DNA of 64,000 nucleotides from Bradyrhizobium sp. CCBAU 53340. Its GTDB lineage: Bacteria; Pseudomonadota; Alphaproteobacteria; Rhizobiales; Xanthobacteraceae. A program made the translations under genes and the position numbers. This document shows positions 1 through 64,000 of the stretch, one piece after another. The stretch covers positions 7,586,501 to 7,650,500 of the forward strand of contig NZ_CP030055.1 of NCBI RefSeq assembly GCF_015291645.1, given 5' to 3'. The first letter of the stretch is position 1. Every line of letters starts with the position of its first letter. The notes beneath the pieces were generated by a model. The model was given only the letters and a program-made list of their open reading frames with translations, did no database searches and was not told the origin of the DNA.

Positions 1-1104
1 CATCCGGCGACTGAGGCGATCGTCGCCCAAATGGACCGGCTAGGCACAAGCCGCGCCTTCCTGATGGTCTCGGGCACGCTGAACCGTCAGACCGACGAAA
101 TCTCAAAAATCGTCCAGGCGCTCGGCCCGCGCTGCGCCGGGCTGTTCGATGCGATGCCGGCGCACACGCCGCGCGAGGCGGTGATCGCGGCCACCAATGC
201 CGCGCGCGCCGTCGACGCCGACCTGATCGTCACAGTCGGCGGCGGCTCGATCACCGACGGGGCCAAGGCGGTGCAGCTCTGTCTTGCCAACGGCATCGAC
301 GCGATCGAGGGGATCGACCGCATCCGCGTGCACAAGGGCGTCGCCCCCGAGATGACCGCGCCAACAGTGCGCCAGATCAGCGTGCCGACCACCATTGCCG
401 GCGGCGAGTTCTCGTCGATTGCCGGCGTGACCGACCGCAGCACGCATGTGAAGCAGATGCTGCGCCACCCGCTCACGGTGCCGCGCGCGACCATCCTCGA
501 CCCCGCCATCACCGTGCACACGCCGGAATGGCTGTTCCTCTCCACCGGTGTCCGCGCCATCGACCATTGCGTCGAGGCGATCTGCTCGCACGAGACGCAT
601 CCTTACGCCGACGCACAATCGGTGAAGGGTCTCGCCATGCTCGCCGACGCGCTCCCGCGGGTGAAGGCCGACCCCAAAGATCTCGACGCGCGGATGGACG
701 CGCAGATCGGCACCTGGCTGTCGATGGGCGCGCTCGCAGCCGGCGTGCCGATGGGGGCGAGCCACGGCATCGGCTATGTGCTGGGCGCGGCGTTCGACGT
801 GCCGCACGGACACACCTCCTGCGTCATGCTGCCGGCGGTGATGCGCTGGAACGCGAGTGCCAATGCCGAACAGCAGATGATCGTCGCCGCTGCAATGGGC
901 TTTCCCGGCCACAACGCCGCCGACGTGCTCGATGCCTTCATCCGCTCGCTCGGCATGCCGCGTCGTCTTGCCGATGTCCGCGTCTCGCCCGAGCATTTCG
1001 ATGGCATTGCCGAACAGGCGATGCGCACCAACTGGATCCCCCGCAATCCGCGCAAGATCGAGAACCCTGCGCAGATTCGCGAAATCCTTGATCTCGCCGC
1101 ATGA
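1..1104 (+). CDS. Iron-type alcohol dehydrogenase / maleylacetate reductase-like, 5'-truncated by window edge
   Basis: The frame is open from the first base, so the true start lies upstream of the window. The visible part carries the NAD-binding GGGSITDGAKA motif early and, in the second half, SHGIGYVLG followed by VPHGHTS. The histidines there sit where family III (iron-type) dehydrogenases bind their metal. The visible length fits maleylacetate reductases, which reduce maleylacetate to 3-oxoadipate, but group III alcohol dehydrogenases look alike. An acyl-CoA ligase starts 19 bases downstream and is probably cotranscribed. The family is secure; the substrate is not. Confidence 0.8.
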   Translation, partial: HPATEAIVAQMDRLGTSRAFLMVSGTLNRQTDEISKIVQALGPRCAGLFDAMPAHTPREAVIAATNAARAVDADLIVTVGGGSITDGAKAVQLCLANGIDAIEGIDRIRVHKGVAPEMTAPTVRQISVPTTIAGGEFSSIAGVTDRSTHVKQMLRHPLTVPRATILDPAITVHTPEWLFLSTGVRAIDHCVEAICSHETHPYADAQSVKGLAMLADALPRVKADPKDLDARMDAQIGTWLSMGALAAGVPMGASHGIGYVLGAAFDVPHGHTSCVMLPAVMRWNASANAEQQMIVAAAMGFPGHNAADVLDAFIRSLGMPRRLADVRVSPEHFDGIAEQAMRTNWIPRNPRKIENPAQIREILDLAA

Positions 1105-1123
1105 CATTTCGCCCGGAGGACTG

Positions 1124-2674
1124 ATGTACCCAGGTCTGCATGCCCGCCTGCGCCCGCTTCAGCCTGCCTTCATCATGGCGTCGACTGGCGAGGCCGTCAC
1201 CTATCGCGAGCTGGACGCGCGCAGCAATCGCCTCGCGCATCTGTTTCGCCAGCACGGATTGAAGCGGCTCGATCACTACTCGATCTTCATGGAGAACAAT
1301 TCCAGATATCTCGAAGCCTGCTGCGCGGGCGAGCGCTCCGGCCTCTATTACACCTGCATCAACTCGTTCCTCACCGCGGGCGAGCTCTCCTATCTCCTGA
1401 CCAACAGCCAGTCGAAAATCCTGATCACATCGGTGGCAAAGCTCGGCATCGCGCGCGATGCGATTCAGGCCTGCCCCGACGTCAAGCTCTGCATCGTCGC
1501 CGACGGCCCCGGCGAGAGCGACCGCATCGTGGGCCTTGCCGACGTCACCGCGGATCTGCCGAAGACGCCGGTTGCGGACGAGTGGCTCGGCACCGCGATG
1601 CTGTATTCCTCCGGCACGACGGGACGACCGAAGGGAATCCTGCGGCCACTGCCGGAGGAGCCGCCCAGGCACAATCTGCCGCTGTTCGATTTCCTGATAA
1701 AACTCTGGCACTACCGCGAGGGCATGGTCTACCTGTCGCCGGCGCCGCTCTACCACTCGGCACCGCAGGCCGCGGTCAATCTCACGATCCGCATGGGCGG
1801 CACCGCGGTGATCATGGAACATTTCGATCCCGAGCGTTACCTCCAGCTGGTGCAACAATGGGGCATCACCCATACCCAGCTGGTGCCGACGATGTTCTCG
1901 CGGATGCTGAAGCTGCCGGAAGAGGTGCGCAAGCGCTACGATTTGTCGTCACTCGAGATCGCGATCCACGCCGCGGCGCCCTGCCCGGCGCTGGTCAAGG
2001 ACGACATCATCAAATGGTGGGGCCCTATCGTCCACGAATATTACGGCGCCACCGAAGGCCTCGGCTTTACTGCCTGCAACAGCGAGGAATGGCTTAGCCA
2101 TCGCGGCACCGTCGGCAAGGTGCTGCTCGGCGATCTCCACATTCTCGACGAGAACATGCAGCCATGCCCGACCGGCACGCCCGGCCAGGTCTGGTTCAAG
2201 ACGGCATCGCCATTCGAATATTTCAACGATCCGGAAAAGACCAGGGAAGCGCGCTCGGCCGACGGCAGCATGAGCACGGTCGGCGACGTCGGCTATGTCG
2301 ACGAGGACCGCTTCCTTTATCTCACCGACCGCGCCACCTTCATGATCATCTCGGGCGGAGTGAACATCTATCCGCAGGAATGCGAGAATTTGCTGATCAC
2401 CCACCCGAAGGTCGCGGACGCCGCGGTGTTCGGCGTGCCCAATGCCGATCTCGGCGAGGAGGTGAAGGCCGTGGTGCAGCCGATGCCCGGCGTGATGCCG
2501 GGGCCCGCGCTTGCCGAGGAGCTGATCGCCTTCTGCGGGCAGTCGCTGTCGCGGCAGAAGGTGCCGCGTTCGGTGGATTTCGAGAAGGAATTGCCGCGGC
2601 TCCCGACGGGGAAGCTGTACAAGCGGCTGCTGAGGGACCGGTACTGGGGGAACAAGACGTCACGGATCGTGTGA
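1124..2674 (+). CDS. AMP-forming acyl-CoA synthetase (ANL superfamily)
   Basis: This 516-residue enzyme activates a carboxylic acid to its CoA thioester through an acyl-adenylate. The ATP-binding loop YSSGTTGRPKG, the YGATEG motif and the C-terminal PTGKLYKR with its catalytic lysine are all present. The ATG at 1124 follows a good GGAGGA site (1115-1120) and begins just after the upstream dehydrogenase stops, which argues against longer in-frame starts inside that gene. The two genes probably act together on the same acid or aldehyde. I cannot name the substrate. Confidence 0.85.
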   Translation: MYPGLHARLRPLQPAFIMASTGEAVTYRELDARSNRLAHLFRQHGLKRLDHYSIFMENNSRYLEACCAGERSGLYYTCINSFLTAGELSYLLTNSQSKILITSVAKLGIARDAIQACPDVKLCIVADGPGESDRIVGLADVTADLPKTPVADEWLGTAMLYSSGTTGRPKGILRPLPEEPPRHNLPLFDFLIKLWHYREGMVYLSPAPLYHSAPQAAVNLTIRMGGTAVIMEHFDPERYLQLVQQWGITHTQLVPTMFSRMLKLPEEVRKRYDLSSLEIAIHAAAPCPALVKDDIIKWWGPIVHEYYGATEGLGFTACNSEEWLSHRGTVGKVLLGDLHILDENMQPCPTGTPGQVWFKTASPFEYFNDPEKTREARSADGSMSTVGDVGYVDEDRFLYLTDRATFMIISGGVNIYPQECENLLITHPKVADAAVFGVPNADLGEEVKAVVQPMPGVMPGPALAEELIAFCGQSLSRQKVPRSVDFEKELPRLPTGKLYKRLLRDRYWGNKTSRIV

Positions 2675-2696
2675 GGGTGAGCCTGCAAACTCCACT

Positions 2697-2851
2697 GTCA
2701 TCCCGGACAAGCGCGCCTTGAGCGCGCGCCGGTCCGGGATCCATAACCACGGGCCGCGGCTGTCGCACGAGTTCGCAGCTCCGAATCTTCGCCAAATTCC
2801 TCCCCGTGGCTATGGGTCCCGGATCGGCGCTTCGCTTGTCCGGGACGACGG
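2697..2851. repeat. Compound palindromic repeat (CCGGGA family) in a 400-base intergenic gap
   Basis: Two inverted arms, one around TCCCGGACAAGCGCGCC and one around GGCGCTTCGCTTGTCCGGGA, bracket internal copies of 'atccataaccac' and 'tggctatgggtcccgga'. Related copies occur near 17.2, 34.7, 45.1, 48.9 and 58.0 kb in this window. The rest of the gap (2852-3074) shows no gene and probably holds the promoter of the ABC transporter operon. Confidence 0.75.
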
Positions 2852-3074
2852 CGGAGGCTGTTGAGCTAGCAACGCACAACATCGCGCAGGAACCATCCGT
2901 TCGCACCTGCACTCTCACATTGTGAAAGTGTGAAACGCCCTGCGGCCTTCTGTCATCCGAATTGTCGAGACAGCGCGAGTCCTTGCCGGTTGCTTCCCTC
3001 CACGCGCCTCGGCTATCGTCCTGACAAACAGGCCAGAAAAGGCCCAAGAGACTAATGTCCAGGGAGGACCGAGG

Positions 3075-4673
3075 ATGCGGAGCGTGTGGGCGCTCGCCGC
3101 GACGGCGGCGCTGTCTTGGCTGGCGTTTTCGACTACGACATTCGCTGGCGAGCCCAAGCAGGGCGGAATCCTGCGGATGTATCACCGTGACAGCCCGGCC
3201 AATGCCTCCATCCTCGAGGCCGCGACCTATTCGGTCAATGTGCCGTTCATGGGGGTGTTCAACAATCTCGTCATCTACGATCAGCACATCGCGCAGAACA
3301 GCCCGGATACACTCAGGCCTGAGCTCGCCGAGAGCTGGTCCTGGAGCAGTGACAACAAGAAACTGACGTTCAAGCTCCGCCAGGGCGTCAAATGGCACGA
3401 CGGCAAGCCGTTCACGTCGGCCGACGTCAAATGCACGTTCGATCTCCTGATGGGCAAGTCGCAGCAGAAGCTGCGGCAGAACCCGCGCAAGGCCTGGTAC
3501 AGCGAGGTCGACGACGTCTCGCCAAGCGGCGACTTCGAGGTCACCTTCGATCTGAAGCGGCCGCAGCCCTCGCTGCTGGCGATGCTGGCGTCCGGCTATA
3601 CGCCGATCTACCCCTGTCACGTCTCGCCGGCGGACATGCGCACCCATCCGATCGGGACCGGCCCGTACAAATTCGTCGAGTTCAAGGCCAATGAATCGAT
3701 CAAGCTGACACGCAATCCGGACTATTGGAAGAAGGGCCTGCCCTATCTCGACGGCATCGAATACACCATCATCCCGAACCGCTCGACCGCGATTCTCGCC
3801 TTCGTCGCCGGCAAGTTCGACATGACGTTCCCGACGCATATCACCATCCCGCTGCTGAAGGACATCAAGTCGCAGGCGCCGAACGCGGTCTGCGTCGTCG
3901 AGCCGACCAACGTCTCGACCAACATCATCGTCAATTCGAGCTCTCCGCCGTTCGACAACATCGATATCCGCCGTGCGATGTCGCTCGCGCTCGATCGCAA
4001 GGCCTTCATCGACATCCTGTTCGAAGGCCAGGCCGACATCGGCGGCACCATGCTGCCGCCGCCGCAAGGCATCTGGGGCATGCCCAAGGACAAGCTCGAG
4101 ACCATTCCGGGTTACGGTAAGGACGTGAACGCAAACCGCGAGGAAGCCAAGAAGCTGATGCAGAAGGCGGGTTACGGCCCCGACAAGCACCTCGCGGTGA
4201 AGGTTTCGACGCGCAACCTCGCCGAATATCGCGATCCCGCGGTGATCCTGATCGACCAGCTCAAGAGCATCTATATCGATGGCGAACTCGATGTCGTGGA
4301 GACCGCCAACTGGTTCCCGAAGGTTGCGCGCAAGGACTACATGCTCGGCCTCAATTTGACCGGCAATTCCGTCGACGATCCCGACCAGTCCTTCTACGAG
4401 AACTATTCCTGCGGTTCGGAGCGGAACTACACCAACTATTGCAACAAGGAGATCGAGAAGCTGTTCGACGTACAGTCGCAGGAGATCGACATCTCCAAGC
4501 GCAAGCCGCTGGTCTGGGACATCGACAAGAAGCTGCAGGAGGACGTCGCCCGTCCGATCATCTTCCATGCGCGGGCCGGCACCTGCTGGCAGCCCTATGT
4601 CAAGGGCATCACGATCATGTCGAACAGCTCCTATAACGGATTTCGCTACGAGGATGTGTGGCTGGACAAATAG
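3075..4673 (+). CDS. ABC transporter periplasmic substrate-binding protein, peptide/nickel/opine family
   Basis: This 532-residue protein has an N-terminal signal peptide ending near TTFAGEP, followed by the family 5 extracellular solute-binding fold: LAESWSWSSDN, LRQGVKWHDGKPFT and the later GTGPYKF. It captures an oligopeptide-like or opine-like ligand in the periplasm and delivers it to the permeases encoded immediately downstream. The ATG at 3075 has AGGGAGG at 3061-3067. It opens a five-gene rightward importer operon, so the ligand may be the substrate of the dehydrogenase and ligase upstream. That link is inference. Confidence 0.9.
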   Translation: MRSVWALAATAALSWLAFSTTTFAGEPKQGGILRMYHRDSPANASILEAATYSVNVPFMGVFNNLVIYDQHIAQNSPDTLRPELAESWSWSSDNKKLTFKLRQGVKWHDGKPFTSADVKCTFDLLMGKSQQKLRQNPRKAWYSEVDDVSPSGDFEVTFDLKRPQPSLLAMLASGYTPIYPCHVSPADMRTHPIGTGPYKFVEFKANESIKLTRNPDYWKKGLPYLDGIEYTIIPNRSTAILAFVAGKFDMTFPTHITIPLLKDIKSQAPNAVCVVEPTNVSTNIIVNSSSPPFDNIDIRRAMSLALDRKAFIDILFEGQADIGGTMLPPPQGIWGMPKDKLETIPGYGKDVNANREEAKKLMQKAGYGPDKHLAVKVSTRNLAEYRDPAVILIDQLKSIYIDGELDVVETANWFPKVARKDYMLGLNLTGNSVDDPDQSFYENYSCGSERNYTNYCNKEIEKLFDVQSQEIDISKRKPLVWDIDKKLQEDVARPIIFHARAGTCWQPYVKGITIMSNSSYNGFRYEDVWLDK

Positions 4674-4711
4674 TGCGGCAGGCTGAAAACTAGGAGCGCG
4701 GAGGGCGAAGG

Positions 4712-5659
4712 ATGTTTGCCTATCTGGTGCGGCGCCTGTTCCTGATGCTCGTGACCCTGTTGGGGATCTCGGTCGTCATCTTCGTCCTGCTGCGCATCGT
4801 GCCCGGCAACATCGTCGACATCCTGTTCGCCGCGGCCGGCTATGTCGATCCCGCCGACAAGGTCGATTTGGAGAAACAGCTCGGCATCGATCAGCCGCTG
4901 GTGGTGCAATATCTGCACTGGATCGGCGGCCTGCTGCACGGCGATCTCGGCTATTCCTATGTCTCGGAGAAGCCCGCGCTTCAGGAGATCCTGCCGCGGA
5001 TCCCGATTACCGCGCGGCTCGCCGGCCTGGCGCTGCTGTTCTCGGCCTCGATCGGCATTCCGCTTGGCGTCATCAGCGCGGTCAAGCAGGGCTCGCGGAT
5101 CGACTACGCCTTGCGCGTGGTGAGCCTCAGCGGATTGTCGTTGCCCTCTTTCTGGCTCGGCCTGCTGGTTCTGACCGCGTCCGTCGCCATGTTTGGGCAG
5201 ATGCCGATCTTCAATCCCAATCCGCAGAGTATCGGCGAGGCCTTCGCGACCTACTGCATTCCGGCGATGGTGGTCGGTTTCCGCAGTTCGGCACTGACCA
5301 TGCGCATCACGCGGTCCTCGATGCTGGAGGTGCTACGGCAGGACTATATCCGCACCGCGCGCGCCAAGGGCGCGTCTGACGCTGCGGTGAACTATCACCA
5401 CGCGCTGAAGAACGCGATCCTGCCCGTGATCACCGTGATCGGCATCGAGGCGGCGTTCCTGATCGGCGGCCTCATCGTCACCGAGACCGTGTTCAACATC
5501 CCCGGCGTCGCCCGCTTCCTGGTCGAGGCGATCCGGTGGCGCGACTATCCGATCGTGCAGAACCTCGTGATGTTCATCGCGGTGGTGGTGGTCAGCGCAA
5601 ACTTCATCGTCGACATGCTCTATGCGGTGTTCGACCCGCGCATCAGGTACACGGATTAG
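4712..5659 (+). CDS. ABC transporter permease, DppB type
   Basis: This inner-membrane permease of 315 residues begins FAYLVRRLFLMLVTLLGIS, the usual first helix of DppB/OppB proteins. It carries the cytoplasmic EAA loop (MLEVLRQDYIRTARAKG) that contacts the ATPase subunits, and ends with the FDPRIRY signature. A GAGGG site precedes the ATG. It lies 38 bases after the binding protein and 9 bases before the second permease, so it belongs to the same operon and pairs with that permease. Confidence 0.92.
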   Translation: MFAYLVRRLFLMLVTLLGISVVIFVLLRIVPGNIVDILFAAAGYVDPADKVDLEKQLGIDQPLVVQYLHWIGGLLHGDLGYSYVSEKPALQEILPRIPITARLAGLALLFSASIGIPLGVISAVKQGSRIDYALRVVSLSGLSLPSFWLGLLVLTASVAMFGQMPIFNPNPQSIGEAFATYCIPAMVVGFRSSALTMRITRSSMLEVLRQDYIRTARAKGASDAAVNYHHALKNAILPVITVIGIEAAFLIGGLIVTETVFNIPGVARFLVEAIRWRDYPIVQNLVMFIAVVVVSANFIVDMLYAVFDPRIRYTD

Positions 5660-5668
5660 GAGATCAGC

Positions 5669-6562
5669 TTGGCCGCGATCGACTTCGACGTTGAACTGAG
5701 GCGGGCGGGCGCGCATGCCACCGGCGGCTGGCGGCGCGTGCTGTTCCTGGCGCAGCGGCATGTGCTGGGCGCGGCCGGGCTCACCATCATGACGGTGTTC
5801 GTGCTCACCGCAATCTTCGCCGATTTCATCGCGCGCTATGATCCCCTGACGGTCGATGCCGCGCACGCATTGGCGCGCCCGAGCTGGGCGCACTGGATGG
5901 GGACTGATTCGTTCGGCCGTGACGTGTTCAGCCGCATCATCCATGGCGCGCGGATCTCGCTCGCGGTCGGCCTCGGCTCGACCGCGCTCGGCGGTTCGAT
6001 CGGCGTGATCGTGGGGCTGACCTCCGGCTATCTCTCCGGCTGGGTCGATCTTCTGTTCCAGCGCGTCTCCGACATCCTCCAGGCGCTGCCGCTGCTGGTG
6101 CTGGCACTGGTGATGACCGCCGCGCTCGGCCCGTCGCTGCCGAATGTCATCCTTGCCATCGCCATTCCGCTGATCCCGACGGTGGCGCGCGTCACCCGCG
6201 CCAACACGCTGGCGCTGCGCGAGCAGCCATTCGTCGAGGCCGCCAAATCGATCGGCATGAGCGAGGTGCGCATCGCGCTCCGCCACGTGCTGCCGAACAC
6301 GCTGGCGCCGCTGATCGTGCTGGCGACCGCCCAGCTCGGCTCGACCATCCTCACTGAAGCTTCGCTCTCCTTCCTGGGCCTCGGCATCCCCGAGCCTTAT
6401 CCGTCCTGGGGCCGCATGCTCTCGGAATCCGCCGCCGAATATGTCCGCACCGCGCCATGGCTGGTGATCTTCCCGGGCATCGCCATCAGCCTCGCCGTAT
6501 TCGGTGCAAATCTGTTCGGTGACGCCCTGCGCGACATCCTCGATCCTCGGCAGCGCGGCTGA
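5669..6562 (+). CDS. ABC transporter permease, DppC type (TTG start)
   Basis: This 297-residue second permease has the family marks [18 protein letters not shown], the EAA loop [19 protein letters not shown] and a final [13 protein letters not shown]. The best start is TTG at 5669, with AGGAGA six bases upstream. Its stop codon overlaps the next ATG by one base (TGATG), which implies translational coupling to the first ATPase. It forms a heterodimeric channel with the DppB-like permease. Confidence 0.92.
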
Positions 6563-7569
6563 TGGCACAAAGATCCGATCTCGTGCTCGACGTGAAGAAC
6601 CTGAAGACGGTGTTCTTCACCAACTCCGGCCTGTTCAAGGCCGTGGACGACATCTCCTTCACCGTCAAGCGCGGCGAGACGCTCGCGATCGTCGGCGAAT
6701 CCGGCTGCGGCAAGAGCGTCACCGCGCTGTCCTTGATGCGGCTGGTGCCGGATCCGCCCGGCCGCATCGTCGGCGGCTCGGTCTCGCTGGAAGGTACCGA
6801 CCTGCTGGCGCTGGATGAAGCGGAGATGCGCAAGATCCGCGGCAACCGCATCTCCATGATCTTCCAGGAGCCGATGACCTCGCTCAATCCCGTGATGCGG
6901 ATCGGCGACCAGATTGTCGAGGCGGTGCGGCTGCACCGGAATTTGTCGACCAAGGAAGCGCGCAATATCGCGGTCGAGATGCTGCGGCTGGTGCGCATCC
7001 CCGAGCCGGCGCGGCGGGCGAAGGAATATCCACATCAGCTCTCCGGCGGCATGCGCCAGCGCGCGATGATCGCGATGGCGCTGGCCTGCCGGCCGGCGCT
7101 GCTGATTGCGGACGAACCGACCACCGCGCTCGACGTCACCATCCAGGCGCAGATCCTGGCGCTGATCCTCGATCTGCAGAAGGAGCTCGGCACCGGTCTC
7201 GTGCTGATCACGCACGATCTCGGCGTCGTCGCACAGACCGCACAGCGCGTCATCGTGATGTATGCGGGGCGGAAGGTGGAGGAAGCCGGTGTCGAGGCGC
7301 TGTTTGCCGCGCCGAAGCATCCCTATACGCGCGGATTGATGGCCTCGATCCCGGCGGTGCCGGCGGCGGGCGTCGCCGCACCGGCGCGGCTCAACGAGAT
7401 TCCCGGCACCGTACCGTCGCTGGTACGGCTGCCGAAGGGCTGCGCCTTCGCACCGCGCTGCCCGCTCGCCATCAAACGCTGCGAGGCCGAATATCCGCCG
7501 CTGATGGATTGGGGCGGTGGCCATCTCGCGGCCTGCTGGCGCGCGGCTGAAGTGGCGGAGGTGGCATGA
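6562..7569 (+). CDS. ABC transporter ATP-binding protein, DppD type
   Basis: This 335-residue ATPase powers the peptide-type importer. It has Walker A GESGCGKS, signature LSGGMRQR and Walker [13 protein letters not shown]. The C-terminal extension contains a [14 protein letters not shown] cluster, the oligopeptide-transporter C-terminal region in which some relatives bind an iron-sulfur cluster. Its start overlaps the previous stop by one base and its stop overlaps the next start by four (ATGA), so the last genes of the operon are coupled. Confidence 0.93.
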
Positions 7570-8552
7570 GCAAGGTGCTGCTCGAAGTGACCGAGCTGAA
7601 GAAGCACTATCCGGTGCGCGCCGGTGTATTGCGCCGGCAAGTCGGCACTGTCCATTCAGTCGATGACGTCTCGTTCTCCCTTGGTGCCGGCGAGACGCTC
7701 GGCCTCGTCGGCGAGTCCGGCTGCGGCAAGTCGACGGTGGCGCGCAGCGTGCTGCGGCTGGTCGAGCCGACGTCAGGCCAGATCCGCCTCGACGGTGAGG
7801 ACATCACGCATCTGTCCAAGACAGAGCTGCGCCCGCATCGGCGGGCGATGCAGATCGTGTTCCAGGATCCATTCGCCTCGCTCAATCCGCGCATGACCGC
7901 GGGCGACATCGTCGGCGAGCCGCTTGCCGTCCACGGGATTGCGACCGGCCAGGCGCTGGAGGCGCGCGTTGCAAAATTGTTCGAGCAGGTCGGCTTGCGG
8001 CCTGACCAGATGCGCAACTTTCCGCATCAATTCTCCGGTGGCCAACGCCAGCGCATCTGTATCGCGCGGGCGTTGGCACTGGAGCCGCGCCTGATCGTCT
8101 GCGACGAGCCGGTCTCGGCGCTCGACGTCTCGATCCAGGCGCAGGTGATCAATCTCTTGGTCGACCTGCAAAAGCAGCACGGCTTTTCCTACCTCTTCAT
8201 CGCGCATGACCTCGCCGTGGTCGCCCATATCAGCCACCGCGTCGCAGTGATGTATCTCGGCCGCATCGTCGAGATCGCCGACAAGGACGAGCTGTTCCGC
8301 AATCCCCGCCATCCCTACACCCAGGCCCTGCTCGCCTCGGTGCCGATCGCCAATCCGCTCGCAAAGAAGCTCGCGCCGCTGGTCGACGGCGACGTACCGA
8401 GCCCGGTCAATCCGCCGTCCGGCTGCGCGTTTCACACGCGCTGCCGGTTTGCGATGGAGCGTTGCAAGATCGAGCGCCCGGTGCTGATGAATGCAGGCGA
8501 CGGGCATCAGGTGGCGTGCCTGCTCAATGAGGGAACGGGGCGAGGTCAGTAG
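7566..8552 (+). CDS. ABC transporter ATP-binding protein, DppF type
   Basis: This second ATPase of the importer has 328 residues, with Walker [14 protein letters not shown], signature FSGGQRQR, Walker [13 protein letters not shown] and a C-terminal [14 protein letters not shown] cluster. It starts inside the ATGA overlap with the DppD-like gene. It completes a binding protein, two permeases and two ATPases set. Its last 29 bases overlap the 3' end of the convergent membrane-protein gene, leaving no room for a separate terminator. Confidence 0.93.
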
Positions 8553-9336
8553 GCCGCAACGCCCGGATTACCGGCCAGGCCGCGAGCGCTGCGGCCAGAT
8601 GCTTGAGCGTGTGACCCGAGACGAGGTGCCCGGTCGCTTCGAAGATGGTCACATCGCCCAGCTCGAACAGCTTTGCCAGCACGTAGAAGACAATCACGCC
8701 GCCGAGCGGCACACCGATCGCGCCGGGCCGCGGCCGCGTCAACGCCAGCCCCAAGGCCAGCGCCATGCCGCCGTACTGCACGACCACCCATGGCGTAAGA
8801 TTCTCACGCGCGACCCAGGCCGCGAGCAGGCCGGCGACCATCATCAGCACCAGCACCGCCTCGCCTGCACGCACGCTGATGCGCTCGCTGGCCGCGATGC
8901 CGAGAATGCCCGCGAAGGCCACCGCCATGCCGAGACGATCGGCCACGAGCCGCTGCGGCAGGTCGGGGTCGAGGTGATAGAAGCCTGACCCCAGGCACGT
9001 GAGGATCAATCCCACGAATAACCAGCTTGCACCCACCGGCGCATCTGGACGGGCACGCAATCGCTCGGAGCCCCAAACGCCCATTGCGAGAAAGGCGAGA
9101 TTGCTCAGCACGTCGCCGGCGTTGGGGATGCCGAGCCAGGGGCGCGTGTCGACGAAATGCGGGATGTGCCAGCCGGCCGCCGGCAGCGCGGGACCGAAGA
9201 GAGCCGCGAGCGCCAGTACGACGAGCGCCCCCGTCAGATATTTTTCGCGGGCTTGCAGGGCAGCGAGCGAGAGGCGGCGGGACGCCGATGGGAGTACGGC
9301 AGCGGTCACTTGGGCGGAATCATCTGCGCGCGACAT
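8524..9336 (-). CDS. Multi-pass membrane protein of the CREST / alkaline ceramidase-like type
   Basis: This protein has about 270 residues and at least seven hydrophobic segments. Polar signatures lie in the membrane helices: [19 protein letters not shown] and, near the C-terminus, [15 protein letters not shown]. This order of a serine/histidine site, an aspartate and an HxxxH pair matches the metal site of CREST hydrolases (alkaline ceramidases, PAQR-type receptors). A lipid amidase role is therefore possible but not shown. The ATG at 9336 has an AGAGGG site; longer in-frame starts would read through the paired palindromes upstream. Confidence 0.65.
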
Positions 9337-9352
9337 GCGGCCCTCTGAAAAT

Positions 9353-9396
9353 TGAACATAGTTCATTATTTGTAGATGTGGAATGAACAAAGTTCA
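9353..9396. promoter_or_regulatory. Tandem palindromic operators TGAAC-N3-GTTCA
   Basis: Two 13-base palindromes, TGAACATAGTTCA (9353-9365) and TGAACAAAGTTCA (9384-9396), have perfect 5-base arms. Their centres are 31 bases apart, close to three helical turns. They lie 17 to 60 bases upstream of the start of the leftward CREST-type gene, an ideal place for a dimeric repressor of TetR or a similar family. No regulator gene is adjacent. The site is seen directly; the binding protein is unknown. Confidence 0.65.
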
Positions 9397-9480
9397 ACCT
9401 GGGTCGCGCATAAGATTTTCAAGCCAGGCAATTTCGTGAAATCATTTAATTTTATCCGTCGCGGCGGAGGAAGATGCCGG

Positions 9481-9572
9481 AGGGTCGGCAAAGCGGAGCG
9501 TGCTCACGATCCCTCAATCATGAAAAGGAGGTGGGCACGGCGCTTTGCGCCTTTGCCCACCCTACGAGACCG
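9481..9572. repeat. Interspersed palindrome, 'GGGTGGGCAAAGCG' family, copy 1
   Basis: The left arm (GGGTCGGCAAAGCGGAGCG) and right arm (CGCCTTTGCCCACCCTACGAG) are inverted, with an inner GTGGGCACGGCGC segment. Two closer copies occur at 14253-14346 and 42756-42855. It fills most of the gap between the CREST-type gene and the carboxylase gene and could end both converging and leftward transcripts. It contains no gene. Confidence 0.8.
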
Positions 9573-9583
9573 CACCTGCGGCT

Positions 9584-11560
9584 CTACCCCGCCCCGATCT
9601 CTGCCACGATCCTGCCCGTCGTCACCTGCTCGCCCTCGACGACGTCGATCGCGGCAACCACGCCGTCGATCCCGGCCTTGTGGACGTGCTCCATCTTCAT
9701 CGCTTCCAGCGTCAGCACCGGCTGGCCTGATGTGACGCGGTCGCCCGGCTTGACCAGGACGGTCACGACGCGGCCGTTCATGGCGGCGCGGACCTTGCCG
9801 TCGCCGCCGTTGACTACAGCAGCCTTCGGCGCAGCGAGCGTGAGATCTGTGACCGCGAGCGGGATGCCGCGGTGCTGAACGTACAGCCGATCGCTGTCCC
9901 GCAGGAATTTTGCGCTGTCCATCACGCTGTCGTGGCGGAAGCGGATGGCGTCCATATCGAGCTGGTCGATCTCGAATTTGTCGCGGCGGCCGTTGGTGGC
10001 GGCAGTGTAACTGCCGTCGCGCTCGCGGGTGAGCTCGAGCTCAAGCGTGCGGCCGGCAATCTCGATCTTCGCAGGTCGCGGGAACGTCGCCGCCAGACTC
10101 CGGCCGATCCGCCATGTCGGCGCGCGCGGATTGGTGACGTAGAGCAATAGGCCCGCGAGTGCCGCGTCGAATGCGGCATTGGCCGAGGGCGCCAGCAGTT
10201 CGTCGCGATGCGCACCGATGAAGGCCGTCGTCGCCTCGCCTTTGGCAAAGGTAGGATGACGCAGGCACGACATCAGGAACGCCTGGTTGGTGGTTACACC
10301 AAGCGCAGTCAGTTGCTCCAGTCCGACGATCAACCGCCCCCTCGCCTCTTCGCGCGTGGCACCATGGCTGATCAGCTTGGCGATCATGGAATCGTAGAAC
10401 GGCGCGATCTCCACGCCCGATTGCAGCGCGTGCTCGACGCGAATGCCTTCAGGCACCTGCCAGCGCGCCATGCGGCCGGACTGCGGCATGAAGTCCTGCG
10501 CGGCGTCTTCCGAGCACAGCCGCACCTCGATTGCGTGGCCGGAAAATTTGATGTCCTGCTGCTTCACCGGCAGTGGCTCGCCACGCGCGACCCGCAGCTG
10601 CAGTTCGACAAGGTCGAGACCGGTGATCGCCTCGGTCACGGGATGCTCGACCTGGAGACGCGTATTCATCTCCATGAAGTAGAATTCGCCGCCGGCATCG
10701 AGCAGGAATTCCAGCGTGCCGGCGCCCTCATAGCGTAGCGCCTTCACGGCTGATACCGCGACCTCGCCCATCTTCGCGCGCAGCTCCGGCGTCACCGCAG
10801 GCGAAGGCGCCTCCTCGACCAGCTTCTGATGCCGCCGCTGCACCGAGCAATCGCGCTCGCCGAGATGGATGGCGTTGCCATGGCTGTCGCCGAACACCTG
10901 GATCTCGATGTGACGCGGATTCTGGATGGCGCGTTCGAGAATGACGGTGGGATCGCCGAATGCGGCCTTGGCCTCCGACCGCGCGCTGCGGAGCGCATCG
11001 GGAAACGATGCCGCGTCGGCGACGAGCCGCATGCCGCGTCCACCGCCACCGGCGACTGCCTTGATCATCACGGGGAAGCCGATCTTCCCGGCCTCCGCGA
11101 GCATGACCTCGTCGCTTTGGTCGGCGCCCTGATAGCCGGGCACGATAGGCACGCCGGCCTTCTTCATGATCTCCTTGGCGCCGGCCTTGTTGCCCATCGC
11201 CTCGATCGCCTGCGGCGATGGGCCGATGAAGACGAGACCGGCATCCTTGCAGCCTCTCGCAAACTCCTCGTTCTCGGCGAGGAAGCCGTAGCCGGGATGC
11301 ACGGCATCCGCGCCGCTCGCCTTGGCGGCTGCAATGATCGCGGGGATGTTGAGATAGGATTGCGCCGGCAAGGCCTCGCCGATCCGCACGGCTTGATCGG
11401 CCTGCTTGACATGAAGCGCATCGCGATCCGCATCCGAATAGACCGCGACAACGCCCAAGCCCAGCCGCCGCGCGCTGCGCATCACGCGTAGTGCGATCTC
11501 ACCGCGATTGGCGATCAAGACCCTGAAGAACGGCCTGTGCTGCGCTGATCCGTTCCTCAT
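9584..11560 (-). CDS. Biotin-dependent acyl-CoA carboxylase, alpha subunit (biotin carboxylase + biotin carrier)
   Basis: This 658-residue subunit carboxylates its own biotin with ATP and bicarbonate. The N-terminus (VLIANRGEIALRVMRSARRLG) starts the biotin carboxylase domain, followed by the ATP-grasp region (GGGGRGMR, EMNTRLQVEHPVTE). The carrier domain closes the protein with EAMKMEH, whose lysine (about residue 622) takes biotin. The ATG overlaps the stop of the beta subunit by ATGA. Architecture fits 3-methylcrotonyl-CoA, geranyl-CoA or propionyl-CoA carboxylases; the partner suggests the first two. Confidence 0.88.
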   Translation of the reverse strand: MRNGSAQHRPFFRVLIANRGEIALRVMRSARRLGLGVVAVYSDADRDALHVKQADQAVRIGEALPAQSYLNIPAIIAAAKASGADAVHPGYGFLAENEEFARGCKDAGLVFIGPSPQAIEAMGNKAGAKEIMKKAGVPIVPGYQGADQSDEVMLAEAGKIGFPVMIKAVAGGGGRGMRLVADAASFPDALRSARSEAKAAFGDPTVILERAIQNPRHIEIQVFGDSHGNAIHLGERDCSVQRRHQKLVEEAPSPAVTPELRAKMGEVAVSAVKALRYEGAGTLEFLLDAGGEFYFMEMNTRLQVEHPVTEAITGLDLVELQLRVARGEPLPVKQQDIKFSGHAIEVRLCSEDAAQDFMPQSGRMARWQVPEGIRVEHALQSGVEIAPFYDSMIAKLISHGATREEARGRLIVGLEQLTALGVTTNQAFLMSCLRHPTFAKGEATTAFIGAHRDELLAPSANAAFDAALAGLLLYVTNPRAPTWRIGRSLAATFPRPAKIEIAGRTLELELTRERDGSYTAATNGRRDKFEIDQLDMDAIRFRHDSVMDSAKFLRDSDRLYVQHRGIPLAVTDLTLAAPKAAVVNGGDGKVRAAMNGRVVTVLVKPGDRVTSGQPVLTLEAMKMEHVHKAGIDGVVAAIDVVEGEQVTTGRIVAEIGAG

Positions 11561-13173
11561 GGGCGGGCCACCGAGAACTGCATGCGCTGGGGTGTGCGTG
11601 CATCGCCCTCGCGGCAGATCGCAAGCACTTCGGACAAGACCGCGCGGGTGTCGCGCGGATCGATCACGCCGTCGTCGAGCACGCGGGCGCTGGTTGCGAA
11701 CACGTCCATCTGGCCGTCGAACACTCCGACGATCTGCGCTTTCATGGCCTCCAGCTTGTCCTTCTCGATCGGCTTGCCGCGGCGCGCGGCAGCGGCTTCG
11801 GTGACGATCGCCATGGTCTCGGCGGCCTGCTCGCCGCCCATCACGGCCGTCTTGGCGTTCGGCCAGGAGAAGCAGAAGCGCGGATGGAAGCCGCGGCCGC
11901 ACATGCCGTAATTGCCGGCACCGAACGAGGCGCCGCAATAGATCGTGATCTGCGGCACGGTTGCTGACGTCACCGCCTGGATCATCTTGGAGCCGTGCTT
12001 GATCATGCCGGCTTCTTCGTAAGATTTGCCGACCATGTAGCCGGTGGTGTTGTTGAGGTAGAGGATCGGCGTGCGGGTCTGGCAGCAGGCCTGGATGAAA
12101 TGCGTCGCCTTGTTGGCGCCGGCAGGATCGAGCGGACCATTGTTGGTGATGATGCCAATGGCCTGGCCCTCGATGCGGGCATGGCCGCAAACGGTGGCCG
12201 GACCGTAATTCGGCGCCATCTCGGTGAAATCGGAATCGTCGATGATGCGCGCGATCACCTGCTTCATATCGACGGTGCGCTTGTGGTCCATCGGCATGAT
12301 GCCGAGCAGCTCGTCCTGATCGTAGCGTGGCGGCTTGAACTCCGGCGCCGCCCGGCCCGGTCTCTCCCACTGCAGCGCCGCCATAATCTCGCGCGCGATC
12401 CGCAGCGCGTCGCGGTCGTCCTCGGCGAGATAGTCGCCGAGGCCGGAGATTTCGGTGTGCATCTCGGCCCCGCCGAGCTCCTCCTCGGTCGCGATCTCAC
12501 CGGTCGCGGCCTTCAGCAGCGGCGGCCCTGCGAGGAACGCGCGGGTGCGGCCGCGGACCATGACGATGTAGTCGGACAGACCGGTCTGGTAGGCGCCGCC
12601 TGCGGTCGAAGAACCATGCGTGACGGTGACGACCGGCAGACCCGCCGCAGAGAGGCGCGCCAGATTGCGAAAGATGTTGCCGCCGCGGACAAAATCCTCG
12701 ACGCGGTAACGCAGCAGATTGGCGCCCGCGCTTTCGACCAGTTGCACGTAAGGCAGCTTGTTCTCCAGCGCCAGCTCCTGCACCCGCAACGTCTTGTCGA
12801 GGCCGAAAGGCTGCAGCGCGCCGGCATCGATGCCGGAATCACTGGCGCTGACCATGCAGCGGATGCCCGAGACGAAGCCGATGCCGGCGATGACGCCGCC
12901 GCCGGGCACGCTCTTGTCCGCATCCGGCACGTCGAACATGTAGCCGGCGAGCGTCGACAGCTCGATGAAGGGCGCGCCGGGATCGAGCACCAGCGCGACG
13001 CGCTCGCGCGGCAGCAGCTGGCCGCGCTTGTGGAAGCGATCCTTTGCAGCGGCGGATGCGGCGCGCGTGCGTTCTTCCAGCGCACGCATGCGATCGATCA
13101 GGCCGAGCATGCCTTTGCGGTTGGCGTGGTAGGCAGCGCTGCCGGGGGAGACGGTGTTTTCGAGAATGGACAT
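11557..13173 (-). CDS. Acyl-CoA carboxylase, beta (carboxyltransferase) subunit, MCC/GCC type
   Basis: This 538-residue subunit transfers CO2 from carboxybiotin to an acyl-CoA. Typical landmarks are GKL-like QLLPRERVALVLDPG, the oxyanion loop HGSSTAGGAYQ and the second-half glycine motif ASFGAGNYGM. The length and these features resemble methylcrotonyl- and geranyl-CoA carboxylases (MccB, AtuC) more than propionyl-CoA carboxylase. The start at 13173 matches the family N-terminus; an upstream in-frame extension would read into a repeat. It is the first of the coupled pair with the alpha subunit. Confidence 0.85.
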   Translation of the reverse strand: MSILENTVSPGSAAYHANRKGMLGLIDRMRALEERTRAASAAAKDRFHKRGQLLPRERVALVLDPGAPFIELSTLAGYMFDVPDADKSVPGGGVIAGIGFVSGIRCMVSASDSGIDAGALQPFGLDKTLRVQELALENKLPYVQLVESAGANLLRYRVEDFVRGGNIFRNLARLSAAGLPVVTVTHGSSTAGGAYQTGLSDYIVMVRGRTRAFLAGPPLLKAATGEIATEEELGGAEMHTEISGLGDYLAEDDRDALRIAREIMAALQWERPGRAAPEFKPPRYDQDELLGIMPMDHKRTVDMKQVIARIIDDSDFTEMAPNYGPATVCGHARIEGQAIGIITNNGPLDPAGANKATHFIQACCQTRTPILYLNNTTGYMVGKSYEEAGMIKHGSKMIQAVTSATVPQITIYCGASFGAGNYGMCGRGFHPRFCFSWPNAKTAVMGGEQAAETMAIVTEAAAARRGKPIEKDKLEAMKAQIVGVFDGQMDVFATSARVLDDGVIDPRDTRAVLSEVLAICREGDARTPQRMQFSVARP

Positions 13174-13187
13174 AATTCTATCCTGCT

Positions 13188-13273
13188 CGTCATTGCGAAG
13201 AGCGAAGCGACGAAACAATCCAGACTGCCTCAGCGGAAGGATTCTGGATTGCTTCGCTGCGCTCGCAATGACG
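13188..13273. repeat. Interspersed palindrome, 'CGTCATTGCGA' family, copy 1
   Basis: The left arm starts CGTCATTGCGAAGAGCGAAG and the right arm ends GCTTCGCTGCGCTCGCAATG plus ACG, so the element folds into one long hairpin. Other copies lie at 32419-32498, 42649-42727 and 52041-52156, with a minimal copy at 24937-24956. It separates the BKACE gene from the carboxylase genes. Confidence 0.85.
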
Positions 13274-13287
13274 GGTGAGGCGACAGC

Positions 13288-14154
13288 TCAGCGATTCGTC
13301 CCAAAGATCTTCCGCGCCTCGGCGGGGCTGGCGATCTCGCGGCCCGCACGTCTTGCGCAGGCAGCGATGGCCTCGATCAGCTGGCCGTTCGACGTCACCT
13401 TCTTGCCGTCGGCGAGATAGAAAGCGTCCTCGAGGCCCGTGCGCAGGTGGCCGCCGAGCTCGGCGCAGCGCTGGTGCAGCGGCCAGATCTCTTCGCGGCC
13501 GATGGCCGTGACCTGCCAATGCGCCTCGGGGCGCTTCAGCTTGAGCAGGATCGGCAGCAGCTCCGGATCCGAGGGCATGCCAGAGGCGACGCCCATCACG
13601 AAGTTGTATTCGAGCGGGCCCTTATACATGCCGACCTGGTGGTACATGCCGACACAACGCACGATGCCGACGTCGAAGCATTCGAACTCTGGAATGGTAC
13701 CGACCGCATTCATGACGTCGAGATAGTCCTTCACCTTCTCGACGGCGTTGTCGAACATCATCGGCGGCCAGGCCCAGGTGTTGTCGGCCTTCACCTTGAG
13801 ATAATTCAGCGAGCCGGCGTTGCAGGCGGCGATCTCGGGCCTGGTCTCGCGGATGCAGTCGAGCGCGCCGGAATAGTTCGGCCCTGAGACGCCTGAGGTA
13901 TGGTTGATGATGACGCCGGGGCAGGCTTCGCGGATCGCCTGCTGGATTTCCTTGCTGACGCTGACCTCCCAGGACGGCAGATGGCCCTTGCCCGGCGCCT
14001 GCTGGCGCAGATGGATATGCATGATGGACGCGCCCGCGTCGAACGCAGCCTTGGCCTCGCGCGCCATCTGCTCCGGCGTGACAGGGACGTTGTGCTGCTT
14101 CGGGTCGGTGAGCACGCCATTCAGCGCGCAGGTGATGACGGCCTTGTCGCTCAT
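13288..14154 (-). CDS. Beta-keto acid cleavage enzyme (BKACE, DUF849 family)
   Basis: This TIM-barrel zinc enzyme of 288 residues condenses a beta-keto acid with acetyl-CoA to give acetoacetate and a new acyl-CoA. It starts with VITCALNGVLTDPKQHNVPV and has the metal-binding MHIHLR with the two histidines, NHTSG, and a long region ending RTGLEDAFYLADG. All three are family features. I chose the ATG at 14154 because the family begins with 'KAVITCALNG'. It may provide the cleavage step for the acyl-CoA block; its substrate cannot be read from sequence. Confidence 0.85.
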   Translation of the reverse strand: MSDKAVITCALNGVLTDPKQHNVPVTPEQMAREAKAAFDAGASIMHIHLRQQAPGKGHLPSWEVSVSKEIQQAIREACPGVIINHTSGVSGPNYSGALDCIRETRPEIAACNAGSLNYLKVKADNTWAWPPMMFDNAVEKVKDYLDVMNAVGTIPEFECFDVGIVRCVGMYHQVGMYKGPLEYNFVMGVASGMPSDPELLPILLKLKRPEAHWQVTAIGREEIWPLHQRCAELGGHLRTGLEDAFYLADGKKVTSNGQLIEAIAACARRAGREIASPAEARKIFGTNR

Positions 14155-14252
14155 GCCACAGATGTCTCGCAACGCTAGGAATTCAACGCTTGCGATCATG
14201 TGATGCGGGGCATGCGGCTTCTTGCGCGGAGAAGCTGCCTACAGACGAGCTA

Positions 14253-14346
14253 TCGTAGGGTGGGCAAAGCGAAGCGTGCCCACCATCTTTGCCCGTTGCA
14301 GAAAGGTGGTGGGCACGGCGCAAGAGCGCCTTTGCCCACCCTACGA
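14253..14346. repeat. Interspersed palindrome, 'GGGTGGGCAAAGCG' family, copy 2
   Basis: The arms TCGTAGGGTGGGCAAAGCG and CGCCTTTGCCCACCCTACGA are inverted, and a second GTGGGCACGGCGC unit lies inside. It lies just after the stop of the AraC-type gene and may terminate it. It shares both arms with the copies near 9.5 and 42.8 kb. Confidence 0.85.
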
Positions 14347-14353
14347 AAGCTGC

Positions 14354-15154
14354 CTAGCTCGCCTCCGCGAGCCGCACGGTCTCGCTGCTGCGATAGATCG
14401 CAAGATCCCGCGAACCGACGAAGATCGCGCGCGGCTTGAGGCCATAGAAGCGGCGGATCGAGTGGCTGAAATGGGTGCTATCGGGATAGCCGATGTCCTG
14501 CGCGAGATGGGCGAGATTGAGGTCCTGGTTGGCGAAATGCAGCAGGTGGCGTGCGCGCTTCCAGGCGCGGAAGGAGCGGAACGAAATGCCGGTCTCTTCC
14601 TTGAACAGATGCAGGAAGCGCGAGGCGGAGAGGCCCGCTTCGGCCGCGCAGGTATCCGCCGTCACCGGCTCGCCGGAAAAACGCTCGATGCGGGCGACCG
14701 CGCGCGTGACGCGCGGATCGAGCACGCGGCGCGGCAGCGCCTCGCCAAAGCACATCTCGTCGAATTCGGCAGTGGTGATATCGCCATAGCGGCGCTGTCG
14801 TAGCAGCGCATAGGCCGTGAGGATCTTGCGGGCGTAGGCGGCCCGGTCAGGCCCCATCAGCCGCTGGGCCAGATCTTCCAGCACACCGTCCGGCATGCTT
14901 TCGGGCTCGAGCGTGACGCTGATTGCGGTGCGGTAGTCGCTGGCGATGGAATGCCGCTGGTTCGGCAGGGTGACGAACAACTCGGCAGAGGCGAGAACGT
15001 CGTCGATGGTCAGATGCAGGCTGCCCTTCACCGCGACATAGACGTGACAGCAACCTGGGGTCCGCTTGCGGGGCCTGCCGAGCAAACCGGCATAGAAGAC
15101 CCGCTCCGGCGTGATCAGCATCAAATGGTCGGATTCGCGACCTTTGTCTTCCAT
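14354..15154 (-). CDS. AraC-family transcriptional regulator
   Basis: The 266-residue protein has an N-terminal cupin-like sensory half and a C-terminal AraC double helix-turn-helix (about residues 165-262): AGLSASRFLHLFKEETGISF and GYPDSTHFSHSIRRFYGLKP. The ATG at 15154 has GGAGGATACCCA immediately upstream. It is leftward, like the GST and acyl-CoA dehydrogenase genes before it and the BKACE and carboxylase genes after it, so it is a plausible regulator of that block. Its ligand is unknown. Confidence 0.85.
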   Translation of the reverse strand: MEDKGRESDHLMLITPERVFYAGLLGRPRKRTPGCCHVYVAVKGSLHLTIDDVLASAELFVTLPNQRHSIASDYRTAISVTLEPESMPDGVLEDLAQRLMGPDRAAYARKILTAYALLRQRRYGDITTAEFDEMCFGEALPRRVLDPRVTRAVARIERFSGEPVTADTCAAEAGLSASRFLHLFKEETGISFRSFRAWKRARHLLHFANQDLNLAHLAQDIGYPDSTHFSHSIRRFYGLKPRAIFVGSRDLAIYRSSETVRLAEAS

Positions 15155-15330
15155 TGGGTATCCTCCTCGCGCGGCTCTTCGGCCGCTGCGGACGGAGCTC
15201 ACCTTAGCGGAAATTTGGGCGCTGTCACGACGGGATAGCGCTGTCACGAGGCGCAAAAGATTACCATTCCGGGACGACAATCAGTCGCGCCGGAACCGTA
15301 ATGAGACCTCAGTCCCATCCTGCGGAATGT

Positions 15331-15983
15331 TTACGCCCTCACACGCGGCGCAACATTCTGTTCAACGCCGGCCTTCTGCTCCGCAGCAACCGCACGCTTG
15401 AAGCCGTCACGTTGCTGCAGGCGCGCCCAATAGGCTGCGACATTCGGGCCGAAATCCTTGGCGAGACCGATACTGCCGGCCAGGCGGAGCGCGTAACCGA
15501 TGACAATGTCAGCGGCGGTGAAGCGATCGGCGCACAAGGTTTCCGCATTCGCTGTCGCGGCCTCGACGGCCCGCAGGCGCCCCAAGAACCATTTGGCATA
15601 GTCGGTGGCGACCTGCGGATTGCGACGCTCCTCCGGCTCGAGCTGGGTGTAGCGGAGCACCAGCGTTTGCGGGAAGGTTAACGTCGCGTCGCTGAAATAC
15701 ATCCAGTTCAGGAAGGCGCCATAGGCTGGATCCTCGGGACCGACCATCAGCGGCGTCGGTCCGTATTTGACCCCGAGATAGTGGCAGATGCCTGACGACT
15801 CCGTCATCCTGGTCTCGCCGTCGACCATGAAGGGAATCGTGCCGAGCGGATTGAGCGCGAGATACTCCTTGGCGAAGACGCGCGGCGGGAATGGCAGCAT
15901 CTTCAGCTCATAGGGGAGCCCCATCTCCTCCAGCATCCAGAGCGGACGGAACGAGCGCGCGGCGTCGCAATGATAGAGCGTGA

Positions 15984-15987
<4 letters not shown>
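15331..15987 (-). CDS. Glutathione S-transferase family protein
   Basis: This 218-residue protein has the thioredoxin-fold N-terminal domain (ITLYHCDAARSFRPLWMLEE, NPLGTIPFMVD, TESSGICHYL) that holds glutathione, and an all-helical C-terminal domain (CADRFTAADIVIGYALRLA). Its ATG overlaps the stop of the upstream acyl-CoA dehydrogenase by ATGA, so the two are translationally coupled. That coupling hints that it handles a CoA-pathway intermediate such as an enoyl compound, which is inference. The reaction is undefined. Confidence 0.85.
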
Positions 15988-17150
<1,163 letters not shown>

Positions 17151-17166
17151 TGTCTCTCTCAACCCA

Positions 17167-17270
17167 GTCATTCCGGGATGGCCCGCAGGGCCAGGCCCGG
17201 AATCCATAACCCCGGCTTGTGGTTATGGATTCCGGGCTCGCTCCGCCTCGCTCGCGCCCGGAATCACGCG
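17167..17270. repeat. Compound palindrome (CCGGGA family) between the two acyl-CoA dehydrogenase genes
   Basis: The segment GTCATTCCGGGATGGCCC and the later CGCGCCCGGAAT are inverted. The internal 'GGAATCCATAACCCC' is mirrored by 'GGTTATGGATTCC'. It separates two otherwise adjacent dehydrogenase genes and may insert a partial transcriptional stop or a stabilising hairpin. It contains no gene. Confidence 0.75.
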
Positions 17271-17282
17271 AGGAGAGAGCCG

Positions 17283-18419
17283 TCACAACCCCATCTGCCG
17301 CGACGCCAGATCTTTCATGATCTCCTCGGTACCGCCGCCGATGGCGTTGACCTTGACCTCGCGGTAGATCCGCTCGGCCTTGATGCCGCGCATGAAGCCG
17401 GCGCCGCCAAAGATCTGCACCGCCTCCGAGGCGCAGAACGCCATGGTCTGGGTCGCCTGGTTCTTCATCATGCAGATTTCGGCGACCGGGCTCTCGCCCT
17501 GCCCCAGCCGCCAGGCCAGCATTTCCAGCATCGCCTGCGAGGCGGCGACCTTCTGCGCCATGTCGACGATCTTGTGCCTGATGACCTGGTGCTGGGCGAG
17601 CGGCTTGCCGAAGGTCTTGCGCTCCTTTGCGTAAGCGATCGCTTCATCGAGACAGACGCGCGCGAACGCCGTGCAGCCCGCCGCCATGCCCATCCGCTCG
17701 CTGTTGAAATTCTGCATGATGATCTTGAAGCCGTGACCTTCCTCGCCGATCAGGTTCTCGGCCGGGACGCGGCAGTCATCGAAATGCAGCGTCGCGGTGT
17801 CGGAAGCCCACCAGCCCATCTTCTTCAGCTTGGTGCGTGACAGGCCCGGTGTGTCGCCCTCGATCAGCAGCAGGCTGACACCGCCTGCGCCTTCGCCACC
17901 GGTACGCACTGCAACGGTCAGATAATCGGCGCGCATCCCTGATGTGATGAAGGTCTTCTCGCCGCTCACGACGTAGTGATCGCCGTCGCGCCGGGCCCTT
18001 GTGCGGAGGTTCGCGACATCAGATCCACCGCCCGGCTCGGTGATGGCAAGCGCGGAAATCTTCTCGCCTGCCAGCACCTGCGGCAGCACGCGCACCTTGA
18101 CCTCCGGCCGCGCGGCGCGTGCGATCGGCGGCGAGCCGATGGTGTGGCTCATCAAACTGGCGCTGACGCCGCCGGCGCCGGCCCGCGCCAGTTCCTGGCT
18201 CGCCACGATCTTCATGAACTGGTCGGCGGCGATCCCGCCATATTCCTCGGGGAATCCGAGCCCCAGCAGCCCGATCTCGGCCGCCTTGCGATAGAGCGCG
18301 CGGGGAAATTCGCCGGCCTCGTCCCATTCATGGGCGAACGGGGTAATCTCCTTGTCGACGAAGCGGCGCATGACGTCGCGGAAGGTGTCATGCTCGGCGG
18401 TATAAAACGGGCTCTTCAT
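17283..18419 (-). CDS. Acyl-CoA dehydrogenase (2 of the catabolic block)
   Basis: This 378-residue dehydrogenase has the full fold: LGFPEEYGG, ITEPGGGSDVANLRTRARRDG, the helix FNSERMGMAAGCTAFAR, ERKTFGKPL, and QIFGGAGFMRG near the C-terminus. As in its neighbour, the usual glutamate loop is replaced (IGGGTEEIM), and SERM provides a candidate base. This combination recalls citronellyl-CoA and related branched-chain dehydrogenases. The ATG at 18419 fits the family. It heads the leftward block and diverges from an acyl-CoA ligase gene. Confidence 0.9.
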   Translation of the reverse strand: MKSPFYTAEHDTFRDVMRRFVDKEITPFAHEWDEAGEFPRALYRKAAEIGLLGLGFPEEYGGIAADQFMKIVASQELARAGAGGVSASLMSHTIGSPPIARAARPEVKVRVLPQVLAGEKISALAITEPGGGSDVANLRTRARRDGDHYVVSGEKTFITSGMRADYLTVAVRTGGEGAGGVSLLLIEGDTPGLSRTKLKKMGWWASDTATLHFDDCRVPAENLIGEEGHGFKIIMQNFNSERMGMAAGCTAFARVCLDEAIAYAKERKTFGKPLAQHQVIRHKIVDMAQKVAASQAMLEMLAWRLGQGESPVAEICMMKNQATQTMAFCASEAVQIFGGAGFMRGIKAERIYREVKVNAIGGGTEEIMKDLASRQMGL

Positions 18420-18607
18420 TGCATTCGCGCCTTCGACGCTCTCTTCTCGTTCCACCATGGCTGGAACATCGGCGGCTCACTTGCGCCGAGTGGCTGGTTT
18501 GCGAGCCGCTGTGATCTAGCAACTCAACGCAAGACGATTTTCGTCCCTCGCGGGCCAACTCCAAATCAAAAAAGACTGCTGCACAAACTCCGGCTGGCCT
18601 CCCAGGG

Positions 18608-18622
18608 CCATGCCGGGCATGG
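18608..18622. promoter_or_regulatory. 15-base palindrome CCATGCC-G-GGCATGG in the divergent promoter region
   Basis: A perfect 7-base inverted repeat lies 51 bases upstream of the ligase start, in the 253-base gap between the divergent acyl-CoA dehydrogenase and acyl-CoA ligase genes. A second short hairpin (GGCGG/CCGCC) lies nearer the ligase. The position suits an operator shared by the two divergent operons. The rest of the gap shows no gene. Confidence 0.35.
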
Positions 18623-18672
18623 TGCACAGCAATAAAAGTGCAGGCGGCACAAGACCGCCGAGGGAGGAATTG

Positions 18673-20223
18673 TTGGCCGTTCGCTATTACGACTGGATCG
18701 CCCATCACGCGCGTCGCGCGCCCGGCAAGGTCGCGGCCGTCGATCTCGCCGGCGAACGCCGCTTCACTTATGCGCAGCTTAACTCCCGCGTGTCGCGGCT
18801 CGCCTCCTTCCTCCGCCATACGCTGAAAGTCTCGCGCGGCGACCGCGTCGCGGTGCTGGCGCTGAACACCACCGATACGCTAGAGGTGCAGTTCGCCTGC
18901 GGACGGCTGGGTGCTGTCTTCGTCCCGCTGAACACGCGACTCACCGTTCCCGAGCTCCAGTTCATCACCGGCGACTGCGCGCCTGACGTGATGATCCATG
19001 ACGCTGATCTGGCCGAGACGGCGCTCACCGTGGCAAAACTCTGCAACGTGCCAACGAGTCTGCGGCTCGGCCCCGGCGAGACCTACGAGGCCGGCGTCGC
19101 TTCTGCAAAGCCGCTGGAGCATGCCGAAGAGGTCACGCTCGATGACATCTCGACCATCATGTACACGTCGGGCACGACGGGGCATCCGAAGGGCGCGACC
19201 ATCACCCATGGCATGACGTTCTGGAATTGCGTCAATCTCGGCGGCCCCGCCTGCATCGGGCCATCCTCGGTGCTGCTCACCGTGCTGCCGCTGTTTCATA
19301 CCGGCGGGCTGAATTGCTACACCAATCCGGTGCTGCATGCCGGCGGCACCGTGATGATCATGCGCGCCTTCGATCCCGGCACCGCGCTCGACCTGATCAA
19401 CGATCCCGCGCAGGGCATCAACGCGTTCTTCGGCGTGCCCGCAATCTACCAGTTCATGGCGCAGCATCCGGCCTTCGCGACCACGGACCTGAGCAGGCTC
19501 ATCGTTTGCGGTGTCGGCGGCGCACCGATGCCGGTGCCGCTCTTGAAGGTCTGGGAAGCGCGCGGCGTCGCGTTGCAGCAGGGCTACGGCATGACCGAGA
19601 CGTCACCGGCCGTGCTGGTGCTCGATCGCGAGGACGCGGCCCGCAAGGCCGGCTCTGCCGGCAAGCCGGTGCTGCACACGGAGGTGCGCATTGTCCGCCC
19701 CGACGGCAGCGATGCCGATGTCGGCGAACTCGGCGAACTCTGGGTCAAGGGGCCGAACATCACGCCGGGCTACTGGAACAGGCCGGAGGCCAACAAGACG
19801 TCCTTCACCGACGGCTGGCTGCATACGGGTGATGCGACGCGTGTCGATGAAGAAGGCTTCTTCTACATCGTCGATCGCTGGAAGGACATGTATATCTCCG
19901 GCGGCGAGAACGTCTATCCGGCCGAGGTCGAGAACGTCCTGCACCAGCTGACTGCCATCGCCGAAGCCGCGGTGATCGGCATTCCCGACCCGCAATGGGG
20001 CGAGGTTGGCCTTGCCATCATCGCGGTGAAGCCAGGCCAGCGGCTGACGGAGACCGACGTCTTCGCGCATTGCGCGGCCAATCTGGCGCGCTTCAAATGC
20101 CCGCGCCAGATCCGCTTCGTCGATGCGCTGCCGCGCAACGCCACCGGCAAGATCCACAAGCCTACCTTGCGCAAGGAATTCTCGGCAGCTTCCGAAGTCG
20201 ACAAGAAAGTCGCCAACGCCTGA
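18673..20223 (+). CDS. Long/medium-chain acyl-CoA synthetase (AMP-forming), TTG start
   Basis: This 516-residue ANL enzyme makes acyl-CoA from the free acid. It has the P-loop YTSGTTGHPKG, YGMTETSP, TGDATRVDEEGFFYIVDR and the C-terminal NATGKIHK lysine motif. TTG at 18673 is preceded by AGGGAGG (18661-18667), a far better site than exists for the upstream ATG at 18610. It diverges from the acyl-CoA dehydrogenase genes and is followed by a terminator. It is the likely activating step for the acid degraded by the leftward block. Confidence 0.88.
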   Translation: MAVRYYDWIAHHARRAPGKVAAVDLAGERRFTYAQLNSRVSRLASFLRHTLKVSRGDRVAVLALNTTDTLEVQFACGRLGAVFVPLNTRLTVPELQFITGDCAPDVMIHDADLAETALTVAKLCNVPTSLRLGPGETYEAGVASAKPLEHAEEVTLDDISTIMYTSGTTGHPKGATITHGMTFWNCVNLGGPACIGPSSVLLTVLPLFHTGGLNCYTNPVLHAGGTVMIMRAFDPGTALDLINDPAQGINAFFGVPAIYQFMAQHPAFATTDLSRLIVCGVGGAPMPVPLLKVWEARGVALQQGYGMTETSPAVLVLDREDAARKAGSAGKPVLHTEVRIVRPDGSDADVGELGELWVKGPNITPGYWNRPEANKTSFTDGWLHTGDATRVDEEGFFYIVDRWKDMYISGGENVYPAEVENVLHQLTAIAEAAVIGIPDPQWGEVGLAIIAVKPGQRLTETDVFAHCAANLARFKCPRQIRFVDALPRNATGKIHKPTLRKEFSAASEVDKKVANA

Positions 20224-20228
20224 TCAAG

Positions 20229-20252
20229 AGCGCCCTTTTACGGGCGCTTTTT
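20229..20252 (+). terminator. Rho-independent terminator after the acyl-CoA ligase
   Basis: A perfect 7-bp stem AGCGCCC/GGGCGCT with loop TTTTAC ends in a run of five T. It lies six bases after the ligase stop and ends that transcript, so the binding-protein gene that follows probably has its own promoter or depends on read-through. Confidence 0.9.
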
Positions 20253-20310
20253 GTTTTGAAGTGCCTGCTCCATCCCACAAGAAACCCAAGGAAAAACTCA
20301 AGGAATTTCC

Positions 20311-21534
20311 ATGAAGAACAAGAAACTCTCCCTGCTGGCCGCGGCGGCGGCCCTGACATTGCTTTCGGTCCAAGCTGCCAACGCACAGAAGGCCTACGAC
20401 ACCGGCGTCACCGACACCGAGATCAAGCTCGGCAATGTCGAGGCTTATTCGGGACCTGCGTCCGCCTATGGCATCATCGGCAAGACCGAGGAAGCCTATT
20501 TCAAGATGATCAACGATCAGGGCGGCATCAACGGCCGCAAGATCAATTTCATCTCCTATGACGACGGCTACTCGCCGCCGAAGACCGTGGAGCAGGTCCG
20601 CAAGCTGATCGAGAGCGACGAGGTTTTCCTCATCTTCAACGCGCTGGGCACGCCGACCCAGACCGCCGTGCAGAAATATCATAACTCCAAGAAGGTGCCG
20701 CAGCTGTTCCTCGCCACCGGCGCCAGCAAATGGAACGACCCGAAGAACTTCCCGTGGACCATGGGCTTCCAGCCCAGCTACCGGGTCGAGGCACGGATCT
20801 TCGCAAAGTATATTCTGAAGGAGAAGCCGGACGCGAAGGTCGCGATCTTCTATGCCAACGACGATTTCGGCAAGGACTACCTCGCCGGCATCAAGGACGT
20901 GTTCGGCGACAAGGCCTCGAAGCTGATCGTGGCCGAGGAAAGCTACGAGACGTCGGAGCCATCGATCGATGCGCACATCGTCAAGCTCAAGGACACCGGT
21001 GCCGACGTCTTCGTGAACATTTCGACACCGAAATTCGCAGCGCAGGCGATCAAGAAGATCGCCGAGCTTGGCTGGAAGCCGATGCATCTGATGACCGACG
21101 TCTCCGTGTCGATCGGCGCGGTGATGAAGCCGGCCGGCCTCGAGGCCTCCGAAGGCGTGCTCTCGGCCGGTTACCTCAAGGACGCCTCGGATCCGCAATG
21201 GAAGGACGATGCCGGAATGAAGAAGTTCATGGCCTTTATCGAGAAGTACATGCCGGGCGCGAACATTTCGGACGCCAATCTGGTCTACGGCTATGCCGCG
21301 GCCCAGACCATGGTGCAGGTGCTGAAGCAGGCCGGCGACAATCTCACCCGCGAGAACGTGATGAAACAGGCCGCCAGCCTGAAGGATTTCACGCCCGATA
21401 CGCTGATCCCGGGCATCACGATCAACACCTCGGCGACCGACTTCGCCCCGATCGAGCAGCTCAAGATGTGGCGGTTCAAGAGCGGCCAGTGGGAGCTATT
21501 CGGTCCCATCATCAGCGCCGAGCCGAGCGGCTAG
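20311..21534 (+). CDS. Branched-chain amino-acid-type ABC transporter substrate-binding protein
   Basis: This 407-residue periplasmic protein has a signal peptide (KKLSLLAAAAALTLL, cleaved near ANAQ) and a type I solute-binding fold of the Leu/Ile/Val-receptor family: GVTDTEIKLGNVEAYSGPAS, NDQGGINGRKINFISYDDGY and YANDDFGKDYL. An AAGGAA site precedes the ATG. No permease or ATPase gene is nearby, so it must work with a transporter encoded elsewhere. Its position after an acyl-CoA ligase suggests uptake of a carboxylic or aromatic acid rather than leucine, as many Bradyrhizobium paralogues do. Confidence 0.92.
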   Translation: MKNKKLSLLAAAAALTLLSVQAANAQKAYDTGVTDTEIKLGNVEAYSGPASAYGIIGKTEEAYFKMINDQGGINGRKINFISYDDGYSPPKTVEQVRKLIESDEVFLIFNALGTPTQTAVQKYHNSKKVPQLFLATGASKWNDPKNFPWTMGFQPSYRVEARIFAKYILKEKPDAKVAIFYANDDFGKDYLAGIKDVFGDKASKLIVAEESYETSEPSIDAHIVKLKDTGADVFVNISTPKFAAQAIKKIAELGWKPMHLMTDVSVSIGAVMKPAGLEASEGVLSAGYLKDASDPQWKDDAGMKKFMAFIEKYMPGANISDANLVYGYAAAQTMVQVLKQAGDNLTRENVMKQAASLKDFTPDTLIPGITINTSATDFAPIEQLKMWRFKSGQWELFGPIISAEPSG

Positions 21535-21558
21535 TTCGGACGGGATTCCGAGACGCGC

Positions 21559-21589
21559 GAGATAGCGGCCGCAAGGCCGCTATCTCTTT
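21559..21589 (+). terminator. Hairpin terminator after the substrate-binding protein
   Basis: A perfect 12-bp stem (GAGATAGCGGCC / GGCCGCTATCTC) with a GCAA tetraloop is followed by TTT. It lies between the rightward binding-protein gene and the leftward XRE-type gene and could serve both strands. Confidence 0.88.
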
Positions 21590-21610
21590 AGGTCCGCCTG
21601 CAAAGGCGCA

Positions 21611-22381
21611 CTAAACGGGCAGGAAGAGTGCAAACGATTCGTCGAGCGTGCGGCGCAGATGATCGCGATAGATCGCATGATTGGCATCATCGGGCCCGAC
21701 CCGCCCCCAAGATGGCTTTGCCACGTTTCTGAGCGGCACATAGGCGATCGGCGCGGCGACCGGCGTCAACTGTGAGCCGGGGCCGGCGCGCAGCGTCGAG
21801 ATGATGCCGTACATCGCGCCGGCCACCGTCGGCCGCGATACCGTAATGACGCGATGCTGGCCGTGCTTGTTGATGACGAGATAGATGAACCCGGACTGGT
21901 GCGGCACCGCGACTTCGCCGGTGTGCTCATAGGCCGCATCGGTTCGCTCGCCTTCGCGAAAGACCAGCGAGGACACTTTCGGCTCCCAGACGATCTCGGT
22001 GCGATAGGCGAAGATCGCATCCTTGTCGCCAAAGGACGGCCGCAGCGTGATGTAGACATCCTCGATCCAGGTCACCGCGCGATGCGAATAGGAGCCGAGG
22101 CTGTCGGGTGCGACATCGTTGCCGGCCGTGGGCGCCGGCGCGACGGGGTTCTTGCGCAAGGACACGCCGAGCGCCTGCTCGAGCCGGACCGTCGTTGCCA
22201 GCGTGAACGGACGGCGGCCGCCGAGCGCCTTCTCCAGCGTCGACAGGCTGAGCTTGGCCTGTTCGGCCAGCTCCTGCCGCGAGATCCGGCGCCTGGCGAT
22301 TTCCTCGCGGATCGTCTCCGCAACCTCGCGGCTCTGCTCGTCCGAAAGCTGCCCGTCGTTGAGTTTATCCGGCGTCTGCAT
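21611..22381 (-). CDS. XRE-type helix-turn-helix regulator with C-terminal sensor domain
   Basis: The first 80 residues of this 256-residue protein form a Cro/cI-type helix-turn-helix (EEIARRRISRQELAEQAKLS then LSTLEKALGG). The remainder is an uncharacterised beta-rich domain (ITLRPSFGDKDAIFAYRTEI, HQSGFIYLVINKHGQHRVI) that may sense a ligand. It diverges from the VIT/vWA-sortase genes and converges on the binding protein, so it could control the sortase locus. This is only positional evidence. Confidence 0.75.
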   Translation of the reverse strand: MQTPDKLNDGQLSDEQSREVAETIREEIARRRISRQELAEQAKLSLSTLEKALGGRRPFTLATTVRLEQALGVSLRKNPVAPAPTAGNDVAPDSLGSYSHRAVTWIEDVYITLRPSFGDKDAIFAYRTEIVWEPKVSSLVFREGERTDAAYEHTGEVAVPHQSGFIYLVINKHGQHRVITVSRPTVAGAMYGIISTLRAGPGSQLTPVAAPIAYVPLRNVAKPSWGRVGPDDANHAIYRDHLRRTLDESFALFLPV

Positions 22382-22567
22382 CGCTAATCCTGCTCCACGG
22401 CGACCATTCTAGCAGGGCGGACAAATCAGCACAAAACCGGACAGGGCCGCCAAGGCGGCGGCCCGCCCGGGCCGGCCGCGGCGGAACATTGCCGATCATT
22501 CTGCTAGCGAAATCAGGCCCTCCCGACCGACGCTCAGGCCATCAGACAGCTTTCGGGAGCAGACCAA
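22382..22567. promoter_or_regulatory. Divergent promoter region of the XRE regulator and the sortase-substrate gene
   Basis: A 7-base inverted pair, CATT-CTAGCAG (22405-22415) and CATT-CTGCTAG (22497-22507), flanks a very GC-rich stretch in the 186-base gap. The two copies lie near the two start codons and could be paired operators. No gene fits here. Confidence 0.35.
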
Positions 22568-24853
22568 ATGGACACCTACGACACGGTCGACAGCCACGAA
22601 CACCCTGACGAACACCCTTGGCTCGGCAGGCTCATCAAGATCGGTCTGTTCCTTCTGGCGCAAAGCATTGCCGTGCTGCTGGTCAGCTTCGTGGCCCTGC
22701 TGGTGAGCTTCGAGACCTCCTGGTCGGCGACGACGGAGCAGGCCAGCCTGCTCCAGCCCGGCGATGCCAAGTCCGGCACCCTCTTCCTGAAAGAGGACGG
22801 CACCACGACCGAAGCCATCCGTCTCGGGATCGACGTCGACGTCACGGTATCAGGTCCGACGCTGCGCACCCGTGTCACGCAAGTGTTCCGCAACCCGACC
22901 AGGGACTGGGTCGAAGCGACCTATGTCTACCCGCTGGCCAGCGACGGCGCCGTCGATACGTTGAAGATGGTCGTCGGCGACCGCGTCATCATCGGCGACA
23001 TCAAGGAACGTCAGCAGGCACGTGTCATCTACGAGCAGGCGCGCCGCGCCGGGCAGAAAGCCGCGCTCACCGAGCAGGAGCGGCCCAACATCTTCACCAA
23101 CTCAGTTGCCAATATCGGTCCCGGCGAGACCGTGCTGGTGCAGATCGAATATCAGGAGCCGGTACATCAATCCGGCAACGAATATTCGCTGCGCGTGCCG
23201 CTCGTCGTCGGGCCACGCTACAATCCCGCGCCAATCGTGCAGAGCGTCGATTTCCGCAAGGACGGCTCCGGCTGGGGCGCGACCACATCCGACCCGGTGC
23301 CGGACCGCGACCGCATCTCGCCGCAGGTCCTTGATCCCACCAAGACTCCTGCGATCAACGCGCCGCTCAATCCGACCACCATCACGGTGCACCTGAATTC
23401 CGGCTTCGCGCTCGGCGAGGTCAAGAGCCACCACCATAACGTCAAGATCGAAAGCCCGGACAACAGGACGCGCATCGTGACGCTCGCGGACGGCGCCGTG
23501 CCCGCTGACCGCGATTTCGAGCTGACCTGGAAACCTGCGGCCGAGAAAGCCCCGTCGGTGGGCCTGTTCCGCGAACATGTCGGAGATGCCGATTACCTGC
23601 TCGCCTTCGTCACGCCGCCCGCCGCGGAGCAAGCCACGCAGAAGCCCTCGCCGCGCGAGGTGGTGTTCGTGATCGACAATTCCGGCTCGATGGGGGGCAC
23701 CTCGATCGAGCAGGCCAAGGCGAGCCTGCTCTATGCGCTCGGCCGCCTCCAGCCGAATGACCGCTTCAACGTCATCCGTTTCGACGACACCATGGACGTG
23801 CTGTTTCCGACCTCGCTGCCGGCCGATGCCACGCATGTCGGTGAAGCGACCTCGTTCGTCAGAGCATTGCAGGCGCGCGGCGGCACCGAGATGGTGCCGG
23901 CGATGCGCGCGGCACTGACCGACAAGCTCGCCGACACCAACATGGTTCGCCAGATCGTGTTCCTGACCGACGGCGCGATCGGCAACGAGCAGCAATTGTT
24001 CGAGACGATCACCGCGATGGGCGGTCGCTCGCGGATCTTCATGGTCGGGATCGGCTCCGCGCCCAACACCTATCTGATGACGCGCGCCTCCGAGCTCGGC
24101 CGCGGTGCCTTCACCCATATCGGCTCCGTCGAGCAGGTGGAGGAACGCATGCGAGGCCTGTTCGCCAAGCTGGAAAGCCCTGCTGTGACCGGCCTCAGCG
24201 CAAAATTCTCCGAAGCCAAGGCCGATGTCACTCCTGCGATCATTCCCGACGTCTATCGTGACGAACCGCTGGTGCTCGCGGCAAAGCTCGACAAGCTCGC
24301 GGGTTCGCTGGAGATCAAGGGGCGCGTCGGCGACCGTCCATGGTCCGTGACATTGCCGCTGCAGAGCGCGGCCGAGGGCAAAGGCCTGTCGAAGCTCTGG
24401 GCGAGGCGCAAGATCGGCGATGCCGAGGTGGCGCGAACACTCCGCGAGATGACGCCGGAGGATACCGACAAGACGATCCTGGCGCTGGCGCTCGACCATC
24501 AGATCGTCACGCGGCTGACCAGCCTCGTCGCGGTCGACAAGACACCGAGCCGTCGCGAGGGCGAGCCGTTCAAGCTCAGCGCGCTGCCGATCAACCTGCC
24601 GGCCGGCTGGGATTTCGAGAAGATCTTCGGCGAACGGCCGCAACAGACGCCGACACAGTTGCGCGAACGCCGCGCCGATGCAGGCCAGCCTGCGGCAAGA
24701 CGGCCGGCTCCTGTCACGCCTGATGCGATCCGCCTGCCCAAGACCGGGACCTCGGCCGAGCTCAAGATGATCGCAGGCCTGATCATGATCGTGCTCGCCC
24801 TGATCCTGTTCGTGTTCAATCGACGTCAGACCTTGCTCACTGACGCCGCTTGA
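22568..24853 (+). CDS. VIT/vWA-domain surface protein with C-terminal LPKTG sorting signal
   Basis: This 761-residue protein has an N-terminal hydrophobic segment (about residues 20-50), a vault/inter-alpha-trypsin (VIT) domain, then a von Willebrand A domain whose metal site DNSGS (370-374) is intact. Its end is a textbook sortase substrate: LPKTG at 723-727, a hydrophobic helix (GLIMIVLALILFVF) and a basic tail (NRRQ). With the sortase next door it matches the proteobacterial sortase-target family (TIGR03788 by memory). It probably displays a binding or sensing domain at the envelope; the ligand is unknown. Confidence 0.9.
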   Translation: MDTYDTVDSHEHPDEHPWLGRLIKIGLFLLAQSIAVLLVSFVALLVSFETSWSATTEQASLLQPGDAKSGTLFLKEDGTTTEAIRLGIDVDVTVSGPTLRTRVTQVFRNPTRDWVEATYVYPLASDGAVDTLKMVVGDRVIIGDIKERQQARVIYEQARRAGQKAALTEQERPNIFTNSVANIGPGETVLVQIEYQEPVHQSGNEYSLRVPLVVGPRYNPAPIVQSVDFRKDGSGWGATTSDPVPDRDRISPQVLDPTKTPAINAPLNPTTITVHLNSGFALGEVKSHHHNVKIESPDNRTRIVTLADGAVPADRDFELTWKPAAEKAPSVGLFREHVGDADYLLAFVTPPAAEQATQKPSPREVVFVIDNSGSMGGTSIEQAKASLLYALGRLQPNDRFNVIRFDDTMDVLFPTSLPADATHVGEATSFVRALQARGGTEMVPAMRAALTDKLADTNMVRQIVFLTDGAIGNEQQLFETITAMGGRSRIFMVGIGSAPNTYLMTRASELGRGAFTHIGSVEQVEERMRGLFAKLESPAVTGLSAKFSEAKADVTPAIIPDVYRDEPLVLAAKLDKLAGSLEIKGRVGDRPWSVTLPLQSAAEGKGLSKLWARRKIGDAEVARTLREMTPEDTDKTILALALDHQIVTRLTSLVAVDKTPSRREGEPFKLSALPINLPAGWDFEKIFGERPQQTPTQLRERRADAGQPAARRPAPVTPDAIRLPKTGTSAELKMIAGLIMIVLALILFVFNRRQTLLTDAA

Positions 24854-24854
24854 G

Positions 24855-24932
24855 AGAGGAGTCCCCCGAACTCCTCTTGCTTGGCGCGCGCAGCTGCCCG
24901 TCCCGAAACCAACGGCCGCGCGCGCCTTTTTT
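24855..24932 (+). terminator. Two hairpins between sortase substrate and sortase, the second a strong terminator
   Basis: Hairpin one is AGAGGAGT/ACTCCTCT (24855-24877). Hairpin two pairs GGCGCGCGC (24883-24891) with GCGCGCGCC (24918-24926) and runs into TTTTTT. Together they should cut transcription of the sortase relative to its substrate, giving an excess of substrate over enzyme, or leave the sortase with its own promoter. Confidence 0.75.
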
Positions 24933-24936
24933 CTTT

Positions 24937-24956
24937 CGTCATTGCGAGCAATGACG
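24937..24956. repeat. Minimal 20-base copy of the 'CGTCATTGCGA' repeat
   Basis: CGTCATTGC-GA-GCAATGACG is a perfect hairpin made of only the outer tips of the longer repeat family found near 13.2, 32.4, 42.7 and 52.1 kb. It abuts the start region of the sortase gene and looks like a collapsed copy. Confidence 0.7.
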
Positions 24957-24968
24957 GTGGTGGAAGTC

Positions 24969-25538
24969 ATGCTACGCTTCATTTCTCCCTTTGCTCTTGC
25001 GCTCATCGGCGCCATCCTGTTCGGCGACGGCGCCTATGTCCACGCCAAAGCCTGGCTCGCGCAGGTGCTGCTGCAGCGCGCATTCGAGCAGAGCGTAGCG
25101 ACTGGCCAGATAGTCAAGCCGTGGTCATGGGCCGATACCTGGCCGGTTGCCCGGATCGAGGTAAAGCGGATCGGCGCGAGCGCCATCGTGCTGGAGGGCA
25201 CGAGCGGCCAGGCCCTCGCGTTCGGCCCCGGTCATCTCGACCAATCGGTTGAGGCCGGAGAACGTGGCGTTGTCGTGTATGCCGCACATCGCGACACGCA
25301 TTTCCGCTTCCTGCGGAATGTTTCCGTCGGTGACGCCATCGAGATCACCCGCCGGGACGGCAAACATTTCCGCTATCGCGTGGATTCTTCGGCTGTGGTC
25401 CGTTTCGATGAATCCGGCATCGATCCCGCGACACGGGATTATGAACTGGTGCTCTCGACCTGTTGGCCGTTCGATGCCGTCACATCAGGTCCCGAGCGCT
25501 ACATCCTGCATGGCGTTCTGGTTGGAGGGAATCAATAA
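24969..25538 (+). CDS. Proteobacterial (class GN-type) sortase
   Basis: This 189-residue membrane-anchored transpeptidase has an N-terminal helix (FISPFALALIGAILFG) and the sortase beta-barrel. Catalytic residues are visible: His107 in AAHRDTHF, Cys165 in LSTCWPF and Arg177 in GPERYILHG. The ATG at 24969 sits behind GGTGGAAG; an upstream ATG at 24951 lies inside a repeat. It should cleave the LPKTG signal of the neighbouring VIT/vWA protein. The acceptor in a Gram-negative cell, which has no exposed thick peptidoglycan, is not established. Confidence 0.9.
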   Translation: MLRFISPFALALIGAILFGDGAYVHAKAWLAQVLLQRAFEQSVATGQIVKPWSWADTWPVARIEVKRIGASAIVLEGTSGQALAFGPGHLDQSVEAGERGVVVYAAHRDTHFRFLRNVSVGDAIEITRRDGKHFRYRVDSSAVVRFDESGIDPATRDYELVLSTCWPFDAVTSGPERYILHGVLVGGNQ

Positions 25539-25652
25539 AGCGACATATCGCTCATTCCATCACGCGGCATACCAACTGGTTGCTACTGAGAAGAACTCGC
25601 CATAGAACAGAGTGACGCGCCACCAAGAAGAACAACCAGGTGAGGTCACGCC

Positions 25653-27887
25653 ATGGAAGCCCAGCTATCTGACGCTCAACTCTCTGCTGCGTCAGTTCCT
25701 GCCCGTCCATGGTCGCCACGGCCCGATGCCAACGACATCGTCAAGGGCATCCACGCCATGCTGCATCCGCGCAATATCGTGCTGGTGGGCGCGACCGACA
25801 AGCCGGGGAATTACGCCGAGCGCATCTGGAACAATCTGGTCAAATACGGCTTCGAGGGCGGGCTCTACCCTGTCAATGCCAAGCGCGACGCCATCTGGGG
25901 CGTGCCCTGCTACAAAGATTTCGCGAGCCTCCCAGAGAAGCCTGATCACGTTTTGGTGCTGGTGCCTGCACGCTTTGCCGTGCAGGTGATCCGCGACGCC
26001 GCGGCCGCCGGTGCGCGATCGGCCACGATCGTCACCTCGGGTTTCAGCGAGTTGCAGGACGAGGAGAGCCAGAAGCTCGCCGCAGAGCTGCAACAGGCGG
26101 TGCGTGAGACGGGCCTCGCCGTCACCGGCCCGAACTGCCTCGGCAATTTGAGCGCCGGCGAAAAGCTCTTCACCAATATCGACGACCGCATCGTCACCAT
26201 GGAACAGGGCGCGGTGGCGATCGCCGGGCAATCCGGCGCCATCGTCATGGCTATCCGGCAGGCGCTGGAGGATCGCGGCGTCGGCGTCGGCTACATGGTG
26301 ACGACAGGCAACGAGACAGGGCTCGAGACGCCGGACCTGATGCGCTATTTCGCCGAGGATCCGAGCGTCAGGGTGATCGTGGTCTATCTCGAAGGCGTGC
26401 GCAACACCAAGGCGTTTCGCGACGCCTGCAAGGCCGCGCGCGCCGCGAGCAAGCCGGTGATCGCACTCAAGCTCGGATCATCGGAAGGTGGTCGCGCCGC
26501 AGCGATGGCGCATACCGGCGCGCTGGCAGGATCGATCGAGACGTTCGACGCCATTGCGACCCGCGAAGGCGTGATCCGCGTAAGCGGGCTCGACGAACTG
26601 ATCGAGACCACCGAATGCTTCGTCCATGCCGCCGTTCCCAAGGGCGGCCGGCTTGCAGCGGTCACGCTGTCAGGCGGCAAGCGCGGCATGCTGATCGATG
26701 CATTCCATGCACAAGGCCTGAACTTCGCGCCGCTGAGCCCGCATGTCAGCAGCGAATTGGCAAAGATGCTCGGGCCGGGCTCGATCGTCGGCAATCCGCT
26801 CGACGCCGGCTTTGCCGCGGTAGTCGATCCCTCCGTCTACATGAAGTCGATCAAGCTGATGATCGACGATCCCGATATCGACATCGTCATCGTCGATGCC
26901 GAGATGCCCAAAGCGCCGCACGAGCTGCGCGAACGCAATTTGCGCATCGTCAACGAGATGGCGAGCCGCGCGTCAAAACCCGTGATCTACATCAGCGCGA
27001 TGTCGATCGGCTTCACCGAGTTCACCAAGGGCCTGCGCAAATCGCTGCCGCATCTCGCGGTGATGCAGGGCATGGACCGGGCAGTGACCGCGATCAAGTC
27101 GCTGCTCGCCTATGCAAAGCTGCGCAAAGAGGTCCCCGACATCATCTCGAGCTCGAAGCCCGCCGCGCGCGCCGTGCTGGAGAAGACCTTGAAATCGGCG
27201 AATGGCGCCGCGCTCGACGAGGTCGCCTCCAAGAAGCTGCTGAAAGCCTATGGCATCCCGGTCTCGAAGGAGGGAATCGCGCAGACGGCGGCCGAGGCCG
27301 CGAAGATCGCCAAGCAGATCGGCTTTCCGGTCGTGGCCAAGGTCGTCAGCGCCGAGATCCTGCACAAATCCGATATCGGCGGTGTGGTGCTGAATCTCAA
27401 CAATGCGGCCGAGGTCAGGAAGGCATTTTCCGACATCGCCGCGCGGGTGGCGAGACTGAAGGGCAAGCCAAAGCTCGACGGCATCCTGATCGCGCAGCAG
27501 GTCAAGGCCGATCTCGAGCTCGTGGTCGGCGCTTCGCTCGACGCCGAGATGGGGCCGGTCGTGCTGTTCGGCACCGGCGGGATCGATATCGAGCTGATGA
27601 AGGACGTGGCGCTATCAGGCGCGCCGCTGGACGAGGTCGAGGCACGCCTCCTGATCGGCCGCACCAAGGCCGGCATCAAGATGCGCGGCTATCGCGGCAA
27701 GCCGGCGCTGCACGAAGCCTCCGCGGTGAAGGCGCTGGTTGGCCTGTCCAATTTGATCGCGGATGCCGGCAACCGGATCGCCTCGATCGATGTCAATCCG
27801 TTCCTGATCAATGCCAGGACGGGCGTGGCGGTCGACGCACTCATCGTGCTCAACAATGTAGCCGCCAAACGCGCCGCGAGGCATTGA
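25653..27887 (+). CDS. Acyl-CoA synthetase (NDP-forming), fused alpha and beta domains
   Basis: This 744-residue single-chain enzyme belongs to the ADP-forming acetyl-CoA synthetase family, which interconverts acyl-CoA + ADP + Pi with acid + CoA + ATP. In order it has a CoA-binding domain (MLHPRNIVLVGATDKPG), a succinyl-CoA ligase-like domain with the phospho-histidine motif AHTGALAG (His287), and a C-terminal ATP-grasp domain (VASKKLLKAYGIPVSKE, VVAKVVSAEILHKSDIGGV). The domain order is complete. Substrates of such enzymes vary from acetate to aromatic and branched acids; I cannot choose. It appears monocistronic. Confidence 0.9.
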   Translation: MEAQLSDAQLSAASVPARPWSPRPDANDIVKGIHAMLHPRNIVLVGATDKPGNYAERIWNNLVKYGFEGGLYPVNAKRDAIWGVPCYKDFASLPEKPDHVLVLVPARFAVQVIRDAAAAGARSATIVTSGFSELQDEESQKLAAELQQAVRETGLAVTGPNCLGNLSAGEKLFTNIDDRIVTMEQGAVAIAGQSGAIVMAIRQALEDRGVGVGYMVTTGNETGLETPDLMRYFAEDPSVRVIVVYLEGVRNTKAFRDACKAARAASKPVIALKLGSSEGGRAAAMAHTGALAGSIETFDAIATREGVIRVSGLDELIETTECFVHAAVPKGGRLAAVTLSGGKRGMLIDAFHAQGLNFAPLSPHVSSELAKMLGPGSIVGNPLDAGFAAVVDPSVYMKSIKLMIDDPDIDIVIVDAEMPKAPHELRERNLRIVNEMASRASKPVIYISAMSIGFTEFTKGLRKSLPHLAVMQGMDRAVTAIKSLLAYAKLRKEVPDIISSSKPAARAVLEKTLKSANGAALDEVASKKLLKAYGIPVSKEGIAQTAAEAAKIAKQIGFPVVAKVVSAEILHKSDIGGVVLNLNNAAEVRKAFSDIAARVARLKGKPKLDGILIAQQVKADLELVVGASLDAEMGPVVLFGTGGIDIELMKDVALSGAPLDEVEARLLIGRTKAGIKMRGYRGKPALHEASAVKALVGLSNLIADAGNRIASIDVNPFLINARTGVAVDALIVLNNVAAKRAARH

Positions 27888-27997
27888 GACCGTGAGGGCG
27901 GAATGGCGAAAGCGGCGGGTTACGCTTCCCTAACCCGCCCTGCGTACCATTGCGGCTCCTTCCAACTTCCCCGCTTTGGTCGTAGAATCGCACCCGC

Positions 27998-28828
27998 ATG
28001 GCACGCGCGAGCAATCTGGTGATCGGGACGGCGACGCTGGCGGTGATCGCCGTGGCGTTCGGCGGCATGCTCGGCGTGCAGAAATGGCGGAGCATCCAAA
28101 GCCGCAGCCAGCTGCGCGTCGTGTTCGAAGGCGGCTCCGCGAGCGGCCTGCGCCGCGGCGGCCCGGTCAATTTCGATGGCGTGCCCGCCGGCCAGATTCT
28201 GTCGATCAAGCTGGAGAGTCCGCGCAAGGTCGTGGCGCTGGTGTCGCTCGACAACGCCGCACCGCTCCGCAAGGATACGGTGGCCGGCATCGAGTTCCAG
28301 GGCCTCACCGGCGTCGCGGCCGTCTCGCTGATCGGCGGCGCCCCGTCCGCACCGCCGGTGCCGCTGGACGCGGATGGCATTCCCGTGCTGACCGCCGATC
28401 TCAGCGACGCCGAGTCCATCGTCGACACGCTGCACAGCGTCGATCGCACCATCGTCAGCAATGCGCCGGCGATCAAGGAGGGCTTGCGCACATTTGAGGG
28501 TTACACGGCTGACATGAGGGGCAAGGGCGACGAGATCGACGCGGTGATGCTCAAGGTCGACAATGCGTTCGCGGGTTTCGACAAGGCGGTCACCAAGATC
28601 GAGGGCGTGGTGCCGGGCTTCGTCGACGGCAAGGCCGACGAGCTGTTCGAGAAGGTGAAGGAGCTGCACGAGCTCGCCGATACCATGAAGAAGAAATCGG
28701 CGAGCTTCCTGGAGGATACCCGCCGCTCGCTGCTCGATGTGAGCGAGACCGCGAACAAGATGAGCGGGACGCCCGCGCCCGTCGCTGCCCCGCGCCCGCC
28801 ACGCAAGCCGGCACAACAGAAGCGGTGA
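27998..28828 (+). CDS. MCE (MlaD-type) family lipid-transport protein, orphan
   Basis: The 276-residue protein has one N-terminal membrane helix (NLVIGTATLAVIAVAFGGML) and a single MCE domain (about 35-120: LRVVFEGGSASGLRRGGPV, VNFDGVPAGQI). A long helical region follows (about 125-250), then a proline-rich, basic tail. MlaD-like proteins form hexameric lipid tunnels between the membranes. Normally they are encoded with a permease and an ATPase, but none is adjacent here, so this one must join partners encoded elsewhere or act on its own. Confidence 0.85.
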   Translation: MARASNLVIGTATLAVIAVAFGGMLGVQKWRSIQSRSQLRVVFEGGSASGLRRGGPVNFDGVPAGQILSIKLESPRKVVALVSLDNAAPLRKDTVAGIEFQGLTGVAAVSLIGGAPSAPPVPLDADGIPVLTADLSDAESIVDTLHSVDRTIVSNAPAIKEGLRTFEGYTADMRGKGDEIDAVMLKVDNAFAGFDKAVTKIEGVVPGFVDGKADELFEKVKELHELADTMKKKSASFLEDTRRSLLDVSETANKMSGTPAPVAAPRPPRKPAQQKR

Positions 28829-28876
28829 CGCTTACCCTCCCTCTCCAGGGAGGATGGCAGTCTCGCTCGTGGCCTA

Positions 28877-29225
28877 TCAGGCATAGCGCTCGACGCCCTT
28901 GCCGGCATAGGAGCGGGTGACATTCGAGAACTCGCTTTCGAAGGTTGCCGACGCCGACCAGCCGTTCATCCAGTTCATCTGCACCGACGCCGTGGTGAGC
29001 GCCTCATCGTGCGCCTGCGCCGCACCGTTCACAACGAAGGCCGAGCCCGGCATCGCCTGGAACACCGCGCCGACCGCGCGGTCCGGGTTGAAATCATGCG
29101 CCCACGCCGCGCGTCCGTGCAGCGTCACCACACCGACGGCGGCAACGAACGATCTATCGGCGCGCAAACCGAGCTCGGTGCGGGTGCTGGTCACGTCCTT
29201 GGCGGCATAGTTGAGCGCGAAGGCA
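28877..29225 (-). pseudogene. C-terminal remnant of an autotransporter outer-membrane beta-barrel gene
   Basis: About 115 codons encode the last strands of an autotransporter barrel: RTELGLRADRS, RAAWAHDFNPD, GSAFVVNGAAQAHDEALTT and NGWSASATFESEFSNVTRSY. Upstream (29226-29262) the frame runs into a CCGGGA-type palindrome, so the passenger and most of the barrel are gone. The end reads VERYA with no final aromatic residue, which barrel-assembly signals need. I read it as a decayed fragment left by a deletion at the repeat. Confidence 0.75.
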
Positions 29226-29262
29226 ATCCCGGGGCTCGCTTCGCGCCCCGGGACGACGGGTG
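29226..29262. repeat. CCGGGA-family palindrome at the breakpoint of the autotransporter remnant
   Basis: The arms of this short hairpin are CCCGGGGCTCG and CGCGCCCCGGGA, followed by CGACGGG as in the longer copies. It lies exactly where homology to the autotransporter barrel ends. Confidence 0.65.
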
Positions 29263-29302
29263 GAGGGCGCGGAAGCAAGCAAGCGCCCCTTACGCGCTTC
29301 CC

Positions 29303-30805
29303 TCACCCATAGACAAACGCCTTGTCATCCAGATCCGTCTTCGGGATCTCGTCCTTCTCGGTCCAGTAGTCCTGGCTGTGCTGCCATTCCGGCTTGTCGC
29401 CGCGCTTGGGCAGCAGGTTCATGTTGCGCATGATGTAGCCGGGATTGAAGTTGTCCGGATCGATCCAGGGCAGGATCGGCATGTTGTGGTCCTCTGGCCG
29501 CAGCTTGACCTCGACTTTCTTCTTGCCCTTGGCCTTCATGTGACCGAGCAGACGGCAGACGAAGTCCGCGACGAGATCGACCCGCAGCGTCCAGCTCGCC
29601 CGGAAATAGCCGAACACCCAGACCATGTTCGGTACGCCCGTGAACATCATGCCGCGATAGGTGACGGTGTCGCCGAAGGCCAGCGGCTTGCCGTCGATCT
29701 CGAAGGCGATGTCGCCGAGCGCGGAAAGATTGAAGCCGGTCGCGGTGACGACGACATCAGCCTCGAGCAGCTTGCCGGATTTGAGCTGGATGCCGTTCTC
29801 GACGAAACACTCGATCTCGTCGGTGACGACCGAGGCCTTGCCGCTGGCGATGCCCTTGAACAGGTCGGCATCCGGCACGAAGGCGATGCGCTGGCGCCAC
29901 GGCCGATAGCTCGGCGTGAAATGCGTCTCGACGTCGTAGTCCGGACCCAGCACCGCACTGATCTGGCCGATCAGCTCCTTCTTCACCTGCTCCGGCTTGG
30001 CCAGGCAGAGTTTCGTGAACGCATCCTGCTCGAACAGGATTTTTCGCCGCACAATCTCATGGATCCAGGCCTCATCCACCTGGAGCCGGCGCAATTCTTC
30101 CGCGATCTCGATGGCGTTGCGCCCGAGGCGGAAATAGGTCGGCGAGCGCTGCAGCATGGTGACATGCGCGCAGTCGTCGGCGATGTTCGGCACCAACGTC
30201 GCAGCCGTCGCGCCCGAGCCGATCACGACGACCTTCTTGTCCTTGAGATCGATGTCGTCAGGCCAGGTCTGCGGATGGACGATACGCCCCTTGAAGCGGT
30301 CCATGCCCTTCCATTCCGGCGTATAGCCTTCCGAATGGCGGTAGTAGCCCTGGCACATCCAGAGGAAATTGGCGGTGAAGGTCCTGGCCTCGCCGGTATC
30401 GGTCGTCACCGCTTCGATGGTCCAGAGATTTTGCTCGCTCGACCAGCTCGCCGAGACGATCTTGTGCTTGTAGCGGATGTGCCGGGCGATATCATTGTCG
30501 TCGATCACCTCGTTCATGTAAGCGAGGATTTCGTCCGCGGTCGCGATCGGCGGCCCGACCCAGGGCTTGAAGCTGTAGCCGAAAGTATGGAGATCGCTGT
30601 CCGAGCGAATGCCGGGATAGCGATGCGTGCTCCAGGTGCCGCCGAACGTCGCCTGCGTTTCCAGGATGACGTAGCTCGTCCCCGGAAGCTGCTTCTCGAT
30701 GTGGTAGGCGCTGCCGATGCCGGAGATGCCGGCGCCGACGATCAGCACGTCGAAATGTTCTGAGGCCTGCTTGGCCGTGGCGTGACTGCGAACAGCGACA
30801 TTCAT
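29303..30805 (-). CDS. Flavin-containing monooxygenase, Baeyer-Villiger type
   Basis: This 500-residue NADPH-dependent flavoprotein would insert oxygen next to a ketone or on a heteroatom. It has the FAD motif GAGISGIG near residue 24, the NADPH motif GSGATA and, between them, FKGRIVHPQTWP, which matches the Baeyer-Villiger fingerprint FxGxxxHxxxWP. The length suits the EthA-like class. The ATG at 30805 fits the start of the FAD domain. It stands alone, so the physiological ketone is unknown. Confidence 0.88.
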   Translation of the reverse strand: MNVAVRSHATAKQASEHFDVLIVGAGISGIGSAYHIEKQLPGTSYVILETQATFGGTWSTHRYPGIRSDSDLHTFGYSFKPWVGPPIATADEILAYMNEVIDDNDIARHIRYKHKIVSASWSSEQNLWTIEAVTTDTGEARTFTANFLWMCQGYYRHSEGYTPEWKGMDRFKGRIVHPQTWPDDIDLKDKKVVVIGSGATAATLVPNIADDCAHVTMLQRSPTYFRLGRNAIEIAEELRRLQVDEAWIHEIVRRKILFEQDAFTKLCLAKPEQVKKELIGQISAVLGPDYDVETHFTPSYRPWRQRIAFVPDADLFKGIASGKASVVTDEIECFVENGIQLKSGKLLEADVVVTATGFNLSALGDIAFEIDGKPLAFGDTVTYRGMMFTGVPNMVWVFGYFRASWTLRVDLVADFVCRLLGHMKAKGKKKVEVKLRPEDHNMPILPWIDPDNFNPGYIMRNMNLLPKRGDKPEWQHSQDYWTEKDEIPKTDLDDKAFVYG

Positions 30806-30927
30806 TGTTGCTTCTATGCCTTGTCTTTTTCAGGCCGCCATTGATTGACGGCGCGTTTCCTCCGCGACGGGCATGGTTGCCCACCGCGCTTCCCTTGCAA
30901 AATGACATAGATCAAGTCGCGATCAAA

Positions 30928-31686
30928 CTACAACGCCGCGCCCCAGCTCCGCGCGGTTTGCAAGATCCAGTCGCGATAGAGCGTCAGCGGCGTGACGCCG
31001 GTCAATCCGCCGCAGCCCGCGGCATTATTCGGCCCCGTCGACCAGCTGATCACGCCGACGAGCACGGCGCCGTTCGCCCTGTCCTCGAACACGGGACCGC
31101 CGGAATCACCGGTGCAGGCGCCGATTCCGTCGCGAACGCCGTTGGTTACGGGATCGACCAGACGGATCTGGAACGTGCCGGGCTGGCCCGTGGCAACGAG
31201 ACCGGCAACCCTCGTCATGCCGCCGCTCTTGCCATCGCCGCGCACGGTGACGCCGATACCGGCGATGGTGAAGCGGCTGCCGACTTGAATCGGAATAGTC
31301 GGCGCACCAACCGGCACCGTCGATTTTCCCTTGAGTGGAATTTCCAGCTGCAGCAGGGCCACGTCGGCAGTGGCGCGATGCGCCTGCATCGCCTGCATGT
31401 TGAAACCCGGGTGGATCGCCGCGGTGCGCACGTTCAGCAATTTCGGCTGACCGTCAGCACCGCGATCGACGATCTTGTAGTCGGCACCGGGCTGCACGCA
31501 GTGGGCGACCGTCAGCACGACCATCGGGGCAATCAGACTGCCCGTGCAGAAATTGCCCCGCGAGCCGACGATGGTGACGACCGCCCGCGCGACGCCCTCC
31601 GTCTGCGGCGTGCCGCCGCCGACGATGGCATGAGCGGAGGTCGAGAGCAGCAGCGCGGCTACGGCGAGAGTGGCAAGCTTCTTCAT
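30928..31686 (-). CDS. Secreted trypsin-like serine protease (S1 family)
   Basis: The 252-residue precursor has a signal peptide (KKLATLAVAALLLSTSAHA) directly followed by IVGGG, the mature trypsin N-terminus. The catalytic triad is visible: His in LTVAHC, Asp in TADVALLQL and Ser in GDSGGP. Four or more cysteines could form disulfides. It is probably exported to the periplasm and matures simply by signal removal, because no propeptide lies between the signal and IVGG. Substrate unknown; the gene appears monocistronic. Confidence 0.9.
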   Translation of the reverse strand: MKKLATLAVAALLLSTSAHAIVGGGTPQTEGVARAVVTIVGSRGNFCTGSLIAPMVVLTVAHCVQPGADYKIVDRGADGQPKLLNVRTAAIHPGFNMQAMQAHRATADVALLQLEIPLKGKSTVPVGAPTIPIQVGSRFTIAGIGVTVRGDGKSGGMTRVAGLVATGQPGTFQIRLVDPVTNGVRDGIGACTGDSGGPVFEDRANGAVLVGVISWSTGPNNAAGCGGLTGVTPLTLYRDWILQTARSWGAAL

Positions 31687-31771
31687 GGAACACGCTCTGG
31701 CATCGGCAGGACTGGTCCTTGCCGATAGCGCATGCTAGCCCTCTTGGAAAGGAATTGACGAGGGCAGAACA

Positions 31772-32407
31772 TTGGCGATCGAGGCGGTGATCTTTGATTT
31801 TGGCGGCGTGTTGACGAGCTCGCCGTTCGAGGCATTCGCGCGGTTCGAGACCGAGCGCGGCCTGCCCGCCGACATCATCCGTCGCACCAACGCCGCCAAC
31901 CATCTCGAGAATGCCTGGGCAAAGTTCGAGCGGGCCGAGGTCGACATCGAGACATTCGATCATTTGTTCGCGGCAGAATCGCTCGCACTTGGCGCCGAAG
32001 TGCGCGGCCGCGAGGTGCTGCCGCTTCTGCAGGGAGATCTCCGCCCCGACATGGTCGAGGCGCTGAAGCGCATCAAGGCGCAGTTCAAGACCGGGTGCAT
32101 CACCAACAATTTGCCGGCCAACGCGATCGGCAGCATGACCGGGCGTTCGCTCTACGTCGCCGAGGTGATGGTGCTGTTCGATCTCGTCATCGAATCGGCC
32201 AAGATCGGGCTGCGCAAGCCTGATCCGCGCATTTACCAGCTGATGGTCGAGACGCTGAAGGTCGATCCGCAGACATGTGTTTATCTCGACGATCTCGGCG
32301 TCAATCTGAAGCCCGCGCGCGAGATGGGCATGACCACGATCAAGGTGACGAGCGGCACGCAGGCGATCGCCGATCTCGAGGCGGCGACAGGGCTGAAGCT
32401 CGGGTAG
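31772..32407 (+). CDS. HAD-superfamily hydrolase (epoxide hydrolase N-terminal / dehalogenase-like subfamily), TTG start
   Basis: This 211-residue phosphatase-like protein has the HAD motifs: DFGGVL with the first aspartate, the TNN of motif II, a lysine in KPDPRIY and the acidic VYLDDLGVNL. The residue usually reading DxD is G in DFGG, as in the subfamily related to soluble epoxide hydrolase N-domains and ACAD10/11. TTG at 31772 is the best available start. It diverges from the protease gene. Its substrate is unknown. Confidence 0.82.
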   Translation: MAIEAVIFDFGGVLTSSPFEAFARFETERGLPADIIRRTNAANHLENAWAKFERAEVDIETFDHLFAAESLALGAEVRGREVLPLLQGDLRPDMVEALKRIKAQFKTGCITNNLPANAIGSMTGRSLYVAEVMVLFDLVIESAKIGLRKPDPRIYQLMVETLKVDPQTCVYLDDLGVNLKPAREMGMTTIKVTSGTQAIADLEAATGLKLG

Positions 32408-32418
32408 TCCATCATCCC

Positions 32419-32498
32419 CGTCATTGCGAGCGCAGCGAAGCAATCCAGGCTCTCACCGCGGCAGGACTCTGGATTGCTTCGCTGCGCTCGCAATGACG
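32419..32498. repeat. Interspersed palindrome, 'CGTCATTGCGA' family, copy 2
   Basis: This is the cleanest copy: the left arm begins CGTCATTGCGAGCGCAGCG and the right arm ends GCTGCGCTCGCAATGACG. It lies between the convergent HAD and mtnA genes and can act as a terminator for both. Confidence 0.88.
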
Positions 32499-32527
32499 GT
32501 GTGTGTTGATAGATCGCGTAACCCAAA

Positions 32528-33637
32528 CTACTCCGCCGCAGCAGCAATGCGCTCCGGAAACGCTGCCGCCAGCGACGCGCGATCCGGCTTCAGCACACCA
32601 CGCTCGGTGATGAGGCCGGTGACAAGCCGCGCCGGCGTCACGTCGAAGGCGTAGTTCGCGACCGGCGAGCCCTCCGGCACGATGCGCACGGTCTCCAGAC
32701 GACCGTCGGCGGTGCGGCCGGTCATGTCCGTGACCTCCACCCCGCTACGCTGCTCGATCGGAATGTCGCGGATGCCATCATTGACCGCAAAATCGATCGT
32801 CGGCGACGGCAGCGCGACATAGAACGGCACGCCGTTGTCGTGCGCAGCGAGTGCCTTCAGATAGGTGCCGATCTTGTTGCAGACGTCGCCATTGGCGGCA
32901 ACGCGGTCGGTGCCGACGATGGCGAGATCGACCATGCCATGCTGCATCAGATGCCCGCCGGTGTTATCCGGAATCACCGTGTGCGGCACGCCATGATGAC
33001 CGAGCTCCCAGGCCGTGAGGGAGGCGCCCTGATTGCGCGGGCGCGTCTCGTCCACCCAGACATGGATCTTGATGCCGCGCTCATGCGCGAGATAGATCGG
33101 AGCGGTTGCGGTGCCCCAGTCGACCGTGGCGAGCCAGCCGGCATTGCAATGGGTCAGCACGTTGACCGCCTCGCCCGGCTTCTTCCTGGCCACGATTGCC
33201 TCGATTAGCGCAAAGCCGTTGGCGGCGATGCCGCGATTGATCGCGACATCCTGCTCGACGATCTCGTCGGCGCGCGCATAGGCCGCTTCCGCCCGCTCCA
33301 CCGGATCGATTGGCGCGAGCGCCGCGCGCACCTCGTCCAGCGCCCATTTCAGATTGATTGCGGTCGGTCGCGCCACGATCAGCGTCTCATAAGCGCGCTT
33401 CAGGGCTACATCAGACGGATCCTCGCGCATCGCCAGCGCCATGCCGTAGGCTGCCGTCGCGCCGATCAGCGGTGCGCCCCGCACCAGCATGTCGCGGATC
33501 GCCACCGCCGCGTCCTCGCACGAAGTCAGCTTCGCGACGACGAACTCGTGCGGAAGCCGGCGCTGGTCGATCGCGCCGACCGACCAGCCGTCACGCTCGC
33601 GCCAGATGCTGCGGAAATGCTTGCCGTCGACCTTCAT
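32528..33637 (-). CDS. mtnA: S-methyl-5-thioribose-1-phosphate isomerase
   Basis: MtnA converts methylthioribose-1-phosphate to methylthioribulose-1-phosphate in the methionine salvage pathway. The 369-residue chain has the eIF2B-like fold and family signatures [32 protein letters not shown] with the catalytic cysteine, the aspartate region [20 protein letters not shown], and a C-terminal [17 protein letters not shown]. It lies 18 bases downstream of mtnP and is surely in one operon with it. Later enzymes of the cycle are not in this window. Confidence 0.95.
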
Positions 33638-33655
33638 GGCGTCATGCCTTTCACT

Positions 33656-34531
33656 TCAAGCGCGCAGCACGCGCCCGGCCACCGCATCGAGCTTCTTCAA
33701 AAGCTCGGGATCGCGCGCCTCGGGCGCCGTGATCAGCGCGGTGTCGAGCGCGCGATCCGACCCGATCGGACACGGCTCATGCTCGCGCGGAAAATCCTTG
33801 GCCAGCCGCGCCACCAGCGCCTTGGCCTTGTCGGCGTTCGAGGTCAGCACGCGGATAATATCCTGCACGGTGACGGCGTCGTGATCGGGATGCCAGCAGT
33901 CGAAATCCGTCACCATCGCAACGGTCGCGTAGCAAATCTCGGCCTCACGGGCGAGCTTGGCTTCGGGCATGTTGGTCATGCCGATCACCGAATAGCCCAG
34001 CGTCTTGTAGGTCATGCTCTCCGCATAGGTGGAGAATTGCGGCCCCTCCATGCAGACATAGGTACCGCCGCGCGCAATCGCGATGCCCTCGGCCTCGGCC
34101 GCGGCTGCCAGATGGATGCGCAGCCGCGGCGAGACCGGGTGCGCCATCGAGACGTGGGCGACGCAGCCCTTGCCGAAGAACGAACTCTCGCGCTTATGGG
34201 TACGATCGACGAATTGATCGACGAGAACGAAGGTGCCGGGCGGCATCTCATCCTTGAAGGAACCGCAGGCCGAGAGCGAGATCAGGTCGGTGACGCCGGC
34301 GCGCTTCAACACGTCGATATTGGCGCGATAGTTGATGTCGGAAGGCGACAGCCGATGGCCCTTGTCGTGACGCGGCAGGAATACGATCGGTAGACCCGCG
34401 ATGGAGCCGCGCCGCACGGGCGCTGAGGGCTCGCCCCAGGGGCTCCTGATCACCTCTTCGTGCGCGCTCTCAAGGCCCGGCAGGTCGTAGATGCCCGAGC
34501 CGCCGATGATGCCCAAAACCGCCTGCGTCAT
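33656..34531 (-). CDS. mtnP: S-methyl-5'-thioadenosine phosphorylase
   Basis: MtnP splits methylthioadenosine, a by-product of polyamine and acyl-homoserine lactone synthesis, into adenine and methylthioribose-1-phosphate. The 291-residue sequence begins VLGIIGGSGIYDLPGLE and contains FLPRHDKGHRLSPSDINYRA, SACGSFKDEMPPGTFVLVDQ, the purine-site YVCMEGPQFST and GMTNMPEAKLAREAEICYAT, all diagnostic. It heads the mtnP-mtnA operon. The 259-base gap upstream separates it from a carrier-protein gene and contains a repeat rather than a riboswitch I can recognise. Confidence 0.95.
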   Translation of the reverse strand: MTQAVLGIIGGSGIYDLPGLESAHEEVIRSPWGEPSAPVRRGSIAGLPIVFLPRHDKGHRLSPSDINYRANIDVLKRAGVTDLISLSACGSFKDEMPPGTFVLVDQFVDRTHKRESSFFGKGCVAHVSMAHPVSPRLRIHLAAAAEAEGIAIARGGTYVCMEGPQFSTYAESMTYKTLGYSVIGMTNMPEAKLAREAEICYATVAMVTDFDCWHPDHDAVTVQDIIRVLTSNADKAKALVARLAKDFPREHEPCPIGSDRALDTALITAPEARDPELLKKLDAVAGRVLRA

Positions 34532-34650
34532 GCCTGCTCCACCCTGTCAGCGACCTCCGACATGGTTAAGCTATGCCAGTTTTGCGGCGAATTTGGAACG
34601 GGGGGTGCGGATTGCTATGAGAAGCGCGGGCGCTCGCCACTCACTCGGGG

Positions 34651-34772
34651 TCGTCCTGGCGAAAGCCAGGACCCATACCGCGAGGTCTATCGGCCGTGGA
34701 TGGTGTCAGTCCCGAACGGCCAGTCGTCGTCAAACTTCTCTCCGGGAATGGGTCCAGGCTTTCGCCAGGACG
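34651..34772. repeat. Compound palindrome, GTCCTGGCGAAAGCCAGGAC type
   Basis: The arm TCCTGGCGAAAGCCAGGA is itself a hairpin. It is mirrored about 100 bases later by CCAGGCTTTCGCCAGGA, with inner 'acccatacc' and 'gaatgggtcc' segments. This is the same architecture as the CCGGGA-family copies. It lies between the carrier-protein stop and the mtnP start and may terminate the carrier-protein transcript. Confidence 0.75.
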
Positions 34773-34790
34773 CCCCCGAGAGCGACCGAT

Positions 34791-35063
34791 TTAAGCCGCC
34801 GCCGCCAGGCGCAGCTGCGTCGCGACCATGCGTTCTAGCGTCTCGACGGACTGGAAGTTCTCCGGCGTGATCTCGGACTGTGGAATGGTGAAGTCGAACT
34901 CGGCTTCGACACCCAACATCAGATTGACCATATCCATCGAGGTCAGGCCGACATCGACGAGCTTGGCCTGCGGGGTGACATCGGCGCCAAGCGAGTTCTG
35001 TTCGAGGATGCCCTTGACCAGCTTGATGATGCGGTTGCGCAATTCGGTATCGAAGGCCTGCAT
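34791..35063 (-). CDS. Stand-alone carrier protein, partner of the amino acid:carrier-protein ligase
   Basis: This 90-residue acyl-carrier-like protein has its phosphopantetheine serine at Ser42 in GLTSMDMVNLML and an acidic recognition helix. A conserved alanine-rich tail ends the protein. It is unlike housekeeping AcpP (DSLD) and diverges from a flavoprotein and an amino acid:carrier-protein ligase gene. In B. japonicum the equivalent small protein (Bsr0959 by memory) is aminoacylated by the neighbouring ligase. It is probably a dedicated shuttle for an activated amino acid; the pathway is unknown. Confidence 0.88.
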   Translation of the reverse strand: MQAFDTELRNRIIKLVKGILEQNSLGADVTPQAKLVDVGLTSMDMVNLMLGVEAEFDFTIPQSEITPENFQSVETLERMVATQLRLAAAA

Positions 35064-35356
35064 CGGCGGATTCCCATCTATCTGTAAAACGATCGAGCCG
35101 GTTGCCGGGTACGATGGGCAAGACGGACCGATCCCGCAATGGGCGTCACCATTACTTCGCGTTTCTTAGTAAACGATGACTCAGATTGTCTGAAAATCAT
35201 GCCGCTTCCAGTTCACTAACGCGATCGCCGAAATCCGGGGGATACGAAAAACCGGGTTTTAACTGTCCGTTCGGAATTGAGCTTCGTTTACCCTCTATTT
35301 CATCGACGAATTTGAATTAAATCCGTAGCCTCATCTTACAAGCAAAGATGGTCGGA

Positions 35357-35395
35357 GGATCGCTTATGTGGCATCGCGAATGATGCCGGCGATCC
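35357..35395 (+). promoter_or_regulatory. Nested stem-loop leader with five-codon ORF upstream of the flavoprotein gene
   Basis: An outer pair GGATCGC/GCGATCC (35357-35363 with 35389-35395) encloses an inner pair GGCATC/GATGCC (35370-35375 with 35382-35387). A GGAG site and ATG at 35366 would encode a five-residue peptide ending at 35383 inside the hairpin. It is 28 bases upstream of the flavoprotein ATG. It may be a 5'-UTR control element; the 359-base gap that contains it is otherwise AT-rich promoter-like DNA with no gene. Confidence 0.4.
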
Positions 35396-35422
35396 TGAAC
35401 GACAAACCGGAGGCGGACGAGT

Positions 35423-36640
35423 ATGAACGTGCGTGAAGCAGTCCTCACTGTCGACGAAACGCAGACGAACCTGCTCGAGCAGGGCCCCTCCTTCATCGAG
35501 CGCGCCGCCCGAACCGCGGCCGTAGCTGCGACCGATGCCGACGGCGTCGATCGCGACGCCCGCTTTCCTCACAAGGCTTTCAATACCGCGCGTGAGCAGA
35601 AACTGCTCGGCGTCATGATCCCGGTCGAGTTCGGCGGCTTCGGCGCCTCGATCTACGATGTCACCGACATCTGCTACACGCTCGGGCGCGCCTGCGCCTC
35701 GACTGCGATGATCTACGCGATGCACCAGACCAAGGTCGCCTGCGTCGTCAGGCACGGCCACGGCATTCCCTGGATGGAAACGATGATGCGCCGGGTCGCC
35801 CGCGACCAGTGGCTTCTCGCTTCCTCCACCACCGAAGGTCAGAACGGCGGCAACATCCGCGCCAGCGCGGCCGCGGTCGACCATGCCGGCGACACCATCT
35901 CGCTGGTGCGCGACGCCACCGTGATCTCCTACGGCGCCGAAGCCGACGGGCTCGTCACCATCGCCCGCCGTGCAACCGATGCGTCAGCATCGGACCAGGT
36001 GCTGCTGGCGCTCGCCAAGGACGATTATTCGCTAAAGCAGACGCAGGGCTGGGAAACGCTCGGCATGCGCGGCACCTGCTCGACCGGCTTCGAGCTGAAG
36101 GTCGATTGTCCCGCCGACCGCGTCTTCCCGGAAGCCTATGACAAGATCCACGCCCAGACCATGACGCCGTTCGCACATCTGTGCTGGTCGTCGGCCTGGG
36201 CCGGCATTGCCGCCGCCGCAGTGACACGCGCGCAAGCCTTTGTCCGCAAGGCGGCGCGTGCCTCCGGCGGCCAGATGCCGCCGGCTGCCGCGCACTTCAC
36301 CGCCGCGAAGATGTCGCTCGCAAAACTTCGCGCGCTGATATCGGCCAATATCGACGCTTTCGCTCGCGCCGAGCATGACGAGCGCGCGCTCGGCTCGCTC
36401 GACTTCCAGTCCTCGATCACACTGCTGAAGGTGCAGGCTTCCGAGCTCGCGGTCGAAACCGTAATGCACGCGACGCGCACCGCGGGCCTTGCCGGTTACC
36501 GCAACGACGGCGAGTTCACCATGGGCCGCCATCTGCGCGACGTGTTGTCGTCGCCAATCATGATCAACAACGACCGCATCCTTGCCAACGCCGCCACCTC
36601 GACGCTGATGAGCGGCGTGCCGGCAAGCCTTCGCGACTGA
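35423..36640 (+). CDS. Acyl-CoA dehydrogenase-fold flavoprotein of the aminoacyl-carrier cluster
   Basis: This 405-residue protein has the dehydrogenase N-terminal and middle domains (GVMIPVEFGGFGASIYDVTD, ASSTTEGQNGGNIRAS, WETLGMRGTCSTGFEL) and a C-terminal 'type 2' helical domain. The usual catalytic-glutamate loop is replaced by RHLRDVLSSPIMINNDRI. Such variants include flavin N- or S-oxygenases as well as dehydrogenases. It is followed after 54 bases by the amino acid:carrier-protein ligase, so its substrate is probably an aminoacyl group on the carrier protein. CGGAGG precedes the ATG. Confidence 0.85.
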   Translation: MNVREAVLTVDETQTNLLEQGPSFIERAARTAAVAATDADGVDRDARFPHKAFNTAREQKLLGVMIPVEFGGFGASIYDVTDICYTLGRACASTAMIYAMHQTKVACVVRHGHGIPWMETMMRRVARDQWLLASSTTEGQNGGNIRASAAAVDHAGDTISLVRDATVISYGAEADGLVTIARRATDASASDQVLLALAKDDYSLKQTQGWETLGMRGTCSTGFELKVDCPADRVFPEAYDKIHAQTMTPFAHLCWSSAWAGIAAAAVTRAQAFVRKAARASGGQMPPAAAHFTAAKMSLAKLRALISANIDAFARAEHDERALGSLDFQSSITLLKVQASELAVETVMHATRTAGLAGYRNDGEFTMGRHLRDVLSSPIMINNDRILANAATSTLMSGVPASLRD

Positions 36641-36694
36641 TTGCGTGGCGACTGAACCAACAAGAACAATTTTCAGATAGCAGGACATCGAACC

Positions 36695-37675
36695 ATGAAC
36701 ATTGCCGTCCTCCCCAATTCGCCCGAGACCGCGCCTGAGATCGTCGATCCGCTCGATCATCTCGCCGACAAGCTGTTCCACCGCATGGGCTCGGACGGCG
36801 TCTATGCCCGCACCGCGCTCTATGAGGGCGTTGTCGAAAAACTCGCCGCACTCATTACCGACCATCGCGAGGCCGGCACCGAGGTGATGCGCTTTCCGCC
36901 TGTCATGAGCCGCGCCCAGCTCGAAAAGTCCGGCTACCTCAAGAGCTTTCCGAACCTGCTCGGCTGCGTCTGCGGCCTGCACGGCACCGAGCGCGAGATC
37001 AACGCCGCGGTGAGCCGCTTCGATGCCGGCGGCGACTGGACCACCTCGCTGTCGCCGGCCGACCTCGTGCTGTCACCCGCAGCCTGCTACCCTGTCTATC
37101 CGATCGCGGCGAGCCGCGGCCCGCTGCCGAAGGGCGGCCTGCGCTTCGACGTGGCGGCCGACTGCTTCCGCCGCGAGCCGTCGAAGCATCTCGACCGGCT
37201 GCAATCGTTCCGGATGCGCGAATATGTCTGCATCGGCACGCCCGATGATGTCGCCGATTTCCGCGAGCGCTGGATGGTGCGCGCGCAGAAGATCGCGACC
37301 GATCTCGGCCTCTCCTTCCGCGTCGACTACGCCAGCGATCCCTTCTTCGGCCGTGTCGGCCAGATGAAGGCGGTGAGTCAGAAGCAGCAGCAGCTCAAGT
37401 TCGAGCTCCTGATCCCGCTGCGCTCGGAAGAGCAACCGACCGCCTGCATGAGCTTCAACTACCACCGCGAACATTTCGGCACGACCTGGGGGATCCAGGA
37501 CGCCAATGGCGAACCCGCCCACACCGGTTGTGTCGCCTTCGGCATGGATCGTCTGGCGGTCGCGATGTTCCATACCCACGGCACCGATCTCTCCGCCTGG
37601 CCCGCCAAGGTGCGGGAGATCATGGGCATGCCCTCGCACGTCGCGGCCGACGCCCATGGCGAAGGCTGGCGCTAG
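36695..37675 (+). CDS. Amino acid:[carrier protein] ligase (class II SerRS-like), type 1
   Basis: This 326-residue homologue of atypical seryl-tRNA synthetases lacks the tRNA-binding domain. It activates an amino acid with ATP and loads it on a carrier protein's phosphopantetheine. The three zinc ligands described for the B. japonicum enzyme fall at the same positions: Cys131 (AACYPVYP), Glu176 (RMREYVC) and Cys279 (HTGCVAFG). The class II motif 3 GCVAFGMDRLAVAMF is clear. From memory, the B. japonicum orthologue (Bll0957) prefers glycine and then alanine. The biological product is not known. Confidence 0.93.
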   Translation: MNIAVLPNSPETAPEIVDPLDHLADKLFHRMGSDGVYARTALYEGVVEKLAALITDHREAGTEVMRFPPVMSRAQLEKSGYLKSFPNLLGCVCGLHGTEREINAAVSRFDAGGDWTTSLSPADLVLSPAACYPVYPIAASRGPLPKGGLRFDVAADCFRREPSKHLDRLQSFRMREYVCIGTPDDVADFRERWMVRAQKIATDLGLSFRVDYASDPFFGRVGQMKAVSQKQQQLKFELLIPLRSEEQPTACMSFNYHREHFGTTWGIQDANGEPAHTGCVAFGMDRLAVAMFHTHGTDLSAWPAKVREIMGMPSHVAADAHGEGWR

Positions 37676-37752
37676 AGCATGATCCGGATCCGAAGGACCG
37701 CGTTAGCGAAAAGTGCGAAGCGGTTTTCCGGAAAGATCATCCTGAAACGATA
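37674..37752. repeat. Interspersed element, 'AGAGCATGATCC...GATCATCCTGAAACGATAG' type
   Basis: The element has inverted ends (GCATGATCCGGATCC and GGAAAGATCATCC) around AAAAGTGCGAAGCGGTTTTCC, a Rhizobiales intergenic element I recognise by sight. It begins inside the ligase stop codon and ends just before the ribosome-binding site of the next gene. It therefore splits an otherwise compact operon. Confidence 0.75.
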
Positions 37753-37791
37753 GACCAAAAGAGGCCGACCATTACCACGGGCAAGACGAGC

Positions 37792-38667
37792 GTGATCCAC
37801 ACCAAGGTCCGATGCCGCGAGATCACCGAGTCCGATGTCGAAGCCATCGCGGACTTGCTGACGCGCGGCTTCGTCGGCCGCTCGCGCAACTACTGGATCC
37901 AGGGTCTGCGCCGGCAGGCATTCCGGCCGGTGCCGGACGGCTATCCGCGCTTCGGCTACATGCTCGACAATGACGGCGAGCCCGTCGGCGTGCTGCTGCT
38001 GATCTACACCACGCGCAAGGACGGCGAAGAGACTGCCATCCAGTGCAATCTGTCGAGCTGGTATGTCGAGCCGGCCTATCGCAACTACGCGCCGCTGCTG
38101 ACCAAGATCGCGCAGCGGCACAAGCACGTGACCTATCTCAACATCAGCCCGGCGGTCTGGACCTGGCCGATCATCGAGACGCAGGGCTTTCGCGCCTATT
38201 GTCGCGGGCTGTTCTTCTCGGTGCCGGCACTGTCCCGCGCCCCGCGCTGGAGCAAGATCGAGGTCATCTCTCCGCACACCAAGCAGATCGAGGGCCTATC
38301 CGAGGCCGAGACCGAGTTGCTGACGCGGCATGCGCGCTACAATTGCCTCAGCCTGGTCTGCCGCACGCCGAAGGGCGTCTTCCCCTTCATCCTGCAAGCA
38401 GTGCGGATTCGCCGCGGTTTCATCGCACCGCCGGCGATGCAGCTGATCTACTGCCGCAGCGCCGCTGAATACGCCGCCTGCGCCGGGCGCATCGGCCGGC
38501 TACTGCTGCGGCTCGGCAAGATCTCGGTGATCGTCGATTCCAACGAGCCCATCCCCGGCCTTGTCGGTATTTATACCGAACGGCGCGGCCGCAAATATTT
38601 CAAGGGCCCGCATCGCCCGCGGCTGGCCGATCTCACCGATACGGAACTCGTGCTGTACGGGCCGTAG
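37792..38667 (+). CDS. GNAT-fold acyltransferase-like protein
   Basis: The protein has about 290 residues. Its N-terminal half looks like a GNAT domain (REITESDVEAIADLLTRGF, GEPVGVLLLIYTTR, SSWYVEPAYRNYAPLLTKIA, WPIIETQGFRAYCRG); the rest is a second, uncharacterised alpha/beta domain. GTG at 37792 is the first ordinary start but has no good ribosome-binding site. A clear AAAGAGG (37758-37764) instead points to ATT at 37771 in the same frame. It follows the ligase and may transfer the aminoacyl or an acyl group in that pathway, which is inference. Confidence 0.7.
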   Translation: MIHTKVRCREITESDVEAIADLLTRGFVGRSRNYWIQGLRRQAFRPVPDGYPRFGYMLDNDGEPVGVLLLIYTTRKDGEETAIQCNLSSWYVEPAYRNYAPLLTKIAQRHKHVTYLNISPAVWTWPIIETQGFRAYCRGLFFSVPALSRAPRWSKIEVISPHTKQIEGLSEAETELLTRHARYNCLSLVCRTPKGVFPFILQAVRIRRGFIAPPAMQLIYCRSAAEYAACAGRIGRLLLRLGKISVIVDSNEPIPGLVGIYTERRGRKYFKGPHRPRLADLTDTELVLYGP

Positions 38668-38842
38668 AGGCGGTACAAGCTTACGACACAGCGATCTGTC
38701 GCAGTTCCAGGCTTGGACTCTCTGCATCAGTAGTCACCCTCCGTAAACTACGGCGCTTAAGGGAATTTTCCCGCCTCTTCGCTACGCTCAGTGGCTGAAT
38801 TACGTTGCGTTAAGTCTATTGCCACCGAGATCCGCTGATCCC

Positions 38843-41710
38843 ATGATTTCGACCCGCGACAACGAGCTCGGTGCACGCCGCGAGCAAGGCCAGGAGGCCC
38901 TGCTATCGCTGAGCCAGCTTGCGCTCGATGGCATGGAACAGGGCGTCTGCGTCTACGACGCCGACAACCGGATCGTGCTGGTCAACCGCCGGTACATCGA
39001 GCTGTTCGATATGTCGCCCGACATCGTCCGGCTCGGAACGTGCTACCGCGACGTGCTCGCCCACAGCATGGCGCGCGGCAATATCCCAGCGGATGAGCTC
39101 GACGCGCTCTATGCTTCGCGGATCGCCTTGATTGCGGCTGGCGAGCCGTTCCAGACCCGGCAGACGCTCGCAAGCGGACTTGTCATCACCCTCGACCTGA
39201 AGCCGCTTCCCGGCGGCGGCTGGATGACGATTTGCGACGACGTCAGCCGCCTCGCCCGCCTCGAGACGGAGCTGAAACTTCAGACCGAGCGCAGCCAGCA
39301 CGCGCTCGCGCACATGTCGCACGGCCTCATCATGTACGACGCCGAAGGACGCTTCGTCGTCTGCAACGAGCGCTTCCTGCAGCTCTACGATCTCGACCCG
39401 AACGTCTTGAAGCCGGGTATCGCGCACGAACCGGTCATCGATCACTGGCTGTCGCGCGGCAACCGGGCGGAGATATCCGGAGATGCGTTCCGCAACGCCC
39501 GGACGAACGACGTCCGAACGAGAAGCCCGAAGACCATTCTCGTGACCTGCTATGACGGCCGAAAAGTCCAGGCCGTATCCCGCTTCATGCCCGACGGCGG
39601 CTGGGTCACCGTGCACGAGGACGTCACCGAACGGCTGCAGCACGAGGAGACGCTGAAGCAGCAGAACCTGATGCTGGATGCCGCGCTCGAGAACATGGCG
39701 CATGGCCTCGCCTTCTACGACAGCGACATGCGCCTGCGCATCTGCAACTCCACCTACCAGGAGATCTATCGGCTGTCGCCCGAGGAGAGCAAACCAGGCA
39801 CGCATCTCTCCGAGCTGATCGAGCGATCGATGGCGAACGGCGCTTTCTCCTCCCAATACAGTCCGCAGCAGATCCTCGAGGCCGCCCGCGCCCGGATCGC
39901 GAACCGCGACTCCTCGCCGATGCGGCGGAGCATGACCAACAACACGGTGATCTCCGTGCGCTACTGCGCGCTGCCGGATGGCGGCTTCGTTGCCACCTAT
40001 GAGGACATCACCGAGCGCGAACGCGCGGTCGAGGAGCTGAGCGAGCAGTATCGCCGCTTCGACGCGGCGCTGAACAACATGAGCCAGGGCCTGTGCATGC
40101 TCGATGCGAACCTGCACGTGATCGTCTGCAACCGCCGCTACATCGAGATGTACGGCCTGTCGTTCGAGATCGTGAAGCCCGGCGTCTCGATGCGCGAGAT
40201 CATGGAGCACAGCTGCGATCTCGGCATCCATCCGAACACGACCGCCGCCAAGCTCTACGCCGACTATGTCGAGCGGCTGCGCGAGGGCGAGCACACCCTG
40301 CACCGGCATTTGAGCGACGGTCGCATCATCAAGCTCAACCACAAGCGGATGGAGCATGGCGGCTGGGTCGTCACCTATGAGGACGTCACCGAGCGCCACA
40401 AGGCCCAGGCCCGCGTCGCGCATATGGCGCAGCACGATTCGCTCACCGATCTGCCCAACCGCACGCTGTTCCGCGAGAAGATGAGCGAGGGATTGAACCA
40501 GGTTGCGATCGCCGGCGGCGCCATGGCCGTGCTGTGCTTCGACCTCGACAATTTCAAGACCGTCAACGACCGGCTCGGCCATGCCGCCGGCGACCGGCTG
40601 CTGCGCTGGGTCGCGGCGCGGCTGAGGGAGAATGTCGGCGAGCACGATACCGTCGCACGCCTCGGCGGCGACGAGTTCGCTGTGCTCCAGCGCGGGCCGC
40701 AGCCGCAATCAGCGGAAAAGCTGGCGCGCCGCCTGGTCGAGATCATCGGCCATCCGCCGCCGCTGGAAAGCCAGTCGATCCATGTCGGCGTCTCCGTCGG
40801 CATCGCAATCGCGCCCGATCACGGCCTGGATGCCGACGAGCTGATGAAATGCGCCGACCTCGCGCTGTATCAGGCCAAGGCCAAGGGGCGCGGCGCCTAT
40901 CAGCTGTTCGAGCCCGCGATGGAGGAAGCGGCGCGCAGCCGGCACGCGCTCGAGCACGATCTGCGCGGCGCGCTGGAATCCAACCAGTTCCATCTGGTGT
41001 TCCAGCCGCAGGTGCGGCTCGACACCACCGAGCTGACCGGCTTCGAGGCGCTGCTGCGCTGGAAACATCCCTCGCGCGGCTTCGTCTCGCCGGCCGAATT
41101 CATTCCCATCGCTGAGGAGAACGGGCTGATCGTCCCGATCGGCGAGTGGGTGCTGCGCCGGGCCTGCGCCACCGCCGCCTCATGGCCCGGCGTCACGGTC
41201 GCGGTGAACCTGTCGCCGGTACAGTTCCGCTCGCGCGGATTGGTGGCGATGGTGACGAGCGCGCTTGCGGAAGCCGGCCTGCCGCCGCAGCGGCTCGAGC
41301 TCGAGGTCACCGAGACGGCGCTGCTCGATGACAGCGAGGCCACGATCGGAATCCTGCATCAGCTTCGCGCCCTCGGCGTGCGCGTCAGCCTCGACGATTT
41401 CGGCGTCGGCTATTCGTCGCTGAGCTATTTGCGCAAATTTCCGTTCGACCGCATCAAGATCGACCGCTCCTTCGTCGGCACGCTCGGCGAAAGCCCGGAG
41501 AGCGTCGCCATCGTCCGCACCATCGCCAGCCTCGGCTCCGTGCTCGGTGTCGAGACCACGGCGGAGGGCGTCGAGACGGTCGAGCAGCTCGACTTCGTCC
41601 GCGAATGCGGCTGCACCGCGGTGCAGGGCTATTACTTCGGCAAGCCGTGTCCGGCCGCCGAGGTCGGACGCACCATCGAGACGCTGAACGCAGTCCGCCG
41701 CGTGGCGTGA
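38843..41710 (+). CDS. Diguanylate cyclase/phosphodiesterase with four PAS repeats
   Basis: This 955-residue soluble c-di-GMP enzyme carries four PAS repeats of one type (first lines EQGVCVYDADNRIVLVN, SHGLIMYDAEGRFVVCN, AHGLAFYDSDMRLRICN, SQGLCMLDANLHVIVCN). A GGDEF domain follows with intact GGDEF at 608-612 and DLDNFKTVND, then an EAL domain with EALLRW from 735, DDFGVGYSS and a final YYFGKP. Both activities are possible; PAS ligands, perhaps a cofactor or small molecule, would set the balance. The ATG at 38843 fits better than the TTG at 38819. Confidence 0.93.
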   Translation: MISTRDNELGARREQGQEALLSLSQLALDGMEQGVCVYDADNRIVLVNRRYIELFDMSPDIVRLGTCYRDVLAHSMARGNIPADELDALYASRIALIAAGEPFQTRQTLASGLVITLDLKPLPGGGWMTICDDVSRLARLETELKLQTERSQHALAHMSHGLIMYDAEGRFVVCNERFLQLYDLDPNVLKPGIAHEPVIDHWLSRGNRAEISGDAFRNARTNDVRTRSPKTILVTCYDGRKVQAVSRFMPDGGWVTVHEDVTERLQHEETLKQQNLMLDAALENMAHGLAFYDSDMRLRICNSTYQEIYRLSPEESKPGTHLSELIERSMANGAFSSQYSPQQILEAARARIANRDSSPMRRSMTNNTVISVRYCALPDGGFVATYEDITERERAVEELSEQYRRFDAALNNMSQGLCMLDANLHVIVCNRRYIEMYGLSFEIVKPGVSMREIMEHSCDLGIHPNTTAAKLYADYVERLREGEHTLHRHLSDGRIIKLNHKRMEHGGWVVTYEDVTERHKAQARVAHMAQHDSLTDLPNRTLFREKMSEGLNQVAIAGGAMAVLCFDLDNFKTVNDRLGHAAGDRLLRWVAARLRENVGEHDTVARLGGDEFAVLQRGPQPQSAEKLARRLVEIIGHPPPLESQSIHVGVSVGIAIAPDHGLDADELMKCADLALYQAKAKGRGAYQLFEPAMEEAARSRHALEHDLRGALESNQFHLVFQPQVRLDTTELTGFEALLRWKHPSRGFVSPAEFIPIAEENGLIVPIGEWVLRRACATAASWPGVTVAVNLSPVQFRSRGLVAMVTSALAEAGLPPQRLELEVTETALLDDSEATIGILHQLRALGVRVSLDDFGVGYSSLSYLRKFPFDRIKIDRSFVGTLGESPESVAIVRTIASLGSVLGVETTAEGVETVEQLDFVRECGCTAVQGYYFGKPCPAAEVGRTIETLNAVRRVA

Positions 41711-42175
41711 TCAATCCTCGCCGGCCCCTTCAAGCCGATCCCGCAGGATGCCAATCACACGGTGGGCCGCCTCGATCTCCTTGATCGACAATCCGTCCGC
41801 GAGACCGTTAACCCACGGAATCTGCGAGCGGCCGGCAGCATCGTAGACCTGCCTGCCCCTGTCGGTGAGCACCACGAGCTGCGCCCGGCGATGATGCGGA
41901 TTGGTCTCGAACGCAACGAGACCATCCCGCTCAAGGTCGTTGACGATACGCTGCACATTTTGGCGGTTGCCGCCAAGATTGCGTGCGAGCCAGGCAACCG
42001 GCTCGGGGCGCTCCGCGCCGACAATAGCCCCCAGGATCTGCCAACGCGCACTGGTGAGGCCGAGCGGTGCCACCAGCCGGTCGCCGGCGGTCAACAGCAA
42101 ACTATTGGTCCGGAACAGGTCGAGAATGAATCCGGTCAGAGCCTCGCCAGCTGGGGTCCGCTTGGTCCTGCTCAT
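41711..42175 (-). CDS. MarR-family transcriptional regulator
   Basis: The 154-residue winged-helix repressor has the MarR core LTSARWQILGAIVGAE, WLARNLGGNRQNVQRIVNDL and the wing ETNPHHRRAQLVVLTDRGRQ. It diverges from a small monooxygenase gene across 95 bases that contain palindromes. It is thus a good candidate for a self-regulating repressor of that gene. Its ligand is probably an aromatic or electrophilic compound, judged only from the family. Confidence 0.88.
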   Translation of the reverse strand: MSRTKRTPAGEALTGFILDLFRTNSLLLTAGDRLVAPLGLTSARWQILGAIVGAERPEPVAWLARNLGGNRQNVQRIVNDLERDGLVAFETNPHHRRAQLVVLTDRGRQVYDAAGRSQIPWVNGLADGLSIKEIEAAHRVIGILRDRLEGAGED

Positions 42176-42195
42176 TTGTTTCTATCTTTCCTTAT

Positions 42196-42270
42196 TGACA
42201 TTATGATGTCATATCTCTATGTCACACATTGTCGAATTGACATGATGATACCAAATAACGGAGTGATGTC
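42196..42270. promoter_or_regulatory. Palindromic operators (TGACAT...ATGTCA) between the MarR and monooxygenase genes
   Basis: A perfect palindrome, TGACAT-TATG-ATGTCA, lies at 42196-42211. An imperfect copy starting TGACATGATGATA lies at 42238, and a half-site (TGATGTCA) overlaps the monooxygenase start near 42264. Spacing and symmetry suit a MarR dimer that represses both divergent promoters. Confidence 0.6.
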
Positions 42271-42639
42271 ATGCCTCAAATGCGTTCCCTTGACCCCGTC
42301 TTCCCTATCGACCGCCAGATCGCACTCGATACCGGTCCCGTGGTGCTGGTGAACCTGTTCACGCTCGACCCGGCTGACGAACACAGCTTCCTGGCGAGCT
42401 GGCAGGACGATGCTGCCTTCATGAAGCGACAGCCGGGTTTCATCTCCACCCAGCTCCACCGCGCCGTCGGCGACAGTCCGACCTATCTCAATTATGCGGT
42501 CTGGGAATCCAACGCGCATTTCCGCGCGGCGTTCACGGCCCCCGAATTCCGCGCGAAGATTGCGGACTACCCCGCATCCGCCGTCGCAAGCCCGCATCTG
42601 TTTGAGAAGGTCGCCGTCGCAGGCATTTGCGTGGCCTAG
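42271..42639 (+). CDS. Antibiotic biosynthesis monooxygenase (ABM) domain protein
   Basis: This 122-residue ferredoxin-like-fold protein of the ABM family has the core GPVVLVNLFTLDPADEHSFL, KRQPGFISTQLHRAVGD and YLNYAVWESNAHFRAAF. Members oxidise aromatic or quinol substrates without a cofactor or act as heme or quinone-handling proteins. It starts behind a GGAG site and diverges from a MarR gene, so it probably answers a small aromatic inducer. The true substrate is unknown. Confidence 0.82.
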   Translation: MPQMRSLDPVFPIDRQIALDTGPVVLVNLFTLDPADEHSFLASWQDDAAFMKRQPGFISTQLHRAVGDSPTYLNYAVWESNAHFRAAFTAPEFRAKIADYPASAVASPHLFEKVAVAGICVA

Positions 42640-42648
42640 TTGCCTCTT

Positions 42649-42727
42649 CGTCGTTGCCAGCGAAGCGAAGCAATTCAGACTACCGCCGCTGAGAAATTCT
42701 GGATTGCTTTGCCACGCTCGCAGTGAC
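42649..42727. repeat. Interspersed palindrome, 'CGTCATTGCGA' family, diverged copy 3
   Basis: Left arm CGTCGTTGCCAGCGAAGCG and right arm TTGCCACGCTCGCAGTGAC keep the family pattern with several substitutions. It is directly followed by a copy of the GGGTGGGC repeat, so two families sit side by side in one gap. Confidence 0.75.
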
Positions 42728-42755
42728 AAGAGGGGGGTCGAGCCGACAAACACTA

Positions 42756-42855
42756 TCGCAGAGTGGGCAAAGCGAAGCGTGCCCACGATTTCTTTCTGTC
42801 GCATTCGGAGCGATATGGTGGGCACGGCGCAAGGGCGCCTTTGCCCACCCTACGA
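42756..42855. repeat. Interspersed palindrome, 'GGGTGGGCAAAGCG' family, copy 3
   Basis: The arms GAGTGGGCAAAGCGAAGCG and CGCCTTTGCCCACCCTACGA match those at 9.5 and 14.3 kb, with inner GTGGGCACGGCGC. It ends at the stop of the leftward c-di-GMP gene and is placed to terminate it. Confidence 0.85.
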
Positions 42856-42859
42856 GACC

Positions 42860-44596
42860 TCAGCTTGCCGCGGGCAGTGCGTTGTCCGGCGGCGGGCACC
42901 ACGGACGATCGGCTGACGCAAGCCCGATCAGGCGGCCCTGGATGTAATCGCAGCCCCAATCGCGCAGCAGGGTGGCGGCTTCCTCGTCCTGCACCCATTC
43001 GGCCACCGTTTTGATATCGAGACGGCGGGCGAGGTCGATCAAGGTCTGCACGAAAGCGCGATCGTCGGCGGAGCGGGTGACGTTCTGCACGAAGGCGCCG
43101 TCGATCTTGACGATGTCCACGCCAAGCTTGCGCAGATTGCGGAACGAGGTGTAGCCGGCCCCGAAATCGTCGATGGCGATGCGGCTGCCGAAATTCTTGA
43201 GGCGGCTGACAAAGGCGCGGACGTCGTCGATGTCCTGGATCGCGACGGTCTCGGTGATCTCCACGATCAACCGTTCGGCGACGCCGGGATGGGCGCGCAT
43301 CAGCGATTCGATTCCGGCCCACCAGTCCGGATCCATGGTCGTGTCAGGCGATATGTTGAGGCTGAGCCGGACGTCGGGCGCGGCCGCAAGCTCGGCCACC
43401 ACCAGCTCAAGCACGCGATGATCGACCAGCCTGATAAGACCGAGCCGTTCGGCGACCGGCACGATGTCGGGCGCGAGCAGCACCTGGCCGTCGCCCTGGT
43501 CCATCCGCACCAGGCATTCGTGGAACGCGCCCTCGCGGGTGGCAGCCGAGACCACCGGCTCATAGGCGAGCTTGATACGGCGCTCGTTCAGCGCGGTGAC
43601 GATCTCGTCGGTGACGCGGATGTTGACGCGGCGCTGGGCGTCGCGCTCGGCGTTCGGACGCCAGGCGGCGAACGAGCCGGCGCGGCGACGCTTGGCGGCA
43701 TCCAGCGTCTCGTGAGCGCGGTTGACCGCCTCATCCGTGCTGCGGGCATAACGCGGCAGGCTGACCGCGCCGATCGAGACGGTGACGGATACGGGCCCCG
43801 ACTTGGTCGGCACCACCTCATCGCGGACGCCGCCGAGAAAGCGCTCGGCGGCGACATTCATGTCGTCAACGGTGCAGTTCTTCAGGATCAGGCCGAACTT
43901 GTTGCCCGAAAAGCGCCCGAGCACGTCACCACCCCGCAGCCGGGCGCGAATGCGCTTGGCGACGTCGAGGATCACGGCATCGGCCACGTCGAAACCGAAG
44001 GCGTCGTTGACGCGGGCGAGATGATCGATGCCGACCAGCATGAAGGCCGCAGTCGAGCGAAAACGGCTCGTCTCCTCGATCGCTTCGGCCAGCGCCGCGA
44101 TCAGATGAGAGCGATTGAGCTCGCCGGTGAGCGGGTCGAGCCGGGCAAGCCTGGTCAGTTCCTCGTCGCGGGCGTGCCGCTCGTTGTTGATACGGACGGA
44201 GCCCATCGCGCGCATCGGGCGACCATCGGGGCCGGCGAACCAGCGGCCGGTCTCTTCGATCCAGATCACCGGATTCGACGCGCTCATGCGCACGCCATAT
44301 TCGACCCGGTAGGGTGTGCCGCCGGCGCCGTGCACGGCTGAGGTCTGCGCCAGCGCGGCGCTCCGCAGCGTTTGCTCGGGCTCGATCAGCTTGGCGAACT
44401 CGGCGCCGGTCGCAAGCCGCTCGGCGGGGATGCCGGGGAAGACTGCGCCGGCCTGCTCACCCCAAACGATGGCATCGCTGGCGAGATCCCAGACGAAGAC
44501 GGCCTGGCCGAGGGCGGCCAGGATTTCGGAGGCTTGCGGCAATGCTGGGGTCAAAAGCGCCTCGTTTCGGGACAGCGGGGAGTCCTGAGCCGGCAC
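42860..44596 (-). CDS. PAS-GGDEF-EAL protein with a degenerate GGDEF site
   Basis: This 578-residue protein has an N-terminal PAS-like region (20-140), a GGDEF domain whose active site reads SGNKF at 230-234, and an EAL domain with ECL at 360-362. The cyclase half therefore should not make c-di-GMP. The phosphodiesterase half keeps its glutamates, DDFGAGYTS, the lysine in IVKIDG and the late YIQG, so it may hydrolyse c-di-GMP. GTG at 44596 is the start, with a weak ribosome-binding site. Confidence 0.88.
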   Translation of the reverse strand: MPAQDSPLSRNEALLTPALPQASEILAALGQAVFVWDLASDAIVWGEQAGAVFPGIPAERLATGAEFAKLIEPEQTLRSAALAQTSAVHGAGGTPYRVEYGVRMSASNPVIWIEETGRWFAGPDGRPMRAMGSVRINNERHARDEELTRLARLDPLTGELNRSHLIAALAEAIEETSRFRSTAAFMLVGIDHLARVNDAFGFDVADAVILDVAKRIRARLRGGDVLGRFSGNKFGLILKNCTVDDMNVAAERFLGGVRDEVVPTKSGPVSVTVSIGAVSLPRYARSTDEAVNRAHETLDAAKRRRAGSFAAWRPNAERDAQRRVNIRVTDEIVTALNERRIKLAYEPVVSAATREGAFHECLVRMDQGDGQVLLAPDIVPVAERLGLIRLVDHRVLELVVAELAAAPDVRLSLNISPDTTMDPDWWAGIESLMRAHPGVAERLIVEITETVAIQDIDDVRAFVSRLKNFGSRIAIDDFGAGYTSFRNLRKLGVDIVKIDGAFVQNVTRSADDRAFVQTLIDLARRLDIKTVAEWVQDEEAATLLRDWGCDYIQGRLIGLASADRPWCPPPDNALPAAS

Positions 44597-44770
44597 AGAA
44601 TACGGCCAGATTCGCCCGAAACCCTAGGCAAAGTTCATAAACAATTTGGAAACCACGTTCCCGGGCGCCCTGAAACGGAATACGCTCAGCCGGCATGGGC
44701 CTTGCGAGACCATCGCATCTACCGGCGCAAGCGTCCCAAAACGCGTCAGTTCAATCGGATCGGTGTTGTG

Positions 44771-45031
44771 ATGGTCAATCTGGATCAGATCGAAGAATCG
44801 ACGCGGGAAGCCAGTACCGCGCTGGTCCCGCTCACGCCGGTCGTGCAATGGGTTCACAAAGCGCCGCTCACGCGCCCCGATCCAGGCTTCGTCACCCATC
44901 TGATCGCCAGCGCCGAGCACCTGCCCCAGACAAGCCGGCTGCGCCGCGGCTCGTCCGAGGACGCGCACATCGCCTATGGCAACAAGCGCCCGCTTCCCAG
45001 CGTCAGCTCGCGCACGCGTCAGGTGGCGTAA
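44771..45031 (+). CDS. Small hypothetical protein (86 residues)
   Basis: The protein is hydrophilic with no signal peptide and reads like a conserved Bradyrhizobium family: VQWVHKAPLTRPDPGFVTHL, ASAEHLPQTSRLRRGS. The frame continues upstream into the divergent c-di-GMP gene, so the ATG at 44771 (or a nearby GTG) is the likely start, though its ribosome-binding site is weak. The function is unknown. Confidence 0.55.
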   Translation: MVNLDQIEESTREASTALVPLTPVVQWVHKAPLTRPDPGFVTHLIASAEHLPQTSRLRRGSSEDAHIAYGNKRPLPSVSSRTRQVA

Positions 45032-45080
45032 CGCAGCTTAGAGAACGATTGCTATCTCACGCCAGCTAGATCGAGAGACT

Positions 45081-45204
45081 CGTCATGCCCGGGCTTGTCC
45101 CGCCTGCGCGGCCGAAGCCGCTTCGGCGAGGCGAAGGCCCGGGCATCCACGATCTTTTTCTGCGCGGTTAGGCGTGGATGGCCGGGACAAGCCCGGCCAT
45201 GACG
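45081..45204. repeat. Compound palindrome, CGTCATGCCCGGGCTTGTCCC type
   Basis: The outer arms CGTCATGCCCGGGCTTGTCC and GGGACAAGCCCGGCCATGAC(G) are inverted, around inner 'GGGCATCCACG' and 'CGTGGATGGCC'. It lies between two convergent genes and contains no gene. Confidence 0.82.
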
Positions 45205-45215
45205 CCGTGGAGAAA

Positions 45216-45854
45216 TCAGCGCGACTCTTCGGGCGGAGATTGCGTGCCGTTGCCCGGCTGCAGATGCGGCGAGGGAATTTCCGGCGACGGCGGGATACCC
45301 TGCACGGGCTTCGGCGCGGGGTGATCCATCAAGACCGATTCGGCAACCGATTGCGCCGAGGGCGGCGTCTCAGGCTGCGGTGCGGGCTCCGGATATTTCG
45401 GCTCGAACGTGGAGGCTGGCGGCGGCGCCTCGGCCTGGCGCTTCGCCTTGCGCGGCACGACCACCGTCTCGGCAGCGACATAAGTGATGCGGCGGCGCGT
45501 ACGCTGGGCGATGCCGCCGAGGAAATCAGCCATCGCGAGCAGCACCAGCAGGAAGTAGGTCGAATTGCCGAACTTGGGCCACATCACGAATTCGGCTGCG
45601 GCCGCGCCGAACAGGATCAGCGACAGCAGATGATCCATCAGGAATTTCGCGCCGGGCCGCGCACCCTTGACCACCTCGAGCAGCAGCAGCAGCACGCCGA
45701 GCGCCAGCAGCAGATCGGCCAGCGTGACCGGCCAGGTCTCGCCCGTGATCATCGGCACCTTGAACAGCACGTCCGAGAAGGACACGCTGGGCATCAGGAA
45801 GGCGATGATGTTGTACACCGCGAGCGGAATCAGAAGCAGCGGGAAACCGACCAT
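45216..45854 (-). CDS. Membrane protein with proline-rich cytoplasmic tail, function unknown
   Basis: The first 130 or so residues of the 212-residue protein hold four hydrophobic helices (FPLLLIPLAVYNIIAFLM, LADLLLALGVLLLLLEVV, LLSLILFGAAAAEFVM, TYFLLVLLAMADFLGGI). A proline-, glutamate- and serine-rich tail of about 80 residues follows. I chose the ATG at 45854 because it starts right at the first helix. It lies between a repeat and rpmF. I do not recognise the family. Confidence 0.7.
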   Translation of the reverse strand: MVGFPLLLIPLAVYNIIAFLMPSVSFSDVLFKVPMITGETWPVTLADLLLALGVLLLLLEVVKGARPGAKFLMDHLLSLILFGAAAAEFVMWPKFGNSTYFLLVLLAMADFLGGIAQRTRRRITYVAAETVVVPRKAKRQAEAPPPASTFEPKYPEPAPQPETPPSAQSVAESVLMDHPAPKPVQGIPPSPEIPSPHLQPGNGTQSPPEESR

Positions 45855-45998
45855 CGGCAAAGCGCCTTCTCGATCAAGATGTCCGGGCAAGACAACGCGG
45901 CGGCGAAGCATTGGCTCCGCCGCCGTCACTGTCATATCTCATGGGTTGGCCGAAATCAGGCGGGCGCAATCAGCCCGCCCAAGAAGAAATCCAGAGCT

Positions 45999-46181
45999 TT
46001 AGGACTCTTTCTTCTTCAGGACCTGACGGCCCTTGTACATGCCGGTCTTGAGGTCGAGATGATGCGGACGACGGAGCTCGCCAGAGTCCTTGTCTTCCAC
46101 ATAGGTCGGCTTCTTGATGGCGTCTGCCGAGCGGCGCATGCCACGGCGCGACGGCGAGGTTTTTCTTCTCGGAACGGCCAT
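45999..46181 (-). CDS. rpmF: 50S ribosomal protein L32
   Basis: This 60-residue basic protein starts [19 protein letters not shown], the hallmark of L32, and ends LKKKES in the alphaproteobacterial manner. No zinc-binding cysteines are present, so it is the cysteine-free form. GAGGATACTGAA precedes the ATG. It lies downstream of mtgA on the same strand with a 170-base gap that has no gene. Confidence 0.97.
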
Positions 46182-46351
46182 TTCAGTATCCTCTAGGGAT
46201 TGGTGTTCATCCGGGCATCGTCCGCGGAGGGACGGCTCAGCACCCGCAATACGGGGCGAGCTGAATGCCGATCAAGGCCGGGCTTATAGAGGAAGGCTGG
46301 CCGTAAAGCTAGGGTTCAGGAGCGGAAAATGCGCCCGAAAAGGGCCCGAAA

Positions 46352-47026
46352 TCAGCGATTTTCCCGCCAACAGGTCAAAAGCGAGGTGGCCTGACCCCGC
46401 ACCACATAGGTCCCGGCCAGCCGCCGGACGCCCGGCCCTGGGACCCTGGCGCTGCGTTTGACCGGATTCGGCAGGATCGAGGCCATAAGTGCCGCTTCCC
46501 GGGGCGAGAGGCTCGCGGCCGACTTGCCGAAGGCGTAGGCACTGCCCGCCTCGACCCCAAACTGGCCCTGCGGACCCAGTTCGGCGATGTTGAGGTAAAT
46601 TTCCAGAATCCGTTGCTTGGGCAGGACGAAGTCGATCCACAGCGCCAGCGGAAATTCCAGCGCCTTGCGGATGAAATCCCGCCCCTGCCAGAGGAACAGG
46701 TTCTTCGCCACCTGCTGGGTGATGGTGGAGGCGCCGCGGAAGGCGGTGCCGTCCTCCTGCGCGTCGTTGATCGCCTCGCGCAGCGCGCCCCAATCGATGC
46801 CGTGATGCTTGCAGAAATGGGCGTCCTCGGCTGCCACCACCGAGCGCGGCAGATAAGGCGACATCCCGGCCAGGTCGATCCATTCCCGATGCATAGGCGC
46901 ACCCATCAGCGAACGCCAGGCCATCAGTGTCGAAACCGGATGGCCGGTGCGGTAGAACGGCGCGATCACATAGGGCGCGAGAACCACGACCGCGAGCACT
47001 GCCAGCAGGATTTTAACGATGCGCAA
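46352..47026 (-). CDS. mtgA: Monofunctional biosynthetic peptidoglycan transglycosylase (TTG start)
   Basis: MtgA polymerises lipid II into glycan strands at the inner membrane. The 224-residue chain has one N-terminal anchor ([18 protein letters not shown]) and the family 51 glycosyltransferase domain: catalytic glutamate in [16 protein letters not shown], then [26 protein letters not shown] and [18 protein letters not shown] at 47026 follows AAAGGTCGAT. No transpeptidase domain is attached, as expected. It is transcribed away from the farnesyl diphosphate synthase gene. Confidence 0.95.
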
Positions 47027-47186
47027 ATCGACCTTTCCGGCGCGAAATGAACGTGGCCGCGGATCCCGCCATTAAGTCTGTGATAATTCGGGCCTTTTCC
47101 AGCACTTTTTAGGCCTTCCAAACGATTGACTGAGGCAGGCGCATAAAGGATTGTCCCGCCGAATTTTAGTTCTGGAGCCTTTCTTG

Positions 47187-48110
47187 ATGACCGGCACGTC
47201 CCCGTCCGATTTCGCCAAGCGTCTGGACAAGACCGCTGATGACACCGAGGCCTTGCTCGCTCGCCTGTTGTCGGACGACATCCTGCCCGATGAGATCGCC
47301 CGCCCCAAGCGGCTGATGGACGCAATGCGCTATTCAAGCCTTGGCGGCGGCAAGCGTCTGCGGCCATTCCTGGTGGTCGAGAGTGCCGCCGTGTTCGGCG
47401 TTCCCCGTGAGGCCGCATTGCTCGTCGGCGCCGCACTCGAATGCATCCACTGCTATTCGCTGATCCATGACGATCTGCCGGCGATGGACAATTCGGACCT
47501 GCGCCGCGGCCGGCCTACCCTGCACAAGCAGACCGATGACGCCACCGCGATCCTCGCCGGCGACGGCTTGCTGACCATCGCCTTCGACGTCATCACCCGC
47601 GACGAGGTCCATCGCGACGCCAATGTGCGCCTTCTGCTGACGCGCGCGCTGGCGCGCTGCGCCGGCATCGGCGGCATGGTCGGCGGCCAGATCCTCGATC
47701 TCGCCGGTGAAGGCCGCTTTGGCGGCAACGAGCCGATCGATGTCGGCCGTATCCAGCAGATGAAGACGGGCGCGCTGCTGCGCTACGGCTGCATCGCCGG
47801 CGCGCTGCTCGGCCAGGCCTCGCAAAAAGAATATCAGGCGCTCGACGATTACGGCCGCGCGCTCGGCGAAGCCTTCCAGATCGCCGACGATCTGCTCGAC
47901 GTCGAGGGCGATGCCGCCGCGCTCGGCAAGCCGGCCGGCGCCGACGCCGTGCTGGGCAAGACCACCTTCGTCACGCAGCTCGGGATCGAAGGCGCCAAGC
48001 AGCGCGTGCGCGATTTGCTCGCGCGTGCCGACAGTGCCGTGTCGATCTTCGGCGACCGCGCCGCCGTGCTGCAAGCCGCCGCCCGCTTCGTCGCCGAACG
48101 CAAGAGCTAA
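47187..48110 (+). CDS. ispA: Farnesyl diphosphate synthase (short-chain polyprenyl synthetase)
   Basis: This 307-residue enzyme condenses isopentenyl diphosphate with allylic diphosphates. The first aspartate-rich motif is DDLPAMD in SLIHDDLPAMDNSDLRRG, the second is DDLLD, and GGKRLRPFL and QMKTGALLRY are present. The two extra residues in the first motif are typical of bacterial farnesyl synthases, though geranylgeranyl synthases can look similar. Its product feeds undecaprenol, quinone and hopanoid synthesis. The ATG at 47187 follows TGGAG. Confidence 0.88.
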   Translation: MTGTSPSDFAKRLDKTADDTEALLARLLSDDILPDEIARPKRLMDAMRYSSLGGGKRLRPFLVVESAAVFGVPREAALLVGAALECIHCYSLIHDDLPAMDNSDLRRGRPTLHKQTDDATAILAGDGLLTIAFDVITRDEVHRDANVRLLLTRALARCAGIGGMVGGQILDLAGEGRFGGNEPIDVGRIQQMKTGALLRYGCIAGALLGQASQKEYQALDDYGRALGEAFQIADDLLDVEGDAAALGKPAGADAVLGKTTFVTQLGIEGAKQRVRDLLARADSAVSIFGDRAAVLQAAARFVAERKS

Positions 48111-48112
48111 GT

Positions 48113-48178
48113 CCCCTCACCTCTCCCGCTTGCGGGAGAGGTCGATCGCGAAGCGATCGGGTCAGGGCTCTCTCCTCC
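48113..48178. repeat. Palindrome, CTCTCCCGCTTGCGGGAGAG + GATCGCGAAGCGATC
   Basis: Two adjacent perfect hairpins (CTCTCCCGCTTGCGGGAGAG and GATCGCGAAGCGATC) follow the farnesyl synthase stop. A related and longer copy is at 60425-60552. It is a plausible terminator or mRNA-stabilising element. Confidence 0.85.
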
Positions 48179-48236
48179 TGGGGGTTCACCGCCGCCGAGG
48201 TGACAACGAGAATCAAGCGAGAGGGCTGGCACCTTC

Positions 48237-48920
48237 ATGGCCACTGACAAGGAAGATCCCGTCCTCGCCCGTTTCCGCCAGATGTCGCGGCCGGTGCGGC
48301 TGGTCTATGCGCGGCCGCGGACCTTCATCTCGCTCGCCGTCGGCATCCTCGTCTGCCTGCTGCTGCCGGGCACGCACCGCGTGGTGACGCGGCTGTTGCT
48401 GGGCTGGGATGCGCTGATCGCGGTCTATCTCGTGCTGGTCTACAGCATGATGCTGAACAACGATCACCAACATATCCGCCGGAGCGCCGCAATGCAGGAC
48501 GACGGCCGCTTCGTGATTCTGCTGGTGACGGCGACCGGCGCCTTCGCCAGCATCGCGGCGATCGTCGCCGAACTCGGCACCCACCGCGGCGCCGCGGAGT
48601 TGACGATTGCGATCACCACCATCGCGCTGTCCTGGGCCGCCGTGCACACGACCTTCGCGCTGCACTACGCTCATGATTATTACCGCCATCCGCCCGGCGG
48701 ATTGCAGTTTCCGAGCGGCGACAAGGAACACCACGCCGATTATTGGGATTTTGTCTATTTCTCGTTCGTGATCGGCATGACCGCGCAGGTCTCCGACGTC
48801 GGCATCACCGACAAGACCATCCGCCGCACCGCCACCGCGCACGGCATCGTGTCCTTCATCTACAACACGGCCCTGCTGGCGCTGACGGTGAACATCGCGG
48901 CGAGCGCAATCGCGACGTGA
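48237..48920 (+). CDS. DUF1345 family membrane protein
   Basis: The 227-residue protein has about five helices and the DUF1345 signature ALHYAHDYYR plus a conserved GLQFPSGDKEHHADYWDFVY and FSFVIGMTAQVSDVGIT. Function is unknown. The ATG at 48237 follows a GAGAGGG site. It is flanked by repeats on both sides and probably transcribed alone. Confidence 0.9.
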   Translation: MATDKEDPVLARFRQMSRPVRLVYARPRTFISLAVGILVCLLLPGTHRVVTRLLLGWDALIAVYLVLVYSMMLNNDHQHIRRSAAMQDDGRFVILLVTATGAFASIAAIVAELGTHRGAAELTIAITTIALSWAAVHTTFALHYAHDYYRHPPGGLQFPSGDKEHHADYWDFVYFSFVIGMTAQVSDVGITDKTIRRTATAHGIVSFIYNTALLALTVNIAASAIAT

Positions 48921-48926
48921 TCTTGG

Positions 48927-49069
48927 TGTCGTCCCGGCGGAGGCCGGGACCCATACCGCGTGATCCATCTGTGACGGGCGATGCCAGTACCGCGGGAGCG
49001 CCGCTTCACTAGCAGCCTTCGTCAAACTGCTCCCTGGGATTATGGGTCCCGGCCTACGCCGGGACGACC
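48927..49069. repeat. Compound palindrome, GTCGTCCCGGCGGAGGCCGGGAC type
   Basis: The hairpin GTCCCGGCGGAGGCCGGGAC is mirrored by GTCCCGGCCTACGCCGGGAC about 100 bases later, with 'ccataccgcg' and 'attatgg' segments inside. It matches the architecture near 34.7 kb. It lies between two convergent genes and holds no gene. Confidence 0.85.
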
Positions 49070-49096
49070 ATGGGGGTGGCAGCTTGCTCGGCTAAC

Positions 49097-50920
49097 TCAG
49101 TTACACACCTCGACGTTGGCATCGTTGCCGGGGCCGCCACCGCCGCGGTATTCTAGATGGCAGCCGCGGTTGACCGGTCGGCAGCCGGTACTGTTGCTGC
49201 AGTACACCTGGCCGCCGCCAGCCGGGGCGCGGCCAGCGCCAGCAGCAGCGGCGATGCCGGCAGCGGCACCAATGCCTCCAGCGGCCGCCGCACCGCGACG
49301 CTGGCGCGCGGGACGATCATCGCCATCATCGCGTCTGGCAGTTGCAGGCTTGGCCGGCCTGGCGGCGCGCTGCTTCTCGCATTCGTTGTCGTCATTGAGC
49401 ACATAGCCGTCACGGCAGACGATCTTGGTGCAGACGTCGCCATCGGCCTTGAAGCCGTGATCGCAGACCAGCGGGCAGACGCGCGACTGCTTGGACTTGA
49501 CCGCATCGAGCGCATCCGTGCTCGCCATCTTCACGTCGAGTTTGGTGCCGGCATAGCGGTTGAACTGCGACAGCGACCGCTGCGAGGAGGTGCTCCAATT
49601 GCCGTCAGCCTGACCTGAGAAACAGCCGACCCGGCCGAGTTCGGTCTGCACCGAACGACTGAGATCGGCCGGCGTCGTCGCGGGCGTCAACGAGGCGACG
49701 TTGGTGCCGGCGGGGCTCTCGGTGCTGGCGGGCGCAGCGCCCGGCACTGCTGCGGCGAGATTGACGCGCTGCTGCTCGGCGGCCGCGGCCTGCTGCTGCG
49801 CCTGCTCCTTGGCCTTCTGCGCGGCAAGCTGGGCCTGCTCGGCCGCCTTTGCGTCGGCCGCGGCCTTGGCCTGCGCGTCCCGCTGCGCGCCCAGCGCGGC
49901 GAGACGATCGCGCTCGGCCTCGGCCTGCTTCGCCTTCTCGATCGCGGCGGCATGAACCTGCTCGGCCTGGATCTTGTCGAGCTGCAGCTTGGCGAGGTTC
50001 GCATAGAAGCCGTCAGGATGCTGGGCCAGGAAGGCCTCCCATGCCGGCTTGTTGCCGACCTGGAGCGCGAGCTCATAGTCGCGGCGGATGTCGGCCTGCG
50101 GATTGATCGCCGGCGTCGGCGCTGCTGCGGCCGCGGGCGCCGCCTTGACCGGCACCAGCGGCACGTCTTCGCCGCCGAGCGAGCCGTAGACGAACGGCTC
50201 CTGCTTGTTGCCGGTCGACTTGAGCACGTCGTCACGCACGAAGCCGAAGGCGCGCCGGACGTCGAGGCCCGGCGTCGTCAGATGCTTCGACAACGCGATG
50301 GTGAACGGGCTGTTGGCACCGTCGCCATCCTGCGCGGTGAAGCCGGCCTTGGCCGAATAGGCGATCAGCGTGTTGGTGCTGGTCGGCTCGACCTGGGCAA
50401 GGCCGCGGCCGATGCCGCGCGAGGCCAGCGTGCGCTTCATGGTCCTGCCGAACGGATTGTCCCGGCAGGCGTCGAGGATCACCAGGCGAAGCTGCTTCGC
50501 CGGCTCGACGGCGACCAGGACGCGGTCGAGCGAGAGCGCCTCGTCATAGACATCGGTGTCGCGCTCGAGCTTGGCATCAACGGGGATCAGATAGTTGGAG
50601 CCTTCGACCTCGATGCCGTGGCCAGCATAGTAGACCACGGCGATGTCGGCATCGCGGGTTGCATCGGCGAAGTCGCGCAACACGCGTCGCGTCTCGAGCG
50701 CGGTCAGGTCGTGGCGGGAGTCGACGACATCGAAGCCGGCATCCTTCAGCGTCTTCGCCATCACCGCACCGTCGTTGACGGGATTGGCGAGCGAGGGCGC
50801 ATGCTGATAGGCCGCATTGGCGAGCACCAGCGCGACGCGCTTTCCGGCGAAGGCAGGTTCAGTGCCGAACAGCAGCGCGACAGCGAGGAGCAACGGGCAA
50901 AGTCTGAATAAATTGCGCAT
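49097..50920 (-). CDS. Secreted caspase-like (peptidase C14) protein with coiled coil and peptidoglycan-binding-like tail
   Basis: The 607-residue precursor has a signal peptide ending near PAFAG and a caspase-like domain (26-260). Its catalytic dyad is His101 in YYAGHGIE and Cys152 in LDACRDNPFG. An Ala/Gln/Lys-rich coiled coil spans about 310-400, then a fold like a peptidoglycan-binding unit (TELGRVGCFSGQADGNWSTS), then a cysteine-rich region and a final segment with GGGPGNDAN. It probably acts in the periplasm. Such metacaspase relatives cut after basic residues; its substrate is unknown. Confidence 0.88.
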   Translation of the reverse strand: MRNLFRLCPLLLAVALLFGTEPAFAGKRVALVLANAAYQHAPSLANPVNDGAVMAKTLKDAGFDVVDSRHDLTALETRRVLRDFADATRDADIAVVYYAGHGIEVEGSNYLIPVDAKLERDTDVYDEALSLDRVLVAVEPAKQLRLVILDACRDNPFGRTMKRTLASRGIGRGLAQVEPTSTNTLIAYSAKAGFTAQDGDGANSPFTIALSKHLTTPGLDVRRAFGFVRDDVLKSTGNKQEPFVYGSLGGEDVPLVPVKAAPAAAAAPTPAINPQADIRRDYELALQVGNKPAWEAFLAQHPDGFYANLAKLQLDKIQAEQVHAAAIEKAKQAEAERDRLAALGAQRDAQAKAAADAKAAEQAQLAAQKAKEQAQQQAAAAEQQRVNLAAAVPGAAPASTESPAGTNVASLTPATTPADLSRSVQTELGRVGCFSGQADGNWSTSSQRSLSQFNRYAGTKLDVKMASTDALDAVKSKQSRVCPLVCDHGFKADGDVCTKIVCRDGYVLNDDNECEKQRAARPAKPATARRDDGDDRPARQRRGAAAAGGIGAAAGIAAAAGAGRAPAGGGQVYCSNSTGCRPVNRGCHLEYRGGGGPGNDANVEVCN

Positions 50921-51100
50921 GACACGACTTCCAGGAGTTCGGGGCAGTTCACACCCTCGGGGATGGCCTTAGCAAGACCCTCCGCCTGCGCTTGTGATGG
51001 AGGTCACGAAGACGGCGCCGACGACAGCCCGGGGCCCCCTTTTGTTAGTCGCGCCAGTGCATTGGCGGTTCGCCGCCAAAGGCCTGCGCATTGGTTTTCC

Positions 51101-51529
51101 CTAGCCATCCCGGACATGCCCCCGATACTGCGGCAGATTGTCCGTGATCTCGTGCCACGGCGCCTTCGAGCCGACGAAAATATGGGCGGTCGGGCGGATC
51201 GAGGGGGCATCGACCAGGGTTCCCATGGCGACATGGGCCCATTTTCCCTCGCGGACCCGGGAATACAGCAGCGAGCCGCAGCGGGCACAATGCGCATCAT
51301 GCGTGACGTCGTCCCCATAGATCATCCGCAGGTCGGCGCCCCTGACGAGATGGAGCTCGCCATATTCGATCCCGGCGAACGGCTTGAACGCGGAACCCGT
51401 GGTCCGGCGGCAGTTCGAGCAATGGCAATTCAGCGCATAGGAGAACGCATCGGCCACCTCGTAGCGGACGGCGCGGCAGCAGCACTCGCCGGCAAGCATA
51501 CGAGCATTCTGATGTTGTGAACCCGTCAT
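51101..51529 (-). CDS. GFA-family protein (glutathione-dependent formaldehyde-activating-like)
   Basis: This 142-residue zinc-binding protein has the family cysteine pattern: GECCCRAVRYEV, NCHCSNCRRTTGS and HCARCGSLLY. These hold two zinc atoms in the known fold. The only studied member accelerates the glutathione-formaldehyde reaction, but most are untested. The ATG at 51529 follows GCGAGG; a longer start at 51562 lacks such a site. The 180-base gap upstream shows no gene. Confidence 0.88.
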   Translation of the reverse strand: MTGSQHQNARMLAGECCCRAVRYEVADAFSYALNCHCSNCRRTTGSAFKPFAGIEYGELHLVRGADLRMIYGDDVTHDAHCARCGSLLYSRVREGKWAHVAMGTLVDAPSIRPTAHIFVGSKAPWHEITDNLPQYRGHVRDG

Positions 51530-51621
51530 GATGGCCTCGCGCAAATGGCAGAAGACACCCATAGCGCAATTTGATGTGTACGACTAAGTTCGCGCTCAGC
51601 CATCATTCAAAGGGATGACCC

Positions 51622-51996
51622 ATGAGCCCAAACCGGTCGAGCGTCGAAGCGGTCGTGCAATCCTATTTTGACGGTCTTTACGAGGGCGATGCCGACAAGC
51701 TCGGCGAGGTCTTCCACCCCTCTGCCGATCTGCGCTGGGTGGAAAAGGGCGAGCTGAAGATCCTGACCGTGCCGGACTGGCTTGCCTGGGTCCGCAAGCG
51801 CCCCTCCGCCAAGGCGGAAGGCAAGCCGCGCGAGGATTTCATCATCACCATCGACCGCTCGGACGACAACACCGCCTTCATCAAGGTCAAATGCCAGCTT
51901 CCGCCGCGGTTCTTCACGGATTATCTGGTCGCGATGAAGCTCGCCGACGGCTGGCGGATCGTGTCGAAATCGTACAGGTACGATCTGAAGGAGTGA
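51622..51996 (+). CDS. NTF2-like (lumazine-binding type) protein
   Basis: The 124-residue cone-shaped fold reads SVEAVVQSYFDGLYEGDADK, LGEVFHPSADLRWV, FIKVKCQLPPRFFTDYLVAMK and DGWRIVSKSYRY, as in the putative lumazine-binding or SnoaL-like group. Such proteins bind small ligands or catalyse simple isomerisations. AAAGGGA precedes the ATG. It diverges from the GFA gene. The ligand is unknown. Confidence 0.78.
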   Translation: MSPNRSSVEAVVQSYFDGLYEGDADKLGEVFHPSADLRWVEKGELKILTVPDWLAWVRKRPSAKAEGKPREDFIITIDRSDDNTAFIKVKCQLPPRFFTDYLVAMKLADGWRIVSKSYRYDLKE

Positions 51997-52040
51997 GGCT
52001 TTGGCTGCCTGAAATCGGGCACACTCGTCCGGCATTTCTC

Positions 52041-52156
52041 CGTCATTGCGAGCGCAAACTCTCGCCACACGTCATTGCGAGGAGCCCTTGCGACGAAGCA
52101 ATCCAGAATCCCTCCGCGGAGACAATCTGGATTGCTTCGCTACGCTCGCAATGACG
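52041..52156. repeat. Interspersed palindrome, 'CGTCATTGCGA' family, copy 4, with a partial duplicate of its left arm
   Basis: A full element (52070-52156) carries arms CGTCATTGCGAGGAGCCC and GCTACGCTCGCAATGACG. It is preceded by a 30-base partial left arm (52041-52070) that repeats CGTCATTGCGAGCGC. It lies between the NTF2-like gene and the beta-lactamase gene and extends into the frame before the lactamase start. Confidence 0.82.
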
Positions 52157-52212
52157 GCGGGGATAGCCCGCTCGCTGCATCCCTCACCACCGTCTCGCCC
52201 CGAAAGTCCCCC

Positions 52213-53070
52213 ATGCTGCTCGATCGCCGTTCCCTGCTCGCCTCGCTGTGCTGGATGGCCGCTGCGCCCGCCTTTGCCGCCGATGCGCCGACCGAGCTCG
52301 AAACTTACGAGCACGAGAGCGGCGGAAAGATCGGGGTTTATGCGGAGAGTCTCGCGACAGGCAGAAAACTTGCCTGGCGGGCCGACGAGCGCTTCGTGAT
52401 GTGCTCGACATTCAAGGCTTCGCTGGCGGCCTGCGTACTGGCGCGGGTCGATCGCGGCGAGGACAAGCTGGCCGCGATGATCTCTTACGGCAAGGCCGAT
52501 CTGCTCGCATACGCGCCGGTCGCAAAACAGAACCTGTCGGCCGGCGCGATGTCGGTCGCCGACATGTGCAAGGCGAGCGTCGAGCTCAGCGACAACACCT
52601 GCGCCAATCTGCTGCTCGCGCGGGTCGGCGGCCCTGCCGCGCTCACGGCGTTCTGGCGGTCGATCGGCGACACCACCTCGCGGCTCGACCACAATGAGCC
52701 CGAGCTCAACCGCTCGCCGCCCGGCGATGTCAGGGACACCACGACCCCGGTGGCGATGGCCGGCAATCTGAAGCGGCTGGTGACGGGCGAGGTGCTGGCG
52801 CCGGCCTCAAAGGCCCAGCTCACCGAATGGATGGTCGGCTGCAAGACCGGCGCGAACCGGCTGCGCGGCGGCCTGCCGGCGAGCTGGACCATCGGCGACA
52901 AGACCGGCAACAACGGCAAGGATGCATCGGGCGATATCGCGGTCGCCTGGCCCAAACCCGACGCGCCGGTGCTGATCGCGGCCTATACCCAGGGCGGCAC
53001 ACCGAACGCGGCCCAGCTTGAGGCGGTGTTCGCGGCGATCGGGCGCATGGTGGCCGAACGACTGGCCTAG
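52213..53070 (+). CDS. Class A beta-lactamase with Tat-like signal
   Basis: This 285-residue serine beta-lactamase has the S65-T-F-K68 active site, SDN, EPELN (the deacylating glutamate) and KTG in DKTGNN. The N-terminus reads LDRRSLLASL before a hydrophobic stretch ending PAFAAD, a twin-arginine export signal as in many proteobacterial class A enzymes. A cysteine precedes the active serine. The ATG at 52213 removes an N-terminal frame that reads through a repeat. It should confer intrinsic beta-lactam hydrolysis. Its stop codon sits in a palindrome. Confidence 0.93.
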   Translation: MLLDRRSLLASLCWMAAAPAFAADAPTELETYEHESGGKIGVYAESLATGRKLAWRADERFVMCSTFKASLAACVLARVDRGEDKLAAMISYGKADLLAYAPVAKQNLSAGAMSVADMCKASVELSDNTCANLLLARVGGPAALTAFWRSIGDTTSRLDHNEPELNRSPPGDVRDTTTPVAMAGNLKRLVTGEVLAPASKAQLTEWMVGCKTGANRLRGGLPASWTIGDKTGNNGKDASGDIAVAWPKPDAPVLIAAYTQGGTPNAAQLEAVFAAIGRMVAERLA

Positions 53071-53105
53071 AGCCCTGTTCCGATAGAATCGGAACAGGGC
53101 TCTAG
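53067..53105 (+). terminator. Perfect 18-bp hairpin containing the beta-lactamase stop codon
   Basis: The arms CTAGAGCCCTGTTCCGAT and its exact complement are joined by AGA. The lactamase TAG stop (53068-53070) lies in the left arm. This is the first part of a longer Rhizobiales element that continues with 'tcttgtcttgacgcg' and 'ccggtatccacttcgctcgg' to about 53165, just before the antiporter start. Confidence 0.85.
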
Positions 53106-53213
53106 ATTCTTGTCTTGACGCGTTTTCTTTACGCGAACCGGTATCCACTTCGCTCGGAAACGCTCTTGCCACCCTGCATTGACCTCCTGGCCGCTTCCGG
53201 GCCAAGACAGGTC

Positions 53214-54824
53214 ATGATCGCTGCGAAATTCCAGACCTTTCTGATTCTGCTGGCCGTGCTGGCGGGCACAGCTTTGGTCGCTCGCCGCTTCAACATGGCG
53301 CCGGCCATTCTGCTGATGCTCTCAGGCGTCGGCCTTGCTTTCGTGCCGGGCATGCCGCCGGTGGAATTGCCGCCGGAGCTGGTGCTGCTGATGGTGCTGC
53401 CGCCGCTGATCTACTCGGCGAGCGTCGCGATGAGCTGGCGCGAGTTCAAGAACAATTTGCGCCCCATCGTGCTGCTCGCGGTCGGCGCCGTGATCTTCAC
53501 CGCGGCGATGGTGGCGACGGCGACCCATTACGTGATCGGCCTGCCCTGGAGCATCGGCTTCCTCTTGGGCGCCATCGTCGCGCCGCCCGACGTCGTCGCC
53601 CCGCTTGCGATCGCGCGCCGGCTGAACATGCCGCGCCGCCTGCTGGTCATCCTCGAGGGCGAGGGGCTCGCCAACGACGCCACCGCGCTGATCCTATATC
53701 GTTTCGCGCTCGCCGCGATTGTGGTCGGACATTTCTCGCTGCCGCTGGCGGCCGGCGAGTTTTCCTTGATCGTCGCCGGCGAGATCGCCTTCGGCATCGG
53801 AGTCGGCTGGCTCTCGCTGCGCTTGCGCAAATGGTCCGGCGATCCGCAGGTCGAGCTGACGCTGTCGCTGATCACGCCCTACGTGTCCTACTGGCTGCCC
53901 GAACACATCGGCGGTTCGGGCGTGATCGCCACCGTCGCCTGCGGCCTCTATGTGAGCTGGAACGGGCCGCTGCTGATTTCGGCGTCGACGCGCCTGCAAG
54001 GCATCTTCTTCTGGGACCTCATCATCTACCTGATCGAGGGCCTGCTGTTCCTGCTCACCGGCTTCCAGATGCGCGCGCTCTACGAGAAATCGAAGACGTT
54101 CCCGCTCGACGACATCATGATCGCGACCGCCCTCGTCATGGCCATCATCGTTCTCGCGCGCTTCGCCTGGCTCTATCCCGCGACCTATCTGCCGCGGATG
54201 GCGAGCAAATCGCTGCGCGCGCGCGATCCGTCGCCGCCCTGGCAATGGCCGTTCGCGCTCGCCTTCACCGGCGTGCGCGGCGCGGTGTCGCTGGCGGCCG
54301 CGCTGGCGCTGCCGTTCACGCTGCCCGATGGCGAAGCCTTCCCGTATCGCGACCTGATCCTGTTCGTCGCCTTCGGCGTCATCTTCATCACGCTGATCGG
54401 CGTCGGCCTGACCCTGCCGCCGGTGGTACGGTGGCTCGGCATCGCGCAGGCCGGGCGCAGCGAGCACGTTGCCGAGCACGAGGCCGAGATCGCGGCCCGG
54501 CGCCAGGCGCTCGACGCCGCGTTGCGCTCGCTGGATGCGCTGACGGAAGAAAAGGAGGTGTCGGAGGAGGTGATGCGGCTGTTGCGCGCCCGTCACGAAA
54601 TCCGCGTCAACCAGCTTCCCGATTCACTCGACCCCACCCGTCACGACGTCTCCGCCGCCGGCACCGCGCTGACCCGTGAGCTGATCGTCGCCGAGCGCAA
54701 ATTCATTCATGACTTGCTGCGCGACGGCCAGATCACGGACGAGACACGGCGGCGGATCGAACGTGATCTCGATCTCGAGGAGGCGAGCCTGGCAAACAGG
54801 GAGTATCGCGGCGCGCCGCTGTAG
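53214..54824 (+). CDS. Na+/H+ (monovalent cation/proton) antiporter, CPA1 family
   Basis: This 536-residue protein has about twelve helices and the CPA1 landmarks LLMVLPPLIYSASV, GAIVAPPDVVAPLAIARRL, EGEGLANDATALI with the transport aspartates, and FTGVRGAVSLAAAL. A soluble C-terminal tail of about 120 residues includes a helical segment rich in Glu and Arg. It exchanges Na+ or K+ for protons at the inner membrane. The ATG at 53214 has only a weak site, but upstream frames lie within a repeat. Confidence 0.92.
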   Translation: MIAAKFQTFLILLAVLAGTALVARRFNMAPAILLMLSGVGLAFVPGMPPVELPPELVLLMVLPPLIYSASVAMSWREFKNNLRPIVLLAVGAVIFTAAMVATATHYVIGLPWSIGFLLGAIVAPPDVVAPLAIARRLNMPRRLLVILEGEGLANDATALILYRFALAAIVVGHFSLPLAAGEFSLIVAGEIAFGIGVGWLSLRLRKWSGDPQVELTLSLITPYVSYWLPEHIGGSGVIATVACGLYVSWNGPLLISASTRLQGIFFWDLIIYLIEGLLFLLTGFQMRALYEKSKTFPLDDIMIATALVMAIIVLARFAWLYPATYLPRMASKSLRARDPSPPWQWPFALAFTGVRGAVSLAAALALPFTLPDGEAFPYRDLILFVAFGVIFITLIGVGLTLPPVVRWLGIAQAGRSEHVAEHEAEIAARRQALDAALRSLDALTEEKEVSEEVMRLLRARHEIRVNQLPDSLDPTRHDVSAAGTALTRELIVAERKFIHDLLRDGQITDETRRRIERDLDLEEASLANREYRGAPL

Positions 54825-54850
54825 CGTCTCGTCAGGGCGCGAACGCCCGG

Positions 54851-55651
54851 CTACCGCCGCCCGCAATAGGCCCGCATCGCCGTCGACACGGCGCCCGCGA
54901 TCAGCTCCTGCCGCTCCGGCGAGTTCATCGCCATTTCCTCATCGCGGTTGATGATGGAGCCGGCCTCGAGCAGGACCGCGGCGCTGCTTGTCTGCGACAG
55001 CACGACGAGGCCATCATAACGATAGACGCCGACATCCTTGTCGAGCAATTGATGCCGGTAGCGGCCCATCAGCGGCAGGGTGTACTGGCTCGCATAGTGC
55101 AGGCCGTCGGCTTTCAGCTCCTGACCCAGCAGCCGGGCAAAGGACAGGCTGGCGCCAAAGTGCGGATTGCGCTCCGACACGAACAGCGAATGACCGCTGA
55201 AGCGGTCGCTGAACCAGCTCTTCGAGCCATCGAACTCCCATTCCTCGAGCAGCTTGTCCGGGACGGAATCGTGATGGATCGAGAGGAAGAAATCCGCATG
55301 CGCACCGTTCGCCGTGGCGACGCGCTTGAGCAGGCTCGGTCTTGCCTTGCCCTCGGTCACGAGCACGCGCGTTGCGGCAAAGCCCGACGATTTCAGCCGC
55401 TCGCCGACGAGCTTGGCCAGATGCAGGTTGAAGCCGAATTCGGGATCGTTGCGCGCGCTGGTCGCGCCGAGCGATTCGGAGGTGTGCCCGACATCGACAA
55501 TGATGCGGAATTTGCCCGGCTCGCACGTTGCAGGCGCCGACGGCTTGACCCGGGCCTTCGCTGGCTTCGCGTCGCCGGCACCGAAGGGCAGCAGCGATAG
55601 CGCCGCCAGCACTGCGACGACATTCGCGACGATGCCCCGCGCCCTCGACAT
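54851..55651 (-). CDS. N-acetylmuramoyl-L-alanine amidase (Amidase_3 type)
   Basis: This 266-residue exported zinc amidase cuts the bond between muramic acid and the stem peptide. It has an N-terminal signal/anchor (RARGIVANVVAVLAALSLL) and the Amidase_3 zinc pattern: His in VDVGHTSES, His in LSIHHDS and the acidic VLLEAGSIINRDEE that carries the catalytic glutamate. Fold length is normal. It lies directly downstream of the Rieske oxygenase gene (2 bases) on the same strand, but I see no shared function. Confidence 0.9.
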   Translation of the reverse strand: MSRARGIVANVVAVLAALSLLPFGAGDAKPAKARVKPSAPATCEPGKFRIIVDVGHTSESLGATSARNDPEFGFNLHLAKLVGERLKSSGFAATRVLVTEGKARPSLLKRVATANGAHADFFLSIHHDSVPDKLLEEWEFDGSKSWFSDRFSGHSLFVSERNPHFGASLSFARLLGQELKADGLHYASQYTLPLMGRYRHQLLDKDVGVYRYDGLVVLSQTSSAAVLLEAGSIINRDEEMAMNSPERQELIAGAVSTAMRAYCGRR

Positions 55652-55653
55652 CC

Positions 55654-56991
55654 CTACTCCGCTGCCACGACCTTGGGACGGCCGACGAAGCCGGCGACAT
55701 CGCCGAAGCGTTCCAGCATCACCGCGGGCAGATCCTTGGTCTTGCTGGTGACGCAGGCGCCCGAGCGCACGGCGTAGCGATGCTGATGCGCGGCCTGCGG
55801 CGGCGGCTCGCCCTGGGCAAGCGCACGCGCCAGCTCCATCACGGTTTTGCGGAAATGCATGATGCCGAGGTCAGTCGGGCCGAGATGCTCGCGGGTGCGA
55901 TCGGCGATCGGGCCCTGGCTGTCCTGCACGGCGGCGTCCTGCTCGGACACGCCCTTGATGCCGGTGTAGCTTCGGGTCTTCTGCAGCTTGCGATCGATCA
56001 GATAGTCGTTGCCCTTGTGGCGCAGCGGCACGTAATTGGCGTCGACCTCCGCGATCACGCCATTGCCGCGATCATAGGCGTCGCGCTCTGCTTGCGTCAG
56101 TGGCCGCTCCGGATTCCAGACATAGGTGTAGATCCAGCACTTGGTGTCGGTGACGGGCACGAAGGTCTGGCCGAAGATATTCTCGCCGGGCATCGCGCTC
56201 GGCGCATAGGCGTGGAACGGCATCAGGAATTGGGCGATGCGCCAGTAGATGTTGTCGCCGCCGGTCAGCCGACCGCCGGCAATCGTCAGCCCGGCCTCGT
56301 GCGAATGGACCTTGATCACCGGGCGCGGGTCTTCGGCGATCCAGCGCATGTGATCGCTCGACATCCGCGCGAGTGGATTCACAAAATGCTTCTTGATGTC
56401 CAGGATCTCGTTCTCCTCCTTGTCGAAGGAGAGATGGGCGAAGGTGAAATGCGCGGTGTCGATCGAGCCTTCGAGCGCCTGCACCCAGTTGCAGTCCTGC
56501 CATTTCTTGCTGACGTAGCGGTGCGATTCCGGCAGCAGCGCCATTTCGAGATCGGGCAGCTCGGGCATCGCATCGGCCGGCCCCATATAGGCCCAGATCA
56601 TCTCGCCCCATTCGCGCACCGGATAGGATTTGATGCGGATGAGATCCTTGGCGTTGAGATCGGGATAGGAGGTCGGCATGTCGACGCAGGCGCCGTCGGT
56701 GTCGAACTTCCAGCCGTGATAGACGCAGCGGATGCCGCACTCCTCATTGCGTCCAAGCCAGAGATTGGCGCCGCGATGCGGACAGTATTGATCGATGACA
56801 CCGACGACGCCGCGCGAATCACGGAAGGCGAGCAGCTCTTCGCCAAGCACGACGATCTTCTTGGGCTCGCCGTCGGGCTCGGGGAGCTCTTCGGACAGCA
56901 GCACGGGAATCCAGAAGCGGCGCAACAATTCGCCCATGCCGGTTCCGGCACCTGCCTCGGTCAGGAATTTGTTGTCCTCGGCACGGAGCAT
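55654..56991 (-). CDS. Rieske non-heme iron oxygenase, large (catalytic) subunit
   Basis: This 445-residue aromatic-ring oxygenase resembles phthalate 4,5-dioxygenase and vanillate O-demethylase oxygenases. The Rieske cluster ligands are Cys70-His72 in CPHRGA and Cys89-His92 in CVYHGW. The mononuclear iron site is marked by DTAHFTFAH in the C-terminal domain. It hydroxylates or O-demethylates an aromatic acid with electrons from a separate reductase, which is not encoded here. A TauD-type dioxygenase precedes it on the same strand. Confidence 0.92.
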   Translation of the reverse strand: MLRAEDNKFLTEAGAGTGMGELLRRFWIPVLLSEELPEPDGEPKKIVVLGEELLAFRDSRGVVGVIDQYCPHRGANLWLGRNEECGIRCVYHGWKFDTDGACVDMPTSYPDLNAKDLIRIKSYPVREWGEMIWAYMGPADAMPELPDLEMALLPESHRYVSKKWQDCNWVQALEGSIDTAHFTFAHLSFDKEENEILDIKKHFVNPLARMSSDHMRWIAEDPRPVIKVHSHEAGLTIAGGRLTGGDNIYWRIAQFLMPFHAYAPSAMPGENIFGQTFVPVTDTKCWIYTYVWNPERPLTQAERDAYDRGNGVIAEVDANYVPLRHKGNDYLIDRKLQKTRSYTGIKGVSEQDAAVQDSQGPIADRTREHLGPTDLGIMHFRKTVMELARALAQGEPPPQAAHQHRYAVRSGACVTSKTKDLPAVMLERFGDVAGFVGRPKVVAAE

Positions 56992-57061
56992 GGCTGATCC
57001 TCCCGAATATTTTCGGGAAGATTGGCGCGGGAGCGCGAGGACGTCAACGAAAGAACGGCTC

Positions 57062-57958
57062 TCACACCGGCCGCTCCCCCTTCACCGTCACGCGCGTGCC
57101 GGAGCGCGTGTGCGGCCAGTAGTCCCACATCGCACGGTGCTGGGTGCAGCGGTTGTCCCAGAAGGCGATGGCGTTCTCGGTCCAGCGGAAGCGGCACTGG
57201 AACAGCGGGTTCTCGGCGTGCTGGTAGAGATAGGCGAGCATCGCATCGCTCTCGTCGCGCGGGACGCCGTTGATGTGGCGGGTGAAGCCCCTGTTGACGT
57301 AGAGCGCCTTCTTGCCCGTGACCGGATGGGTGCGCACCACGGGATGCTCGGCGCTAGGATAGGACGGACGATCGGCGACGCCATAATTGGCGTAAAGGCC
57401 GCGATAGATCGGCTCGCCATCGTGCAGCGCGGTGAGCCCATCGAGATAGGCCTTCATGCGATCCGACAAGGCGTCATAGGCGGCGTACATGTTGGCGAAC
57501 AGCGTGTCGCCGCCGCGCGGCGGGCATTGCTTGATGTAGAGGATCGAGCCCATCGGCGGCTCGAGATCGCAGGACACGTCGGAGTGCCAGCCCTCGCCGT
57601 TGGCGCGCGGCGAGTTCTTGTCGGCGTAGATCTTCATCAAGGCGGGGTCTTCGTCCTCGTGAGGCGCTGCGGGATGGAAATGCAGCTCGCCGAACTTGCG
57701 GCCGAAGGCGAGATGCTGTTTCGGTGTGATCTCCTGGTCGCGGAAGAAGATGACGAGGTTTTCGGCGAGCGCGCGATGGATCTCGTCCATCTGCTGGTTG
57801 GAGCGGGTGTCGCCCTCGACCAGCTGGCCGATGTCGACGCCGGAGATTTCCGCGCCGATGATGGGGGTGAGCTTTTCGACCGCGATGGTCTCGTACGGCG
57901 CGCCGTCGTCAGCCGTGTGGCGATAGCGCGGACCCTGCTTGCCGGCGAGTGAGCTCAT
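57062..57958 (-). CDS. TauD/TfdA-family 2-oxoglutarate-dependent dioxygenase
   Basis: The 298-residue enzyme has the iron-binding HxD in GWHSDVSC, the distal histidine in NRCTQHRAMWD and the 2-oxoglutarate arginine in TRSGTRVTV. The opening PIIGAEISGVDIGQ is typical of TauD and TfdA, which hydroxylate taurine, sulfonates or chlorophenoxy acids. It is 70 bases upstream of the Rieske oxygenase gene and same-strand, so the pair may degrade one compound. The actual substrate is not evident. Confidence 0.9.
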   Translation of the reverse strand: MSSLAGKQGPRYRHTADDGAPYETIAVEKLTPIIGAEISGVDIGQLVEGDTRSNQQMDEIHRALAENLVIFFRDQEITPKQHLAFGRKFGELHFHPAAPHEDEDPALMKIYADKNSPRANGEGWHSDVSCDLEPPMGSILYIKQCPPRGGDTLFANMYAAYDALSDRMKAYLDGLTALHDGEPIYRGLYANYGVADRPSYPSAEHPVVRTHPVTGKKALYVNRGFTRHINGVPRDESDAMLAYLYQHAENPLFQCRFRWTENAIAFWDNRCTQHRAMWDYWPHTRSGTRVTVKGERPV

Positions 57959-58038
57959 GGCGGTTCTCCCGATCGTTCTGATTGGGAGGCATCGTAGCGC
58001 GCGGGTGTGGATGTGCAATCTGCACCGCAAACACAGCC

Positions 58039-58086
58039 GTCGTCCCGGAGCGCGCGTAACGCGAGCCCGGCCTTCGCCGGGACGAC
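58039..58086. repeat. Short palindrome, GTCGTCCCGGAGCGCGCG...GCCGGGACGAC type
   Basis: A CCGGGA-family hairpin (GTCGTCCCGGAGCGC with GGCCTTCGCCGGGACGAC) lies between the TauD-type gene and ispG. The 158-base gap (57959-58116) has no gene. Confidence 0.75.
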
Positions 58087-58116
58087 AGCGGAGTGTAGAG
58101 CGCGAGCGGAGTAGAA

Positions 58117-59400
58117 TTACTCCGCCGCGGGTGCCGGCACCTTGGCGCCCTGGCCGTAGCGCTGGTCGATGTAGTCGATCACCAGCGCCTTGAAGTCGGC
58201 GGAGATGGTCGGACCGCGCAACGTGCGGAACTTCTTGCCGTCGACGAACACGGGCGCGGCCGGCGCTTCGCCGGTGCCCGGCAGCGAGATGCCGATATTG
58301 GCGTGCTTGGATTCGCCGGGGCCGTTGACGATGCAGCCCATCACCGCGACGTTGAGCTCTTCGACACCCGGATATTTCGTCTTCCAGTTCGGCATCTCGT
58401 CGCGGATGAAATCCTGGATCGAGCGCGCCAACTCCTGGAACGTGGTCGAGGTGGTGCGGCCACAGCCGGGGCAGGCTGCGACCAGCGGCACGAAGGTGCG
58501 GAAGCCCATGGTCTGCAGCAGCTCCTGGCCGACCTGCACCTCGCGGGTGCGGTCGCCGCCGGGCTCGGGCGTCAGCGAGATGCGGATGGTGTCGCCGATA
58601 CCCTGCTGCAAGAGGATGCCGAGCGCCGCGGAGGACGCCACGATGCCCTTCGAGCCCATGCCGGCCTCGGTCAGGCCGAGATGGATGGCATAGTCGGACC
58701 GCGTCGCGAGATCCTGATAGACCGCGATGAGATCCTGCACCGCCGAGACCTTGGCGGAAAGGATGATGCGGTCCTTGGGCATGCCGAGCTCTTCGGCGCG
58801 CGCGGCCGAGAGCAGTGCCGACTGCACCATGGCCTCACGCGTCACCGCGCGCACGTCGCGCGGATTCGGCGAAGCGGCGTTCTCGTCCATCAGCTTGGTG
58901 AGCAGTTCCTGGTCGAGCGAACCCCAATTGGCGCCGATGCGCACCGGCTTGTTGTTCTTGTTCGCGATCTCGATGATGTCGGCGAACTGGGTGTCGCGCT
59001 TGTCCTTGAAGCCGACATTGCCCGGATTGATGCGGTACTTGGCGAGCGCCTCGGCGCAGGCCGGATAGGCCGCAAGCAGCTTGTGGCCGATATAATGGAA
59101 GTCGCCGATCAAGGGCGTGGTGATGCCGCGCTTGGCGAGGCCATCGCGGATGTGCGGAACGGCAGCAGCGGCCTCCTCGCGATCCACGGTGATGCGGACC
59201 ATTTCGGAGCCGGCGCGCGCGAGCGCTGCGACCTGGGCGATGGTACCGTCGATGTCGGCGGTATCGGTGTTGGTCATCGACTGGACGACAATCGGCGCGC
59301 CGCCGCCCACAGTGACGTTGCCCACCTTCACCTGGGTGGTCTTGTGCCGGGGCGCGGGGCCTGCGAGGTCGGAATCGATGGTGTTTTCGAGCTTGTTCAT
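58117..59400 (-). CDS. ispG: 4-hydroxy-3-methylbut-2-en-1-yl diphosphate synthase (flavodoxin)
   Basis: IspG (GcpE) reduces methylerythritol cyclodiphosphate to HMBDP in the non-mevalonate isoprenoid pathway. The 427-residue alphaproteobacterial form has [34 protein letters not shown] and the iron-sulfur cysteines in CPGCGRTT and [20 protein letters not shown]. It lies 12 bases after a DMT transporter gene on the same strand and is probably cotranscribed with it. The start at 59400 is the first ATG; TTG at 59409 is possible. Confidence 0.96.
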
Positions 59401-59412
59401 GGGGTCCAAATA

Positions 59413-60366
59413 TCAGGTTTTGGTGACGTTCAGCAATGTATCAGCTGGCGCCGCAGCCTCTCGGCTCGGACGGTTAACCAGAAAAAGTCCAGCAATTACA
59501 AGGACGGCTGCCGCCCCAAAGGCCAGACTCAGGGTGTCGTGCATGATGAAATAGCTACCCACCACGCCAAACAAAGGGGTGATGAAGGTAAAAGCCGACA
59601 ATTTGCTGGCCGAATAGGCCTTCACCAGCGCGAACCAAAGCGTGAACGTGGTTCCCACCACCCAGATCGCCTGGAACGCCAACAGGCCAATCGAAAGCGG
59701 CGACGGCGTGTGGGTGATGGATTCGCCGAACAGCCAGGCCGCCAGCCCCAGGATCGGGATCGAGGTTGCGACCTGATAGCCGAGTGCCTTCTCGGGCGCG
59801 GCGAAGCGCAGCTTTGTGCTCTTGGCAACAAGCGTGGTCGCGGCCCAGAGCGACGCGCCACCGACGATCATGAGATCGCCGAGCAGCACCTTGGCATCGA
59901 CATCAGGCTGCGGCACGCCGATCGCAAGCGCGACGCCGGCAAAGCTCACGGCGAGCCCCAGCCATTGCGGACCGCCAAGCCGCTCGCCGAGCATCTGGTA
60001 GGATCCGAGTGCGACGAAGAACGGCGCAGTGTAGAGAAACACGACCGCGCGGGACACCGAGGTGAAGCGCAGACCCTGGTAGATCAGCACGAACTCGATG
60101 CCGAACATCACCCCGGCGACGAGGCCGGCTTTCCAGGTCCCGTCGCGCTCGAAGAATTTGACGCCGCGAAAGCTACCGATGATGAACAGCACCGGCAATG
60201 CGCCCATCGAGCGAAAGGTGGCCTGGAGCATCGGCGGGATGTCCGGCAGCACCAGCTTCACCGCAATCTGGTTGAAGCCCCAGGTCAGGCACAGCATAAG
60301 CATCAGGGCGATGGCGCCGGCACTCAGGGGCCGCGCGACGGATGAGTTGGCTTGAGGTGAGGACAT
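59413..60366 (-). CDS. EamA/DMT-family transporter
   Basis: This ten-helix permease of 317 residues has two EamA repeats (LCLTWGFNQIAVKLVLPDIP, FLYTAPFFVALGSYQMLGER, then SAFTFITPLFGVVGSYFI). Substrates are unknown metabolites or amino acids in this superfamily. The ATG at 60366 starts at the right place; an upstream frame runs into a palindromic repeat. ispG follows after 12 bases, so the two probably share a transcript. Confidence 0.9.
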   Translation of the reverse strand: MSSPQANSSVARPLSAGAIALMLMLCLTWGFNQIAVKLVLPDIPPMLQATFRSMGALPVLFIIGSFRGVKFFERDGTWKAGLVAGVMFGIEFVLIYQGLRFTSVSRAVVFLYTAPFFVALGSYQMLGERLGGPQWLGLAVSFAGVALAIGVPQPDVDAKVLLGDLMIVGGASLWAATTLVAKSTKLRFAAPEKALGYQVATSIPILGLAAWLFGESITHTPSPLSIGLLAFQAIWVVGTTFTLWFALVKAYSASKLSAFTFITPLFGVVGSYFIMHDTLSLAFGAAAVLVIAGLFLVNRPSREAAAPADTLLNVTKT

Positions 60367-60424
60367 GTCTTCCCGAAATCCGGCTTTGGCGCCGTTGTTG
60401 CTTGGCTGCTGAGACGACGGACTC

Positions 60425-60552
60425 TTCACCTCTCCCCGACGGGGAGAGGTCGATTTGCGGAGCAAATCAGGTGAGGGGGCGCCGGTCCCACAAGAGAGCG
60501 AAGCCCCTCACCCGCGCCTTCGGCGCGACCTCTCCCCCTGGGAGAGGTGAGC
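60425..60552. repeat. Palindrome, CTCTCCCCGACGGGGAGAG type, compound
   Basis: Hairpin CTCTCCCCGACGGGGAGAG at the left and CCTCTCCCCCTGGGAGAGG at the right flank an inner inverted pair (TTTGCGGAGCAAAT). It matches the shorter copy near 48.1 kb. It lies between the DMT and Zur-type genes in a 219-base gap with no gene. Confidence 0.85.
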
Positions 60553-60585
60553 ACCGCCGTTGTGGCTCGAGCGGATCTCATCTTT

Positions 60586-61080
60586 CTAAGAAGCTTTCTG
60601 GCAATGGGTGCAGACGCCCGTGATCTCCACCACGGACAATTTGGGGACGAAGCCGGACGCGCGCGCCGCGGCGTTGAGATCGCCGGCGAAGGACGCTGAC
60701 GGAATCTCGCCGACCAGGCCGCAGCGCTCGCAGATCAGGAACGCCACCGCCGAAGTGGCGTCGTGGTCGTGCGCGGCGCAGGCGAGATAGGCGTTGCGGC
60801 TTTCGATGCGGTGCACGAGGCCGTTCGCCATCAGGAAATCGAGAGCACGATAGACCGTGATCGGCGCCGGCCGCGGCATCGATTTGGCGAGTTCGTCGAT
60901 CACTTCATACGCGCCGAGCGGGCGATGGCTGGAGAGCAGCGCCCCCAGCACCTGGCGGCGGATCGGCGTGAATTTCTGCGCCCGCTGCTCGCAAACCGCC
61001 TCCGCGTGCGCCAGCGCGTCCGCAGTGCAGCGGCCGTGATCATGGTCGGGCGTCGGAAAGGCCGGCTTTGCGAGGGTCAT
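60586..61080 (-). CDS. zur: Fur-family regulator, Zur-like (zinc uptake)
   Basis: This 164-residue metal-dependent repressor has an N-terminal winged helix (RRQVLGALLSSHRPLGAYEV, ITVYRALDFLMANGLVHRIE) and a C-terminal dimer domain. The structural zinc pairs CERC and CTHC and a histidine-rich AAHDHD segment are present. The N-terminal HDHGRC adds potential ligands. These features fit Zur more than Fur or PerR; I cannot prove the metal. It is monocistronic on the evidence here. Confidence 0.82.
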   Translation of the reverse strand: MTLAKPAFPTPDHDHGRCTADALAHAEAVCEQRAQKFTPIRRQVLGALLSSHRPLGAYEVIDELAKSMPRPAPITVYRALDFLMANGLVHRIESRNAYLACAAHDHDATSAVAFLICERCGLVGEIPSASFAGDLNAAARASGFVPKLSVVEITGVCTHCQKAS

Positions 61081-61193
61081 TCGGCCCGCTTTCTAGCATT
61101 TCGGGCGGGGAACCCAAAGCACGACCGGCGCGGCGGCGGTCAGCCATGCTTTTGCGGCGGGACAGCACCGCGTTAACCCGCCGTGAAATAATC

Positions 61194-61225
61194 ATAAGCT
61201 TGCTTATTATATCCAAGCTTATTGG
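61194..61225. promoter_or_regulatory. Palindromic operators upstream of the MarR-emrAB operon
   Basis: A perfect palindrome ATAAGC-TT-GCTTAT (61194-61207) and a second CCAA-GCTTA-TTGG (61213-61225) sit directly before the ribosome-binding site. The 156-base gap around them is AT-rich and promoter-like. They suit auto-repression by the MarR protein encoded next. Confidence 0.6.
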
Positions 61226-61236
61226 AGACCAAGCTC

Positions 61237-61722
61237 ATGACCCGCGGGTCGTCTGTCGACCAGAATTTCCTGTTCACGCTCGGCGAGCTGTACCGGCTCT
61301 TGCGCGTCTATGCCGACAAGGAGGCCTCGCGCTTCGGCATCACCCGCGCGCAGTGGGCTGTGCTGGCCAAGGTCGAGCGCAGCGAGGGCATGAAGCAATC
61401 GGAACTCGCCGAACTCCTGGAGATGCAGCCGATCACGCTGACGCGGTTGATCGACAAGCTCTGCGACAGCGACTGGATCGAGCGCCGCAGCGACGCCTCG
61501 GACCGCCGCGTCAAGCGTCTTTATCTGAAGAAGGCCGGACGGCAATTGCTCGGCAAGATGAGTGGCCTCAAATCCGAGCTGACCGCGAACGCGCTCGACG
61601 GCATCACCCCCGCGGATGCCCACCGTCTTCTCACTCAACTCGAAACAATCAAGGAAAACGTGCGTAACGCGATCCAGACGTCAGGCGCGGAGCAAGCACG
61701 TAAGGAACAGCGCTATGGCTGA
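61237..61722 (+). CDS. MarR-family transcriptional regulator of the efflux operon
   Basis: This 161-residue winged-helix repressor reads FLFTLGELYRLLRVYADKEA, ITRAQWAVLAKVERSEGMKQ, SELAELLEMQPITLTRLIDK and the wing RSDASDRRVKRLYLKKAG. The ATG at 61237 has a GGAG site. Its 3' end overlaps the emrA start by eight bases, so it is the first gene of the operon and should lift repression when an efflux substrate such as a phenolic binds, as MarR and EmrR proteins do. Confidence 0.92.
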   Translation: MTRGSSVDQNFLFTLGELYRLLRVYADKEASRFGITRAQWAVLAKVERSEGMKQSELAELLEMQPITLTRLIDKLCDSDWIERRSDASDRRVKRLYLKKAGRQLLGKMSGLKSELTANALDGITPADAHRLLTQLETIKENVRNAIQTSGAEQARKEQRYG

Positions 61723-62884
61723 TCAGGTTCTCAAGTTCCAGCCCGAGCAGAAGCTCGACAGCGGCAAGCCGACCAAGAAAGCCGGCACCGACCCACGCCG
61801 CCGCTTCATCGCCGGCCTGCGCCGCTATCGCCGCTTCCTGCTGATGGTGGTGCTGCCGATCGCCGCCGTCATTGCCGGCCTTGCCTTCTACCTCAATGGC
61901 GGCCGCTATGTCGGCACCGACGATGCCTATGTCGGCGCGCAGAAGGTGCTGGTGACGCCCGACATCTCCGGCAAGATCCAGAAGGTCGTCGTGAAGGAAG
62001 GCCAGTCGGTCAAGAAGGGCGACGAGCTGTTCGAGATCGATCCCGTGCCGTTCCGCCTCGCGGCTGACGAAGCCAAGGCGCAACTCGCCCAGGCGCAGAC
62101 GACCTATGACAATCTCATCGCCAACATCAAGATCTACGGTGACATGCTCGATCTCGCCCAACAGGGCGTCGACCTGAAGCAGCGCGACGTTGAGCGCAAG
62201 CAGGCGCTGGTGAAGAACAGCTTCGGCTCGCAGCTCGACCTTGATAACGCCTCGAACGCGCTGGTCACCGCAGGCGCGCAGTCGCAGTTCATCAAGCAGC
62301 AGCTCTCCAACGCCAAGACGCAATTGCTCGGCAATCCCAAGCTGCCGTTGGAACAGTTCCCGCCCTACGTCCAGGCCAAGGCCAAGCTCGAAGACGCCCA
62401 GCGCAATCTCGACCACACAGTACTGCGCGCGCCGATGGATGGCATCGCGACCCAGGTCGAGCAGATCCAGCTCGGCCGCTATGTCGCCGCCGGCACGGCG
62501 GTGTTCTCCATCATCGACGTCGCCCATCCCTGGGTCGACGCCAATCCGAAGGAGAGCGACCTCACCTACGTCACTGAAGGACAGCCCGTGACGCTCGAGG
62601 TCGACGCGTTCCCGAACCACGTCTTCAAGGGCAAGATCGGCTCGCTCTCGCCCGGCACCGGCGCACAATTCGCGATCCTGCCGCCCCAGAACGCCACCGG
62701 CAATTTCGTCAAGGTGGTGCAGCGCGTGCCTGTCAGGATCTATTTCGACGAGAGCGACAAATACGTGAACAAGCTGAAGGCCGGCATGAGCGTCTATGCC
62801 ACCATCGACACCGGCCACAAGCGATCGCTCGCCGGCCTGCTCGGCCTGTCGGCGACGGCCGGTCAGGACAACGACAAGGACTGA
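61715..62884 (+). CDS. emrA: HlyD/EmrA-type membrane fusion protein
   Basis: This 389-residue adaptor connects the inner-membrane exporter to an outer-membrane channel. It has an N-terminal helix (FLLMVVLPIAAVIAGLAFYL), a lipoyl-like half (GTDDAYVGAQKVLVTPDISG, VVVKEGQSVKKGDELFEIDP), a coiled hairpin and the second lipoyl half (APMDGIATQVEQIQLGRYV). EmrA orthologues bind EmrB. The ATG at 61715 follows AAGGAA. It is coupled to the MarR gene upstream and to the exporter 4 bases downstream. Confidence 0.92.
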   Translation: MADQVLKFQPEQKLDSGKPTKKAGTDPRRRFIAGLRRYRRFLLMVVLPIAAVIAGLAFYLNGGRYVGTDDAYVGAQKVLVTPDISGKIQKVVVKEGQSVKKGDELFEIDPVPFRLAADEAKAQLAQAQTTYDNLIANIKIYGDMLDLAQQGVDLKQRDVERKQALVKNSFGSQLDLDNASNALVTAGAQSQFIKQQLSNAKTQLLGNPKLPLEQFPPYVQAKAKLEDAQRNLDHTVLRAPMDGIATQVEQIQLGRYVAAGTAVFSIIDVAHPWVDANPKESDLTYVTEGQPVTLEVDAFPNHVFKGKIGSLSPGTGAQFAILPPQNATGNFVKVVQRVPVRIYFDESDKYVNKLKAGMSVYATIDTGHKRSLAGLLGLSATAGQDNDKD

Positions 62885-62888
62885 TCCG

Positions 62889-64000
62889 ATGTCCGGCCCC
62901 AATGCCAGCCTGATGGTCCCCGGCCTGCGCCGTAACATGGTGACGATCTGCGCCATGACGGCGACCATCATGCAGGCGCTGGACACGACCATCGCCAATG
63001 TCGCGCTGCCATATATGCAGGGCACGCTGTCGGCCTCCCAGGACCAGATCAACTGGGTGCTGACCTCCTACATCGTCGCCGCCGCGATCATGACGGCGCC
63101 GGTCGGCTGGATCGCCAACCGCTACGGCCGCAAGCGCATCTTCATCATCTGCTCGGCCGGCTTCACCATGGCCTCCGTGCTGTGCGGCCTCGCCCAGGAC
63201 ATCAACCAGATGGTGCTGTTCCGCCTGCTGCAGGGCGTGTTCGGCGCAGCGCTGGTGCCGTTGTCGCAATCGGTCATGCTCGACTATTACACGCTTGCCG
63301 AACGCGCCAAGGCGATGTCGATCTGGGGCATGGGCGTGATGATGGGCCCGATCATGGGGCCCTCGCTCGGCGCCTGGCTGACCGAGACCTATTCGTGGCA
63401 CTGGGTGTTCTTCGTCAATCTGCCGTTCGGCGCGATCACCGTGATCGGGCTCATCATCTTCATGGACGAGACCAAGAAGGATCTGACCCTGAAGTTCGAC
63501 TGGTTCGGCTTCGCGGCCCTGGCGATCGCGATCGGCGCGCTGCAGCTCGCGCTCGACCGCGGCGAGCAATTGGGCTGGCTGGAATCCAACGAGATCATCG
63601 CCGAGTTCATCGTCTCGGCCGTCGCCTTCTACTTCTTCCTCGCGCACTCCTTCACGACCTCGACGCCGTTCATCCGCTTCGCGCTGTTTCGGGATCGCAA
63701 CTTCGTCACCGGCTGCATGTTCATGATCGTGATGGGGCTCGTGCTGTTCTCGACCATGGCGCTGGCCTCGCCCTACATGCAGAACGTGATCGGCTATCCG
63801 ATCATCACCGCCGGCCTCTTGCTGGCCAGCCGCGGCTTCGGCACCTTCTTCGCCATGATGCTGGTCGGCCGCATGATGCGGTATTTCGAGGCGCGCACGC
63901 TGATCATCTCGGGCCTGACGCTGACCGCGGGCTCGCTGTTCCAGATGACCGGCTGGACCGATTTGACCCAGGCGCCGGAGATCGTGACCGTCAGCGTGAT
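62889..64000 (+). CDS. emrB: EmrB/QacA-type MFS multidrug exporter (DHA2), 3'-truncated by window edge
   Basis: The reading frame is open to the last base, so only about 370 codons of a roughly 510-residue, 14-helix exporter are visible. Family motifs are NMVTICAMTATIMQALDTTI, VTSYIVAAAIM-like helix 2 and GWIANRYGRKRIFI, followed by RLLQGVFGAALVPLSQS and MGPIMGPSLGAWLT (motif C). It exports drugs or phenolics using the proton gradient, together with EmrA. It lies 4 bases after emrA in the same operon. Confidence 0.92.
   Translation, partial: MSGPNASLMVPGLRRNMVTICAMTATIMQALDTTIANVALPYMQGTLSASQDQINWVLTSYIVAAAIMTAPVGWIANRYGRKRIFIICSAGFTMASVLCGLAQDINQMVLFRLLQGVFGAALVPLSQSVMLDYYTLAERAKAMSIWGMGVMMGPIMGPSLGAWLTETYSWHWVFFVNLPFGAITVIGLIIFMDETKKDLTLKFDWFGFAALAIAIGALQLALDRGEQLGWLESNEIIAEFIVSAVAFYFFLAHSFTTSTPFIRFALFRDRNFVTGCMFMIVMGLVLFSTMALASPYMQNVIGYPIITAGLLLASRGFGTFFAMMLVGRMMRYFEARTLIISGLTLTAGSLFQMTGWTDLTQAPEIVTVSV

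Follow-up and report, generated by a model that had tools for sequence, protein, structure and literature searches.

The window, a stretch of 64,000 nucleotides of the Bradyrhizobium sp. CCBAU 53340 genome, contains a compact four-gene locus. An aminoacyl carrier protein, CP1 (34791..35063, reverse strand; 90 aa, PP-binding match of 28.4 bits), is encoded divergently from three forward-strand genes. These encode an ACAD-fold flavoprotein (35423..36640; 405 aa) with Pfam ACAD N- and C-terminal domains, an amino acid:[carrier protein] ligase that is a Bll0957 orthologue (36695..37675; 326 aa), and a tandem-GNAT-fold protein (37792..38667; 291 aa), predicted from its structural model and its co-occurrence pattern to be an amide-forming acyltransferase. 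Gene content and orientation were as described in an earlier note on this DNA. For the GNAT gene, the GTG start at 37792 was preferred over a TTG at 37528, which overlaps the ligase; the start fell at the same place in 7 of 8 Bradyrhizobium orthologues, as placed by a script that chooses the start nearest to that of the query. Homologues of mtnA and mtnP (IF-2B and PNP_UDP_1 matches) lie at 32528..34531 on the reverse strand.

Conservation of the locus was assessed in 80 loci, the best 80 of 572 relatives in a contig scan. Because only these were retained, the set is nearly all Bradyrhizobium, with the exception by title of one Frankia and one Bradyrhizobiaceae record. The order of the four genes was identical in 80/80 loci, and the GNAT gene was conserved beside the ligase in each of them, an adjacency on which the earlier note had made its reading depend. 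As all 80 of these best-scoring loci hold the order and the GNAT gene is present in all 24 genomes with a ligase of the window type (see below), a chance neighbourhood was excluded. The mtnA and mtnP homologues were found upstream in 76 of the same 80 (best 80 of 572), but in the locus comparison they adjoined only Bradyrhizobium loci of the window type, and their membership of the pathway is not favoured.

The ligase and GNAT genes are separated in the window by 116 bp (37676..37791) containing a dispersed-repeat-like segment (37715-37730), a 16-mer with six exact copies in the genome, compared to none for a reversed control. An operon break at this point was considered and rejected, since the gap, measured between matches, ranged from 16 to 120 bp in the 80 loci and was at most 47 bp in 61 of them (best 80 of 572). 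A palindrome suspected there by eye was not recovered by an inverted-repeat search at the limits set, and a scan for promoters and terminators gave no useful signal (2 promoter-like sites vs. 0.9 expected; 2 terminator-like sites vs. 3.0 expected).

The ligase matched NF005479 with 486 bits (cut-off 357) and consists of the catalytic core alone, with one class II core match over its 326 residues. Its nearest solved structures were PDB 3mey and 4h2s, and that of CP1 was chain 4h2s_C, Aminoacyl carrier protein 1; the two proteins are orthologous to the solved B. japonicum pair. In that pair, the ligase reportedly charges the carrier with a small amino acid, either glycine or alanine. Levels of the ligase and flavoprotein are reportedly raised in a phaR mutant of B. 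diazoefficiens USDA110. The zinc ligands Cys131, Glu176, and Cys279 occupy the positions given in the earlier note and were invariant in 48 aligned ligases (41 of types I and II and 7 of type III, as defined below). Ser42 of CP1 (GLTSMD), the expected phosphopantetheine site, was likewise invariant in 24/24 aligned carriers. Carrier-protein ligases descended from seryl-tRNA synthetase were reported in 2010. Among the matches listed in a literature search, there was no product for carrier-protein ligases and no study of the GNAT gene.

The flavoprotein departs from ordinary ACADs in its active site. Its middle-domain ACAD match reached 15.1 bits, below the cut-off of 33.3, and the ACAD catalytic Glu is absent: the YEG position was Ile or Val in 20/20 aligned sequences, and the IVD-type Glu position, placed by eye, was Ala, Ser, Thr, or Cys. 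The structural model (pLDDT 85) matched ColB1, DszC/TdsC, KijD3, nitrososynthases, and ordinary ACADs; in a comparison with the group D flavin monooxygenases (DszC, KijD3, and DnmZ), which lack the catalytic Glu, TdsC, DszC, and KijD3 stood near the top among the Foldseek matches listed and ordinary ACADs were equally close. The protein is possibly an oxidase or monooxygenase of a carrier-bound amino acid. Were it instead an ordinary dehydrogenase of CP1-bound alanine or of an acyl-CoA, the locus would lead, like the collismycin pathway, to a dehydroamino acid. We consider this very improbable: in CaeB1 of the caerulomycin pathway, Glu372 is required and its substitution by Leu abolishes the product, while the matching ACAD residue is Ile or Val in all 20 aligned flavoproteins, the IVD-type position offers no Glu either, and glycine has no beta carbon.

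The GNAT-fold protein had no Pfam or NCBIfam match, and a precomputed Pfam domain was found in 0 of 120 homologues among the matches listed; its fold assignment is supported instead by the structural model. This was confident (pLDDT 92, pTM 0.88) and aligned to GNAT enzymes, including tandem ones, with modest TM scores (0.34-0.59), single-GNAT enzymes scoring equally high. The pyrophosphate loop of GNAT motif A has the form [RQ]-x-x-G-x-[GA]. Its first Gly was replaced by Ala or Ser in 17/17 aligned sequences, and hence we use the term GNAT-fold protein, rather than treating it as an established CoA-dependent acetyltransferase.

An order-wide survey of 397 genomes divided the ligases into three types. 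Type I, the window type, occurred in 24 genomes (window genome included), which all contained the GNAT gene, in 19 cases within 20 kb of the ligase, and never DUF1839. Type II, the Agrobacterium-like type (45-54% identity), occurred in 64 genomes, and a papain-like DUF1839 gene adjoined it in 64/64; the remaining 7 of 95 ligases were type III. Types I and II each formed one clade in the ligase tree, so these 24/24 and 64/64 counts reflect approximately one old split that has since been kept, rather than 88 independent events. Two ligases, L030 and L035, fell in the DUF1839 clade, yet their loci lacked a detected DUF1839 or flavoprotein gene. Weaker GNAT relatives were present in 13 of the 64 type II genomes, and in a single genome, G635, a strong GNAT occurred together with DUF1839, the two genes lying on separate contigs. 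In a search for type I ligases outside Bradyrhizobium, no plasmid match exceeded 53% identity among the 40 of 94 listed. A class-wide survey of 385 genomes (ligase family above cut-off in 10, any match in 19) served as a source of loci only. The earlier note had proposed the GNAT-like gene for an off-loading or N-acylating step; such a role would fit its replacement of DUF1839, the fourth protein of the sister operons, which was predicted in 2010 to form an amide.

The GNAT gene also tracks a second branch, comprising another carrier (ACP2), an AMP-ligase, and an SDR. In the 397-genome survey, GNAT and AMP-ligase occurred in the same 26 genomes at a GNAT cut-off of 140 bits, which was chosen after the scores were seen; the next score below it was 127 bits, in G730, which has neither the ligase nor the AMP-ligase. 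Pearson correlations between gene pairs, ignoring kinship, ranged from 0.77 to 0.90 over all pairs and were highest for GNAT and AMP-ligase (0.90), while rank correlations, with kinship likewise ignored, showed no difference (GNAT-AMP2 0.71, GNAT-ligase 0.70, ligase-flavoprotein 0.73). The larger gene set consists of CP1, flavoprotein, ligase, and GNAT together with ACP2, AMP-ligase, SDR, and a FATP-like ligase, often accompanied by MetY, MetA, a ThDP enzyme, and an alpha/beta-hydrolase. The window genome has two sets, the second being the fuller. Because of the 26 genomes common to GNAT and AMP-ligase and of this second set, the four-part pathway suggested by the earlier note was rejected: the association of GNAT with the ACP2 branch indicates a gene set of at least eight parts. 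The window locus looks like a reduced form of this larger, scattered set with its second carrier.

Our preferred reading, held tentatively and at somewhat less than even confidence, is that of a pathway with two carriers, of which the window encodes the amino-acid half and in which the GNAT-fold protein is amide-forming. The ligase would load glycine or alanine on CP1, and the flavoprotein may then oxidise or oxygenate the bound amino acid by a route other than ordinary alpha,beta-desaturation. The AMP-ligase, encoded elsewhere in the genome, would load a second acyl group on ACP2, to be reduced by the FabG-like SDR. Finally, the tandem-GNAT protein would form the amide, most likely by acylating the amino acid on CP1 at its amino group with the moiety carried by ACP2; the unrelated papain-like DUF1839 protein would take this fourth place in type II sister operons. 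It is rather doubtful, as a broader proposition, that a free-standing GNAT-fold enzyme, with no need of an NRPS condensation domain, links the acyl group of ACP2 to a CP1-borne glycyl or alanyl group in oxidised form, and that alphaproteobacteria have GNAT or DUF1839 according to ligase type.

Two other roles for the GNAT-fold protein must be weighed against this reading. It could off-load the (oxidised) aminoacyl group from CP1 onto an acceptor amine, for instance on a sugar, as DUF1839 may do in type II systems, and the mutually exclusive occupation of the fourth place (GNAT in 24/24 type I; DUF1839 in 64/64 type II and 0/24 type I) agrees with this. DUF1839 is papain-like, as is BtrH, an ACP:aminoglycoside acyltransferase (PMC10318531), and PMC2922099 describes enzymes of the GNAT fold for which tRNA is the source of the amino acid. 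Off-loading nevertheless leaves the shared 26 genomes of GNAT and AMP-ligase unexplained, and we regard it as unlikely.

Alternatively, the protein might serve the ACP2 branch only, for example in sugar N-acylation, its adjacency to the Bradyrhizobium ligase being incidental to the break-up of the cluster. This is suggested by two of the 26 genomes shared by GNAT and AMP-ligase in which type I is missing (G568 yielded no ligase, and G635 has one of type II), and by the Pearson maximum for this pair, although not by rank. Moreover, distant ACP-AMP-ligase-SDR sets, at 38 and 41% identity, were found on two plasmids of Rhodobacterales, the only plasmid records at E 1e-40; they adjoin glycosyltransferase or other sugar genes, and the acyltransferase present there is of the hexapeptide kind, GNAT being absent. 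Against it, every type I ligase genome has GNAT and none has DUF1839, and GNAT lies directly behind the ligase in 80/80 loci (best 80 of 572), while 9 of the 11 Bradyrhizobium genomes surveyed show no linkage of the branches within 20 kb, the AMP-ligase lying elsewhere. We judge this role to be unlikely as well, and if anything slightly less probable than off-loading. The likely joining step is now testable. The pairing of ligase type with DUF1839 or GNAT, together with the tie between GNAT and a second carrier branch, points to genes for deletion and to a pair of carriers that mass spectrometry could track. These findings also suggest that Bradyrhizobium-type and Agrobacterium-type systems differ in their end chemistry.

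Among known systems, Bll0957 and its carrier from B. japonicum (3mey, 4h2s) are the direct orthologues, with the zinc ligands kept, and the work on them covers the loading step. The Agrobacterium-type operon (CP-ACAD-ligase-DUF1839-GH2) has its first three parts in common with the window locus but differs in its papain-like fourth gene, in a GH2 gene present in 16/19 type II loci mapped, and in having no adjoining GNAT/ACP2 branch; a note published in 2010 predicted that it transfers an amino acid to a surface sugar. CaeB1 and ColB1 of caerulomycin and collismycin biosynthesis are also flavoproteins, with an amino acid tethered to a carrier as their substrate, and ColB1 is a near structural match, but CaeB1 uses a catalytic Glu that the window flavoprotein lacks. 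Tandem-GNAT enzymes (N-myristoyltransferase, glucosamine N-acetyltransferase, and Eis-type enzymes) have the same two-lobed architecture as the window protein, which differs from them in its low identity (approximately 10-16%) and in the pyrophosphate-loop Gly missing from all 17 aligned sequences.

The four genes that an earlier note had proposed as a possible four-part pathway were all recovered at their positions in the window: a carrier protein on the minus strand (CP1, 34791–35063), matching Aminoacyl carrier protein 1 of 4h2s, and, on the plus strand, a flavoprotein (35423–36640), a ligase (36695–37675) and a GNAT-like gene (37792–38667). The genome (8.7 Mb, two contigs) has its closest named records in Bradyrhizobium, with ligase identities of up to 98% among the best 80 of 572 relatives. 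The ligase scored 486 bits against NF005479 (cut-off 357), and its closest solved chain was Bll0957 (3mey and seven other entries), whose substrates we take to be glycine and alanine. The zinc ligands named by the earlier note (Cys131, Glu176, and Cys279) were likewise present, and were invariant across 48 aligned ligases of type I (that of the window), type II (Agrobacterium-like) and the distant type III. Ligases of this kind load Gly, Ala or Ser onto a carrier, according to the available text of PMC9437257. The GNAT-like protein gave no match in Pfam or NCBIfam. Between ligase and GNAT, a 16-mer (37715–37730) had six genome copies vs. none for its reversed control and is probably part of a dispersed repeat.

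Conservation of all four genes, left by the earlier note to comparison among relatives, was examined by a contig search with nine type I ligases as queries. The order CP, flavoprotein, ligase, GNAT was kept in 80/80 loci, with ligase and GNAT matches 16–120 bp apart; these loci were the 80 top-scoring among 572 relatives, and all except two bear a Bradyrhizobium title. Among these best 80 of 572, mtnP and mtnA lay on the opposite flank in 76, and alpha/beta-hydrolase, MetY-like and MetA-like genes lay beyond GNAT in seven; one further locus had the alpha/beta-hydrolase alone and another a ThDP enzyme. The type I arrangement was not found in the available part of the 2010 paper on these ligases. 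A Bradyrhizobium-type locus (ligase 94% identical) was also present in JAUEPE010000033.1, titled Frankia sp. RB7, a title that looks wrong. NZ_JAFCKS010000003.1 (titled B. japonicum SZCCT0153) carried two copies on one contig, each with a ligase 95% identical to that of the window, through either duplication or mixed assembly.

GNAT and ligase alignments, DUF1839 (a papain-like protein) and AMP2, the small AMP-ligase associated with a second carrier, ACP2, each served as a query against one set of 397 genomes from the order. The ligase was found in 95 genomes, split by score into type I (24 genomes, at least 467.8 bits), type II (64, 331.6–403.3 bits) and type III (7). GNAT matched in 48/397 genomes at any score, including all 24 with type I, with more than 150 bits in 22 of these; in the other two (G070 and G527) the larger of two pieces scored 141 and 140 bits. 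Outside type I, matches above 150 bits occurred only in G635 (type II, separate contig) and G568 (ligase not found), and weaker ones in 13/64 type II genomes and nine without ligase. AMP2 was detected in 28 genomes at the limit used and exceeded 380 bits in 26, namely every type I genome (24) plus G568 and G635. These were identical to the 26 with GNAT at 140 bits or more, a cut chosen after the data were seen (the next GNAT genome had 127 bits); the remaining two AMP2 genomes (249 and 218 bits) had no GNAT match. Within one genus of 15 genomes, GNAT, ligase and AMP2 were all present in 11 and all absent from four.

When 42 ligases were placed in a tree, type I fell on one side of a branch (84/93), as did type II (99/96); these counts therefore mostly reflect one old split, kept since. 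This reading is tempered by three families that contain both ligase types (f2, f188, and f200), in which DUF1839 goes with the type, and by 9/11 Bradyrhizobium genomes that retained both GNAT and AMP2, yet not within 20 kb (at least 0.5 Mb apart on the same contig in three, on separate contigs in six). By hand count from coordinates, GNAT and ligase were no more than 20 kb apart in 19/24 type I genomes (separate contigs in the other five), and GNAT and AMP2 in 15/26. Distances compared across 15 or 16 gene sets, with species kinship ignored, gave Pearson correlations of 0.90 for GNAT–AMP2, 0.83 for both GNAT–ligase and ligase–flavoprotein, and 0.77–0.80 for the other three pairs; the corresponding rank correlations of the first three were 0.71, 0.70, and 0.73.

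The window genome encodes the ligase and the GNAT protein twice each (74% and 62% identity between copies, respectively). Its second locus (L026) comprised GNAT, MetA-like, MetY-like, ligase, flavoprotein, CP, FATP-like acyl-CoA synthetase, AMP2 and a FabG-like SDR; a locus (L033) in a genome from the same taxonomic class, though from another order, repeated this set with an added alpha/beta-hydrolase and ThDP enzyme, and several families of the order share much of it. ACP2 preceded AMP2 in 11/11 loci read, overlapping the start of the mechanically called AMP2 ORF in a different frame in L033 and L228. Separate AMP2 regions were fetched for eight of the 11 Bradyrhizobium genomes with AMP2; FATP-like, AMP2 and SDR genes adjoined in all eight, and both regions whose ORFs were listed held an 81-aa ACP2 ORF. 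Because one such region (L227) is present in addition to the second locus, the window genome holds two sets. Two Rhodobacterales plasmids (L225, 11273–14008; L226, 10271–13743) carried a row distantly related to the ACP2 branch, made up of hexapeptide acyltransferase, ACP, AMP-ligase and SDR and lying near a glycosyltransferase or other sugar genes.

The proposal of the earlier note held in part: GNAT is a real partner, but the gene set to which it belongs has two carriers. Amide formation is the best reading of the GNAT step. That it joins an ACP2-borne acyl group to the CP1-bound amino acid is our tentative proposal, somewhat short of an even chance; off-loading by GNAT, in which it would pass the CP1-borne aminoacyl group to an amine acceptor, is less likely.

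The flavoprotein model (pLDDT 85, pTM 0.86) adopted an ACAD fold. Both positions that can hold the catalytic Glu of ACADs lacked it: the YEG position was Ile or Val in 20/20 aligned flavoproteins, and the IVD catalytic-Glu position, placed by eye, was Ala, Ser, Thr or Cys. His101, His252, Trp255 and Trp259 were invariant. VIA-align gave ColB1 as top match, tied with ACADs and monooxygenases, and Foldseek ranked TdsC first, DszC second and KijD3 fifth, with ACADs also close. In the ColB1 homologue CaeB1, changing Glu372 to Leu abolished the product, according to the available text of PMC8149447. We therefore consider it more likely that the bound amino acid is oxidised or oxygenated than desaturated. 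In the accessible part of a study of a B. diazoefficiens phaR mutant at low oxygen (PMC10888616), bll0957 (transcript up 3.0-fold, protein log2 2.5) and bll0958 (3.0-fold, log2 1.7) were among 30 genes up at both levels, with no operon prediction; bll0956 and blr0959, the tags expected from numbering for GNAT and CP, were absent from its main text.

In the 397 genomes, DUF1839 occurred in exactly the 64 with type II ligase, each time on the ligase's contig and 19–461 bp away, and in 0/24 type I genomes and none without ligase. Its match was split in two pieces in 2/64 (G590:C1:2515620-2516545 and G755:C1:1766007-1766916), as was the flavoprotein match in G755 (L136). CP, flavoprotein, ligase and DUF1839 stood in a row on annotated plasmids of Rhizobium leguminosarum, Azospirillum and Mycetohabitans, with a GH2-type gene beyond (two by annotation, the third by tblastn). 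Among 19 mapped type II loci, two of them the source of the queries, 17 had DUF1839 and 16 the GH2 gene; two loci of family f132 with type II-like ligases (L030 and L035) lacked DUF1839 and flavoprotein and had a related hydrolase. From gene order, Atu2574 would be a DUF1839 protein. In the available text of PMC10318531, DUF1839 is papain-like with a suggested role in glycan processing, and BtrH is an ACP:aminoglycoside acyltransferase with a papain-like domain.
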